A DNA stretch of 39,923 nucleotides from Schleiferiaceae bacterium (lineage in GTDB: Bacteria; Bacteroidota; Bacteroidia; Flavobacteriales; Schleiferiaceae), in contig JAURGG010000007.1 in assembly GCA_030833905.1 (NCBI GenBank), positions 1 through 39,923 of the forward strand. Direction: 5' to 3'. Position numbers and translations under genes: made by a program. Of this stretch, positions 1-39,923 are shown piece by piece; the stretch's first letter is position 1; every line of letters begins with the position of its first letter. Under the pieces are notes generated by a model that saw only the letters and a list, made by a program, of their open reading frames with translations, was not told the DNA's origin and ran no database searches.

Positions 1-1
1 C

Positions 2-1132
2 ACGGTGGTAAGCTTAAAAGCCCTGCGGGCTGCTGGATTTTTGAAAGCGTTTCACGAGCTTGACAGAGAAACGTTTAATACGTTTATCGACCGCGGAACT
101 GCCGCCTGGTCTGCGGTTCGTGCCGAAGTTGCGGGCCTGTATGCCGAAGGTTCCGCCTGGGAAGCCAACCCAAAGCGAAGCACCTGCGAGCAACCGGCCG
201 CAGCCGTTGAAGCCGTACTGCCCGTGCACATTGGCGACTACACCGATTTTTACGCATCGCGCCAGCATGCCACGAATGTGGGCATGATGTTTCGCGACCC
301 CGATAACGCGCTGCTTCCCAACTGGCTTCACCTGCCCGTAGGCTACCACGGCCGCGCCTCAACCGTGGCGGTGAGTGGAACCGACGTCGTGCGCCCCAAC
401 GGCCAGCGCAAAGGCCCCAATGATCCGGCACCCGTTTTTGGTCCGTCGGTGAAGATGGATTTTGAGCTCGAAGTGGGCATCATCCTTAAGGGCGGTCCTC
501 GCGACGCTTCGTGGATTCCCGTTGACCAGGCAGAAGATCACATTTTTGGACTCGTCCTGTTCAACGACTGGTCGGCCCGAGATTTGCAGCAGTGGGAATA
601 TGTTCCGTTGGGTCCATTCTTGGCAAAGAATTTTGCGTCGACGATGAGTCCGTGGATTGTTCCGTTTGAAGCTCTTCAGGGCAGTCGCTGCGCGGGCGAG
701 GACCAGAGCAATCCCGCTCCCCTGCCCTACCTGCAGCAAAACCGTTCAGGTTCGCACTGGGATCTCGATCTTGAGGTGGCCATTGCATGCTCCGACGGAA
801 GCGAAACCGTGATTTCGCGGTCCAATGCCAAGTACCTCTACTGGAGTTTTGCACAGCAGATTGCCCACCATACGGTCAATGGATGCATCATTCAGAGCGG
901 CGATTTAATGGCCTCTGGCACCATTAGCGGAAACGAGCCCGGTTCGTACGGATCCATGCTCGAGCTTACATGGAACGGATCCAAGCCGATCACGTTGGCC
1001 AACGGGGATACGCGCGCATTTCTCGAAGACGGCGACACACTCATTTTGCGAGGTTGGACTTCGGGCGGAACCCGAATCGGTTTTGGCGAGTGCCGCGCCA
1101 CACTGTTGCCTTCAAAGCCATGGAGCAAGTAG
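2..1132 (+). CDS. fahA: Fumarylacetoacetase, 5'-truncated by window edge
   Basis: This enzyme hydrolyses fumarylacetoacetate to fumarate and acetoacetate, the last step of tyrosine/homogentisate catabolism in the cytoplasm. The 375 residues from the first in-window GTG (position 5) align by eye with animal FAH at a constant offset of about 45. The metal ligands are D81, E154, E156 and D188, the catalytic base is H88 in the SRQHATN motif, and K208 matches the active-site lysine. About 45 N-terminal residues therefore lie upstream of the window, and the reading frame is open to base 2. The GTG at 5 is an internal codon, not a real start. The 3' end overlaps the start of the RelA/SpoT gene by 13 bases, so the two are probably co-transcribed. 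The family is certain; the missing end is an effect of the window cut. Confidence 0.95.
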   Translation, partial: TVVSLKALRAAGFLKAFHELDRETFNTFIDRGTAAWSAVRAEVAGLYAEGSAWEANPKRSTCEQPAAAVEAVLPVHIGDYTDFYASRQHATNVGMMFRDPDNALLPNWLHLPVGYHGRASTVAVSGTDVVRPNGQRKGPNDPAPVFGPSVKMDFELEVGIILKGGPRDASWIPVDQAEDHIFGLVLFNDWSARDLQQWEYVPLGPFLAKNFASTMSPWIVPFEALQGSRCAGEDQSNPAPLPYLQQNRSGSHWDLDLEVAIACSDGSETVISRSNAKYLYWSFAQQIAHHTVNGCIIQSGDLMASGTISGNEPGSYGSMLELTWNGSKPITLANGDTRAFLEDGDTLILRGWTSGGTRIGFGECRATLLPSKPWSK

Positions 1133-3318
1133 ACTACGCCAAAGTCGTTCGGAGCCAGTACCGAGCACTCCTGAAATCCGCCACCGAACGAGGGGCGGAC
1201 AAGGAGGACCTCGCGCTGATACGAAAGGCATACAAAGTAGCTGAAGATGCCCATAAAGATGTGCGGCGCAAGTCCGGCGAGCCCTACATCACCCACCCAC
1301 TGGCGGTGGCGCAGATTGTTTCTCAAGAGATAGGGTTAGGAGCCCAATCCATCGCCGCAGCATTGATGCACGATGTCATCGAAGATTCCGAATACACTCG
1401 TGAAGACCTCGACCGAATGTTTGGCTCTAGTGTCGCCTACATCGTCGAAGGCCTCACCAAGATTCAGGGCATTTTTGACATGCAGACGTCAATGCAAAGC
1501 GAAAATTTTCGCAAGCTCTTGGTGAGCATTAGTGACGATGTTCGGGTGGTACTTATCAAGATGGCGGACCGACTGCACAACATGCGCACGCTTGATTCCA
1601 TGGCCCATGCCAAGCAGTTAAAGATTGCATCTGAGACGATGTACATCTTTGCCCCCCTCGCTCATCGCATGGGGCTGTATACATTCAAGCAAGAGTTTGA
1701 GGATTTGAGTTTAAAATACTTAGAGCCAGAAGTTTATGAAGAGCTTGAAGACAAGCTAGTTCAAGCCGAAGAAAACGATGGAGCCTACCTCGAGCGCTTC
1801 GGACACGGGCTGGAGGACCTTCTCAAATCTGAAGGCTTGGCTTTCTCATTAAAGCGACGAAACAAAGGTGTGTTTAGCATCCGTCGAAAGATGCAGAACC
1901 AAAATGTTCCGTTTGAAGAAGTCTACGACAAGTACGCCGTACGCATCATTTTGGATTCTTCGCCCAAGCGCGAAAAGTCAGATATCTGGAGGGTATACTC
2001 ACTCATCACCTCAATTTACCGACCGAATCCACGGCGATTGAGGGATTGGGTAACGACTCCGAAGGCCAACGGCTACGAATCTCTGCACATTACTGTAATG
2101 GGCCCCGAAGGACACTGGATTGAGATTCAAATCCGCTCTAAGCGAATGGATGATGAGGCCGAGCGAGGCTACGCCGCACATTGGCGCTACAAAGAAGACG
2201 GTTCGGGAAGCGCCGCGCTCGATTCGTGGATCGAACGGATTCGCGATGTGGTCGAGGGACACAGCGAAAACGCGGTCGAGTTTGTCGACCAGTTCAAGCT
2301 ACAGTTGTTTTCTGACGAGATTTTTGTCTTTACACCACAGGGCAAGATGGTGACGCTACCCAAGCGATCTAGTCCACTGGATTTCGCGTTTGAAATCCAC
2401 ACCGACCTCGGAATGAAGACGTTGGGCGCCAAAGTGAACGGGCAGCTCGTTGCCTTGAGCCACCAGCTCCAAAATGGAGACCAGGTTCAAATCATTAGCT
2501 CAGATACTCAGATTCCGCAGGAATCCTGGCTAGATTGGGTATCGTCTCCAAAAGCAAAGTCCAAGCTTCGCTCCTACTTCAGAGATCGTGCTCGCACCCA
2601 AGAATCTGATGGCAAAGAGCGCCTCGAGCGAATGCTCAAAAGGGCCAACATCGAACTCAATCAGTCCACTACGCAGAGAATGCTGAACTTTTATGCCGTT
2701 CGCAACCCCAAAGAGCTCTTTTTAAAGTTTGGCAAGGGCGAGCTCGACAGCGAACGTTTGAGGGATTTTTTGCGCGAGGACAGCGGTGGGTTTTACCAGT
2801 ACATCCTTAGAAGATTTCGCCCAAAATCCAAAGAAGGTGCCGTTAAGGACGTGCCAAATTCTTCAAACATTGTTCTTTTTGGCCCCGACGAGGTAGTGCT
2901 TGAACACCGCCTTGCTCACTGCTGCCGTCCGATTCAAGGCGACGGAATTTTTGGATTTATTGAAGAAAATGGCATCGAAGTACACCGTACGGACTGCAAG
3001 CATGCGGTAAAGCTTCAGGGTCAGTTTGCCGAGCGCGTGATCAAGGCCGAATGGAACCGAGGTTCCCGCCAAGGATTCAATGCGGTGCTCCGCTTTTCAG
3101 GTATTGACTCCAAGGGCTTAATACTAAAGGTCACCAAAGTGATTACGAGCGACATGCAGATCGACATACGGGCCTTTCATATCGACGGAAGCGATGGTGT
3201 TTTTCAGGGTACCGTGAGCGTGCACGTCGCCGACCGAAGCCACTTGAGCGACCTCGTGCAGCGACTTAAATCCATAAAAGGTGTGGAGCGCGTAGATCGC
3301 GAGATTTCTGTACGTTAA
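1120..3318 (+). CDS. RelA/SpoT-family bifunctional (p)ppGpp synthetase/hydrolase
   Basis: This 732-residue long RSH protein makes and degrades the stringent-response alarmones pppGpp and ppGpp. The order is standard. An N-terminal HD hydrolase domain has HDVIED (H84, D85, E88, D89) and ADRLHNMRTL near 149-158. The synthetase domain at about 245-365 includes YDKYAVRI and GYESLH. A TGS domain follows at about 400-460, then the conserved Cys region AHCCRP...GD and a C-terminal ACT domain ending in GVERVDR. Because the HD metal ligands are intact I expect both activities, as in Rel/SpoT proteins outside the gamma-proteobacterial RelA group. The open frame extends upstream inside the FAH gene, but homology begins at the ATG at 1120 (MEQVDYAK), which overlaps the FAH stop by 13 bases. 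A convergent gene follows 14 bases downstream. Confidence 0.95.
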   Translation: MEQVDYAKVVRSQYRALLKSATERGADKEDLALIRKAYKVAEDAHKDVRRKSGEPYITHPLAVAQIVSQEIGLGAQSIAAALMHDVIEDSEYTREDLDRMFGSSVAYIVEGLTKIQGIFDMQTSMQSENFRKLLVSISDDVRVVLIKMADRLHNMRTLDSMAHAKQLKIASETMYIFAPLAHRMGLYTFKQEFEDLSLKYLEPEVYEELEDKLVQAEENDGAYLERFGHGLEDLLKSEGLAFSLKRRNKGVFSIRRKMQNQNVPFEEVYDKYAVRIILDSSPKREKSDIWRVYSLITSIYRPNPRRLRDWVTTPKANGYESLHITVMGPEGHWIEIQIRSKRMDDEAERGYAAHWRYKEDGSGSAALDSWIERIRDVVEGHSENAVEFVDQFKLQLFSDEIFVFTPQGKMVTLPKRSSPLDFAFEIHTDLGMKTLGAKVNGQLVALSHQLQNGDQVQIISSDTQIPQESWLDWVSSPKAKSKLRSYFRDRARTQESDGKERLERMLKRANIELNQSTTQRMLNFYAVRNPKELFLKFGKGELDSERLRDFLREDSGGFYQYILRRFRPKSKEGAVKDVPNSSNIVLFGPDEVVLEHRLAHCCRPIQGDGIFGFIEENGIEVHRTDCKHAVKLQGQFAERVIKAEWNRGSRQGFNAVLRFSGIDSKGLILKVTKVITSDMQIDIRAFHIDGSDGVFQGTVSVHVADRSHLSDLVQRLKSIKGVERVDREISVR

Positions 3319-3332
3319 ACTCGATTGCCCGA

Positions 3333-3941
3333 TTAGGGCATGCCGATATATTTGTGCGTTTGCAACCCCAAGCGCCAGTTAGGATTGCTCTCGAGAAAAT
3401 CGATGATTTTTGGAATATTCTTATCTCTTCGCGACCATTCGGGCTGCACAAAGAGTTCGACCTCAGCGCTGCACTGTGCCGCATGCGTTGCGGCCCACTT
3501 GAAGTCGTCGTCGTTGAAAATTATCACTTTCAGTTCGTTGGCCAACGCATACCATTCGGCGAGGGGTGCCTTAGTCTTTTTGGGCGATAGGCAAACCCAG
3601 TCCCATTCGCCGGTAACTGGGTAGGCCCCACTCGTCTCGAGGTGAACACGGAATCCGCGCGCTCTTAATCCCTCGGTCAATGGACCCATATTCCACATGA
3701 GGGGTTCGCCTCCAGTAATCACCACGATGGAATCCTGATCGCCAGGTAGCTCGAGAAGTTGATCTAGTGGAGTCAGCGGATGCTTGTTCGCATCCCAAGA
3801 TTCCTTGACATCGCACCAGTGGCACCCCACGTCGCATCCACCGATTCGCATAAAAAAGGACGGGCGTCCCGTGTGCGCTCCTTCGCCCTGGACGGTGCGA
3901 AATGCTTCCATGAGAGGAAGGGCGGTACTATGAGCCGGCAT
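3333..3941 (-). CDS. queE: 7-carboxy-7-deazaguanine synthase (radical SAM)
   Basis: QueE rearranges 6-carboxy-5,6,7,8-tetrahydropterin into 7-carboxy-7-deazaguanine, a step toward queuosine in tRNA. The 202-residue protein starts with substrate-loop residues (TVQGEG) and carries a radical-SAM cluster motif C36-x3-C40-x2-C43 within RIGGCDVGCHWCDVKESW. GGEP at 77-80 contacts S-adenosylmethionine. The C-x3-C spacing and the DVKESW extension are what I expect of the Bacteroidota form. Its start overlaps the end of folD by 14 bases, so it is the distal gene of an ffh-folD-queE unit. No queC or C-x3-H-type queD is visible nearby; the PTPS at 12481 is of a different type. Confidence 0.93.
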   Translation of the reverse strand: MPAHSTALPLMEAFRTVQGEGAHTGRPSFFMRIGGCDVGCHWCDVKESWDANKHPLTPLDQLLELPGDQDSIVVITGGEPLMWNMGPLTEGLRARGFRVHLETSGAYPVTGEWDWVCLSPKKTKAPLAEWYALANELKVIIFNDDDFKWAATHAAQCSAEVELFVQPEWSRRDKNIPKIIDFLESNPNWRLGLQTHKYIGMP

Positions 3942-4776
3942 GTAGGGTATTCATGAGCAATCCAACCCGCGTCATCAGCCCAACCCCTCCAGGAACCGGA
4001 GTTATCGCGCCAACGATGGGCTCCACAGCGTCAAAATCAACATCTCCGATGAGTTTTCCGTCTACACGGTTAATTCCGACGTCAAGGATGATGCTGCCGG
4101 GTTTCACCATGTCAGCCGAAATGTACTTGGCTTTACCGATGGCCGCCACCAGGATGTCTGCACTGCGGCATACTTCAGCGAGGTTGGGCGTGCGGCTGTG
4201 CGCCAAAGTGACGGTCGCGTTACCCATTTTTGTGTTGCGGCTCAGAAGAATACTCATTGGAGAACCCACGATATTGCTTCGTCCCACGACCACCGCATGC
4301 TTGCCCTCCGGAGAAAGTCCATAGTGCTCGAGGAGCAACAGCATTCCGTAGGGTGTTGCCGGCAAGTAGGTAGGCAAGCCAAGCGCCATGCGTCCAACGT
4401 TTTCAGGGTGAAAGCCGTCGACGTCTTTGAGAGGATTGATCGATAAGAGAATTTCGTTGGAATTCAGGTGGGCCGGCAACGGAAGCTGCACAATGAATCC
4501 GTCTACCTCGGGATTGCTGTTTAGGTCAGATACATGCTTTTGAAGCTCTTGCTGGGTGGCGTCGGCCGGAAGCGTGATCAAGGTCGATTTGAACCCAACC
4601 TCTTCGCAGTCCCGCACCTTACCCCTCACGTAGGCCTGACTCGCGGGATCTTCTCCCACCAAAATGGCGGCGAGGTGCGGAGCGCGCTTGCCCTGAGCCC
4701 TGCGGCCTGCTACTTCCTTTCGGATGTATGCCTTCCATGCGGTTGCGGCATCACGGCCACTGAGAATGAGTGCCAT
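3928..4776 (-). CDS. folD: Methylenetetrahydrofolate dehydrogenase/cyclohydrolase
   Basis: This bifunctional enzyme interconverts 5,10-methylene-, 5,10-methenyl- and 10-formyl-tetrahydrofolate using NADP, and feeds purine and formyl-Met-tRNA synthesis. At 282 residues it is normal in length. The catalytic signature is QAYVRGKVRDCEEVG, with Y49 and K53. VDGFIVQLPLP at 91-101 and the nucleotide-binding GRSNIVGSP segment are present, as is the C-terminal PGGVGLMT motif (more often PGGVGPMT). Its start overlaps the ffh stop by one base (TGATG), so translation is probably coupled to ffh. One substrate it makes, methenyl-tetrahydrofolate, is the usual antenna pigment of class I photolyases such as the one encoded at 10507, although that gene is not in this operon. 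Confidence 0.96.
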   Translation of the reverse strand: MALILSGRDAATAWKAYIRKEVAGRRAQGKRAPHLAAILVGEDPASQAYVRGKVRDCEEVGFKSTLITLPADATQQELQKHVSDLNSNPEVDGFIVQLPLPAHLNSNEILLSINPLKDVDGFHPENVGRMALGLPTYLPATPYGMLLLLEHYGLSPEGKHAVVVGRSNIVGSPMSILLSRNTKMGNATVTLAHSRTPNLAEVCRSADILVAAIGKAKYISADMVKPGSIILDVGINRVDGKLIGDVDFDAVEPIVGAITPVPGGVGLMTRVGLLMNTLHAGS

Positions 4777-6107
4777 CAGCGCATTTTGTTCATCATGGAC
4801 ATAAGTTGGCTGCGTCCGCCCTGCCCCTGCATCATTTTCATCACACGGCTCATGTCGTCAAATTGCTTGATGAGCTTGTTGAGTTCGGTCACATTGCGCC
4901 CGCTACCTGAGGCGATGCGCGCCCGGCGGCTGCCGTTGATGATACCCGGGTTGCTGCGCTCTTCAGGAGTCATGGATCGGATCATGGCCTCGACGTGCTT
5001 AAATGCATCATCTGGAATGTCCATTCCTTTCATCGCCTTACCCACCCCAGGAATCATGCCCATGAGGTCCTTCATATTGCCCATCTTTTTGACCTGTTGA
5101 ATCTGGTCTAAAAAATCGTCAAATCCGAATTTATTGGTTGCGATTTTTTTATTGATTTTGCGAGCTTGCTCGACGTCAAACTGTTCTTGGGCGCGTTCAA
5201 CCAACGAAATGACGTCACCCATCCCCAGGATGCGGTCGGCCATACGGTCGGGGTGAAAGACGTCAAGGGCGTCCATTTTTTCGCCGGTTCCGATGAACTT
5301 AATCGGCTTTTGGACCACGTGGCGAATACTCAATGCGGCACCACCGCGGGTATCACCGTCGAGCTTCGTAAGGATTACCCCAGTGTAGTCGAGGACGTCG
5401 TGAAAGGCCTTCGCCGTGTTGACCGCATCTTGACCGGTCATGGAATCCACGACAAAAAGAATCTCTTCGGGCGAAGTCTCCGAGCGAATCGAAGCGATCT
5501 CGCGCATCAAAGCCTCGTCAACAGCAAGTCGGCCCGCGGTATCGATTAACAGGTAGTTGAATCCGTTGGTTTTGGCGTAGGCTTGGGCTTCTCGGGCAAT
5601 TCGAACCGCATCTTTTTCGCCTTCAAGGCTAAATACTTCGATTCCGATCTGTTCACCCAAGGTTTTGAGCTGATCAATCGCCGCGGGACGGTAGACGTCA
5701 GCTGCCGCGAGTAGGACTTTACGACCCTTTTTGCGCTTGAGGTGGTTGCCCAACTTCGCGGTGAACGTCGTCTTACCCGAACCTTGAAGCCCCGCCATAA
5801 GCACAGTCTGAAGGCCGCTGCCACTGGCGATTTCGGTGGCGGAACCACCCATCAATGCCGCCATTTCATCACGCACCACCTTGACCATCAACTGGCCGGG
5901 CTCGAGCGACTTGAGTACATCTTGGCCCATCGCCCGGTCTTTGACGCGGTCGGTGAACTCTTTGGCTAGCTTGTAGTTTACGTCCGCGTCGACGAGCGCG
6001 CGGCGAATATCCTTGATCGCCTCGGCGATGTTGATGTCGGTAATCTTGCTCCGCCCCGATAACCGGTGCAATGCGGAGTCAATTTTTTCACTTAGGGATT
6101 CAAACAT
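4776..6107 (-). CDS. ffh: Signal recognition particle protein (SRP54)
   Basis: Ffh binds 4.5S RNA and signal sequences of nascent membrane and secreted proteins, and delivers ribosomes to FtsY at the inner membrane. The 443-residue protein has the N domain (1-90), a GTPase domain with P-loop GLQGSGKTT near 106-114, DTAGRL near 189-194 and TKLDGDTRGG, and a methionine-rich M domain that includes the RNA-binding RRARIASGSG stretch near the C-terminus. The start codon lies 8 bases after the promoter-like box TAACTTTG at 6116-6123, and this box reuses the TAA stop of the upstream pirin gene. It leads the ffh-folD-queE unit. Confidence 0.97.
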   Translation of the reverse strand: MFESLSEKIDSALHRLSGRSKITDINIAEAIKDIRRALVDADVNYKLAKEFTDRVKDRAMGQDVLKSLEPGQLMVKVVRDEMAALMGGSATEIASGSGLQTVLMAGLQGSGKTTFTAKLGNHLKRKKGRKVLLAAADVYRPAAIDQLKTLGEQIGIEVFSLEGEKDAVRIAREAQAYAKTNGFNYLLIDTAGRLAVDEALMREIASIRSETSPEEILFVVDSMTGQDAVNTAKAFHDVLDYTGVILTKLDGDTRGGAALSIRHVVQKPIKFIGTGEKMDALDVFHPDRMADRILGMGDVISLVERAQEQFDVEQARKINKKIATNKFGFDDFLDQIQQVKKMGNMKDLMGMIPGVGKAMKGMDIPDDAFKHVEAMIRSMTPEERSNPGIINGSRRARIASGSGRNVTELNKLIKQFDDMSRVMKMMQGQGGRSQLMSMMNKMR

Positions 6108-6115
6108 GATCCCTG

Positions 6116-6123
6116 CAAAGTTA
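6116..6123 (-). promoter_or_regulatory. ffh -7 promoter box TAACTTTG
   Basis: This is an exact match to the Bacteroidota -7 consensus TAnnTTTG, 8 bases upstream of the ffh ATG. Its first three bases are the TAA stop codon of the pirin gene. Transcription would begin close to the start codon. I see no clear -33 element; it would have to lie within the pirin coding sequence. Confidence 0.6.
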
Positions 6124-6846
6124 GGCTATAGCGGGGAGCCGAAGGGGAACATCCATCGCCAAAATAAAGCAGTCAGTCGTTGCGGTTACTGGCACTTCAT
6201 CAACTTCTGAAACGCCCAGTCCGTCGCGAGATTCGAGTGCGTGCCCTGCAACATGCGCAGCTCCTTCAATTACAAAGAAGTAGACCCCGTTTTCGCTTCG
6301 CTTGGGTTGGTAGTTGCGCACAGCTCCTGCCGGAATTTTTGTGAGTGAAAACCACGCCTGCTGGTGAATCGGCATGGCATCACCTTGCCCCATTGGATTC
6401 ACCACCGTATGCCATTCGTTGCCGAGGGCCTCAACGTCGTAGAAGCGCTGCTCGTAGCGAGGTTCCACACCACGTCGCTCGGGAATGATCCAAATTTGAA
6501 GCAGCGAGCATGGATCGGTCGTACTTGCGTTGTACTCGGAGTGAAATACGCCGGTTCCGGCGCTCATGGCCTGTACTTCTCCCATGTGCAGCACTTCTTT
6601 GTTGCCCATGGAATCTTGGTGCTCCAAAGCTCCGGTTAGTGGTATAGTGACAATCTCCATGTTATCGTGCGGATGTTTGCCAAAACCGGTTCCGCCCGCA
6701 ATCCAGTCGTCGTTGAGCACGCGAAGCACCCCGTAGTGGATGCGCTCAGGGTTGTAGTAGCCGGCGAACGAAAAGGAGTGCGCGGTCTTGAGCCAGCCGT
6801 GGTCGGCGGTTCCGCGCGATGAAGAAGCGTGAAGGACTGTGTTCAT
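6121..6846 (-). CDS. Pirin-family bicupin protein (YhhW/quercetinase-like)
   Basis: This 241-residue protein belongs to the pirin family of double-cupin, metal-binding proteins; some members cleave quercetin, others act as redox or stress regulators. The N-terminal cupin contains the family-typical ADHGWLKTAHSFSFA and KHPHDNMEIVTIPLTGALEHQDS, with the metal-ligand histidines, and GTGVFHSEYNAS follows with a further histidine. The C-terminal cupin is shorter and more divergent, as is usual. The substrate cannot be read from sequence. Its promoter is unusually structured: a -7 box four bases before the ATG and two overlapping 12-bp palindromes just upstream, one containing the 9-mer TGTTTAAAC also found before the sigma/carotenoid operon and yceI. 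It may respond to the same stress or light signal. Confidence 0.88.
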   Translation of the reverse strand: MNTVLHASSSRGTADHGWLKTAHSFSFAGYYNPERIHYGVLRVLNDDWIAGGTGFGKHPHDNMEIVTIPLTGALEHQDSMGNKEVLHMGEVQAMSAGTGVFHSEYNASTTDPCSLLQIWIIPERRGVEPRYEQRFYDVEALGNEWHTVVNPMGQGDAMPIHQQAWFSLTKIPAGAVRNYQPKRSENGVYFFVIEGAAHVAGHALESRDGLGVSEVDEVPVTATTDCFILAMDVPLRLPAIA

Positions 6847-6850
6847 AATG

Positions 6851-6858
6851 CAAATATA
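6851..6858 (-). promoter_or_regulatory. Pirin -7 promoter box TATATTTG
   Basis: This is an exact TAnnTTTG match ending four bases before the pirin ATG, which predicts a leaderless or nearly leaderless mRNA. A possible TTTG -33 element lies at 6881-6884 on the same strand, 22 bases upstream of the box, slightly farther than the 19 bases seen at yceI. Confidence 0.6.
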
Positions 6859-6878
6859 TGTTTAAACATTTATAAATG
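6858..6878. promoter_or_regulatory. Two overlapping palindromes, candidate operator of pirin
   Basis: ATGTTTAAACAT (6858-6869) and CATTTATAAATG (6867-6878) are both perfect 12-bp palindromes and share the bases CAT. They occupy the spacer between the pirin -7 box and its possible -33 element, where a bound dimeric repressor would block RNA polymerase. The first contains TGTTTAAAC. The rest of the gap up to 7030 shows no further structure that I recognise. Confidence 0.45.
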
Positions 6879-7030
6879 CACAAACCAGTAAAGAAGTCTC
6901 GTCGGTCACTTCTTGAGCGTGCGTTGAGGATGTAGTCATTATACACAGATCTAAATTCGTGTGCGGACCGAATTACTGCGTGCCACACTTTATCGCGACA
7001 GAACCGTACGCGGAGCCGCTCAAAAAAAAC

Positions 7031-7038
7031 TACATTTG
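7031..7038 (+). promoter_or_regulatory. -7 promoter box TACATTTG of the dihydroorotase-like gene
   Basis: An exact TAnnTTTG match ending nine bases before the ATG at 7048. It supports that start over upstream codons in the same frame. No convincing TTG is seen at -33. Confidence 0.55.
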
Positions 7039-7047
7039 TGCTCGGCT

Positions 7048-8298
7048 ATGACGATCAATGCATTCATTCTGCCGAGCATACACGTGGTGGATCCTCGGTC
7101 ACCTTTTCACGGTCAGACCGTGGATGTGTTCATTAAAGACGGACAAATTCAGGCCATGGACAGCCCCGGAGTTCTTGAAGGAGCTCCCGAGGTCGCTTGG
7201 GCCAAAGGAATGATGCTCAGCCCAGGATGGATCGACGGCCGCGCTCGAAGCGGAGCCCCCGGCCACGAAGAACGTGAGACCTACGATTCCCTCGCTGCGG
7301 CCGCACTCCATGGCGGATTTACCCATGTGGCCCTCATGCCCTCGACCCATCCGGCGCGTGATAACCGTCCGGCAATTGAAGCCCTTCCAGAGTTTCCGCA
7401 CGTCGTGTGGATCCCAGTGGGAGCCCTGACTCAAGGCCTTAATGGCGAAAAACTTGCCGAACTTGCCGACATGCGGGCGGCAGGAGCTTTAGCATTTTCA
7501 GATGACAAGCACCCCGTGGACCGGCCGCATACGCTGCAGCTGGCCCTGGAGTACGCTCAGGGTCTTGACGCACGAGTTTGGAGCTTCCCGATGGAGCGCA
7601 ACCTCTGCCCCACCGGCGTTGCCCACGAAGGCCTCTCTGCGTTAAAATCAGGAATGGCCCCTATTCCAGCCCTCGCCGAAACCATTCGCGTACAGCGCGA
7701 CCTCGCAATCGCCGAGTATGCTGGCGGAGGCCTTCACCTCGCAGGACTTTCGTGCGCCGAAAGCGTCGAGATGGTGCGTGCAGCGAAGGCCCGCGGTCTC
7801 GACGTGTCTGCCGACGTAGCAATTGCCAACTTGGTCGGAACCGATTCCGATATCGAATCCTACGACACCGCCGTGAAGCTTATGCCACCCTTGCGTAGCA
7901 GCATTGACCAGAGCGCTCTTTGGGAAGGGGTCCTTGATGGCAGCATCGACCTGATTGTCAGCGACCACGACCCCATGGACCACGAACTCAAGAACTGCGA
8001 ATGGGGCAGCGCGAGCTTTGGGGCCGCAACCATTGAGCAGTGCTTTTCTTGGTACTGCGCCGTGCGTTCAGACCGCGCCGCACTTGAGGCGTGGGTCGAA
8101 GCTGTGGCACACCGTCCGCGAACGTTGTTCGGACTTGGTTCGGTGACAGTCAATATTGGGTGTCCTGCAGATTTCACGCTCTTTAACGTAGAGGGCCAGC
8201 AGTACGGATCTGCCTCACTTGGAGTCAATGTGCCATCGTGGCCCCGTCAAGGTGGTGCAGTGGGCACAGTGCTTGACACAGAAGTGTCTGCCTGCTAA
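7048..8298 (+). CDS. Dihydroorotase-like protein lacking metal ligands
   Basis: This 416-residue member of the amidohydrolase superfamily is recognisable as a dihydroorotase relative over its whole length: the N-terminal beta-sandwich leading to LSPGWIDG, then PGHEERETYDS, MPSTHPARDN and VSDHDPMD. The canonical metal site D-x-H-x-H-x-R-x-PG is replaced by D63-G-R65-A-R67-S-G-A-PG. The usual HAED and HVS histidines are also absent (FPMERN and GLS instead), while the late SDH aspartate remains. As I recall, related Bacteroidota proteins are also degenerate at this loop, so this is probably a family trait. It may be a structural partner of aspartate transcarbamoylase, as PyrX is in Pseudomonas, or act on another substrate. 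Automatic annotation as PyrC would overstate its function. The 3' end overlaps the convergent hydrolase gene by 4 bases. Confidence 0.82.
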   Translation: MTINAFILPSIHVVDPRSPFHGQTVDVFIKDGQIQAMDSPGVLEGAPEVAWAKGMMLSPGWIDGRARSGAPGHEERETYDSLAAAALHGGFTHVALMPSTHPARDNRPAIEALPEFPHVVWIPVGALTQGLNGEKLAELADMRAAGALAFSDDKHPVDRPHTLQLALEYAQGLDARVWSFPMERNLCPTGVAHEGLSALKSGMAPIPALAETIRVQRDLAIAEYAGGGLHLAGLSCAESVEMVRAAKARGLDVSADVAIANLVGTDSDIESYDTAVKLMPPLRSSIDQSALWEGVLDGSIDLIVSDHDPMDHELKNCEWGSASFGAATIEQCFSWYCAVRSDRAALEAWVEAVAHRPRTLFGLGSVTVNIGCPADFTLFNVEGQQYGSASLGVNVPSWPRQGGAVGTVLDTEVSAC

Positions 8299-9068
8299 AC
8301 CTTTAGCTTCAATCCGTCGTAGGCTAGCGCCATCCCCTTGGGGAGTTCGGCATTGACCTCGTGGTGGTGCCCCATATGGTGGCTAATGTGGGTGAAGTAG
8401 ACATTCGGAACTTCGGTTTCGAGGGCAAATTCCACAGCCTCCTCAAGACTGAAGTGCGAAATGTGCGGTGTTTTTCGAAGCGCATTCACCACAAGTACTT
8501 CTGCGCCTCGAATTTTTCTTCGTTCCTCTTTATCCATCCCTGAGACGTCGGTGAGGTATACGATGTCCCCGATGCGGTAGCCGAGCACCGGCCAGGATCC
8601 GTGCTCGCCGAGAATCGGAATCCACCGTTGGTCTCCAATGGTAAATTCTACGCCGGGTTCAATACGCCTAAGCTCAAATTCTGGGGCTCCAGGGTAGCGC
8701 TTTGTACTAAATGCATACGCAAACTGTTCACGCAACCTCTTCTCTACCCGATCAGTAGCCCAAAGTGGCATGGGCTCATTTTGGGCAAAGATCAGCGGAC
8801 GCAAGTCGTCAAGGCCCGCAACATGATCCATGTGTTCGTGCGTCAGAACGACCGCATCAAGTCGGGCATGATCTGTGCGGAGCATTTGCTGCCGAAAATC
8901 CGGGCCACAGTCAATGAGCACTTGAGTGGACGATGTGGCAATAAGGACGGACGCTCGAAGGCGTCGGTCTTTGGGGTCGAGTGAGGTGCACACCGAGCAT
9001 TCGCACCCAATTATGGGAACGCCTTGGCTCGTGCCACTTCCAAAAAATTCGAGCGAAACCGCGGGCAT
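8295..9068 (-). CDS. PhnP-like metallo-beta-lactamase-fold hydrolase
   Basis: This is a 257-residue zinc-dependent hydrolase of the metallo-beta-lactamase superfamily. The metal-site motif is THEHMDH (H77, H79, D81, H82), followed by later ligands near LTDVSG (Asp) and THISHH. The N-terminal SGTSQGVP and the cysteine cluster C22-x-C24-x2-C27 resemble PhnP, whose cysteines hold a structural zinc; PhnP is a cyclic ribose phosphodiesterase in phosphonate use. There are no phosphonate genes nearby, so the substrate is open; a phosphodiester is a reasonable guess. It is divergent from the conserved unknown gene at 9098, and the two -7 boxes are only 3 bp apart. Confidence 0.85.
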   Translation of the reverse strand: MPAVSLEFFGSGTSQGVPIIGCECSVCTSLDPKDRRLRASVLIATSSTQVLIDCGPDFRQQMLRTDHARLDAVVLTHEHMDHVAGLDDLRPLIFAQNEPMPLWATDRVEKRLREQFAYAFSTKRYPGAPEFELRRIEPGVEFTIGDQRWIPILGEHGSWPVLGYRIGDIVYLTDVSGMDKEERRKIRGAEVLVVNALRKTPHISHFSLEEAVEFALETEVPNVYFTHISHHMGHHHEVNAELPKGMALAYDGLKLKV

Positions 9069-9073
9069 CAGGC

Positions 9074-9081
9074 CAAATGTA
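9074..9081 (-). promoter_or_regulatory. -7 promoter box TACATTTG of the PhnP-like gene
   Basis: An exact consensus match ending five bases before the ATG at 9068. It lies back to back with the box at 9085-9092 on the other strand, with 3 bp between them. Confidence 0.6.
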
Positions 9082-9084
9082 CGC

Positions 9085-9092
9085 TACCTTTG
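9085..9092 (+). promoter_or_regulatory. -7 promoter box TACCTTTG of the gene at 9098
   Basis: An exact consensus match ending five bases before the ATG at 9098. It selects this codon over the upstream in-frame starts, which lie inside the divergent gene, and over the ATG four codons (12 bases) downstream. Confidence 0.6.
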
Positions 9093-9097
9093 GTGAC

Positions 9098-10516
9098 ATG
9101 GCTGACATGGTTTTAAGCGCCGCGCAGAAGGCGCTCCGCACCAACCTAAACCCCAATATTTACGGGTCATTTGCAGAAATTGGCGCAGGCCAAGAAACCG
9201 TGCGTCACTTTTTTCGCGCTGGCGGTGCTTCTGGCACGATTGCCAAGGCGATGAGCGCCTACGATAAGGAGTTTTCAGATGCCATTTACGGTCAGGAATC
9301 CGACGGCAGGTATGTGACTGAGACGCGTTTGCGCAAAATGCTGCACCACGAGTACGGCCTGCTGCACGAGCGCATTGATCGAGATCGCTCTCCCGACAAA
9401 TGCTTTTTTGCGTTTTCGAATACTGTAGCCACCATCAACTTTGCCAAGACCTTTAAAGGCCATGGATGGTTAGGTATTCGCTACCAAACGCGACCGGACG
9501 GCGAAGCCAACGAGGTCATCGTACACGTTCGTCTTCACGAAGACAATGCCAAGTACCAGCAAGAAACGATTGGCGCCATGGGCGTCAACCTGATTTATGC
9601 CGCCTACAACTTTTATGACGAACCCAAGAAGTTCTTGATGAGTTTGTACGACGGCATCGAAAAGTCCGCCATCGAAATTGATTTGATCAACTTTTTAGGT
9701 CCTGATTTTGAGCACGTAGACAATCGTTTGATGTCGCTTCAGCTCATTAAAAATGGCTTTACCGATGCGGTCATTTTTGGACCAGAGGGCAAAAACCTGC
9801 TCCCCGCAGAGCTGCTCTATAAAAAGAACATTTTGGCCATGCGCGGAAGCTTTCGCCCGGTGACCAAGGTGAACATGGACATGATCAAAAAGGGCTATAA
9901 AGAGTTCATCAAGTCCAATAAGGTTGAAAAAGAGAGCACGGTAGTGCTCTTTGAAATCACGCTCAACAACCTCCTCGCCGACGGGAACCTCGACGAGCAA
10001 GACTTCTTGGACCGCGCCGATATTTTGTGCAGCATTGGCCAAACCGTGCTGATCTCGAACTATCAGGAATACTACCGATTGGTGGACTACTTCGCAAGCT
10101 TTACAAAGAAGCGCATGGGCCTCATTATGGGAGTACCCTCACTTCAGGAGATTTTCGAAGAGAAGTACTACGACCACCTCACGGGCGGAATTCTCGAGGC
10201 GATGGGCCGACTGTTCTCAAAGAGTTTAGTTATCTACGCGTATCCATTTCGAGGAGAAGAGAGCATTACCACGACGAACGACATCATCGTAAATGATTTG
10301 TTTAAAAACATTTACGACTACCTGAAGCAAGCACGCCGCGTCCGCGACATAGAGAATTTTGATCCTGAAATTCTGAGTATTTGGAGCCGCGACGTGCTTC
10401 GTCGCATACGAAATGGCGAGACGGGATGGGAGTCCTGCCTTCCGACCTACGTGGATACGATCATTAAAGAAAAGGGCTTGTTCGGGTACCCGAAGGCAGA
10501 GGCGCTTCAGTCTTGA
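9098..10516 (+). CDS. Conserved 472-residue protein of unknown function
   Basis: I recognise this as a conserved family in Bacteroidota and some other bacteria, but no function is settled. Orthologues have carried inconsistent automatic names, and I see no nucleotide-binding or catalytic signature that supports one. The N-terminal third is highly regular: GSFAEIGAGQETVRHFF, GGASGTIAKAMSAYDKEFSDAIYG, then LRKMLHHEYGLLHERI. The FSNTVATINF and YQTRPDG segments follow, and a long alpha/beta-looking C-terminal half. No signal peptide or membrane segment is visible, so it is probably cytoplasmic. The start is set by the TACCTTTG box five bases upstream. It is divergent from the PhnP-like hydrolase and overlaps phr by 10 bases tail to tail. 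Confidence 0.8.
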   Translation: MADMVLSAAQKALRTNLNPNIYGSFAEIGAGQETVRHFFRAGGASGTIAKAMSAYDKEFSDAIYGQESDGRYVTETRLRKMLHHEYGLLHERIDRDRSPDKCFFAFSNTVATINFAKTFKGHGWLGIRYQTRPDGEANEVIVHVRLHEDNAKYQQETIGAMGVNLIYAAYNFYDEPKKFLMSLYDGIEKSAIEIDLINFLGPDFEHVDNRLMSLQLIKNGFTDAVIFGPEGKNLLPAELLYKKNILAMRGSFRPVTKVNMDMIKKGYKEFIKSNKVEKESTVVLFEITLNNLLADGNLDEQDFLDRADILCSIGQTVLISNYQEYYRLVDYFASFTKKRMGLIMGVPSLQEIFEEKYYDHLTGGILEAMGRLFSKSLVIYAYPFRGEESITTTNDIIVNDLFKNIYDYLKQARRVRDIENFDPEILSIWSRDVLRRIRNGETGWESCLPTYVDTIIKEKGLFGYPKAEALQS

Positions 10517-11820
10517 GTACTTCCTAAACCCGATTTATAGCGCTCCAAGCAACGTTGCCGTGCCCAAGCGTGGTCGACGATTGGTTGAGCGTACAACGGT
10601 GTACCGTATTCAGGAACCCACTTCTTGACGTATTCCAGTTTTCGGTCAAATTTCTCCAGCTGCGATTGCGGATTGAAAATCCGGAAGTAAGGAGCCGCGT
10701 CGGTGCCCGACCCACTCGCCCACTGCCAACCTCCGACATTACTCGCTTGGTCAAAGTCAAGAAGTTTTTGGGCAAAGTAGGCCTCTCCCCAGCGCCAGTC
10801 GATGAGCAAGTGCTTGGTAAGAAAGCTTGCGACTACCATGCGGACTCTGTTGTGCATGTAGCCCGTGGTATTGAGTTGGCGCATCCCGGCGTCCACCATC
10901 GGATAGCCTGTTTGTCCCTCGCACCACGCGGCAAAGTGCGCTTCATTTGATTCCCACTCGATTCGGTCGTAGGCTGGCTTAATTGCCTTCTTTGGACTTT
11001 CAGGAAAATGGTAGAGGACCATTTGGTAGAAGTCCCTCCAAATTAACTCGTTTACAAAGGTTTCACTCGCCTCTTGGCCCGCTCGAAGGAGTGCGCGCAC
11101 GCTAATGGTTCCGAAGCGAAGGTGCAACCCAAGGCGCGTGGTGCCCTGCTCGTCGGACGGAATGTCGCGCCGCTGCGCGTAGTGCACGAGGGTGTCGTGC
11201 GACCAGGTTTTCGGAGGCATGGATATGCCGCTTGGCTCAAACCCCATGGACTCGAGCGACGGAACGTAATTGTGGGGCTTGGACTTGGCCAACCCCCTAT
11301 CCAATAAGTTTTCAGACGGGTAGTTCGGAATGCCATTAGCCTCAAGAGCAGCACGCCATCTGCGGCTGTACGGAGTGAACACGGTATAGGGCAATCCATC
11401 AGGCTTTACCACTTCGGACTTCTCAAAAACTACATGGTCTTTGGCGCCTTTGAACCACCGATCACCTTCGCGGTACAGTGCTTCAATGCGGGCATCGCGT
11501 TCGCGGGCATAGGGCTCGTAGTCACGATTGGCAAAGACTCCTTGGATTTCAGGGTGGTCCACAATCCACTGACGGTGAATGTCCTCGGGAATTCCGTAGC
11601 CGCACCATAGGTTTGCACCCAAGGCCTGCAGTTCGTCCTTAAGGCGTTCGACTTCACCGTGTATGAATTGCACGCGAGCGTCGGTGCGATCCTCTAGGCG
11701 GTCAAGAATGTTTCGGTCAAAAATGAATACCGGCTGCACCGGGATTCCGAGCTCAAGGGCGCGAAACAAGCCTGCGTTGTCGGACAGACGAAGGTCGCGT
11801 CGAAACCAAAAAAGTAGCAT
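10507..11820 (-). CDS. phr: Deoxyribodipyrimidine photolyase, class I CPD type
   Basis: Photolyase repairs UV-induced cyclobutane pyrimidine dimers with blue light, using FAD and an antenna pigment. The 437-residue protein begins with the photolyase alpha/beta domain (LLFWFRRDLRLSDNAGL) and ends with the FAD-binding helical domain: GYPMVDAGMRQL, GYMHNRVRMVVASFLTKHLLIDW and DQASNVGGWQWASGSGTDAAPYFRIFNP. The Asn in ASNVGGWQW faces the flavin N5 in repair-active photolyases, which argues against a signalling cryptochrome. It is the last gene of the seven-gene sigma/carotenoid operon and starts 2 bases after the folE stop. Its 3' end overlaps the convergent gene at 9098. Confidence 0.95.
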   Translation of the reverse strand: MLLFWFRRDLRLSDNAGLFRALELGIPVQPVFIFDRNILDRLEDRTDARVQFIHGEVERLKDELQALGANLWCGYGIPEDIHRQWIVDHPEIQGVFANRDYEPYARERDARIEALYREGDRWFKGAKDHVVFEKSEVVKPDGLPYTVFTPYSRRWRAALEANGIPNYPSENLLDRGLAKSKPHNYVPSLESMGFEPSGISMPPKTWSHDTLVHYAQRRDIPSDEQGTTRLGLHLRFGTISVRALLRAGQEASETFVNELIWRDFYQMVLYHFPESPKKAIKPAYDRIEWESNEAHFAAWCEGQTGYPMVDAGMRQLNTTGYMHNRVRMVVASFLTKHLLIDWRWGEAYFAQKLLDFDQASNVGGWQWASGSGTDAAPYFRIFNPQSQLEKFDRKLEYVKKWVPEYGTPLYAQPIVDHAWARQRCLERYKSGLGSTQD

Positions 11821-11822
11821 GG

Positions 11823-12506
11823 CTAGCCCTTCATGGCCTGCAAGAACTCGGCGCGGGTCGCGGGATCACGGAACTTTCCACCAAAATGACTGGTAGCAGT
11901 TGAGCTGTGTGCATCCTCTACCCCGCGCATTTTCACGCAGAGATGTTCGGCGTCGACGTACACAGCTACATCCTCAGTGCGCAGCACGCGCTTGAGTTCA
12001 GCTGCAATCTGCTCGGTGAGTCGCTCTTGAACCTGCGGGCGCTTGGCAAAGTGCCGCACAATTCGGTTGAGTTTAGAGAGTCCGACCACTTCACCTGACG
12101 AAAAGTAGGCCACATGGCAGACCCCCAAAATGGGTACGAAGTGGTGTTCGCAGGTTGAATGCAGGGTGATGTTGCGTTCGAGCACCATCTCGTCGTAGTG
12201 GTAGCGGTTCTCGAAGAGGGTGACCTCTGGCTTGTTGAGCGGATTCAGACCCGCAAACTGCTCGAGGACGTACATTTTTGCCACGCGTCGCGGGGTATCC
12301 TTGAGTGAATCATCGCTTCGGTCCAATCCAAGGATGTCCATGATTTCGCCAAATTTCTCGGCGATGCGTTCGATTTTCTCAGAGTCCGGCTGAAGAAGAT
12401 TTTCTTCAATGGTGGGAGTTGCAAGGTGGCGACCGTTGGCGGGCTTGATGCCGTTGTTGGTCGGAGTTCCGTGAAAAGATTTATTGTGCGCCATCGTATT
12501 CGACAA
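11823..12506 (-). CDS. folE: GTP cyclohydrolase I
   Basis: FolE converts GTP to 7,8-dihydroneopterin triphosphate, the common precursor of folate, biopterin-type pterins and queuosine. The zinc site is visible in LHSTCEHHFVPILG (Cys and His) and EHLCVKMRG (second Cys). DTPRRVAKMY and SKLNRIVRHFAKRPQVQERLTEQIA are standard. The ORF has an N-terminal extension of about 40 residues of low complexity. Two in-frame starts, 12506 and 12494, both overlap the PTPS gene; I kept the longer one without strong evidence. Its position between PTPS and phr suggests a light-regulated supply of pterin (or folate antenna) rather than the housekeeping folate copy. Confidence 0.93.
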   Translation of the reverse strand: MSNTMAHNKSFHGTPTNNGIKPANGRHLATPTIEENLLQPDSEKIERIAEKFGEIMDILGLDRSDDSLKDTPRRVAKMYVLEQFAGLNPLNKPEVTLFENRYHYDEMVLERNITLHSTCEHHFVPILGVCHVAYFSSGEVVGLSKLNRIVRHFAKRPQVQERLTEQIAAELKRVLRTEDVAVYVDAEHLCVKMRGVEDAHSSTATSHFGGKFRDPATRAEFLQAMKG

Positions 12507-12909
12507 AGTTTCGTGGGGTTTCGTACAAGGTGATGTGCAGGTCTACGTGCACGGGAAGGTGTGGCCGCAGCCACTCCCAAATAGCTACCGCGATAAATTC
12601 AGCCGAGGGAACCCGATCAAAGAACTCAGGAACTTCTTCATTGAGGTTGCGGTGGTCAAGGCGAGCTTCTACTTCGCGCTTTATGAGGCTCGAAAGGATT
12701 CCGAGGTCGTATACATAGCCCGTAACAGGATCTATAGGGCCCGTTAACTTGACGATGAGTTCGTAGTTGTGTCCGTGGTAGCGCGGATTGGAACAGGGTC
12801 CAAACTGCGCTTCATTCTGGGCATCGGTCCAGGACTTCACATAGAGCCGATGTGCCGCATTAAAGTGCGCATGACGGCTTACGGATGCGCGAAGTGGTTT
12901 GGTATTCAT
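12481..12909 (-). CDS. 6-pyruvoyl-tetrahydropterin synthase, animal-type active site
   Basis: PTPS-family enzymes act on dihydroneopterin triphosphate, the FolE product. This 142-residue protein has zinc ligands H20 (FNAAHRL), H45 and H47 (HGHNY), catalytic Cys39 in FGPCSNPRYHGHNY, the D85-H86 pair and E130. The spacing C-x5-HGH and the surrounding residues (for example GPIDPVTG and DHRNLN) match mammalian PTPS. QueD, the queuosine enzyme, has C-x3-HGH. I therefore expect 6-pyruvoyl-tetrahydropterin, a precursor of tetrahydrobiopterin-like compounds, rather than carboxy-tetrahydropterin. No sepiapterin reductase is encoded in the window. The gene overlaps idi by 4 bases and folE by up to 26, so the three are co-translated. 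Confidence 0.88.
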   Translation of the reverse strand: MNTKPLRASVSRHAHFNAAHRLYVKSWTDAQNEAQFGPCSNPRYHGHNYELIVKLTGPIDPVTGYVYDLGILSSLIKREVEARLDHRNLNEEVPEFFDRVPSAEFIAVAIWEWLRPHLPVHVDLHITLYETPRNFVEYDGAQ

Positions 12910-13430
12910 TGCGGAAGTTGGCTTTGGTATTCACGAAAAATGATTTGGAACCAAGCCGTGAACTGCTCTGGATGCGCATCCATTTCTCGAGTCAATTCGG
13001 ACATTGAGATCCAGCGCACCGCCTCGACTTCTTCGGTGTTGAGGGTGACGATTCCGTCAAACCGACCAAGAACCACGTGATCAAGCTCATGCTCGGTGAG
13101 GCCGTTGTCGAATTCTGCGCGGTAAATGAAGTGAAAGGAATCCTTCAATTCAGAGATTTGAGAAGGGTCAATGCCCAGTTCTTCATTAAGGCGGCGGGTT
13201 GCGGCTTCAAGATTGGACTCTCCTTCGCGCTGGTGGCTGCAGCAGGAGTTGGTCCACAAAAGTGGCGAGTGGTACTTACCGGCTGCACGCTGCTGGAGCA
13301 AGGTTTCTCCGCGCTCGTTGAACAAAAAAACTGAAAATGCGCGGTGAAGGAGTCCGCGCTGGTGCGCCTCGAACTTCTCCATCCGCCCCACCGGCTGGTC
13401 GGCCGTGTTGACGAGGATAACTGTTTCCAT
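12906..13430 (-). CDS. idi: Isopentenyl-diphosphate delta-isomerase, type I
   Basis: Idi interconverts isopentenyl and dimethylallyl diphosphate, the building blocks of carotenoids. The 174-residue Nudix-fold protein has the active-site cysteine in WTNSCCSHQ (C64 aligned with the E. coli catalytic Cys), the Nudix-like segment EAATRRLNEELG, and the catalytic glutamate in TEHELDHV (near 113-115). It lies 6 bases after crtB and overlaps the PTPS gene by 4 bases, so it is part of the light-response operon, where it would raise precursor flux to phytoene. Confidence 0.95.
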   Translation of the reverse strand: METVILVNTADQPVGRMEKFEAHQRGLLHRAFSVFLFNERGETLLQQRAAGKYHSPLLWTNSCCSHQREGESNLEAATRRLNEELGIDPSQISELKDSFHFIYRAEFDNGLTEHELDHVVLGRFDGIVTLNTEEVEAVRWISMSELTREMDAHPEQFTAWFQIIFREYQSQLPQ

Positions 13431-13436
13431 AGTGGA

Positions 13437-14273
13437 CTATAATAAATTCAATGCGTGGCGCACGAATGAGCTGGCAAAGAGACGGTATTTTTTACGGTTA
13501 CTGATTCGAATACGCGACGAAAACACTTCTGATGAAGGTGTGCGCATAATTTTTTGAAAAAGTGCGTAGTAGTACATGTAGGCGATGTACACGCCGAATC
13601 GAGAACCTTTGGGCAGTCGAAGAATGCCCTCGTAGCCTTTGCGGAAGTCGCGTTCAATGTCGCGCTCAATAGCCATTTTGGCATCGTCGTCGAATTGCGC
13701 GAGGTCTACATTGGGGAAGTAAGTGCGGCCAAGCGCCTGAAAATCAGCAGCCACATCGCGTAAAAAGTTGATTTTTTGAAACGCGGAACCGAGCTTCATC
13801 GCATACGGAGTTAGTGCCTCGTACTGTGATTGATCGCCATTGACAAAGACTTTGAGGCACATGAGCCCCACTACTTCGGCACTGCCGAGAATGTACTGCT
13901 CGTAGGCGGATTGGTCATAGGTGCGGTCCTCGAGATCCATTTCCATCGAACGCAAGAAGGTATTGATCAATCCACGGTCAATCTGGTAGGCATTCACGAC
14001 ATACTGAAAGGCGTGTAGGACCGGGTTCGTCGAAATCCCCTCGTCAATGGCGCGGTCGGTATCGGCCCAAAAGCGCTCCAACAAGTCGCGCTGGTTCGTG
14101 CCATGAAACGTGTCTACGATTTCGTCCGCAACGCGTACGAATCCGTATACCGCATAAATCGGATCGCGAAGCGGCTTGGATAAACCAAGGATTCCGAGCG
14201 AAAAAGATGTGGAATACGCCTTGGTAATTCCCTTGCTCGTTCGGATCGACGTTTTCGTGTAGAGGTCCATCAT
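13437..14273 (-). CDS. crtB: Phytoene synthase
   Basis: CrtB condenses two geranylgeranyl diphosphates head to head into phytoene. The 278-residue protein has both aspartate-rich motifs that bind magnesium-diphosphate: DEIVD at 50-54 and the NFLRDVAAD stretch, plus the FQKINFLRDVAADFQALGRTYFP signature. The frame is open farther upstream inside crtI, but family homology starts at MMDLYTKTS; ATG 14273 overlaps the crtI stop by 4 bases and ATG 14270 by 1, and either is possible. The tight overlap with crtI implies coupled translation. Confidence 0.94.
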   Translation of the reverse strand: MMDLYTKTSIRTSKGITKAYSTSFSLGILGLSKPLRDPIYAVYGFVRVADEIVDTFHGTNQRDLLERFWADTDRAIDEGISTNPVLHAFQYVVNAYQIDRGLINTFLRSMEMDLEDRTYDQSAYEQYILGSAEVVGLMCLKVFVNGDQSQYEALTPYAMKLGSAFQKINFLRDVAADFQALGRTYFPNVDLAQFDDDAKMAIERDIERDFRKGYEGILRLPKGSRFGVYIAYMYYYALFQKIMRTPSSEVFSSRIRISNRKKYRLFASSFVRHALNLL

Positions 14274-15742
14274 ACTAAAGGATGTTCTTTGGTGATTTCG
14301 CGCGCCACTACTTCTCCTGAAATGATGCACGGAGGTACTCCGGGCCCGGGAACGGTAAGTTGCCCGGCGTAGTACAAGTTGTTGAGCTTGCCCTTAAGGC
14401 TTGGCTTAAGAATGGCGGTTTGGTCAAGGGTATTGGCCAATCCGTAGGCGTTTCCCCGGTGCGCGTGGTACTCTTTCACGAAGTCACGGTAGGCAAAGCT
14501 GCGCTGAATTACAATGTGCTCGCGAATGTCCATACCAATTTGAGCCTTCATTCGTTCAGCGACCATGTCGAGGTAGCGCTGGCGCGTGGCATCATCGTCC
14601 TCAAGGCCAGTCGCCATTGGAATAAGTATAACCAGTGCATCCTTTCCTTCAGGCGCAGCACTTGGGTCGGTTGCCGAGGCGATGCTCAAGTAGAACAGTG
14701 GTTTTTCGGGCCAACGTGGGTTCGTGTAGATCGCGTCGGCATGGGTGTCAAAGTCCGCATCAAAAAACAGGGTATGGTGCTCTAAACCTGTAAGCTTAGT
14801 ATCCAATCCCAAGTAGTACATGAATGCCGACGGAGCCATTTTGCGCTTCGCCCAGTAGTTCGCGGTGTAGCGGCGAAATTCCGGCTTCACCAATTTTTGT
14901 TCGACGTGCGCGTAGTCGGCTGAGGCAACTACTACGTCAGCTGTGTGGAGCGTGTTGCCCACGTAGACGCCAGAAATGGATTTGCCCTCGTAGGCAAAAC
15001 CCGTTACTTCTTGATTAAAGTGAAACTTCACACCTTGCTCTTGAGCAAGTTGGTAGAATCCTTGGACCACTGAATACATTCCCCCGACGGGGTACCACGT
15101 GCCTTGAGCGAAGTCTGAATAGTTCATCAAGCTGTAAAGCGCTGGCGTGTTGCTCGGTGTCGCCCCCAAAAAGAGCACCGGAAACTCGAGCAGTTGGCGC
15201 AGCTTGGGGTGACTAACAACCTTGGCGATGCTGCTGCGAATGCTGCGAAGCAGATCCATGCGCAAGAGTCCAGTTAGAATACGGACGTCGGCAAATTCTA
15301 GCACGCTCCGCGAAGGTTTGCGCACCAGATCGTCGATTCCGACGCGGTATTTGTACTCAGCGTCCTTTAAAAACGCGCGAAGCCGAACGGCGGAGCCGGG
15401 CTCCAGTCGATCAAATAAGGCCTCAATTTCGCTCATTTGGGCGGGGATTGGCATGGGGCCATCCTCAAAGTAGATGCTGTAGGACGGATCCAATCGGCGA
15501 AGTTCGTAGTAGTCGCTGGACTTTTTGCCAAAGTGACCAAAAAACGTCTCAAACACGTCGGGCATCCAGTAAAATGAGGGGCCTAAATCAAACGTGTAGC
15601 CCTCGTGGACCCACTGGCGTCCCCTACCTCCTGGGCCATCGTGCATTTCAAGTACTTCAACCTCATAGCCCGCTTGAGCCAAATAGGCAGCACTCGACAT
15701 TCCTGCAAAACCGGAGCCAATTACAATTGCTTTCTTCTTCAT
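14270..15742 (-). CDS. crtI: Phytoene desaturase (CrtI type)
   Basis: CrtI is an FAD-dependent desaturase that converts phytoene to lycopene (or neurosporene) at the membrane. The 490-residue protein starts with the dinucleotide-binding fold AIVIGSGFAGMSSAAYLAQAG and the GGRGRQW motif. It ends with the bacterial phytoene-desaturase signature around YYAGQLTVPGPGVPPCIISG. CrtI-like ketolases or saturases cannot be excluded from sequence alone, but pairing with crtB supports phytoene as substrate. The ATG follows directly after the sigma-factor TAA with no gap. No lycopene cyclase or hydroxylase gene is in the window, so the end product is not known. Confidence 0.93.
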   Translation of the reverse strand: MKKKAIVIGSGFAGMSSAAYLAQAGYEVEVLEMHDGPGGRGRQWVHEGYTFDLGPSFYWMPDVFETFFGHFGKKSSDYYELRRLDPSYSIYFEDGPMPIPAQMSEIEALFDRLEPGSAVRLRAFLKDAEYKYRVGIDDLVRKPSRSVLEFADVRILTGLLRMDLLRSIRSSIAKVVSHPKLRQLLEFPVLFLGATPSNTPALYSLMNYSDFAQGTWYPVGGMYSVVQGFYQLAQEQGVKFHFNQEVTGFAYEGKSISGVYVGNTLHTADVVVASADYAHVEQKLVKPEFRRYTANYWAKRKMAPSAFMYYLGLDTKLTGLEHHTLFFDADFDTHADAIYTNPRWPEKPLFYLSIASATDPSAAPEGKDALVILIPMATGLEDDDATRQRYLDMVAERMKAQIGMDIREHIVIQRSFAYRDFVKEYHAHRGNAYGLANTLDQTAILKPSLKGKLNNLYYAGQLTVPGPGVPPCIISGEVVAREITKEHPLV

Positions 15743-16255
15743 TTAGTCGTTGCCGCGGATTCCGCGAAGCTGGTCCATCATTTTACGTCGTGCTAAGAAG
15801 ATACGGCTTTTTACCGTTCCCAAGGGAATGCCCATTTGGTCAGCGATCTCTTCGTACTTGTACCCATTAAAGTACATCATGAATGCGTCCAAGTAGGTAC
15901 GCTCTACATTCTCGATGCGATCAATGATATTGGCCATTTCGTAGGGGCTATCGGCTTCATCTTCGCGGTTGGCCATCATACCCCCAAGGACGTACTGGTT
16001 TTCGCTGTCGTCCGCGTAGGTATTTTGGTTCTTCTTCTTGCGGTAGTTGTTGATGAACGTATTCTTAAGGATGGTATACAGCCATCCACGAAGGTTTGTG
16101 CCCTCTTGGTACTTTGACTGGTTCTTGATCGCCTTGTAAAAGGTTTCTTGAACGAGGTCTTCAGCGTCTTCAGAATGGCGCGTGAGCTTCATGGCTAAAC
16201 CACGCAAGAACTGCTCGTGCTGAAAAATTTGGGGACCAAAGGACTCTGGGGGCAT
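15743..16255 (-). CDS. ECF-type RNA polymerase sigma factor
   Basis: This 170-residue sigma-70-family protein has only regions 2 and 4. Region 2 includes HSEDAEDLVQETFYKAIKN and LRGWLYTILKNTFINNYRKKK; region 4 includes YEEIADQMGIPLGTVKSRIFLARRKM, the -35-binding helix-turn-helix. An acidic linker lies between them. I chose ATG 16255 (MPPESFG); the longer frame needs a TTG codon at 16273 that falls inside an inverted repeat. It is the first gene of the operon containing crtI, crtB, idi, PTPS, folE and phr, and lies downstream of the CarH-like regulator gene. No anti-sigma gene is adjacent, which suggests control by transcription (through the regulator) rather than by a membrane anti-sigma factor. 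Confidence 0.92.
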   Translation of the reverse strand: MPPESFGPQIFQHEQFLRGLAMKLTRHSEDAEDLVQETFYKAIKNQSKYQEGTNLRGWLYTILKNTFINNYRKKKNQNTYADDSENQYVLGGMMANREDEADSPYEMANIIDRIENVERTYLDAFMMYFNGYKYEEIADQMGIPLGTVKSRIFLARRKMMDQLRGIRGND

Positions 16256-16262
16256 GTCGCTT

Positions 16263-16294
16263 TTGTTTAACAATTAGAACACTAAGTTAAACAA
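16263..16294. promoter_or_regulatory. Inverted repeat TTGTTTA-N18-TAAACAA, copy 1
   Basis: The left arm TTGTTTA is at 16263-16269 and the right arm TAAACAA at 16288-16294; the match extends to 9 bp (TTGTTTAAC / GTTAAACAA). It ends 7 bases upstream of the sigma ATG. It has the same arms and spacer as copy 2, 53 bp away. It is a candidate operator for the CarH/LitR-type regulator; it could also be read as part of an alternative-sigma promoter. Confidence 0.55.
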
Positions 16295-16315
16295 GAAATG
16301 TGCCGAGCCAACGCT

Positions 16316-16347
16316 TTGTTTAAACTTTTTATGAAAAGCATAAACAA
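16316..16347. promoter_or_regulatory. Inverted repeat TTGTTTA-N18-TAAACAA, copy 2
   Basis: The arms are at 16316-16322 and 16341-16347, with an 18-base spacer exactly like copy 1. Inside it lie the palindrome GTTTAAAC (16318-16325) and a second inverted repeat TTTATG-N5-CATAAA (16328-16344). The two copies are offset by 53 bp, about five helical turns, so proteins bound to both would face the same side. No TAnnTTTG box is present between 16256 and 16373 on the operon strand. Confidence 0.55.
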
Positions 16348-16373
16348 AAGGATGCCGAACTAAGTTAACTAGC

Positions 16374-17276
16374 TCAGAACGAAAGAGCTAACTCAGATGT
16401 CAGCTGTTGGCCAAGACTGGCTAGATTTGAGTATGTCACGGTGAGGTGATCTGGCGACTTCCAGTCTGAGACTGCTAACCCAGTTACCCAGAGGGGAACA
16501 TCACCCATAAACGAGCGGGCATCTGAAACGTACTGATCTATTGACTCTCGAGAAGGTTGAGTCGTCCAAACGCTTACCACTAATTTAAAGTGGTTCGTTT
16601 GCTTAAACAAGACCGCTAGGTGCTCGAGCGGAAGCGACTGTCCGAGAAAGACCACTGTGGTTCCGCGCGCCTTGAGCAAATAGTGCAGATAGAGCAACCC
16701 GAGTTCATGGAGCTCATCTTGCGGGAGGTACATAAGTACCGCTGGGCTCTTAACTGACATCCGCTGGTCCGTGAGGCGATCGAGCGCCGCATACATTTTC
16801 TGCTTGATCAGGTTACTCGCGAAGTGCTCGTGAGCGACGCCAATGGCATCCGTCTGCCACATGTAGCCAATTTGGTGAATGAATCCACCAACGACGTGCG
16901 TAAAGGTGTGCTCCTCTCCCGCCTCGCGAATACTCGTATCGAGAATCTGCGAGAAGGTCAACTCGTCGAGATCGATACAGGCTTGGATTAAGCGGGTAAC
17001 TTGGGCGGTTTGGCTTCCGTGCTGCAGGGCTTCTTCAAGAATCTTTTGACTAAGCTGCTCGCGCGACAAATCGGCGATTTTGCTAATACGCCAGCCTTTC
17101 TGAATGAGAACCGCAACGTTGAGCAGGGTTTTTAGGTCGTCGTCGGAATAGGTACGAATGTTGGTGTCGGTCCGTTTGGGCACGACAATTTCGTAGCGCT
17201 GCTCCCAAATACGGAGCGTGTGGGCCTTAATGCCCGTGAGGTGCTCCAAATCTTTGATGCTGTACGACGACTCCAT
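16374..17276 (-). CDS. MerR-family B12-binding light regulator (CarH/LitR type)
   Basis: CarH/LitR proteins are repressors that bind adenosylcobalamin in the dark as DNA-binding tetramers and come apart in light. The 300-residue protein has a MerR winged helix-turn-helix at about 5-72 (YSIKDLEHLTGIKAHTLRIWEQRY), a four-helix bundle at about 85-170, and a Rossmann-like B12 domain from 175. W140-x9-E150-H151 matches the residues that cap the adenosyl group in Thermus CarH. E188-x-H190-x2-G193 is the cobalt-ligand motif. The later GG of classical B12 domains is only partly kept (TGLAV). It lies directly upstream of the sigma/carotenoid/photolyase operon on the same strand and probably represses it in the dark. 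It is divergent from prfC; no TAnnTTTG box is seen for it. Confidence 0.92.
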   Translation of the reverse strand: MESSYSIKDLEHLTGIKAHTLRIWEQRYEIVVPKRTDTNIRTYSDDDLKTLLNVAVLIQKGWRISKIADLSREQLSQKILEEALQHGSQTAQVTRLIQACIDLDELTFSQILDTSIREAGEEHTFTHVVGGFIHQIGYMWQTDAIGVAHEHFASNLIKQKMYAALDRLTDQRMSVKSPAVLMYLPQDELHELGLLYLHYLLKARGTTVVFLGQSLPLEHLAVLFKQTNHFKLVVSVWTTQPSRESIDQYVSDARSFMGDVPLWVTGLAVSDWKSPDHLTVTYSNLASLGQQLTSELALSF

Positions 17277-17323
17277 AGTGGCTTTAACCCATAGATTTAA
17301 AAAAGGTTCGGCGCGGAACTACC

Positions 17324-17331
17324 TACCTTTG
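17324..17331 (+). promoter_or_regulatory. prfC -7 promoter box TACCTTTG
   Basis: An exact consensus match 20 bases before the prfC ATG, which allows a short 5' leader of roughly 13 bases. No clear -33 TTG is seen upstream in the short divergent gap. Confidence 0.55.
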
Positions 17332-17351
17332 CAGCCCGCAATTTAGCCGAT

Positions 17352-18935
17352 ATGTCGAATTTACACACGGAGCTTCAGCGCCGCAGAACCTTTGGAATTG
17401 TTTCGCACCCTGATGCGGGCAAAACGACCCTTACCGAGAAGCTGCTTCTTTTTGGCGGAGCTATCAACGAAGCCGGAGCCGTCAAGAGCAACAAAATCAA
17501 AAAGGGCGCGACGTCAGACTTTATGGAGATCGAGCGGCAGCGCGGAATTTCGGTTGCGACCTCGGTCATGGCCTTTGAGTACCAGGGCAAGCACATCAAC
17601 ATTCTCGATACGCCGGGCCACCAAGATTTCGCTGAAGATACCTACCGCACCCTCACCGCGGTAGATAGTGCCATCGTGGTCGTCGACGTGGCCAAAGGTG
17701 TAGAAGCCCAGACTGAAAAGTTGGTCAATGTCTGCCGCATGCGCGCCACCCCCATCATTGTGTTCATCAATAAGTTGGACCGCGAGGGCCGCGATGCGTT
17801 TGACCTACTTGACGAAATCGAATCCAAATTGGGGCTTCGCCTCTGCCCGCTTTCGTGGCCAATCGGAATGGGCGCCCAGTTTCAGGGCGTCTACGACGTG
17901 TGGTCCAAATCTCTGTTGATTTACGACCAAGTCAACAAGCAAAAGGTAGCAGAGGGTGTAGCATTTAGCGACTTGGACAACCCTGAGCTTGTTGAGCGCA
18001 TCGGCGCCAAGGCTGCTGAAACCTTACGCGAAGAACTCGAATTAGTCGCAGGGGTATACCCGGAATTTGATCAAGACGCCTACTTGCGCGGAGAGCTACA
18101 GCCGGTGTTTTTCGGTTCCGCCCTCAACAACTTTGGGGTGCGCGAACTGCTCAATTGCTTTGCGGAAATTGCTCCGCACCCCCAACCCAAAGCTGCCGAG
18201 GAGCGCGTGGTTCACCCTGAAGAGGCGAAGTTCAGCGGATTTGTATTCAAGATTCACGCGAACATCGATCCAAACCACCGCAGCCGCATTGCGTTTGTCA
18301 AGGTGGTCAGCGGAACCTTTGAACGCAACACCAACTATCTGCACGTCCGCGAGGGCAAGAACCTGAAATTCAGTTCGCCTATGACGTTCTTGGCGAGTAA
18401 GCGTGAGGTGGTTGAGGAAGCCTACCCTGGCGACATCGTTGGTCTTCCTGATACCGGACTCTTTCGAATTGGGGACAGCTTAACAGGCGGCGAGTCGCTT
18501 CACTTCAGCGGAATTCCGTCCTTTTCGCCCGAACACTTTCGCTTTATCAATAATGCTGACCCCATGAAATCCAAGCAGTTGGCCAAAGGAGTGGACCAGT
18601 TGATGGACGAAGGGGTGGCCCAGCTGTTTACGCTTGTCGCCAACGGACGAAAGGTCATCGGAACCGTAGGCGCATTGCAGTACGAGGTCATCCAATACCG
18701 TCTTGAGCACGAGTACGGAGCGAAGTGTTCGTACGAACCCTTCCCCGCCTACAAAGCACTGTGGGTAGAAGGCAAGGACGCCGGACAGCTCGCCGAACTT
18801 GAGCGCATGAAGGCCCGCCAACTCGCCCACGACAAGTTTGGACGCTTGGTATTTTTAGCGGACTCACAGTTTGGACTGCACATGACGCAAGAAAAGTTTT
18901 ACCGCATCGTATTTCACGAAAAGAGCGAATTCTAA
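17352..18935 (+). CDS. prfC: Peptide chain release factor 3
   Basis: RF3 is a translational GTPase that removes RF1/RF2 from the ribosome after termination. The 527-residue length is normal. The GTPase domain has P-loop HPDAGKTT (19-26), the RGISVATSVM switch, DTPGHQDF and NKLDREG. Beta-barrel domain II and the RF3-type C-terminal region (VGALQYEVIQYRLEHEYG) follow. The ATFG-type opening RRRTFGIVSHPDAGKTTLTEKLLLFGG separates RF3 from EF-G. It is a single gene, divergent from the light regulator, and ends in a strong bidirectional terminator. Confidence 0.97.
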   Translation: MSNLHTELQRRRTFGIVSHPDAGKTTLTEKLLLFGGAINEAGAVKSNKIKKGATSDFMEIERQRGISVATSVMAFEYQGKHINILDTPGHQDFAEDTYRTLTAVDSAIVVVDVAKGVEAQTEKLVNVCRMRATPIIVFINKLDREGRDAFDLLDEIESKLGLRLCPLSWPIGMGAQFQGVYDVWSKSLLIYDQVNKQKVAEGVAFSDLDNPELVERIGAKAAETLREELELVAGVYPEFDQDAYLRGELQPVFFGSALNNFGVRELLNCFAEIAPHPQPKAAEERVVHPEEAKFSGFVFKIHANIDPNHRSRIAFVKVVSGTFERNTNYLHVREGKNLKFSSPMTFLASKREVVEEAYPGDIVGLPDTGLFRIGDSLTGGESLHFSGIPSFSPEHFRFINNADPMKSKQLAKGVDQLMDEGVAQLFTLVANGRKVIGTVGALQYEVIQYRLEHEYGAKCSYEPFPAYKALWVEGKDAGQLAELERMKARQLAHDKFGRLVFLADSQFGLHMTQEKFYRIVFHEKSEF

Positions 18936-18940
18936 ACCAC

Positions 18941-18968
18941 AAAAAAGCCCGCCGAAGCGGGCTTTTTT
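18941..18968. terminator. Bidirectional terminator between prfC and fabI
   Basis: The stem GCCCGC (18947-18952) pairs with GCGGGC (18957-18962) around a CGAA loop. Six A precede it and six T follow, so it works as a rho-independent terminator in both directions for the convergent genes prfC and fabI. Confidence 0.93.
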
Positions 18969-18988
18969 AGTGCAGTATGGCGCGGGTA

Positions 18989-19807
18989 TTATTCAGCGCC
19001 TTTCATGTAGGTGTCAAGTACCTCTTGGCTCACTCCCGTGTTGCTGAATCCACCATCATTGTAGAGGTTCTGCATCGTCACACGGCGGCTCATGTCGCTA
19101 AACATGACCACACATAAGTTGGCACAATCTTCAGCCGTTGCGTTGCCTAAGGGGCTCATCTTATCAGCGAAGCTCAAGAAGGCATTAAAGCCCTTCACGC
19201 CGCTACCTGCGGTGGTCGGTGTGGGAGACTGGCTGATGGTGTTGATGCGAACGTGGTTGCGGATTCCGTAGTGGTATCCAAAGCTGCGAGCCACCGACTC
19301 CAAGTAGGCTTTGTTCTCAGCCATGTCGTTGTAGTCAGGGAACGTGCGCTGGGCAGCAATGTAGCTCAGCGCGAGCACGCTACCCCAGTCGCTAAGGGCG
19401 TCCATTTGGTAGGCCGTCTGGAGTACTTTATGAAAGCTAACCGCCGACACATCCCAACCCTTGGTCAAGAAGTCGTAGTTGAGGTCGGTGTAGGGACGGC
19501 TTTTGCGGACGTTGACGGACATTCCAATGCTGTGCAGGATGAAGTCAATTTTGCCACCGAAATGGTCCATGGCTCCCTGAATCAAGTTCTGAAGTTCCTC
19601 AAGGCTTGTCGCGTCGGCACCGATAACGGGCGCACCTGTCTTTTCAGCAAGCGCATTGATTTCGCCCATGCGCATGGCCATTGGGGCATTCGTAAGCACG
19701 AGTTGAGCGCCTTGAGCGTGGCACTGTTCGGCGACCTTCCAGGCAATGGAGTCGCTATTGAGGGCTCCGAAGATGATGCCCTTTTTTCCGGCAAGTAGAT
19801 TGTTCAT
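18989..19807 (-). CDS. fabI: Enoyl-[acyl-carrier-protein] reductase (NADH)
   Basis: FabI reduces trans-2-enoyl-ACP in the last step of each fatty-acid elongation cycle. The 272-residue short-chain-dehydrogenase-fold protein has a FabI-type nucleotide-binding segment (GALNSDSIAWKVA), LHSIGMS, and the active-site residues Y149, Y159 and K166 in the Y-x6-K arrangement (YNDMAENK). It is closer to the FabI forms with a longer substrate-binding loop. The start lies four bases after a near-consensus -7 box, in the 19-base gap after recN, so it may be transcribed both from its own promoter and from upstream. Confidence 0.96.
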   Translation of the reverse strand: MNNLLAGKKGIIFGALNSDSIAWKVAEQCHAQGAQLVLTNAPMAMRMGEINALAEKTGAPVIGADATSLEELQNLIQGAMDHFGGKIDFILHSIGMSVNVRKSRPYTDLNYDFLTKGWDVSAVSFHKVLQTAYQMDALSDWGSVLALSYIAAQRTFPDYNDMAENKAYLESVARSFGYHYGIRNHVRINTISQSPTPTTAGSGVKGFNAFLSFADKMSPLGNATAEDCANLCVVMFSDMSRRVTMQNLYNDGGFSNTGVSQEVLDTYMKGAE

Positions 19808-19811
19808 GTCG

Positions 19812-19819
19812 CAAATATC
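19812..19819 (-). promoter_or_regulatory. fabI -7 box GATATTTG (one mismatch)
   Basis: This matches TAnnTTTG except for the first base and ends four bases before the fabI ATG, the same spacing as at recN, prmC and the pirin gene. Confidence 0.42.
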
Positions 19820-19826
19820 GTGAAAA

Positions 19827-21500
19827 TCACTCGGCCGCCGCCATCAAGGCCTCGGCTTGTGCCATCGCTAAGGCACTGAGGTCACCATCTGAGAGCAAGC
19901 GGGCCACTTCGGGCGCTCGATCGCTGTCGCTCAAGGTCTTAAGTTGCGTCAGCGTACGGTCTCCATCAACTACTTTCTCGACGACCCAGTGCTGTGCCCC
20001 TAACGCGGCAACTTGCGGTAAGTGGGTGATGGCGATGATTTGAGCATTTTGGCTCATGCTTCGGAGCATATGGGCCATCTTGCTCGCGGTCGCACCCGAA
20101 ACTCCGGTGTCAATTTCGTCAAAGAGCACGGTTGACAATCCTTTGCGCTCGGCCAAGTAGCGTTTGAGTACCAGCATGAGGCGGCTGCGCTCGCCTCCGG
20201 AGGCCACTTTAGCGAGCTCCTGAAGCTCTTGGCCCTGGTTCGCACTGAATTCCAGCGTGTAGGCATAGGTGCCCATCGGACTCGGGGTGGAACGGCGTAC
20301 TGCCCGAACCGCAATTCGGGTTTGGGACATCGCCAAATCAGCCAGACCTCCCGTCACCGCTGTGACCATCGCAGGTTCAGCCTTCATGAGAAGCTGATTC
20401 CAATCTTCTCCTGCCGCACTCACCTTGAGGGAGGCTTCACGTACCTCTGCCCTCGCCCGCTCAAGTTCTTCGGCACCTTCTGTCCACACCTTGAGGCGCC
20501 GCTCAAGGGTCTCCCAGTGTGCAATGAGTGCGCTGTCGTCAGCACACTGGTGCTTGCGCTGAACCCGATCAATGGCCGAGAGGCGTTCCTCCACGAAATT
20601 CAGCTCACCTGGATCGGCATCTAATTGATCGACAAGATCTTGCCAATGTCCCCGAAGGTCGCGCACGAGGTCCTCAAGGGCATAACCCATACTCGTGAGC
20701 TGGTCGTTGGACACTCCCAGGCGCTCGGCTCGCTCGCCAAGCTTTCGTAGCTGGCCAGCAAGTGATTCAAGGCCAAGTTCTTCGCGATCGACTGCGGCGA
20801 GGGCTTCGGCGCTGAATTCCTGAAGTTCCTGCTGGTTGCTGAGAAGCTTCAGCTGCTCGCGCAGCTTGGCTTCTTCGCCGAGTTTGAGGTCGAGAGCGCG
20901 CAGCTCTTCAACCACAAATTTGAGGTATTCCGGATCGTTAACGGCCCCAAGTTCAGACTCTAGTTCCAAAAGGCGTTCCTCGGACTGACGGAGCTGTGCA
21001 AAGCACGTCTGGTAGTGCCCCTTGGCGGCTTGATGGCCGTCCGAAAAGGCTTCGAGCAGAAGGACTATACCTTCGTTCCGAGCCCAAAGTCCCTCGTCCC
21101 GTTGGCTGTGAATGTCGACCAGCGAACTTGAAACGCGGCGCAGCTCGTCGAGCCGTACTGGGGAATCGTTGATGAACGCACGGCTACGTCCACCCGGATG
21201 TACTTCGCGGCGGAGCACCAATGAGGCATCAGCCCCCTCGCTCCACCAGTCCCAATCAGCCGACCCCAAGTCATGCTGACGCTCGGTTGGCACTCGAAAC
21301 TCCGCTTCGACCACACTTTTAAATCCTGGCTGACCGATGGACGCAAACTCGGCCCGCCCGCCCAGCGCAAGTTGCAGTGCGCCCAAAAAAATGGACTTAC
21401 CCGCCCCTGTTTCACCTGTAAGCACGGTAAATCCGGGCTTGACGGCCAACTCGAGGTGGTCAATCAGCGCAAATCGTTCGATGTGCAGTCGGCAAAGCAT
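19827..21500 (-). CDS. recN: DNA repair protein RecN
   Basis: RecN is an SMC-like ATPase used in recombinational repair of double-strand breaks. The 557-residue protein has the N-terminal ATPase half with Walker A GETGAGKS (29-36), a central coiled-coil region at about 170-370 rich in Leu, Glu and Arg, and the C-terminal half with the ABC signature VASGGERSRLMLVLK and Walker B STVLFDEIDTGVSG. The TAGGTTTG box lies four bases before the ATG. Upstream is DUF4835, the neighbour I expect for recN in Bacteroidota; fabI follows after 19 bases. Confidence 0.96.
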   Translation of the reverse strand: MLCRLHIERFALIDHLELAVKPGFTVLTGETGAGKSIFLGALQLALGGRAEFASIGQPGFKSVVEAEFRVPTERQHDLGSADWDWWSEGADASLVLRREVHPGGRSRAFINDSPVRLDELRRVSSSLVDIHSQRDEGLWARNEGIVLLLEAFSDGHQAAKGHYQTCFAQLRQSEERLLELESELGAVNDPEYLKFVVEELRALDLKLGEEAKLREQLKLLSNQQELQEFSAEALAAVDREELGLESLAGQLRKLGERAERLGVSNDQLTSMGYALEDLVRDLRGHWQDLVDQLDADPGELNFVEERLSAIDRVQRKHQCADDSALIAHWETLERRLKVWTEGAEELERARAEVREASLKVSAAGEDWNQLLMKAEPAMVTAVTGGLADLAMSQTRIAVRAVRRSTPSPMGTYAYTLEFSANQGQELQELAKVASGGERSRLMLVLKRYLAERKGLSTVLFDEIDTGVSGATASKMAHMLRSMSQNAQIIAITHLPQVAALGAQHWVVEKVVDGDRTLTQLKTLSDSDRAPEVARLLSDGDLSALAMAQAEALMAAAE

Positions 21501-21504
21501 GGCG

Positions 21505-21512
21505 CAAACCTA
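21505..21512 (-). promoter_or_regulatory. recN -7 promoter box TAGGTTTG
   Basis: An exact consensus match in the 19-base gap between DUF4835 and recN, four bases before the recN ATG. Confidence 0.5.
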
Positions 21513-21519
21513 GGGTTTG

Positions 21520-22422
21520 TCAGCGGGATTTACCCATTGCTAAGTACTTACTTGCGTTTGAAGGATCCATTACCTGAAGGGCATCCGAAACGTCTTGAAG
21601 GGCCACGGCTGGTCCGCCCGAAAAAACCTGCTGAATCTCAACCGATTTACTATCAAAAAACCAGCGGAGCAGAAAAATATTCGGCTGACGCGTGTGGATC
21701 GGCCTTAGCGATAAAAGGGCATTTGCCACGGACTGCTTGGCCTGCTGCTGGGTTTCAAGCTTGGACAGTCGGTCAAGACCGTCGCGGTGGTAGCGGTACC
21801 ACGCCTCCAAAAAGGCGTCGTTGGCCGGATTCAGCAAGTCTTCGATGATCCAAAAGCGATTCCGCGTTGACGTAAACCGATCCCAACCTCCGCCTGCCCC
21901 AGAAGCCTGAGCCATTTGGGCAATTTGAAGCGCGGTTTGCAGGTGCGACCGGGCTTGGGGATCAAACGAAGCTTCGTCCAAGCCCAATCCGAGGAAGGCA
22001 TAAAAACCTACAATTGAGGCCAGATCTTGAAACTGATTGGGCTGAAAATCGACGATTTCATTGGGCCGGTAGCGAAACCGCACGTCGGGATCTTGGAACG
22101 AAATCGTGGTGGAATTGTAGTCGCTGCCGTACACGGGGCGCGCAAACGAAACCTGAAGGTTGCCCGTCATGAGACCTGAACTCTGGTCGTAGTCGCGAAT
22201 CGTAAACACAAACGATCCGCGAATCCTCTCACCCTCTTCCCAGGTGTCTTCGGTCCAGACCCGGTTGTTGACCAAATCTCGCACAACTTGCTCGAGTTGG
22301 GTAAAAACTTGACGATCATTAGTTTGAACCTCAGGAGCTTGAACCTTTACTTCAAGAAAGAATTCTTGTGCAGGCAGCAGAACCGACACACATAGAGCGA
22401 TGATGAGAACAGCGAATTTCAC
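21520..22422 (-). CDS. DUF4835 family secreted protein
   Basis: This 300-residue protein has an N-terminal signal peptide (MKFAVLIIALCVSVLLPAQE) and is exported, probably to the periplasm. It matches the DUF4835 family that sits between coaBC and recN in many Bacteroidota. Visible features are aromatic-rich beta segments (FVFTIRDYDQSSGLMTGNLQVSFARPVYGS), a helical middle with GFYAFLGLGLDEASFD, and C-terminal HTRQPNIFLLRWFFDSKSVEIQ. The biochemical role is unknown to me. Translation starts with GTG at 22422, 9 bases after coaBC. Confidence 0.85.
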   Translation of the reverse strand: MKFAVLIIALCVSVLLPAQEFFLEVKVQAPEVQTNDRQVFTQLEQVVRDLVNNRVWTEDTWEEGERIRGSFVFTIRDYDQSSGLMTGNLQVSFARPVYGSDYNSTTISFQDPDVRFRYRPNEIVDFQPNQFQDLASIVGFYAFLGLGLDEASFDPQARSHLQTALQIAQMAQASGAGGGWDRFTSTRNRFWIIEDLLNPANDAFLEAWYRYHRDGLDRLSKLETQQQAKQSVANALLSLRPIHTRQPNIFLLRWFFDSKSVEIQQVFSGGPAVALQDVSDALQVMDPSNASKYLAMGKSR

Positions 22423-22431
22423 GACTTGAAG

Positions 22432-23646
22432 TTACGCCGTGGGAGCGTTGCGCTCAACCCAATCAAGGATTCGCTGGGCCGCGGCCACTTTTGACTCCAG
22501 CGGCCCCTCTTCCACCCCATTTGCAGTCACCAAACTGATTTGATTGGTGTCGGAATCCATTCCCGTCTCAGCCGTCGCGTAGTTGAGCACAATGGCGTCC
22601 GCGCCCTTTCGCGCTAGTTTGCCTCGTGCGGAATCCACACCATTACCCGTTTCGAGCGCAAATCCAATCAAAACTTGGCCAGGGCGCCGTTGCGCGCCAA
22701 GCGACTGAAGAATGTCTGGCGTGGGAACCAAATTGATTCCGCTAGCAAGCTCGCCTTTGGGACTCTTGGTTGTGCGCAACTCCGCCGGCTTGAAGTCCGC
22801 CACGGCAGCGGCGGCGATAACCACATCGGATCCCTCTAGGGCTCGAAGTGCCGCGTCGTGCATTTCGCCTGCGGAACGCACCGACGTGATGTGTACGCGG
22901 TCGGTCCAAGTCCGGTCCGCACGGCGAAGTGGTCCGCGAATCCACCGGACCTTCGCCCCCCGGAGCTCGGCCTCAGCAGCCAAGGCCTCGCCCATTTTGC
23001 CACTCGAGCCGTTGCTGATAAAGCGCACGGGATCAATCGATTCTTCGGTCGGTCCGGATGTCAGTAGAAGCGTTTTTCCGGACCAAAAGGACCGGGTTCC
23101 GAAGTGAAGTTCAAGCGCGCGGTGCATGAATTCAGGTTCAGACATGCGCCCTGCCCCACTCAAGCCCGAGGCAAGTTCGCCCTCAGGAGACGGCCACACA
23201 CTGTGGCCCATCGCACGCAGTAGGTCGAGGTTGGCTCGGGTAGCTGGATACGCATACATGTCCAAATCCATGGCCGGAGCCCAAAACACGGGGCATTTTG
23301 CCGAAAGCACTAAGGAGAGCACGAGGTTGTCGCACAAGCCATGAGCCGCTTTGGCGATGGTGTTGCTTGTTGCGGGCGCTACCACAAGTGCTTCGGCCCA
23401 TTCAGCCATGTGAACGTGGTTGTTCCAGGCTGTGCGACCCGTAGTCTGATTGACCAGATGGCGCTCTACCGGTGACCCGCTGAGTGCGGCCAGGGTGAGA
23501 GGCGTCACAAATTCTTCGGCGGCGGGAGTCATCGCCACGCGAACATCAGCACCAGACTGGCGCAGAAGGCGAACCAACAAAGGAATTTTGTACGCGGCAA
23601 TGCCGCCGCTTACGGCAAGCAGGATGCGTCGACCCTGCAAACTCAT
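22432..23646 (-). CDS. coaBC: Phosphopantothenoylcysteine decarboxylase/synthase
   Basis: This bifunctional coenzyme A enzyme joins cysteine to 4'-phosphopantothenate (CoaB) and decarboxylates the product with FMN (CoaC). The 404-residue protein has the CoaC half at about 1-185 (LAVSGGIAAYKIP, the active-site H in WNNHVHMAEWA, PAMDLDMY) and the CoaB half at 190-400 (TSGPTEESIDPVRFISNGSSGKMG, AAAVADFKP and VLIGFALET). The frame continues upstream into the omega gene, but the ATG at 23646, 4 bases after the omega stop, is the family start. Confidence 0.96.
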   Translation of the reverse strand: MSLQGRRILLAVSGGIAAYKIPLLVRLLRQSGADVRVAMTPAAEEFVTPLTLAALSGSPVERHLVNQTTGRTAWNNHVHMAEWAEALVVAPATSNTIAKAAHGLCDNLVLSLVLSAKCPVFWAPAMDLDMYAYPATRANLDLLRAMGHSVWPSPEGELASGLSGAGRMSEPEFMHRALELHFGTRSFWSGKTLLLTSGPTEESIDPVRFISNGSSGKMGEALAAEAELRGAKVRWIRGPLRRADRTWTDRVHITSVRSAGEMHDAALRALEGSDVVIAAAAVADFKPAELRTTKSPKGELASGINLVPTPDILQSLGAQRRPGQVLIGFALETGNGVDSARGKLARKGADAIVLNYATAETGMDSDTNQISLVTANGVEEGPLESKVAAAQRILDWVERNAPTA

Positions 23647-23650
23647 TGCC

Positions 23651-23983
23651 TTACGACTTGGTCGTTTCGGTCTCGGGGTAGCGGTAGAATACCTTGCCGT
23701 CGAGCCACTCGTGAACCGCCATAGCATGGGGCTTCGGAAGCGCTTCGTACTGGCGCGACATCTCAATCTGCTCCTTATTTTCAAACACCTCTTCGAGGCT
23801 ATCCGTCACCACTTCGAAGTCTTCAAGCTTATCGTTGATTTCGGCGCGGAGCGTTTCGTTGATCTGCTCTGCACGGCGTGAAATCACGGCAATCGCTTCG
23901 TAGATGTTGCCCGTTGAGGCGTCAAGCTCATTGAAGTCCAACGTTTTGGTCGTCTTCGAGGCAGCGAGGTGGGCTTTATCCAT
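23651..23983 (-). CDS. rpoZ: RNA polymerase omega/Rpb6-like subunit
   Basis: This 110-residue protein is the long omega-type subunit of Bacteroidota RNA polymerase, which helps assemble the beta' subunit. The recognisable parts are TGNIYEAIAVISRRAEQIN, corresponding to the conserved omega/Rpb6 helix, and DSLEEVFENKEQIEMSRQYEALPKPHAMAVHEWL, which I know from the phylum-specific form. It lies between bamD and coaBC. A 45-base gap upstream contains the box TACTTTTG, so it probably has its own promoter in addition to read-through. Confidence 0.88.
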   Translation of the reverse strand: MDKAHLAASKTTKTLDFNELDASTGNIYEAIAVISRRAEQINETLRAEINDKLEDFEVVTDSLEEVFENKEQIEMSRQYEALPKPHAMAVHEWLDGKVFYRYPETETTKS

Positions 23984-24017
23984 GGTTCTGTGTGAAAAAA
24001 AGTTGCAATTGGGAGGG

Positions 24018-24025
24018 CAAAAGTA
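24018..24025 (-). promoter_or_regulatory. rpoZ -7 promoter box TACTTTTG
   Basis: An exact consensus match in the 45-base bamD-rpoZ gap, 34 bases before the rpoZ ATG. This predicts a leader of about 28 bases, unlike the near-leaderless arrangement at most other genes here. Confidence 0.5.
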
Positions 24026-24028
24026 CGA

Positions 24029-24811
24029 CTATTTTTTGGTACCGGCAGCTACTCTGCGCGCGAATACCGCAACCTGCCCGGCGTGGGAGCCTTCAGGATA
24101 GGCCGCGAGGTATTCCTTGACGTAGGTATCAGCGTCGCGAAAGCGCTCGGCTTTTTTGGCATCGATCGAGTTCTCGGCGTACTTCACCGCAGATTCAATG
24201 CGGAAGTACATCGCCTCTTCGCGGCGCGGACTGTCAGGGTATTCGCTCAGCATTACGTTGAACGAAACGACCGAACTCGCATACTGGTTGCGGTGGTGGT
24301 AGCCCTTGGCAATCAGGTAGCTCTTCTCTTCAAGACGTTCGCGAAGCTCGTCCATGTGGCCGTTGGCCTTGTCGAGAAATGGAGAGTTGGGGTGCGTGTT
24401 GATGAAGAGCTGCAGTTCGTCCATGGCCTGGTAGGTATAGGCCGGATCCAAGGTCTTGGACGGCGCCTCGAGGTAGGCACAGTACGAAGAAAGGTAGGCC
24501 GCTTCTTCAGCAAAAGCATCCGCAGGAAACGTTTGCGAAAACCGCTTAAAATGATAGGAGGCTAGCAAATAGTCGCGCTGACCGTAAAGAGTTTTTGCGA
24601 AGTAGCGGTAGACGTCTTGTGCTTTGGTGGTTCCGCGGTACGAAGCCATCAGTTCGTCAAACAGCGGGTAGGCCTTGCTGTAGTTGCCTTGGTCGTAGTA
24701 CTGAATGGCCCGCTCAAGTTTGTAGGCCGGATCAGTGCTTTTGAGCACTTTATTGTAGTCGCCGCACGAGCTCAAGGCTACGACGGCAGCCATTAGGATC
24801 CAGTTTTTCAT
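24029..24811 (-). CDS. bamD: Outer-membrane assembly lipoprotein BamD
   Basis: BamD is a TPR lipoprotein of the BAM complex that inserts beta-barrel proteins into the outer membrane. The 260-residue product has a lipoprotein signal peptide with lipobox LSSC (MAAVVALSSCGDYNK) and repeated TPR-like helices (AIQYYDQGNYSKAYPLFDEL, FAKTLYGQRDYLLASYHFKRF, and further copies to about 230). The start at 24811 fits the signal peptide and overlaps the dapA stop by 4 bases (ATGA); the longer frame upstream is dapA sequence. Confidence 0.92.
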   Translation of the reverse strand: MKNWILMAAVVALSSCGDYNKVLKSTDPAYKLERAIQYYDQGNYSKAYPLFDELMASYRGTTKAQDVYRYFAKTLYGQRDYLLASYHFKRFSQTFPADAFAEEAAYLSSYCAYLEAPSKTLDPAYTYQAMDELQLFINTHPNSPFLDKANGHMDELRERLEEKSYLIAKGYHHRNQYASSVVSFNVMLSEYPDSPRREEAMYFRIESAVKYAENSIDAKKAERFRDADTYVKEYLAAYPEGSHAGQVAVFARRVAAGTKK

Positions 24812-25710
24812 AGTTCGTGCTGCTGCAATTCGCGTACCGATTGGGCCAAGGCCGCATCGAGTTGGGGTGAAACGGGCCACAACGGCAGGCGAAGTGCGGG
24901 GTGAATGATTCCGAGGTGCGCGAGGGCAGATTTGATTCCGCCCGGATTGCCCTCTGCAAAAAGTTGCTGGGTGAAGCGGAGCATTGCATAGTGCCCCTCT
25001 CGAGCGGCTTCCATGCGGCCAGCCCGCGCGTCGCGAACCATTTGACTAAACGTTTTGGGAAACGCTTGGCCGCTCACCGAAATCACCCCATGGGCACCCG
25101 AAGCCACTAACGGAAGGGTCAAGTTGTCGTCGCCACTGAGCACATCAAAACCCTGGGGAGCGCCGTGAATGATGGTCATGGCCTGCTCAAGGTTTCCGCT
25201 CGCTTCTTTGATGGCGACCGCGTGCGGTACCTCATAAGCAATTCGAAGCGTCGTCTCGGCAGCCATATTTGAACCCGTACGGCCAGGGACGTTGTACAAA
25301 ATAATTGGCAGGTCGGTCGCTGCTGCGATGTGGGTAAAATGGCGGTAAATGCCCTCTTGGGTCGGCTTGTTGTAGTACGGCGAAACGCTTAGCACGCCTG
25401 AGATTCCTGCGTGAAGGCCCGTTTTTAGTTCGGAAGAAACCTTTGCGGAATCGTTACCCCCTACCCCTTGTACCACAGGAACACGGCCTGCCGCCGCTTC
25501 GCAAATCGCTGCTACGACGCGATGCTTCTCGTCGGTGGTGAGCGTAGCTGTTTCGGCGGTGGTACCGAGGGCAACCAAAAACTCGACTCCGCCCTCGATG
25601 CAGTGGTCGACGAGCTTTGCCAGCGCGGCAAAGTCGACTTCGTGCTGGGCATTAAAAGGGGTCACCAGGGCAATGCCGGTGCCGCGAAACGGGTTCACGC
25701 GTGCGTTCAT
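24808..25710 (-). CDS. dapA: 4-hydroxy-tetrahydrodipicolinate synthase
   Basis: DapA condenses pyruvate with aspartate semialdehyde, the first committed step of lysine and diaminopimelate synthesis. The 300-residue TIM-barrel protein has T50-T51 in LGTTAET, Y139 in LYNVPGRTG and the Schiff-base lysine K168 in VAIKEASGN. The PYYNKPTQEGIYRHF segment is typical. It overlaps both DUF6913 (start) and bamD (end) by 4 bases. Confidence 0.96.
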   Translation of the reverse strand: MNARVNPFRGTGIALVTPFNAQHEVDFAALAKLVDHCIEGGVEFLVALGTTAETATLTTDEKHRVVAAICEAAAGRVPVVQGVGGNDSAKVSSELKTGLHAGISGVLSVSPYYNKPTQEGIYRHFTHIAAATDLPIILYNVPGRTGSNMAAETTLRIAYEVPHAVAIKEASGNLEQAMTIIHGAPQGFDVLSGDDNLTLPLVASGAHGVISVSGQAFPKTFSQMVRDARAGRMEAAREGHYAMLRFTQQLFAEGNPGGIKSALAHLGIIHPALRLPLWPVSPQLDAALAQSVRELQQHEL

Positions 25711-26243
25711 CGGGGCGGAATTTTAGCGAGCCATGCGCTCAAGGCACGAAAGTAGTCCATAGGAAGGCGGTCTGCGCTGTGGTAGCGCACATCGTAAAAG
25801 TCATTTGAACCCGTCAAGCTCACGCGGAGGCCCGCAGGGGTGCGTGCTACAAGGTGGTCAATCGGGCTGTCGGGACTGCGGTGAAGGGCTACGACAAGGT
25901 CAAATTCCGACTGCATAAATTCAAGGGCGTTACCTCCTTGGGCGGAACCATTCCACGAAAAATCGTCGGTAAAAATCAGCTGGCGGCCCGAATACAGGGC
26001 ATTCTTGGGGCGCATCTCGCCGGTCCAGCCAATCAGGGCCACCGAGCGCTGCTGGGCCTGAAGTGCCGCGACCACTTGGCGCAACGAATCCAGGTAGCCC
26101 TCCTCGGCGCGGGAATCAAAGATGATTCCGATGCGGCGTGCGCGTTCCCATCCCGGCCAAGCCAGACTTGTTGGGCGCTCGTCGGCGGCCTTCTTCCATG
26201 CCCGCTGCTGGAGCGGTTTTGCTAGTTTGTAGAGCCAATCCAT
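25707..26243 (-). CDS. DUF6913 family protein
   Basis: This is a 178-residue protein of a Bacteroidota family that lies between ligA and dapA. The N-terminus is basic (LYKLAKPLQQRAWKKAADERP), followed by an alpha/beta region: RRIGIIFDSRAEEGYLDSLRQVVAALQ, then ALIGWTG, LIFTDDFSWNG, DLVVALHRSPDSPIDHLVARTPAGLRVS and DFYDVRY. No catalytic motif or signal peptide is visible and the function is unknown. It overlaps the ligA 3' end by 22 bases and dapA by 4. Confidence 0.8.
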   Translation of the reverse strand: MDWLYKLAKPLQQRAWKKAADERPTSLAWPGWERARRIGIIFDSRAEEGYLDSLRQVVAALQAQQRSVALIGWTGEMRPKNALYSGRQLIFTDDFSWNGSAQGGNALEFMQSEFDLVVALHRSPDSPIDHLVARTPAGLRVSLTGSNDFYDVRYHSADRLPMDYFRALSAWLAKIPPR

Positions 26244-28237
26244 GCTCGAAATTCTTCTTCGGTTAACCAGGTAACACCCAGTGATTCTGCTTTGGCACGC
26301 TTGCTCGGGCCTACGCCCTCGCCGGCCAATAAATAGTTGGTTTTGCTGCTCACGCTGCTCGCCACGCGGCCGCCGTACTGCTCGATGGCGTCTTTGATTC
26401 CGTCGCGGCTGAAGTGGGTAAAGACTCCGCTCACCACAAAGGACTTGCCCTGTAGTACGTCAGAAGCGCCCGACGCTGAAGCCGCACGCTCGAAGCAGAG
26501 TCCATGTTCTGCTAGTCGGCGAAGCTCTTCTTGGTTGTCTGGATCGGCAAACCATGATGTAATGCTCTCGGCAATTTGAGGACCCACGTCGGGCACGTTG
26601 AGCAAGTCTTCGGTCGAAGCTGCCGCGAGCGCTTCAATGCGCTCAAAGGCCTTGGCGAGTTTCTTGGCAACGGTTTCGCCCACGTGGCGGATTCCGAGGG
26701 CAAAGAGCACGCGTTCGTACGGCACGTTCGTGCTCGCTTCGAGGCTTGCAATGGCGTTTGCTACGGATTTTTCTTTGAACTTATCGAGGCGGCTCCAGCC
26801 CTCGGGCCCCAAATCGTAGAGGTCGGCAGGCGTATGAACCCAGCCGAGGTCGACGAGGCGGTCGACGGTTTCGGTTCCGATTCCGTCGATGTCCATGGCG
26901 CGCCGGTGGATGAAGTGCTCAATTCGGCCCTTGATTTGGGGAGGACAGGTAGAGCGGTTCGGGCAGAAGTGCTGGGCCTCGCCGTCGCGGCGTTCGAGCA
27001 GGGTTCCGCAGTCGGGACAGTTGGTGGCAAACGACACGCGCAGCGCCGAATCAGGACGGCGGCTCAGGTCTACGGAAGTGATTTTGGGTATGATTTCACC
27101 GCCTTTTTCGACCCAGACCCAGTCGCCAAAATGAAGGTCGAGCTTCGCAATTTGGTCGGCGTTGTGCACGGAGGCGCGTTGAACCTGGGTTCCGCTAATC
27201 CATACAGGATCGAGGACGGCCACTGGCGTGATCGCCCCGGTACGGCCCACCTGGTAGATCACTTCGCGCAGCGGAGTACAGGCTTGCTCGGCGTTGAACT
27301 TGTAGGCCATGGCCCAGCGCGGAGACTTAGCCGTCATTCCCATGCGCTGCTGCTGGTCAACGCGGTCCACTTTGATGACGACTCCGTCCGTAGCCACGGG
27401 TAGGTGCTGGCGTTCGGAATCCCAGTAGGTCAAATAGTCCTTGAGTTCGGCGGCGGACCGGCAGAGGGCCGACCATCGCTCGGCACGAGGCGCCACCGGA
27501 AACCCCCATCCAGCCAAAGCGTCCATAGCTTCGGAGTGGGCCGCAAAGGGTTGCTCGTCGCTGTAGGCTCCGTAGGCGAACATGCTAAGGCGGCGCTGGG
27601 CAACTTCGGTGGAATCCTGCATTTTTAGGGTTCCGGATGCCGCATTGCGTGGGTTGGCAAACTCGTCCTGGCCCTCTGCGCTGCGGCGCGCGTTCAGGGC
27701 TTCAAAGTCGCGGTGGAGGAATACGATTTCGCCGCGCACCTCGAGGTCACGTGGTGCCCCCGGGGGGAGAACCAAGGGAATTCCCTGTATGGTGCGCACA
27801 TTGGCCACCACGTCGTCACCTTGAACGCCGTCGCCTCGGGTAAGGGCGCGCGTCAAGGATCCGCCCTCGTACCACAGCGAAATTGCCACGCCGTCAAATT
27901 TGAGCTCAGCGCTCCACGCTAACTCGGTGGTGGCTGCCAAGTCGTGGGCGCGCTGCACGAACTCGTCGAGTTCGTCAAAACTGTAGGTGTTTGCGAGGCT
28001 GAGCATGGGCCTCCGGTGGGCCACTTGCGTAAAATTTTTAACGAGCCCGCCGCCGACCCTCTGGGTGGGGCTGTTGGGGTCAGCGTATTCAGGATGTGCG
28101 GACTCGAGGTCCTGAAGCTCGCGCAAGAGCCGGTCAAATTCGGCGTCAGAAATGCTCGGCTGGTCCGCGACGTAGTAGCGCCGGTTGTGCTCGTGCAGTT
28201 CGCGGCGGAGCTGATCAATTCGTTCGAACGGAGTCAT
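26222..28237 (-). CDS. ligA: NAD-dependent DNA ligase
   Basis: LigA seals nicks in replication and repair using NAD+. The 671-residue protein has all domains in order: Ia (YYVADQPSISDAEFDRL), the adenylation domain with K113-x-D-G in ELKFDG, the OB fold, a four-cysteine zinc finger (CPDCG...CPNRSTC), helix-hairpin-helix repeats (IDGIG, LFALGIRHVGETVA, VPDVG) and a C-terminal BRCT domain from about 590. The frame is open upstream, but homology and the TACCTTTG box five bases before ATG 28237 fix the start. Confidence 0.97.
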   Translation of the reverse strand: MTPFERIDQLRRELHEHNRRYYVADQPSISDAEFDRLLRELQDLESAHPEYADPNSPTQRVGGGLVKNFTQVAHRRPMLSLANTYSFDELDEFVQRAHDLAATTELAWSAELKFDGVAISLWYEGGSLTRALTRGDGVQGDDVVANVRTIQGIPLVLPPGAPRDLEVRGEIVFLHRDFEALNARRSAEGQDEFANPRNAASGTLKMQDSTEVAQRRLSMFAYGAYSDEQPFAAHSEAMDALAGWGFPVAPRAERWSALCRSAAELKDYLTYWDSERQHLPVATDGVVIKVDRVDQQQRMGMTAKSPRWAMAYKFNAEQACTPLREVIYQVGRTGAITPVAVLDPVWISGTQVQRASVHNADQIAKLDLHFGDWVWVEKGGEIIPKITSVDLSRRPDSALRVSFATNCPDCGTLLERRDGEAQHFCPNRSTCPPQIKGRIEHFIHRRAMDIDGIGTETVDRLVDLGWVHTPADLYDLGPEGWSRLDKFKEKSVANAIASLEASTNVPYERVLFALGIRHVGETVAKKLAKAFERIEALAAASTEDLLNVPDVGPQIAESITSWFADPDNQEELRRLAEHGLCFERAASASGASDVLQGKSFVVSGVFTHFSRDGIKDAIEQYGGRVASSVSSKTNYLLAGEGVGPSKRAKAESLGVTWLTEEEFRAWIGSTN

Positions 28238-28241
28238 GCCT

Positions 28242-29084
28242 TCAAAGGTAGGGTTTGACTTCGGGCTTTGTGCCCCAGACCCAACGCGGCGCACCAAATT
28301 GATCGCGAAGTAGTTCGGCGGTCCACCCTTGGGATTTCGCAAGTTCTGAAGTGGCTTGAGCATGCGCAGAATGGCATTCCAAACCGAGTTGCTTCGCCCC
28401 TACCTGTTCCGCCCAATGAAGTACCCTTCGGTAGAAAAAGAGAATGTCTTCAGCTGGCGCAAAGAGCGCTAGAGCAGGCTCAAAGTCAGCCACTTCAGGC
28501 TCAAGTTGTTCGTTCGCACCCACGTACGGTGGATTGCTGAGAACCACGTCCGCCTTAAGACCTCCGGGGGCGTCGTCGTTTAGGTCACCAAACATCCATT
28601 CGGCACTGATTTCGAGCTCAGCCGCGTTGCGGCGCGCCACCTCAAGGGCCTCGGAACTCACATCAAGCCCGATTACGTACAGGTCAGCCCGTCTCTTCTT
28701 GAGCGCGAGCGGTATGCAGCCACTACCTGTCCCCAAGTCGAGGACGCTACTGCCACGCGGCGCGCGTTCGGCGGCGAGCTGAACGAGTTCTTCGGTTTCG
28801 GGCCGCGGAATGAGTACCGCAGGGCTCACGTGGATGCTGAGACCGTCAAAATGCTCAAATCCAAGGATGTACTGAATAGGTTTGGAAGTGCGGTGGTCTT
28901 CAGTATCGAGGCTCCAGCGCTCAAGTACGTGCGCAGCAGCGGGCAGATTGCCATCCAGTGTGATCATTCCGGCGGAACGCTGCGCGTGGAATTCAACCCA
29001 ACGACGCCAGTGGGCGCGGGCTTCTTCGGCCGCGAAGCGGTTCCGCGCCTCGAGAAATGAATGCTGAAGTTCGCGCCAGGTCAC
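28242..29084 (-). CDS. prmC: Release-factor glutamine methyltransferase
   Basis: PrmC methylates the glutamine of the GGQ motif in RF1 and RF2. The 280-residue protein has an N-terminal helical domain and a Rossmann methyltransferase with IPRPETEELV, VLDLGTGSGCIPLALKKRR (SAM binding) and the catalytic SNPPYV. The start is GTG at 29084: it gives the family N-terminus (TWRELQHSF) and lies four bases after a perfect TACCTTTG box. Longer starts would place translation upstream of that promoter. Its last codons (TAC CTT TGA) form the ligA -7 box. Confidence 0.94.
   Translation of the reverse strand: MTWRELQHSFLEARNRFAAEEARAHWRRWVEFHAQRSAGMITLDGNLPAAAHVLERWSLDTEDHRTSKPIQYILGFEHFDGLSIHVSPAVLIPRPETEELVQLAAERAPRGSSVLDLGTGSGCIPLALKKRRADLYVIGLDVSSEALEVARRNAAELEISAEWMFGDLNDDAPGGLKADVVLSNPPYVGANEQLEPEVADFEPALALFAPAEDILFFYRRVLHWAEQVGAKQLGLECHSAHAQATSELAKSQGWTAELLRDQFGAPRWVWGTKPEVKPYL
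28243..28250 (-). promoter_or_regulatory. ligA -7 promoter box TACCTTTG inside the prmC stop
   Basis: An exact consensus match ending five bases before the ligA ATG. It overlaps the last two sense codons and the TGA stop of prmC. Confidence 0.6.
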
Positions 29085-29088
29085 GGCC

Positions 29089-29096
29089 CAAAGGTA
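29089..29096 (-). promoter_or_regulatory. prmC -7 promoter box TACCTTTG
   Basis: An exact consensus match four bases before the GTG start at 29084, back to back with the ribD box on the other strand (6 bp apart). Confidence 0.6.
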
Positions 29097-29102
29097 GCGC
29101 AG

Positions 29103-29110
29103 TACCTTCG
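29103..29110 (+). promoter_or_regulatory. ribD -7 box TACCTTCG (one mismatch)
   Basis: This matches TAnnTTTG except for one base and ends four bases before an in-frame GTG at 29115, which gives the RibD N-terminus expected from the family. Confidence 0.48.
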
Positions 29111-29114
29111 CGAG

Positions 29115-30134
29115 GTGAAGCACCACAGGGACGAGACCTTCATGCGCCGTGCGCTCGACTTAGCCGCTCAGGCCGAGGGATTTACGCATCCCAATCCGCT
29201 CGTCGGAGCCGTACTCGTGCACAACGGCACGGTGATTGGCGAAGGCTACCACCACCGAGCCGGTGAAGCGCATGCTGAGGTAATGGCGCTGCGTTCGGTT
29301 TCACCTGAGAATGCCCACCTCGTGGCGCGAGCTACCATGTACGTAACGCTCGAGCCCTGCAGTCATACTGGGCGCACTGGCCCCTGCAGTCTAGCCTTAG
29401 TGGAAGCTGGTGTGCAGCGAATCGTGGTCGCTCATGAGGACCCCAACCCGTTGGTTTCTGGCCGCGGAATCGAGATGCTACGCCAGGCTGGGCGCCTCGT
29501 AGACCTGGGAATTTTGCGCGACGAAGCCGAGGTCCAAAACCGCCGTTTTTTCACGTCAATGCGCGAAGGTCGCCCGTTCATTACGCTCAAATGGGCTCAG
29601 GACTCCACCGGAGCCGTGGACGGACCGCGCAGTACAGAACACCCCGGTCCTTGGGCTATTTCTGGGGCCGAAGCTCAAGTATGGACCCACCGACTGCGCC
29701 AAGTATGCGGGGCTATCCTTGTGGGGTTCGGAACGTGGAAGGCCGACCACCCCAAAGGAAGCGTTCGCGCAGTCGCCGGAGCGTCGATGGACCGATTTGT
29801 GTGGGCCGCACGCAGGCTTTCGGACCCCGACCGCATTGAGGTTGAGGCCTCAGGCTGGGAAATTTGGGAACCTCAAATTGGCGAATCCGCTGACGACGCC
29901 TTGCTTCGCCACCTTTCAGGATCTTGCCTTCGGGGACTCCTGGTTGAGGGCGGCCCCAAAACGACCATGACCTTTGCGCGTCTCGGAATGTGGGACGAAG
30001 CATTTAAATTGGTTTCACCTGAGCTGGTACCGGTGGGTGGGGCCAAAGCGCCGAACCTGCGCGCGGATTGGCAGCGCGTTGCGCGGTGGGGGCTCGACGA
30101 ACTGCAGCGCTGCGAGCGCGTTACCTTTATATGA
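29115..30134 (+). CDS. ribD: Riboflavin biosynthesis deaminase/reductase
   Basis: RibD deaminates and then reduces the pyrimidine intermediate of riboflavin synthesis. The 339-residue product has an N-terminal zinc deaminase with H53-A-E55 (GEAHAEVMAL) and cysteines C82 and C91 in PCSHTGRTGPC. The C-terminal DHFR-like reductase has TLKWAQDSTGAV and LLVEGGPKT. I chose GTG 29115 (KHHRDETFMRRALDLA) because of promoter position; ATG 29142 is the alternative and would drop nine residues. Its TGA overlaps the ATGATG start of the peptidase gene. Riboflavin feeds FAD for photolyase and CrtI, although no shared control is visible. Confidence 0.93.
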   Translation: MKHHRDETFMRRALDLAAQAEGFTHPNPLVGAVLVHNGTVIGEGYHHRAGEAHAEVMALRSVSPENAHLVARATMYVTLEPCSHTGRTGPCSLALVEAGVQRIVVAHEDPNPLVSGRGIEMLRQAGRLVDLGILRDEAEVQNRRFFTSMREGRPFITLKWAQDSTGAVDGPRSTEHPGPWAISGAEAQVWTHRLRQVCGAILVGFGTWKADHPKGSVRAVAGASMDRFVWAARRLSDPDRIEVEASGWEIWEPQIGESADDALLRHLSGSCLRGLLVEGGPKTTMTFARLGMWDEAFKLVSPELVPVGGAKAPNLRADWQRVARWGLDELQRCERVTFI

Positions 30135-31714
30135 TGCGCACTGCACTTTTACTTATCGCGATTGCTGCCTCAGTAGCCCAGGCTCAGGAACTGCAGCACA
30201 AGGTGGTTCACGGAGCCACTGAACTACCCGAGGGCGCCGAATGGATTGAGACGGCGGTCCGTTCAACTCCGTGGCGGACCTACCGCCGCTACACGGGCTT
30301 TAGGGATGGAATTGAAATCGAGGGCGCCGACGCCGTAGTGGCCGTTCGACCCGACGGAAGCCTAGACTACCGCATTGTACCCGTGCTTCCAGAGGTAATC
30401 CCCGGAGCGCATCCTTTGACGCAGGCTGAAGTACCCGTTTGGCTGATCCAGGACGGGCAATGGATTGCTGCAGAACGCCGTGAGGTCTACCGCCCCCATC
30501 CACTGTACCGCATGCGTTTTTGGCACGATGCCTCAGGCCGAATCATCGATTCGTTGGACCTCATTCGAAGGTTGGATACGGCCGTGTCCGCGTACGTCTT
30601 TGCTCCAGACCCCCTTTCGGTGGCCAATGTGCCCTACGGAGGCATTTATGTGGACGCGAACGACGGAAACACAGCGGTACTCGACTCCCTGCGCACAGAG
30701 GCTTCCGTTCAACTTACCTGGAACGGAACCGGTTTTACCCTCGCCAATTCTGCAGCTGTAATTCAGGAATTTGATCCGCCCAGTGTCGCCGTTCCGGTGC
30801 TGCCCGGTCCAGACGCGAAGTTTAGCCGTTCCGATTCCGAATTTGAAATGATTAACGTGCTCTACCACATTTATGAATGGAAGCAGCGCATGGCCAGTTT
30901 GGGGTACGGCGGAATGGTGAACTACGCGATTCCCGTGGACGTCAATGCCTACGGCGGCGCAGACCTAAGCGCGTTTGACTTCGGAACCACTCCTCCCCGA
31001 CTCTACTTTGGCGAAGGCGGGGTTGACGATGCTGAAGATGCGGACGTGATTGTGCACGAGTACGGGCACGCCATGGCCTACGGGGCTGCGCCAGGCACCA
31101 ACATCGGAATCCAGCGTCAGGCCCTCGAAGAAGCAATTTGCGACTACTGGGCGGTGTCATGGTCGCGAATCCAGAGCCCCTACCGCTGGCCACTGGTGTT
31201 CACATGGGATGGCCACAACGAGTTTTGGTCTGGCCGATCGGCGGTCAACAACCAGCAAAAAATGTATCCGGGATTGTCGTTTACCGGGCCCTACAGCCAC
31301 ACTTCGGTCATGGTCGACGCCCTTGTGCGCGGACGCCAGCGCGTGGGCGCCACCGTAATGGACGGTCTCGTAATGGAAGCGCTGTACAGCTTGACCTCAT
31401 CCACCACATTCAAGCAGTTTGCTGAGTCGGTGCTTCGGGCAGATACGCTGAAGCACGGCGGAGTGCATTCTGAAGGCCTGCACACGGACTTCGCCGCATG
31501 GCAAATTTTAACTCCCGGCATGTCAGTGGACGAACGAGACGTTCCTTCGCGCGGAACCGTGGTGCTTCGCCCCGGTCAGTGGCCCGCCCAGCTCCGCGAA
31601 CGGCTTCACGCCGTAGACGCCTCGGGGCGTCAATGGATTCTGATGAACGGCTCTGAACTTCCGCCCGCCGGCTGGTACTGGACGGACGAGGTTCGGATTC
31701 TCGTTATTCCGTAA
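30131..31714 (+). CDS. Secreted zinc metallopeptidase (gluzincin, thermolysin/fungalysin-like)
   Basis: The protein has about 527 residues with a signal peptide (LLLIAIAASVAQAQ) and is exported. An N-terminal region of propeptide type (about 25-170) precedes a peptidase domain. That domain has the zinc motif HEYGH (309-313 from ATG 30131) and, 21 residues later, the third ligand in EAICD (E334), as in the gluzincins M4 and M36. SFTGPYSHTSVM follows. The last 60 residues (LRPGQWPAQLRERLHAVDASGRQW...LPPAGWYWTDEVRILVIP) resemble the sorting domain of the type IX secretion system, though short and divergent. ATG 30131 and 30134 are both possible starts; both overlap the ribD stop. The exact peptidase family needs a profile search. 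Confidence 0.82.
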   Translation: MMRTALLLIAIAASVAQAQELQHKVVHGATELPEGAEWIETAVRSTPWRTYRRYTGFRDGIEIEGADAVVAVRPDGSLDYRIVPVLPEVIPGAHPLTQAEVPVWLIQDGQWIAAERREVYRPHPLYRMRFWHDASGRIIDSLDLIRRLDTAVSAYVFAPDPLSVANVPYGGIYVDANDGNTAVLDSLRTEASVQLTWNGTGFTLANSAAVIQEFDPPSVAVPVLPGPDAKFSRSDSEFEMINVLYHIYEWKQRMASLGYGGMVNYAIPVDVNAYGGADLSAFDFGTTPPRLYFGEGGVDDAEDADVIVHEYGHAMAYGAAPGTNIGIQRQALEEAICDYWAVSWSRIQSPYRWPLVFTWDGHNEFWSGRSAVNNQQKMYPGLSFTGPYSHTSVMVDALVRGRQRVGATVMDGLVMEALYSLTSSTTFKQFAESVLRADTLKHGGVHSEGLHTDFAAWQILTPGMSVDERDVPSRGTVVLRPGQWPAQLRERLHAVDASGRQWILMNGSELPPAGWYWTDEVRILVIP

Positions 31715-32117
31715 AAAACGGGGCAAGTGCCTCAAGCACGTCGCGCGTTGGGGCCACAGGACGTCCCGTTTCTGTCGACGCAAAGACCAATGTGGTTTCG
31801 GCCTCGGTGCACAGTTCACCTGCCTCGTCGTGGATTTGGTAGCGAAAGAACAGACGGCTCCCATCAGGAAGCTTGGGAATTTCAGTAGTCACTGTGAACA
31901 AGCTGTCGTACCGCAGTGGTCGTCGGTAGCGAATGGTCACGTCGCGAACGGGAAGCATGATTCCGTTGGCCTCCATGTCTGAGTAGCGGACTCCGATACT
32001 CCTTAGAGCCTCAACACGAGCCACTTCAAAATAGGTTGAGTAGGTCCCATAGTAGGCGTAGCCCATCTGGTCGGTCTCAGCATAGCGAACACGCATTTTA
32101 TGTGTTGTAACAAACAT
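31704..32117 (-). CDS. Acyl-CoA thioesterase, YbgC/4HBT hotdog family
   Basis: This 137-residue hotdog-fold protein probably hydrolyses acyl-CoA thioesters. The signature RVRYAETDQMGYAYYGTYSTYFEVARVEALRSIG contains the catalytic aspartate (D16) of 4HBT/YbgC enzymes. The RPLRYDSLFTV and FFRYQIHDEAGELCTEAETTLVF strands complete the fold. The chain length of the substrate cannot be told. It overlaps the convergent peptidase gene by 11 bases and is divergent from dnaA across an AT-rich gap. Confidence 0.9.
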   Translation of the reverse strand: MFVTTHKMRVRYAETDQMGYAYYGTYSTYFEVARVEALRSIGVRYSDMEANGIMLPVRDVTIRYRRPLRYDSLFTVTTEIPKLPDGSRLFFRYQIHDEAGELCTEAETTLVFASTETGRPVAPTRDVLEALAPFFTE

Positions 32118-32355
32118 TATTTAAATGTATTTCTTACTGAATATCAATTACTTATTAAATATTATCAAGCACTTAGCACGGCACAAAAAAATTTATGCAA
32201 CGACAAAACTTTTTTAAAATCAATAGGTCAACGATTTTTTTTCAACAGAATTAATTGACAATTTCGTGGTCCGAAAAAGGGGGTGCTACCCGGCCGCACA
32301 AAAGCCATCACCCACTCCCCTATCGGTACCTCAAATTACTAACCTAAACGCAACG
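32118..32355 (+). promoter_or_regulatory. AT-rich leader between thioesterase and dnaA
   Basis: The first 140 bases are far more AT-rich than the rest of the window, with A and T tracts and TTGACA at 32256-32261. CAACGA occurs twice (32198-32203 and 32229-32234), 31 bp apart, each followed by a T tract. I see no TAnnTTTG box and no good DnaA box (TTATNCACA). The stretch after 32262 is open in the dnaA frame but shows no homology; I treat it as leader. Confidence 0.4.
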
Positions 32356-33786
32356 ATGGAGCGCACCGCTGAAGCCGTCTGGAGAAACTGTCTTTCGTAT
32401 GTCCAGGACAACATTAGTCCTCAGGCATACAAGACTTGGTTTTTGCCGATTCGGCCTGTGAAGCTCCAAGGTAAGGTTATTACGCTGCAGGTTCCGTCAA
32501 AGTTCGTGTACGAGTGGCTTGAAGCACACTACGTCAAACTCCTGAAGTCCGCCATCACGAAAGAGATGGGTAGTGATGCACGTTTGGTATACTCGATCGT
32601 CATGGACCAGGAGTCCGCACACCTGGGCACGTCCAACATGGACATTCCTTCGGCCAATCGCGGTCCGATTGAAAACCCCCAGGTTTCCCTGCCCGCACGC
32701 ATCGGCGACGACGGGATCCGCAATCCATTCGTGATTCCGGGCCTGAAAAAGGTGCACATTGAGTCGCAGCTGAATCCGAACTACAGTTTTGAGAACTTTA
32801 TTGAGGGAGACTGCAACCGTTTGGCACGAAGTGCGGGCTACGCCGTAGCGCAAAAGCCAGGCGGAACGTCGTTCAATCCACTTCTGCTCTACGGAAGCAA
32901 CGGACTTGGAAAAACGCACCTTGCGCATGCCATCGGAATCGAAATCAAGGACCGGTTCCCTGAAAAGACCGTGCTCTATGTGTCTGCCGAGCGCTTCACC
33001 CAGCAGTTCATCGATTCAATTCGAAACAATACGAAGAACGACTTTGTCCACTTCTACCAGCTCATCGATGTCCTGATTATGGACGACGTGCACTCGTTTG
33101 GTGGCAAAGAGAAGACTCAAGATGTGTTTTTTGAGATCTTTAACCACCTTCACCAGCAGGGCAAGCAAATTATCTTGACCTCTGACCGTGCTCCGGTTGA
33201 TCTTCAGGGCATGGAACAGCGCCTGCTCTCTCGATTTAAGTGGGGCTTGTCGGCCGACCTTCAGCGTCCAGACCTCGAAACCCGAATGGCCATCTTGCGC
33301 CAAAAATTATACGCCGACGGCATTGAGATGCCCGACGACGTGATTGAGTACTTGGCCTACTCGATTACCAATAACGTGCGCGAACTTGAAGGTGCGCTCA
33401 TTTCGCTACTGGCTCAGTCGTCGCTCAATCGCAAAAAGATCACGGTCGAACTCGCAAAGTCGATGATCGACAAGTTTGTGAAGAACACGACCCGCGAGGT
33501 TTCGATTGACTTCATTCAAAAGGTTGTCTGCGACTACTTTGACATGCCGGTGGAGCTGCTGCGCAGCAAGACCCGCAAACGAGAGATCGTGCAGGCCCGC
33601 CAGTTGACCATGTACTTTGCCAAGCAGTTGACCAAGAACTCGTTAGCGTCGATCGGTTCGCAAATCGGCAACAAGGACCACGCGACGGTGCTCCACGCTT
33701 GCCGGACCGTTTCGAATTTGACGGAAACGGACAAGCGGTTCCGCACCTACGTCGACGACATTCGCAAGAAGCTTACGTTGGCGTAA
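32356..33786 (+). CDS. dnaA: Chromosomal replication initiator DnaA
   Basis: DnaA binds DnaA boxes at the origin and opens DNA to start replication. The 476-residue protein has domain I (MERTAEAVWRNCLSYVQDNI...TWF), a linker, the AAA+ domain with Walker A GSNGLGKTH (180-188) and Walker B VLIMDDVH, and domain IV with the signature DHATVLHACRTV. The ATG at 32356 gives the usual Bacteroidota N-terminus; the frame is open 90 bases farther upstream without homology. Its TAA overlaps the phosphatase ATG by one base. Confidence 0.97.
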   Translation: MERTAEAVWRNCLSYVQDNISPQAYKTWFLPIRPVKLQGKVITLQVPSKFVYEWLEAHYVKLLKSAITKEMGSDARLVYSIVMDQESAHLGTSNMDIPSANRGPIENPQVSLPARIGDDGIRNPFVIPGLKKVHIESQLNPNYSFENFIEGDCNRLARSAGYAVAQKPGGTSFNPLLLYGSNGLGKTHLAHAIGIEIKDRFPEKTVLYVSAERFTQQFIDSIRNNTKNDFVHFYQLIDVLIMDDVHSFGGKEKTQDVFFEIFNHLHQQGKQIILTSDRAPVDLQGMEQRLLSRFKWGLSADLQRPDLETRMAILRQKLYADGIEMPDDVIEYLAYSITNNVRELEGALISLLAQSSLNRKKITVELAKSMIDKFVKNTTREVSIDFIQKVVCDYFDMPVELLRSKTRKREIVQARQLTMYFAKQLTKNSLASIGSQIGNKDHATVLHACRTVSNLTETDKRFRTYVDDIRKKLTLA

Positions 33787-34265
33787 TGCGTTCGCGCCGG
33801 GTTCTCATGGTGTGCCTCGGCAATATTTGCCGATCACCAGTAGCTCAGGCCTGCATGGAATCTGAACTTTTGGAGCGTTTCGGACCAAACCACGGCTGGT
33901 TCGTAGATAGCGCCGGAACCTCTGCACAGCACCAAGGGGAGCAACCCGATTTAAGGTCGCAAGCTTCAGCGCGCAAGCACGGTTTGGAGATTGGCCACCA
34001 GTGCTCTCGCCCCGTTGAACGTGATGATATTGAACGATTTGACCACATTTTGGTAATGGATCGGTCGAACCTCAAGAACGTGCTCGCACTGAACCCTGAT
34101 CCCAAGGTGTCGTTGGTACTCGAGGCCAGTTTCCCTGGCGAGCAGCGCGAAGTTCCCGATCCCTATTTCGGAGGAGAACAAGGTTTTGAATTGGTTGTCC
34201 AGCTACTTCAGCAGGCCTGCCACGATTGGATTGAACGATGGCTTCTCGAGGAACGCTCTATCTGA
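33786..34265 (+). CDS. Low-molecular-weight protein-tyrosine phosphatase
   Basis: This 159-residue protein has the phosphatase P-loop C-x5-R-S in VCLGNICRSP (C10, R16) and the general acid in DPYFGG. The FVDSAGTSAQHQGEQPDLRSQASARKHG segment is typical. Bacterial members act on tyrosine kinases of polysaccharide export or on small phosphoesters; ArsC-like activity is less likely. It starts in the dnaA stop codon (TAATG) and overlaps the next gene by 28 bases, so dnaA, this gene and the methyltransferase form one unit. Confidence 0.92.
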   Translation: MRSRRVLMVCLGNICRSPVAQACMESELLERFGPNHGWFVDSAGTSAQHQGEQPDLRSQASARKHGLEIGHQCSRPVERDDIERFDHILVMDRSNLKNVLALNPDPKVSLVLEASFPGEQREVPDPYFGGEQGFELVVQLLQQACHDWIERWLLEERSI

Positions 34266-34945
34266 TTCCGGTTCCGCTAGCCGAGTCCGCACGTGGTTTT
34301 GATACCGAGCTCAAAGCATTGGTGGGACGAATCACTTACTGGATTGTCGAGACACCCAAAGTTGCACGGGCTCAACTAAGGCTTCTTTGTCCGGATGTTG
34401 ACCTTACTGCCTTAGCCATGGATTCGTGGTCCAAGCACGGGGGCAACGATGCATCGGCCTTGCTGAAGGCCTGCCTCAACGGGAACGATATGGGCCTCGT
34501 GTCGGATGCGGGAGCGCCTGGTATGGCTGACCCCGGGGCCGAAGTGGTCGCCAAAGCGCACGAACTCGGAATCACCGTTGTGCCCTGGCCAGGACCCTCT
34601 TCGCTCCTACTTGGGTTGATGGCAAGCGGATTGAACGGTCAGCAGTTCAGCTTTCACGGCTACCTACCGCACGATGCAGGTGCACGAAAGTCACTTGTCG
34701 CACGTATGGACAGAGAAGCGGCCGCAGGTTCGAGCCACTGGTTTATAGAGACTCCGTACCGAAATGCAAAGCTCTTCGCGGAACTCATTCAAGCGCTAAG
34801 TCCAAGTACCCGCCTTTTTGTTGGGGTTAACCTCAGTGCGCCTGACGAGTGGATCGCATGCCGCAGTGTGGCGCAGTGGCGATCAACTGGAGTTCCGCGC
34901 CAAATTGAAGCGAAGGCGCCCGCTATTTGGGGGATTGGGCGCTGA
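34238..34945 (+). CDS. RsmI-like tetrapyrrole-methylase-family methyltransferase
   Basis: This 235-residue SAM-dependent methyltransferase belongs to the same fold as RsmI, which 2'-O-methylates C1402 of 16S rRNA. It has GTLYLIPVPLAE at the start, VSDAGAPGMADPGAEVVAKAHE (the RsmI SDAG-P---DPG motif), VVPWPGPSSLLLGLMASGLNGQQFSFHGYLP and WFIETPYRNAKLFAEL. It differs from canonical RsmI at the N-terminus and lacks its C-terminal domain, like the second RsmI-like gene I know from Bacteroidota. The substrate is therefore uncertain. It overlaps the convergent hydrolase by 23 bases. Confidence 0.85.
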   Translation: MASRGTLYLIPVPLAESARGFDTELKALVGRITYWIVETPKVARAQLRLLCPDVDLTALAMDSWSKHGGNDASALLKACLNGNDMGLVSDAGAPGMADPGAEVVAKAHELGITVVPWPGPSSLLLGLMASGLNGQQFSFHGYLPHDAGARKSLVARMDREAAAGSSHWFIETPYRNAKLFAELIQALSPSTRLFVGVNLSAPDEWIACRSVAQWRSTGVPRQIEAKAPAIWGIGR

Positions 34946-35858
34946 AAAAATCTGCCAACGTTTCGAGCACCACAAACGGGCGCTCCATATGCGGTATATG
35001 TCCCGCCTTAGGGATGACCACCATACTGCTTTGAGGAAAATCTCGGGCAAGGGCTGCGGATCCTTGAACGGGAAAGAGCGCGTCTTCAGCACCCCATAAA
35101 AGCAATGTGGGTACGTTTGCGCCTAGTGCTTGGTTTCGAATCAATACCTGATCACGGCGGACTGCGCGAAGCATCGCCTCGCGCTGGCTTAGGTTAACGC
35201 TGTAAATGTTGTCGAGGACTTGCTGCTTCACGAATTCCGGCAAAAAGAAGGGATCGTGGACGCTGACCTTCATCATGGCGTCGTAGGATTCCACATCTCG
35301 CGGCAAGAGGACTTCTTCGATCGGCCTGCCCCAAAGTTGTTGAAGGCTGTCAAGGTGATTGAGGTCGAAGTGACGGTGCAAGGGGTCAATGAGTACGAGG
35401 GACTTGAGCATTTCGGGATAGCGGCTGGCAAAAAGGGTGCTGACCATTCCGCCGTAGCTGTGTCCTACTAAATGAATGGAGTTGATTCCTCGCGAACCAA
35501 GCGCCGCGCGCAGGACCTCTACTTGCTGGCTGACCGAGATGGCAGAATCGGGTGAGGTACTCTCACCGAAGCCAAGTAGGTCTACAACCAATATGGTGGT
35601 GGTGGGACTAAACTTCCACACCACAGGCTGCCACTGAACGCTGGGGTACGGGCCAAATCCGTGCACGAGAACCAACGTATCGCATCCTTGGCCAACTTGC
35701 GTCCAGTGAAGGCTGTCACTACCCACAGCGGTTGTCAGGTGCTGAGTCGGGCGCCGGCTGTAAAACCAGGAATCCTCGGCTTCGATGGCATGGTCCACTC
35801 TGCACGAGGTGCCCACGGCAAGTGCCGTAAATATCCCAAATAGCAGAAGTAAACGCAT
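34923..35858 (-). CDS. Alpha/beta hydrolase, exported (possible lipoprotein)
   Basis: This 311-residue alpha/beta-hydrolase-fold enzyme has an N-terminal signal peptide (MRLLLLFGIFTALAVGTSC); the Cys19 context is a weak lipobox. The oxyanion HGFG at 66-69, nucleophile S134 in GHSYGG, the acid in LLLWGAEDALFP and the C-terminal H in KAGHIPHMERP complete a catalytic triad. It is close in type to small esterases and haloalkane- or epoxide-like hydrolases; the substrate is unknown. It is divergent from mnmE, and I see no TAnnTTTG box for it. Confidence 0.87.
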   Translation of the reverse strand: MRLLLLFGIFTALAVGTSCRVDHAIEAEDSWFYSRRPTQHLTTAVGSDSLHWTQVGQGCDTLVLVHGFGPYPSVQWQPVVWKFSPTTTILVVDLLGFGESTSPDSAISVSQQVEVLRAALGSRGINSIHLVGHSYGGMVSTLFASRYPEMLKSLVLIDPLHRHFDLNHLDSLQQLWGRPIEEVLLPRDVESYDAMMKVSVHDPFFLPEFVKQQVLDNIYSVNLSQREAMLRAVRRDQVLIRNQALGANVPTLLLWGAEDALFPVQGSAALARDFPQSSMVVIPKAGHIPHMERPFVVLETLADFFSAQSPK

Positions 35859-35891
35859 CTGTGAAGTACCGCAAAGGCTATGCCGAATAAC

Positions 35892-35899
35892 TACCTTTG
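35892..35899 (+). promoter_or_regulatory. mnmE -7 promoter box TACCTTTG
   Basis: An exact consensus match seven bases before the mnmE ATG, which predicts a start of transcription at or near the start codon. Confidence 0.6.
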
Positions 35900-35906
35900 A
35901 AGTATA

Positions 35907-37247
35907 ATGTTGACCACGATTGCAGCAGTAGCGACTGCCCGGGGAACCGGTGCATTAACGGTGATCCGCCTGTCCGGACCTAATGCCATGGATGTCGCAC
36001 AGAAGTGCTTTGCGACGCGTTCTGAATGGACACCCCGTCGCGCCCTGTTGGGCAGCTTTCAGGACCGACTCGGGCGCCCCCTCGATGAGGCGCTGGCCAC
36101 ATGGTTTCAAGGCCCCGCATCGTTTACAGGCGAAGATGTTGTGGAGTTCGGACTTCACGGATCGCCCTACATCGCCGCGGAAGCTTTGGAAGCGCTCCTC
36201 GCGGCGGGAGCGGTTCTCGCGGCTCCGGGTGAGTTTACCCAACGAGCTTTTGCCCACGGCAAGCTGGACCTCGCTCAAGCTGAAGCAGTAGGGGACCTCA
36301 TCGCTGCGGAATCTCGTGCTGGTCATGAGCTCGCGCTGAAGCAGCTCAAGGGAAATGTCTCGAAGCGCATGGCCGAATTGCGCCAGCAGTTGATGGATTT
36401 TGCGGCGCTCATTGAACTGGAATTAGACTTTGTCGAGGAAGATGTTGAGTTTGCGCGCCGCGAAGACTTGATTGCATTACTGGATTCCGTTTCAAATGAA
36501 TGCATACGGATGCGCAGCACCTTTAGGCAGGGTCAGGCCATGAAGGAAGGGATTCCGCTCGTGCTGGTCGGCGCGCCTAATGCGGGAAAGAGTACGCTGC
36601 TGAACCGGCTACTGCGGGATGAGCGTGCGTTGGTGAGCGATGTTCCGGGTACGACTCGAGACAGTGTCGAAGAACGGTTTCGTTTGGGTGACCTCTTGTT
36701 TCGACTCATTGACACTGCAGGAATTCGCGAGACCGACGAAGTTGTGGAGCGAATGGGCATTGAACGTTCGTGGGCCAAAATCCGCGAGGCGCACATGGTG
36801 CTGGCACTGGTGGACCCGCTACATTCGAGCGCACAAGAAGCACAAAAGTTGGTTGACCGTGTGCGCGAAGCAAATCCTGAATCCGATGTCGTCCTGCTGC
36901 TGACGAAGCGCGACACCTGGGGCGCACGCGATGTATCGGCCTATCCAGAGCACCTCGCGATGAGTCCCGACTCAAGCGACTTGGAAGTGCTTGAGCGCCA
37001 TCTTGAGTATAGGGTTCAGATCCCTGAAGGAGATGTATTGATCGCCAATGCGCGCCACGCAGAGGCCCTCGGAGCGAGCATCGAATCCTTAGAACGTGCT
37101 CGCGAGAGTCTTATGCTGGGCACGAGTGGCGAACTCGTTGCCTACGACCTTCGGGACGCGCTACGGCACTTGGGCAGCATTACAGGAGAGGTCACGGCAG
37201 ATGATCTGCTCGGCTCCATTTTTGGTCGTTTTTGTATCGGTAAATAA
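35907..37247 (+). CDS. mnmE: tRNA uridine-5-carboxymethylaminomethyl GTPase
   Basis: MnmE works with MnmG (GidA) to modify U34 of several tRNAs using GTP and a folate one-carbon unit. The 446-residue protein has the folate-binding N-domain (IAAVATARGTGALTVIRLSG, PGEFTQRAF), the helical domain and the inserted G domain: G1 GAPNAGKS (222-229), G2 PGTTRD and G3 DTAGIRETDE. The C-terminus is the catalytic CIGK. The G4 motif, usually NKxD, reads T333-K-R-D336. DUF3817 follows after 6 bases. Confidence 0.96.
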   Translation: MLTTIAAVATARGTGALTVIRLSGPNAMDVAQKCFATRSEWTPRRALLGSFQDRLGRPLDEALATWFQGPASFTGEDVVEFGLHGSPYIAAEALEALLAAGAVLAAPGEFTQRAFAHGKLDLAQAEAVGDLIAAESRAGHELALKQLKGNVSKRMAELRQQLMDFAALIELELDFVEEDVEFARREDLIALLDSVSNECIRMRSTFRQGQAMKEGIPLVLVGAPNAGKSTLLNRLLRDERALVSDVPGTTRDSVEERFRLGDLLFRLIDTAGIRETDEVVERMGIERSWAKIREAHMVLALVDPLHSSAQEAQKLVDRVREANPESDVVLLLTKRDTWGARDVSAYPEHLAMSPDSSDLEVLERHLEYRVQIPEGDVLIANARHAEALGASIESLERARESLMLGTSGELVAYDLRDALRHLGSITGEVTADDLLGSIFGRFCIGK

Positions 37248-37253
37248 TTAATT

Positions 37254-37532
37254 ATGAACCTCATTTCACTTTTTCGCAAGGTTGCAATTGCTGAGGGCAT
37301 CAGCTACTTGGCGTTCGGTGCGACGATGCCGCTGAAGTACGGATTTGGAATTTTTTGGCCCAACAAAATAGTGGGCGCAGCCCATGGAGGGCTCTTTGTT
37401 GCGTTTTGCATCATACTCTTAGGAGTGTGGATTCGTGAACGGTGGAGCTTTGGACGCGTTGCCGCGTTCGGCCTAGCCTCGCTCCTGCCCTACGGGACAA
37501 TCTGGTTAGAGCGCAGAGTTTTTCGGAATTAG
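37254..37532 (+). CDS. DUF3817 small membrane protein
   Basis: This 92-residue protein has three likely membrane segments: EGISYLAFGATMPLKYGFGI near 14-33, HGGLFVAFCIILLGVWI near 44-60 and VAAFGLASLLPYGTIWL near 69-85. The EGISYLxFGxxMPLKYG and HGxLFV motifs identify DUF3817. The function is unknown. It probably shares the mnmE transcript. Confidence 0.87.
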   Translation: MNLISLFRKVAIAEGISYLAFGATMPLKYGFGIFWPNKIVGAAHGGLFVAFCIILLGVWIRERWSFGRVAAFGLASLLPYGTIWLERRVFRN

Positions 37533-37575
37533 TAGGTGCGATTTACACGTCCAAACGTGGCTCCAACTCCAGAAA

Positions 37576-37605
37576 TTGTTTTATGTGTTTAAACGCATAT
37601 CTTTG
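37576..37605 (+). promoter_or_regulatory. yceI promoter: -33 TTG and -7 TATCTTTG
   Basis: This is the best complete promoter in the window. A TTG at 37576-37578 is 19 bases from the exact -7 box TATCTTTG at 37598-37605, and the ATG follows 29 bases later, leaving an A-rich leader of about 23 bases. An 18-bp palindrome fills the spacer. Confidence 0.7.
37582..37599. promoter_or_regulatory. Palindrome TATGTGTTTAAACGCATA, candidate yceI operator
   Basis: An 18-bp inverted repeat with a single mismatched pair lies exactly between the -33 and -7 elements and overlaps the latter by two bases. Its core contains TGTTTAAAC, as in the pirin and sigma-operon control regions. A separate 8-bp inverted repeat, TTGTTTTA (37576-37583) and TAAAACAA (37613-37620), brackets the promoter. 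Confidence 0.5.
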
Positions 37606-37634
37606 CCTCCACTAAAACAAAACTTAAAAAAACT

Positions 37635-38243
37635 ATGAATAAATCAATTTTTGCAGCCGCAGCCATCGCACTGGTTGCTGCTTCATGCTCAAACAGCACT
37701 GAAGAAGTTGTTGCAACCGATTCAGTAGCCTACACGGTAGACGTAGCCACTTCAAACGTAGAATGGAAGGGCGAAGTCATCGGCGTATACGGCCACAACG
37801 GCACCGTGAAGCTTGCTTCAGGCACCGTAGATGTTGCCGATAGCGTGCTTGTTGGCGGAACCTTCACTATCGACATGACCAGCATTTGGCCAACCGACAG
37901 CGCATCGTATAAGGATCAAGACGGCGGCCGCGCGACGGACCTCGTAGGTCACTTGACTACAGACGACTTCTTCGGAATCGACTCATTCCCAACGGCTACG
38001 TTTGAAATCGTAAGTGCTACAACCGACAAGGTGAGCGGCAAATTGACTGTTAAAGGTGTGACCGTAGACGAGGAGCTTGAAATCACCAACATGACTGTTT
38101 CTGAGTCAGGTGTGAGCTTCACCGGAACCTTGGTTTTTGACCGCCAGAAGCACGGCGTGAGCTGGAAGCACTTCGTAAAAGACTACGTTCTGTCAGACGA
38201 CATCACCATCACCTTCACGGTGGTAGCGACGCCCGCGGCCTAA
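37635..38243 (+). CDS. YceI-family lipoprotein (polyisoprenoid-binding fold)
   Basis: This 202-residue protein has a lipoprotein signal peptide (FAAAAIALVAASCSNST, lipidated Cys at 18) and a YceI domain at about 33-200: YTVDVATSNVEWKGEVIG, then GTFTIDMTSI, DDFFGIDSFPTATFEI, GKLTVKGVT and FTGTLVFDRQKHGVSW. YceI proteins form a lipocalin-like barrel and some bind polyisoprenoids or quinones; several are induced by stress. The substrate here is not known. The promoter carries a palindrome related to the control region of the carotenoid operon. A bidirectional terminator follows. Confidence 0.92.
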   Translation: MNKSIFAAAAIALVAASCSNSTEEVVATDSVAYTVDVATSNVEWKGEVIGVYGHNGTVKLASGTVDVADSVLVGGTFTIDMTSIWPTDSASYKDQDGGRATDLVGHLTTDDFFGIDSFPTATFEIVSATTDKVSGKLTVKGVTVDEELEITNMTVSESGVSFTGTLVFDRQKHGVSWKHFVKDYVLSDDITITFTVVATPAA

Positions 38244-38265
38244 TTGTCCAAGGACTTCGAATAAA

Positions 38266-38294
38266 AAAAGCCCCGCCAGATTGGCGGGGCTTTT
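38266..38294. terminator. Bidirectional terminator between yceI and DUF6268
   Basis: GCCCCGCC (38270-38277) pairs with GGCGGGGC (38283-38290) around an AGATT loop. A-rich sequence precedes and TTTT follows, so it can stop transcription from both convergent genes. Confidence 0.92.
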
Positions 38295-38314
38295 GCTTTT
38301 AATGCAGTTTGGAA

Positions 38315-39427
38315 TCAGGGGCTTACCACGTTCAAACTCACGTTAAAGTAGAACGGATTCCCAAGACCGTTGGTCTGTGCGTAGGGATCGTCACGCAGGA
38401 TTCCGAAGGCGCGGTAGATCTCGGTTCCGCCCACCAAACGATCGACGTCGTAGCGGTAGTTCACACGGTACCCCGCCTGAACCGAAAGCCAAATGAAGTC
38501 CTTGAGTGAGAATTCATAAACCATGCGAAGGCGGGCTTCACCGCGACGAATTTCAAGCTCCTGGTCGCGAAGGTCAAAATCATCAAAACCTGTTGGGTTC
38601 CGCCACAGACGGTAGGATTGGCCCTCGAGTTCGTAGCCCGCAAACAGCATGTTGCGAGGGTTGATGGTGCGTCGAACGTGCGCGCGCGCAGGGAAGAGCA
38701 CCTCGGCGCCCCACTTGTTGAGCGCGTCCGTGGAATTGTACAGCACGACCGGGATGTAGTTGATTTCACCCACGCGGTAGGTACGGGCCAAACCCACACC
38801 CCACTGCTTTTTTTCGGTCGGACGGCGTCCGTAAATCAATGCCGCAGAATACTTCAGGTAGTCGGCGGGCATGAGTCCAATACCGTAAGTTCCGCTGAGG
38901 TCCGCAGAACCCTGAAAGAGCAGAAACTGCTTGCTGTCCAGCGGCTTGAACACGGTGGTGTTGACTCCGGCGGTGCGGATTCCGTGCTCTGAAAGCGTTT
39001 GGTGAAGCGGATTCGATGAAGCCGTAGGCGCATCAGCGTAGGCGTAGTTGGTGTTCCAGTAGTTGGCTCCCATCTGCCACACGAGGTGCGTTTTTGAAAT
39101 GACGGGAATGTTAAAGCCGGCGCGCATCCCGTAGGTCGTGTTCACTTGAGCATCCTGAGCGCTTGCGAGTTCCGTAGTGCCATCCGCAGCAAACATTTGA
39201 CCCGCGCTAAGTGCGTAGCCGCCTTGGTAGTCGTAGCCAAGCGAAATCAGCTTTGCTGGACTCAGACCTTCAATTTTGGGACTGCAGTAGCGTTTGGCTC
39301 CAGCATCGGCAAAACTGAGGTTGTCGTACATGCTAAAATCCTCGTCGGGAAGCGTGGTGTCGCTCTGGCCCCACACGGGGCTGATCGCAATGGCTAAGGC
39401 AGCCAGTAGTAAAGGACCGCGCATCAT
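38315..39427 (-). CDS. DUF6268 outer-membrane beta-barrel protein
   Basis: This 370-residue protein has a signal peptide (MMRGPLLLAALAIAISPVWGQ) and many amphipathic beta strands ending in aromatic residues (THLVWQMGANYWNTNYAY, FLLFQGSADLSGTYGIG, YSAALIYGRRP, FIWLSVQAGYRVNYRYDV). It ends in FYFNVSLNVV, consistent with an outer-membrane barrel. The pattern fits DUF6268; no transport or enzymatic role is known to me. ATG 39427 or 39424 overlaps the DUF2147 stop in ATGATG, so the two genes are co-translated. Confidence 0.8.
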   Translation of the reverse strand: MMRGPLLLAALAIAISPVWGQSDTTLPDEDFSMYDNLSFADAGAKRYCSPKIEGLSPAKLISLGYDYQGGYALSAGQMFAADGTTELASAQDAQVNTTYGMRAGFNIPVISKTHLVWQMGANYWNTNYAYADAPTASSNPLHQTLSEHGIRTAGVNTTVFKPLDSKQFLLFQGSADLSGTYGIGLMPADYLKYSAALIYGRRPTEKKQWGVGLARTYRVGEINYIPVVLYNSTDALNKWGAEVLFPARAHVRRTINPRNMLFAGYELEGQSYRLWRNPTGFDDFDLRDQELEIRRGEARLRMVYEFSLKDFIWLSVQAGYRVNYRYDVDRLVGGTEIYRAFGILRDDPYAQTNGLGNPFYFNVSLNVVSP

Positions 39428-39897
39428 TTCTTGGCAGGTTGAACCGACAGTCGCTTCCATACATCGGTGCGGCCAAGAGCCTGTACCCCAATGTATCCAC
39501 GAATGTCTAGTGTGTTCTTATCCTTCATCTTGATGACGCAGTTGTAGGTACTACCGCTCAATGGGTCGTAGATGGTGCCCTCAGACCACGTACCATCTTC
39601 ATTGTAGACGAAGTCCTTGAGCATGCGGTATCCCTTAAGCGGAACATTTTTGAGTGACGCATCAGGATTGTTCTTATCTGTCTTGGCGAGGCCAGTCTCT
39701 GGGTCGTTGGGCTCGATCAGCCACACGATGCGTCCGTAGTACTTGTTGCCGATTCGGTCAATTTTGACGCGGGCGCGGCCGTTGCTGGGTTCCCACACGC
39801 CGAGGAGCTTGTCTCCGGGCGATTCTTGAAGTTCGAAATTGAGTGATCCAAAAGCGATCAAGGCCGACATGGCCCACAGTGAAATTTTGCGAAGCAT
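39424..39897 (-). CDS. DUF2147 secreted protein
   Basis: This 157-residue protein has a signal peptide (ISLWAMSALIAFGSLNFE) and a DUF2147 domain: LLGVWEPSNGRARVKIDRIGNKYYGRIVWL, then LKGYRMLKDF, GTIYDPLSGSTYNCVIKM and LDIRGYIGVQALGRTDVWKR. It is probably periplasmic with a lipocalin-like small barrel; the function is unknown. Its promoter is beyond or at the window edge (26 bases remain). Confidence 0.88.
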   Translation of the reverse strand: MLRKISLWAMSALIAFGSLNFELQESPGDKLLGVWEPSNGRARVKIDRIGNKYYGRIVWLIEPNDPETGLAKTDKNNPDASLKNVPLKGYRMLKDFVYNEDGTWSEGTIYDPLSGSTYNCVIKMKDKNTLDIRGYIGVQALGRTDVWKRLSVQPAKK

Positions 39898-39923
39898 TGA
39901 AATTAAGATTTTACAGTGAGTTC

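Follow-up and report, generated by a model that had tools for sequence, protein, structure and literature searches.

Paired inverted repeats between a CarH/LitR-type regulator gene and a carotenoid-photolyase operon as a candidate bipartite operator in Bacteroidota

The 39,923 nucleotides of Schleiferiaceae DNA analysed here, which we call the window, contain a gene for a CarH/LitR-type regulator directly ahead of a presumed operon for a sigma factor, carotenoid and pterin synthesis, and a photolyase. Between the regulator and the sigma gene lie two copies of one long inverted repeat, and the question raised by this locus is which protein reads them and to what effect. The features are as follows.

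16374..17276, minus: CarH/LitR-type regulator of 300 aa (P0001), with a MerR DNA-binding domain, a B12-binding helical bundle and a Rossmann-like domain
16316..16347, no strand: candidate upstream operator U, the same inverted repeat as D, at about -70 to -39
16309..16311, minus: putative -33 element (TTG), lying between D and U and separated by 19 nt from the -7 box
16282..16289, minus: putative degenerate housekeeping -7 box TAACTTAG, one mismatch, inside D, a position occupied by TAACTTTG in many relatives
16277, minus: predicted transcription start with a 22-nt 5' leader, placed from the box position -12 to -5 given in an excerpt of PMC9723704
16263..16294, no strand: candidate downstream operator D, a TTGTTTA-N18-TAAACAA repeat whose arms match perfectly over 9 bp, at about -17 to +15 relative to the predicted start
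15743..16255, minus: ECF sigma factor (170 aa), with which the presumed operon begins
14270..15742, minus: phytoene-desaturase-like flavin oxidoreductase (Pfam Amino_oxidase; named by context)
13437..14330, minus: phytoene synthase (Pfam SQS_PSY)
12906..13430, minus: NUDIX protein, probably isopentenyl diphosphate isomerase (function by context)
12481..12909, minus: 6-pyruvoyl-tetrahydropterin-synthase-like protein
11823..12506, minus: GTP cyclohydrolase I
10507..11820, minus: DNA photolyase family protein

The repeats, the promoter and the regulator beside them

The regulator, whose carotenoid genes follow in the operon downstream, has an N-terminal MerR domain recognised by Pfam (MerR_1, 9.9e-16) and also by the structure model and Foldseek, followed by the B12-binding helical bundle (PF02607) and a Rossmann-like C-terminal part read from the structure model (mean pLDDT 92). 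The top Foldseek match and best solved relative is Thermus CarH (5c8d/5c8e), which matches residues 4-253 of 300 with an E value of 1.7e-23. The ExHxxG motif of AdoCbl-using CarH is present as ELHELG, and the motif W-x9-EH is present as WQTDAIGVAHEH. In an alignment of 25 regulator sequences W140, E150, H151, E188 and H190 are invariant, and the last G of ExHxxG varies, being S or A in some relatives. The role of W-x9-EH in AdoCbl-using CarH is given in an excerpt of PMC8156234.

The two repeats are D, TTGTTTAACAATTAGAACACTAAGTTAAACAA (16263-16294), and U, TTGTTTAAACTTTTTATGAAAAGCATAAACAA (16316-16347), and together they make up most of the 118-nt gap between the regulator stop codon and the sigma ATG at 16255. 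The arms of D, TTGTTTAAC and GTTAAACAA, are perfect over 9 bp, while those of U are perfect over 7 bp, or 8 counting the next pair outwards. A first-pass annotation had given these two positions in the leader of the sigma operon beside the CarH-like gene, an offset of 53 bp and perfect 9-bp arms for the first copy, and all of this was borne out (16316 - 16263 = 53, with both copies exact). Its identical geometry describes the two copies in the window well and fails as a general rule, with spacers of 17-19 and three offset classes in relatives. D and U are the only perfect matches to TTGTTTA-N18-TAAACAA in the window and in the whole genome (1,637,955 bases, 193 contigs), and the reversed pattern used as a control had no match with up to two mismatches in the 1.64-Mb genome. 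With up to three mismatches there are 3 matches in the window against 1.07 expected, and at three mismatches the genome holds 33 against 35 for the reversed pattern, which is background level, so that such loose matches are uninformative by themselves.

Housekeeping promoters of Bacteroidota have a -33 TTG and a -7 box TAnnTTTG about 19-21 nt apart. In the window, the candidate is TTG-N19-TAACTTAG, with one mismatch to TAnnTTTG. The earlier statement that this leader lacks a housekeeping box is right for the exact TAnnTTTG, which does not occur in the sigma leader of the window, but it overlooked the one-mismatch TAACTTAG at 16289-16282 (minus). In many relatives TAACTTTG begins 5 nt into D, often with a TTG 18-20 nt ahead, and the spacing from TTG to box in many relatives is 18-22. 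At this conserved -7 place TAACTTTG is replaced by TAACTTAG or TAACTTCG in the window (16282-16289) and in L006-L009, L060 and L290. The box in Flavobacterium lies at -12 to -5 according to an excerpt of PMC9723704, and from this box placement U would therefore lie at about -70 to -39 and D at about -17 to +15. A scan of the locus for E. coli-type promoters, a scan type that is uninformative for Bacteroidota, found none, and terminator-like stems in the same scan (16377-16355 and 16405-16386) fell outside the repeats. Ahead of the regulator's own start in the window there is no autoregulatory site with up to three mismatches.

We consider it very probable that both repeats form a bipartite operator of the adjacent CarH/LitR-type AdoCbl photoreceptor, with repression in the dark and release in the light; we infer the binding, its dependence on B12 and light, the repression and the cooperation between the sites by analogy. 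In the dark, the AdoCbl-bound regulator would occupy the four TTAAACAA-like half-sites that make up the two inverted repeats. One repeat would lie immediately ahead of the -33 element and the other over the -7 box and start site, and RNA polymerase would be excluded from the housekeeping promoter under and between them. Light would break the Co-C bond, the regulator would fall apart and leave the DNA, and once it is gone the sigma/carotenoid/pterin/photolyase operon would be expressed. Dark binding and light release are drawn from the CarH family as described in excerpts of PMC8156234 and PMC9304148.

Conservation of the site and its tie to the presence of the regulator

The regulator was found in 70 of 88 genomes of the family, with 72 matches. 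From 70 of these 72 loci, 64 had a sigma match in the retrieved stretch and supplied the leaders that were scored. All 64 hold D with up to two mismatches (34 with none, 25 with one and 5 with two) and 51 hold U, whereas dinucleotide shuffles reach this level in 3.6% (D) and 1.8% (U) of cases. The remaining two regulator loci, L179 and L180, each have a perfect site directly before the regulator gene, and L179 has a second one ahead of a phytoene-desaturase-like gene. Across the 88 genomes there are 66 perfect sites against 4 for the reversed control, one of the perfect sites being in a genome with no regulator match (G042).

For the phylum, the set combined 80 named loci, the best 80 among 587 candidates, with 29 further loci taken from a sample of 392 genomes; this sample gave 30 loci for 97 regulator matches, so that most matches lie outside the locus set. 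The 136 loci with a sigma match were reduced to 124 distinct leaders after removing repeats, and sites were accepted with up to two mismatches, a spacer of 17-20 and a position within 330 nt. At least one site is present in 123 of the 124 distinct leaders, L252 being the exception, and paired sites in 91, the other 33 having no pair at two mismatches; in shuffled leaders a site appeared in 25 of 372 and a pair in 1 of 372. Both sites are perfect in Pontibacter burrus (L193) and Algoriphagus winogradskyi (L259). Conservation in orthologous leaders had been set beforehand as a check on the first-pass annotation, and the site is kept in 64/64 family and 123/124 distinct phylum leaders.

Within the family, most sites are next to the regulator gene, which confounds a test of the link between site and regulator, and the test was therefore made on the phylum sample. 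Among the 392 genomes, presence of the regulator was called at E <=1e-25, those 'without' it having no match at this threshold, and the counts ignore kinship. In the 86 genomes bearing the regulator, 158 sites are perfect, compared with 24 for the reversed pattern; 58 of these genomes have at least one perfect N18 site and 28 have none. The 306 genomes with no regulator match hold 19 against 24, with 18 having one. Perfect sites thus exceed the reversed control only in the genomes of this sample where the regulator was found. In genus g21, three genomes with no regulator match (G289, G445, G472) have no sites, and G469, with a regulator match, also has none.

The site stays at the sigma gene where the regulator is elsewhere, as in L176 (G010), L177 (G011), L303, L304, L311 and L312, the sigma domains of L303, L311 and L312 being confirmed by Pfam. 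In L294, where the sigma gene lies upstream in divergent orientation, the sites follow that gene. Family f3 (probably Flavobacteriaceae) is represented in the 109-locus set by six loci (L278, L280, L283, L285, L287, L292). None of these has a sigma match in the retrieved stretch, and in all six a one-mismatch site stands 33 nt upstream of the start of the regulator gene itself. Several of the 109 loci have no sigma match and no site near the regulator (e.g. L195, L196, L200, L212, L213, L223, L228).

Sites were also found at other genes. In the genome of the window, the one further match at one mismatch (L003:1501-1532, contig 11) ends 51 nt before a rhodopsin gene (1584-2297, Pfam Bac_rhodopsin). 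A gene for a beta-carotene 15,15'-dioxygenase-like protein (L003:2353-3024, minus) is convergent to it. Among the family rhodopsin genes, upstream regions with 150 clean bases were kept and the others dropped, and 21 of these 53 regions have a site with up to two mismatches, where 200 shuffles averaged 1.26 and never exceeded 5; farther out, at 250-400 bases upstream, 0 of 52 stretches have a site. In the closest relatives of the window, L082, L083, L085 and L086 retain mainly the right arm of the rhodopsin site (3 mismatches), L087 and L088 have no site at 3 mismatches, and L084 reads N there. Rhodopsin is therefore a patchy target. The rhodopsin leaders of genus g18 (e.g. L093, L096, L099, L104, L121-L125) share a conserved GTTAA...GGTAGTTATAACCTTTAAT that is distinct from the operator.

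Pfam was applied to 20 proteins beside perfect sites, chosen by hand. Seven are fasciclin proteins (L143, L144, L149, L154, L170, L306, L314), three are ECF sigma factors (L303, L311, L312), two are rhodopsins from other families (L305, L310) and two are oxidoreductase-like (L150, L323); a phytoene-desaturase-like protein (L320) and a GTP cyclohydrolase I (L317) occur once each, and four have no clear light role (GDSL lipase L325, DUF4397 L172, CIA30 L169, MAM/fibronectin L175). Fasciclin-type lipoprotein genes start just after perfect sites in several genera, L145, L146 and L153 being similar by eye, and a role of these lipoproteins in light protection is possible. The GTP cyclohydrolase I gene of L317 (1605-2309) is a separate gene with its own perfect site, and in the window the pterin-synthase-like and GTP cyclohydrolase I genes (11823-12909) lie within the light operon; perhaps such genes supply the antenna pterin of the photolyase. 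In three species of genus g18 (L173:2445, L174:2443, L175:2473) a perfect site precedes a gene for a large secreted protein, with MAM and fibronectin domains in L175, and this gene is adjoined by one that is Crp-like by eye. Perfect sites inside genes (L296, L301, L309, L315, L318, L319, L321) are probably due to chance.

These data bear on the alternative that the repeats serve another factor, through autoregulation by the ECF sigma factor or an unrelated repressor, with the CarH-like protein a neighbour only by operon organisation. In the family, the sigma gene is indeed where most sites lie, and it has the regulator gene as a neighbour in 64 of 70 loci. However, regulator, crtI-like, rhodopsin and fasciclin genes also have sites ahead of them, the sites follow the presence of the regulator across the 392 genomes, and the three g21 genomes with no regulator match are free of them, as is G469 despite its match. 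A perfect dyad would also be unusual for a sigma-factor site. We therefore regard a role for another factor as improbable.

Shape of the operator and alternative readings of the repeats

Over 182 paired sites the spacer is 18 in 152, 19 in 29 and 17 in 1. For the 18-nt spacer, TGTnnA at +1 and TnnACA at +25 form the half-sites, which are present in 94-99% of paired sites, inverted and 24 bp apart. No same-orientation half-site 11 or 22 bp from the conserved ones reaches 12% of paired sites; the remaining peaks of the profile are mostly arms of the partner site, the one at U+34 reaching 15%.

The regulator might instead bind tandem direct repeats, like CarH of Thermus, Bacillus and Cystobacter, with the inverted repeat part of an array or incidental. 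The TnnACA core is shared with direct-repeat CarH operators, and inverted repeats of the Myxococcus CarA type proved not to be recognised (PMC9304148, in excerpt). Against this stand the 94-99% of inverted half-sites compared with less than 12% for the same orientation at 11 or 22 bp and a single 15% near 33 bp (U, offset 34), and the arm spacing, which was allowed to range from 17 to 20 and is 18 or 19 for 181 of the 182 paired sites. With no half-site at 11 or 22 bp reaching 12%, the direct-repeat reading was rejected, and we hold it to be quite unlikely.

The distances between the centres of D and U in the 91 paired leaders fall into three classes, 43-46.5 (36 leaders), 52-57 (41) and 63-64.5 (14), with none between. 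The classes are about 9.5 bp apart, the Rayleigh R being 0.82 at 9.25-9.5 and 0.72 at 10.5. A plain helical periodicity was thus rejected, the best period being 9.25-9.5 bp and not 10.5, and the claim is therefore one of discrete classes with 10-bp steps of the box, not of an exact helical repeat.

An exact TAnnTTTG is present at D in 56 of the 91 paired leaders. It starts 15/16 nt into D in the first class (14 leaders), 5/6 nt in the second (28) and 5 nt before D in the third (5), and the distance from U to the box is 57-61 throughout these leaders. The exceptions are six leaders of genus g18 (46 bp apart, box at 5, U-to-box 51) and L248, L274 and L276 (63-64 apart, box at 16, U-to-box 79-80); in 6 of the 91 (L007, L191, L197, L206, L276, L282) an exact box lies elsewhere. 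When leaders were grouped into 38 sequence clusters, 22 carried an exact box between -12 and +26 of D, and in 22/22 it was at -5, 5/6 or 15/16. At -5 and 5, however, some letters of the box belong to the operator arm as well, and this overlap may in itself favour these positions. The sequences suggest that U is fixed relative to the promoter and that D shifts by about one helical turn. Phase-locking is only suggested, because of these shared arm letters and because the class interval is nearer to 9.5 than to 10.5 bp.

The repeats could also be RNA hairpins belonging to a regulator-gene terminator or to a riboswitch in the leader, and the leader does fold better than its shuffles (z -2.5, with 4 of 200 shuffles folding equally well). 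However, over the 182 sites 133 pair cells show one-sided arm changes and 7 show compensatory ones, U is located ahead of the promoter box and the left arm of D before the predicted start, the spacers are 18 nt long and the arms A+T-rich, and no Rfam family matches within 15500-17600. With no Rfam family and arm changes mostly non-compensatory, an RNA structure was rejected as very improbable. Chance repeats in A+T-rich intergenic DNA, for which the unremarkable counts at three mismatches (33 against 35 in the genome) might speak, are a negligible explanation given 66 perfect sites against 4 in the 88 family genomes and their conservation in orthologous leaders.

Meaning of the paired site and comparison with known B12-photoreceptor operators

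Beyond the bipartite operator itself, we tentatively offer a joint reading that seems to us plausible but short of probable. Across Bacteroidota a single CarH-type tetramer, with four DNA-binding domains for four half-sites, might bind both repeats and clamp the promoter, D might move only in whole turns relative to the -7 box, and the regulator might directly control proteorhodopsin and the fasciclin lipoproteins. If this is true, B12 supply would govern the timing of solar energy capture and of protection against sunlight in these bacteria. An operator that is inverted, paired, apparently phase-locked and conserved widely in Bacteroidota would be another mode of reading DNA for the same protein family. 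The motif can be searched for the light regulon of Bacteroidota, and, with a site in 21 of 53 family rhodopsin regions, it yields a testable proposal for how light is coupled to the expression of rhodopsin in some members of the phylum.

The first-pass annotation had proposed an operator type not described before for LitR/CarH of Bacteroidota, and this agrees with the inverted, non-tandem arrangement and with the open-access literature, in which we recognised no CarH/LitR operator in Bacteroidota; an earlier prediction in subscription papers or regulon databases is possible. In the same phylum, Chryseobacterium lacus has light-induced carotenoids and a suspected CarA/LitR-like regulator, with no operator described in the excerpt of PMC7064467. 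The B12-photoreceptor operators described in the excerpted papers consist of direct repeats or, in class II LitR, of TGTACA pairs, and the inverted pair differs from both.

The class II LitR proteins of Pseudomonas (PplR1, PmlR2) have TGTACA-N12-TGTACA, with two sites at one promoter (excerpt of PMC9758184). They resemble the present case in symmetric paired hexamers with a TnnACA core, in two sites around the promoter and in light genes as targets. Their operator is not matched here, the hexamer being TAAACA and the spacer N18/19 instead of N12 (TGTTTA-N18/19-TAAACA); PmlR2 is also under the control of a LOV protein (PMC9758184), whereas the regulator in the window keeps the AdoCbl motifs.

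CarH of Thermus thermophilus and Bacillus megaterium belongs to the same family of B12-photoreceptor repressors, with a TnnACA core, carotenoid targets and an operator that overlaps a primary-sigma promoter (excerpts of PMC9304148 and PMC8156234). Its operators are tandem 11-bp direct repeats nnnnTnnACAn (PMC9304148), three or four in number, where here the inverted TGTTTA-N18-TAAACA occurs, usually twice, and the -7 box lies within or at the edge of the downstream site. The TnnACA half-sites are thus present here, and three or four tandem 11-bp half-sites are not. The earlier statement that the half-sites differ from the direct repeats of Thermus accordingly holds for their inverted arrangement and not for the TnnACA core, which is common to known CarH operators.

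In Myxococcus xanthus the CarA/CarH operator (PB, about -70 to -19) is also large, starts near -70 and blocks a primary-sigma promoter, and CarA binds it as two dimers; its second part covers the -35 element, whereas D covers the -7 box and start (excerpt of PMC8156234). For CarA, recognition was at one time assigned to inverted repeats, a proposal since set aside, and is now credited to direct repeats (PMC9304148, in excerpt). This case is a warning on symmetry, although in Bacteroidota, in contrast to Myxococcus, the inverted geometry is itself conserved. From the published CarH and LitR arrangements, therefore, the core found here is that of the CarH family and the arrangement is not.
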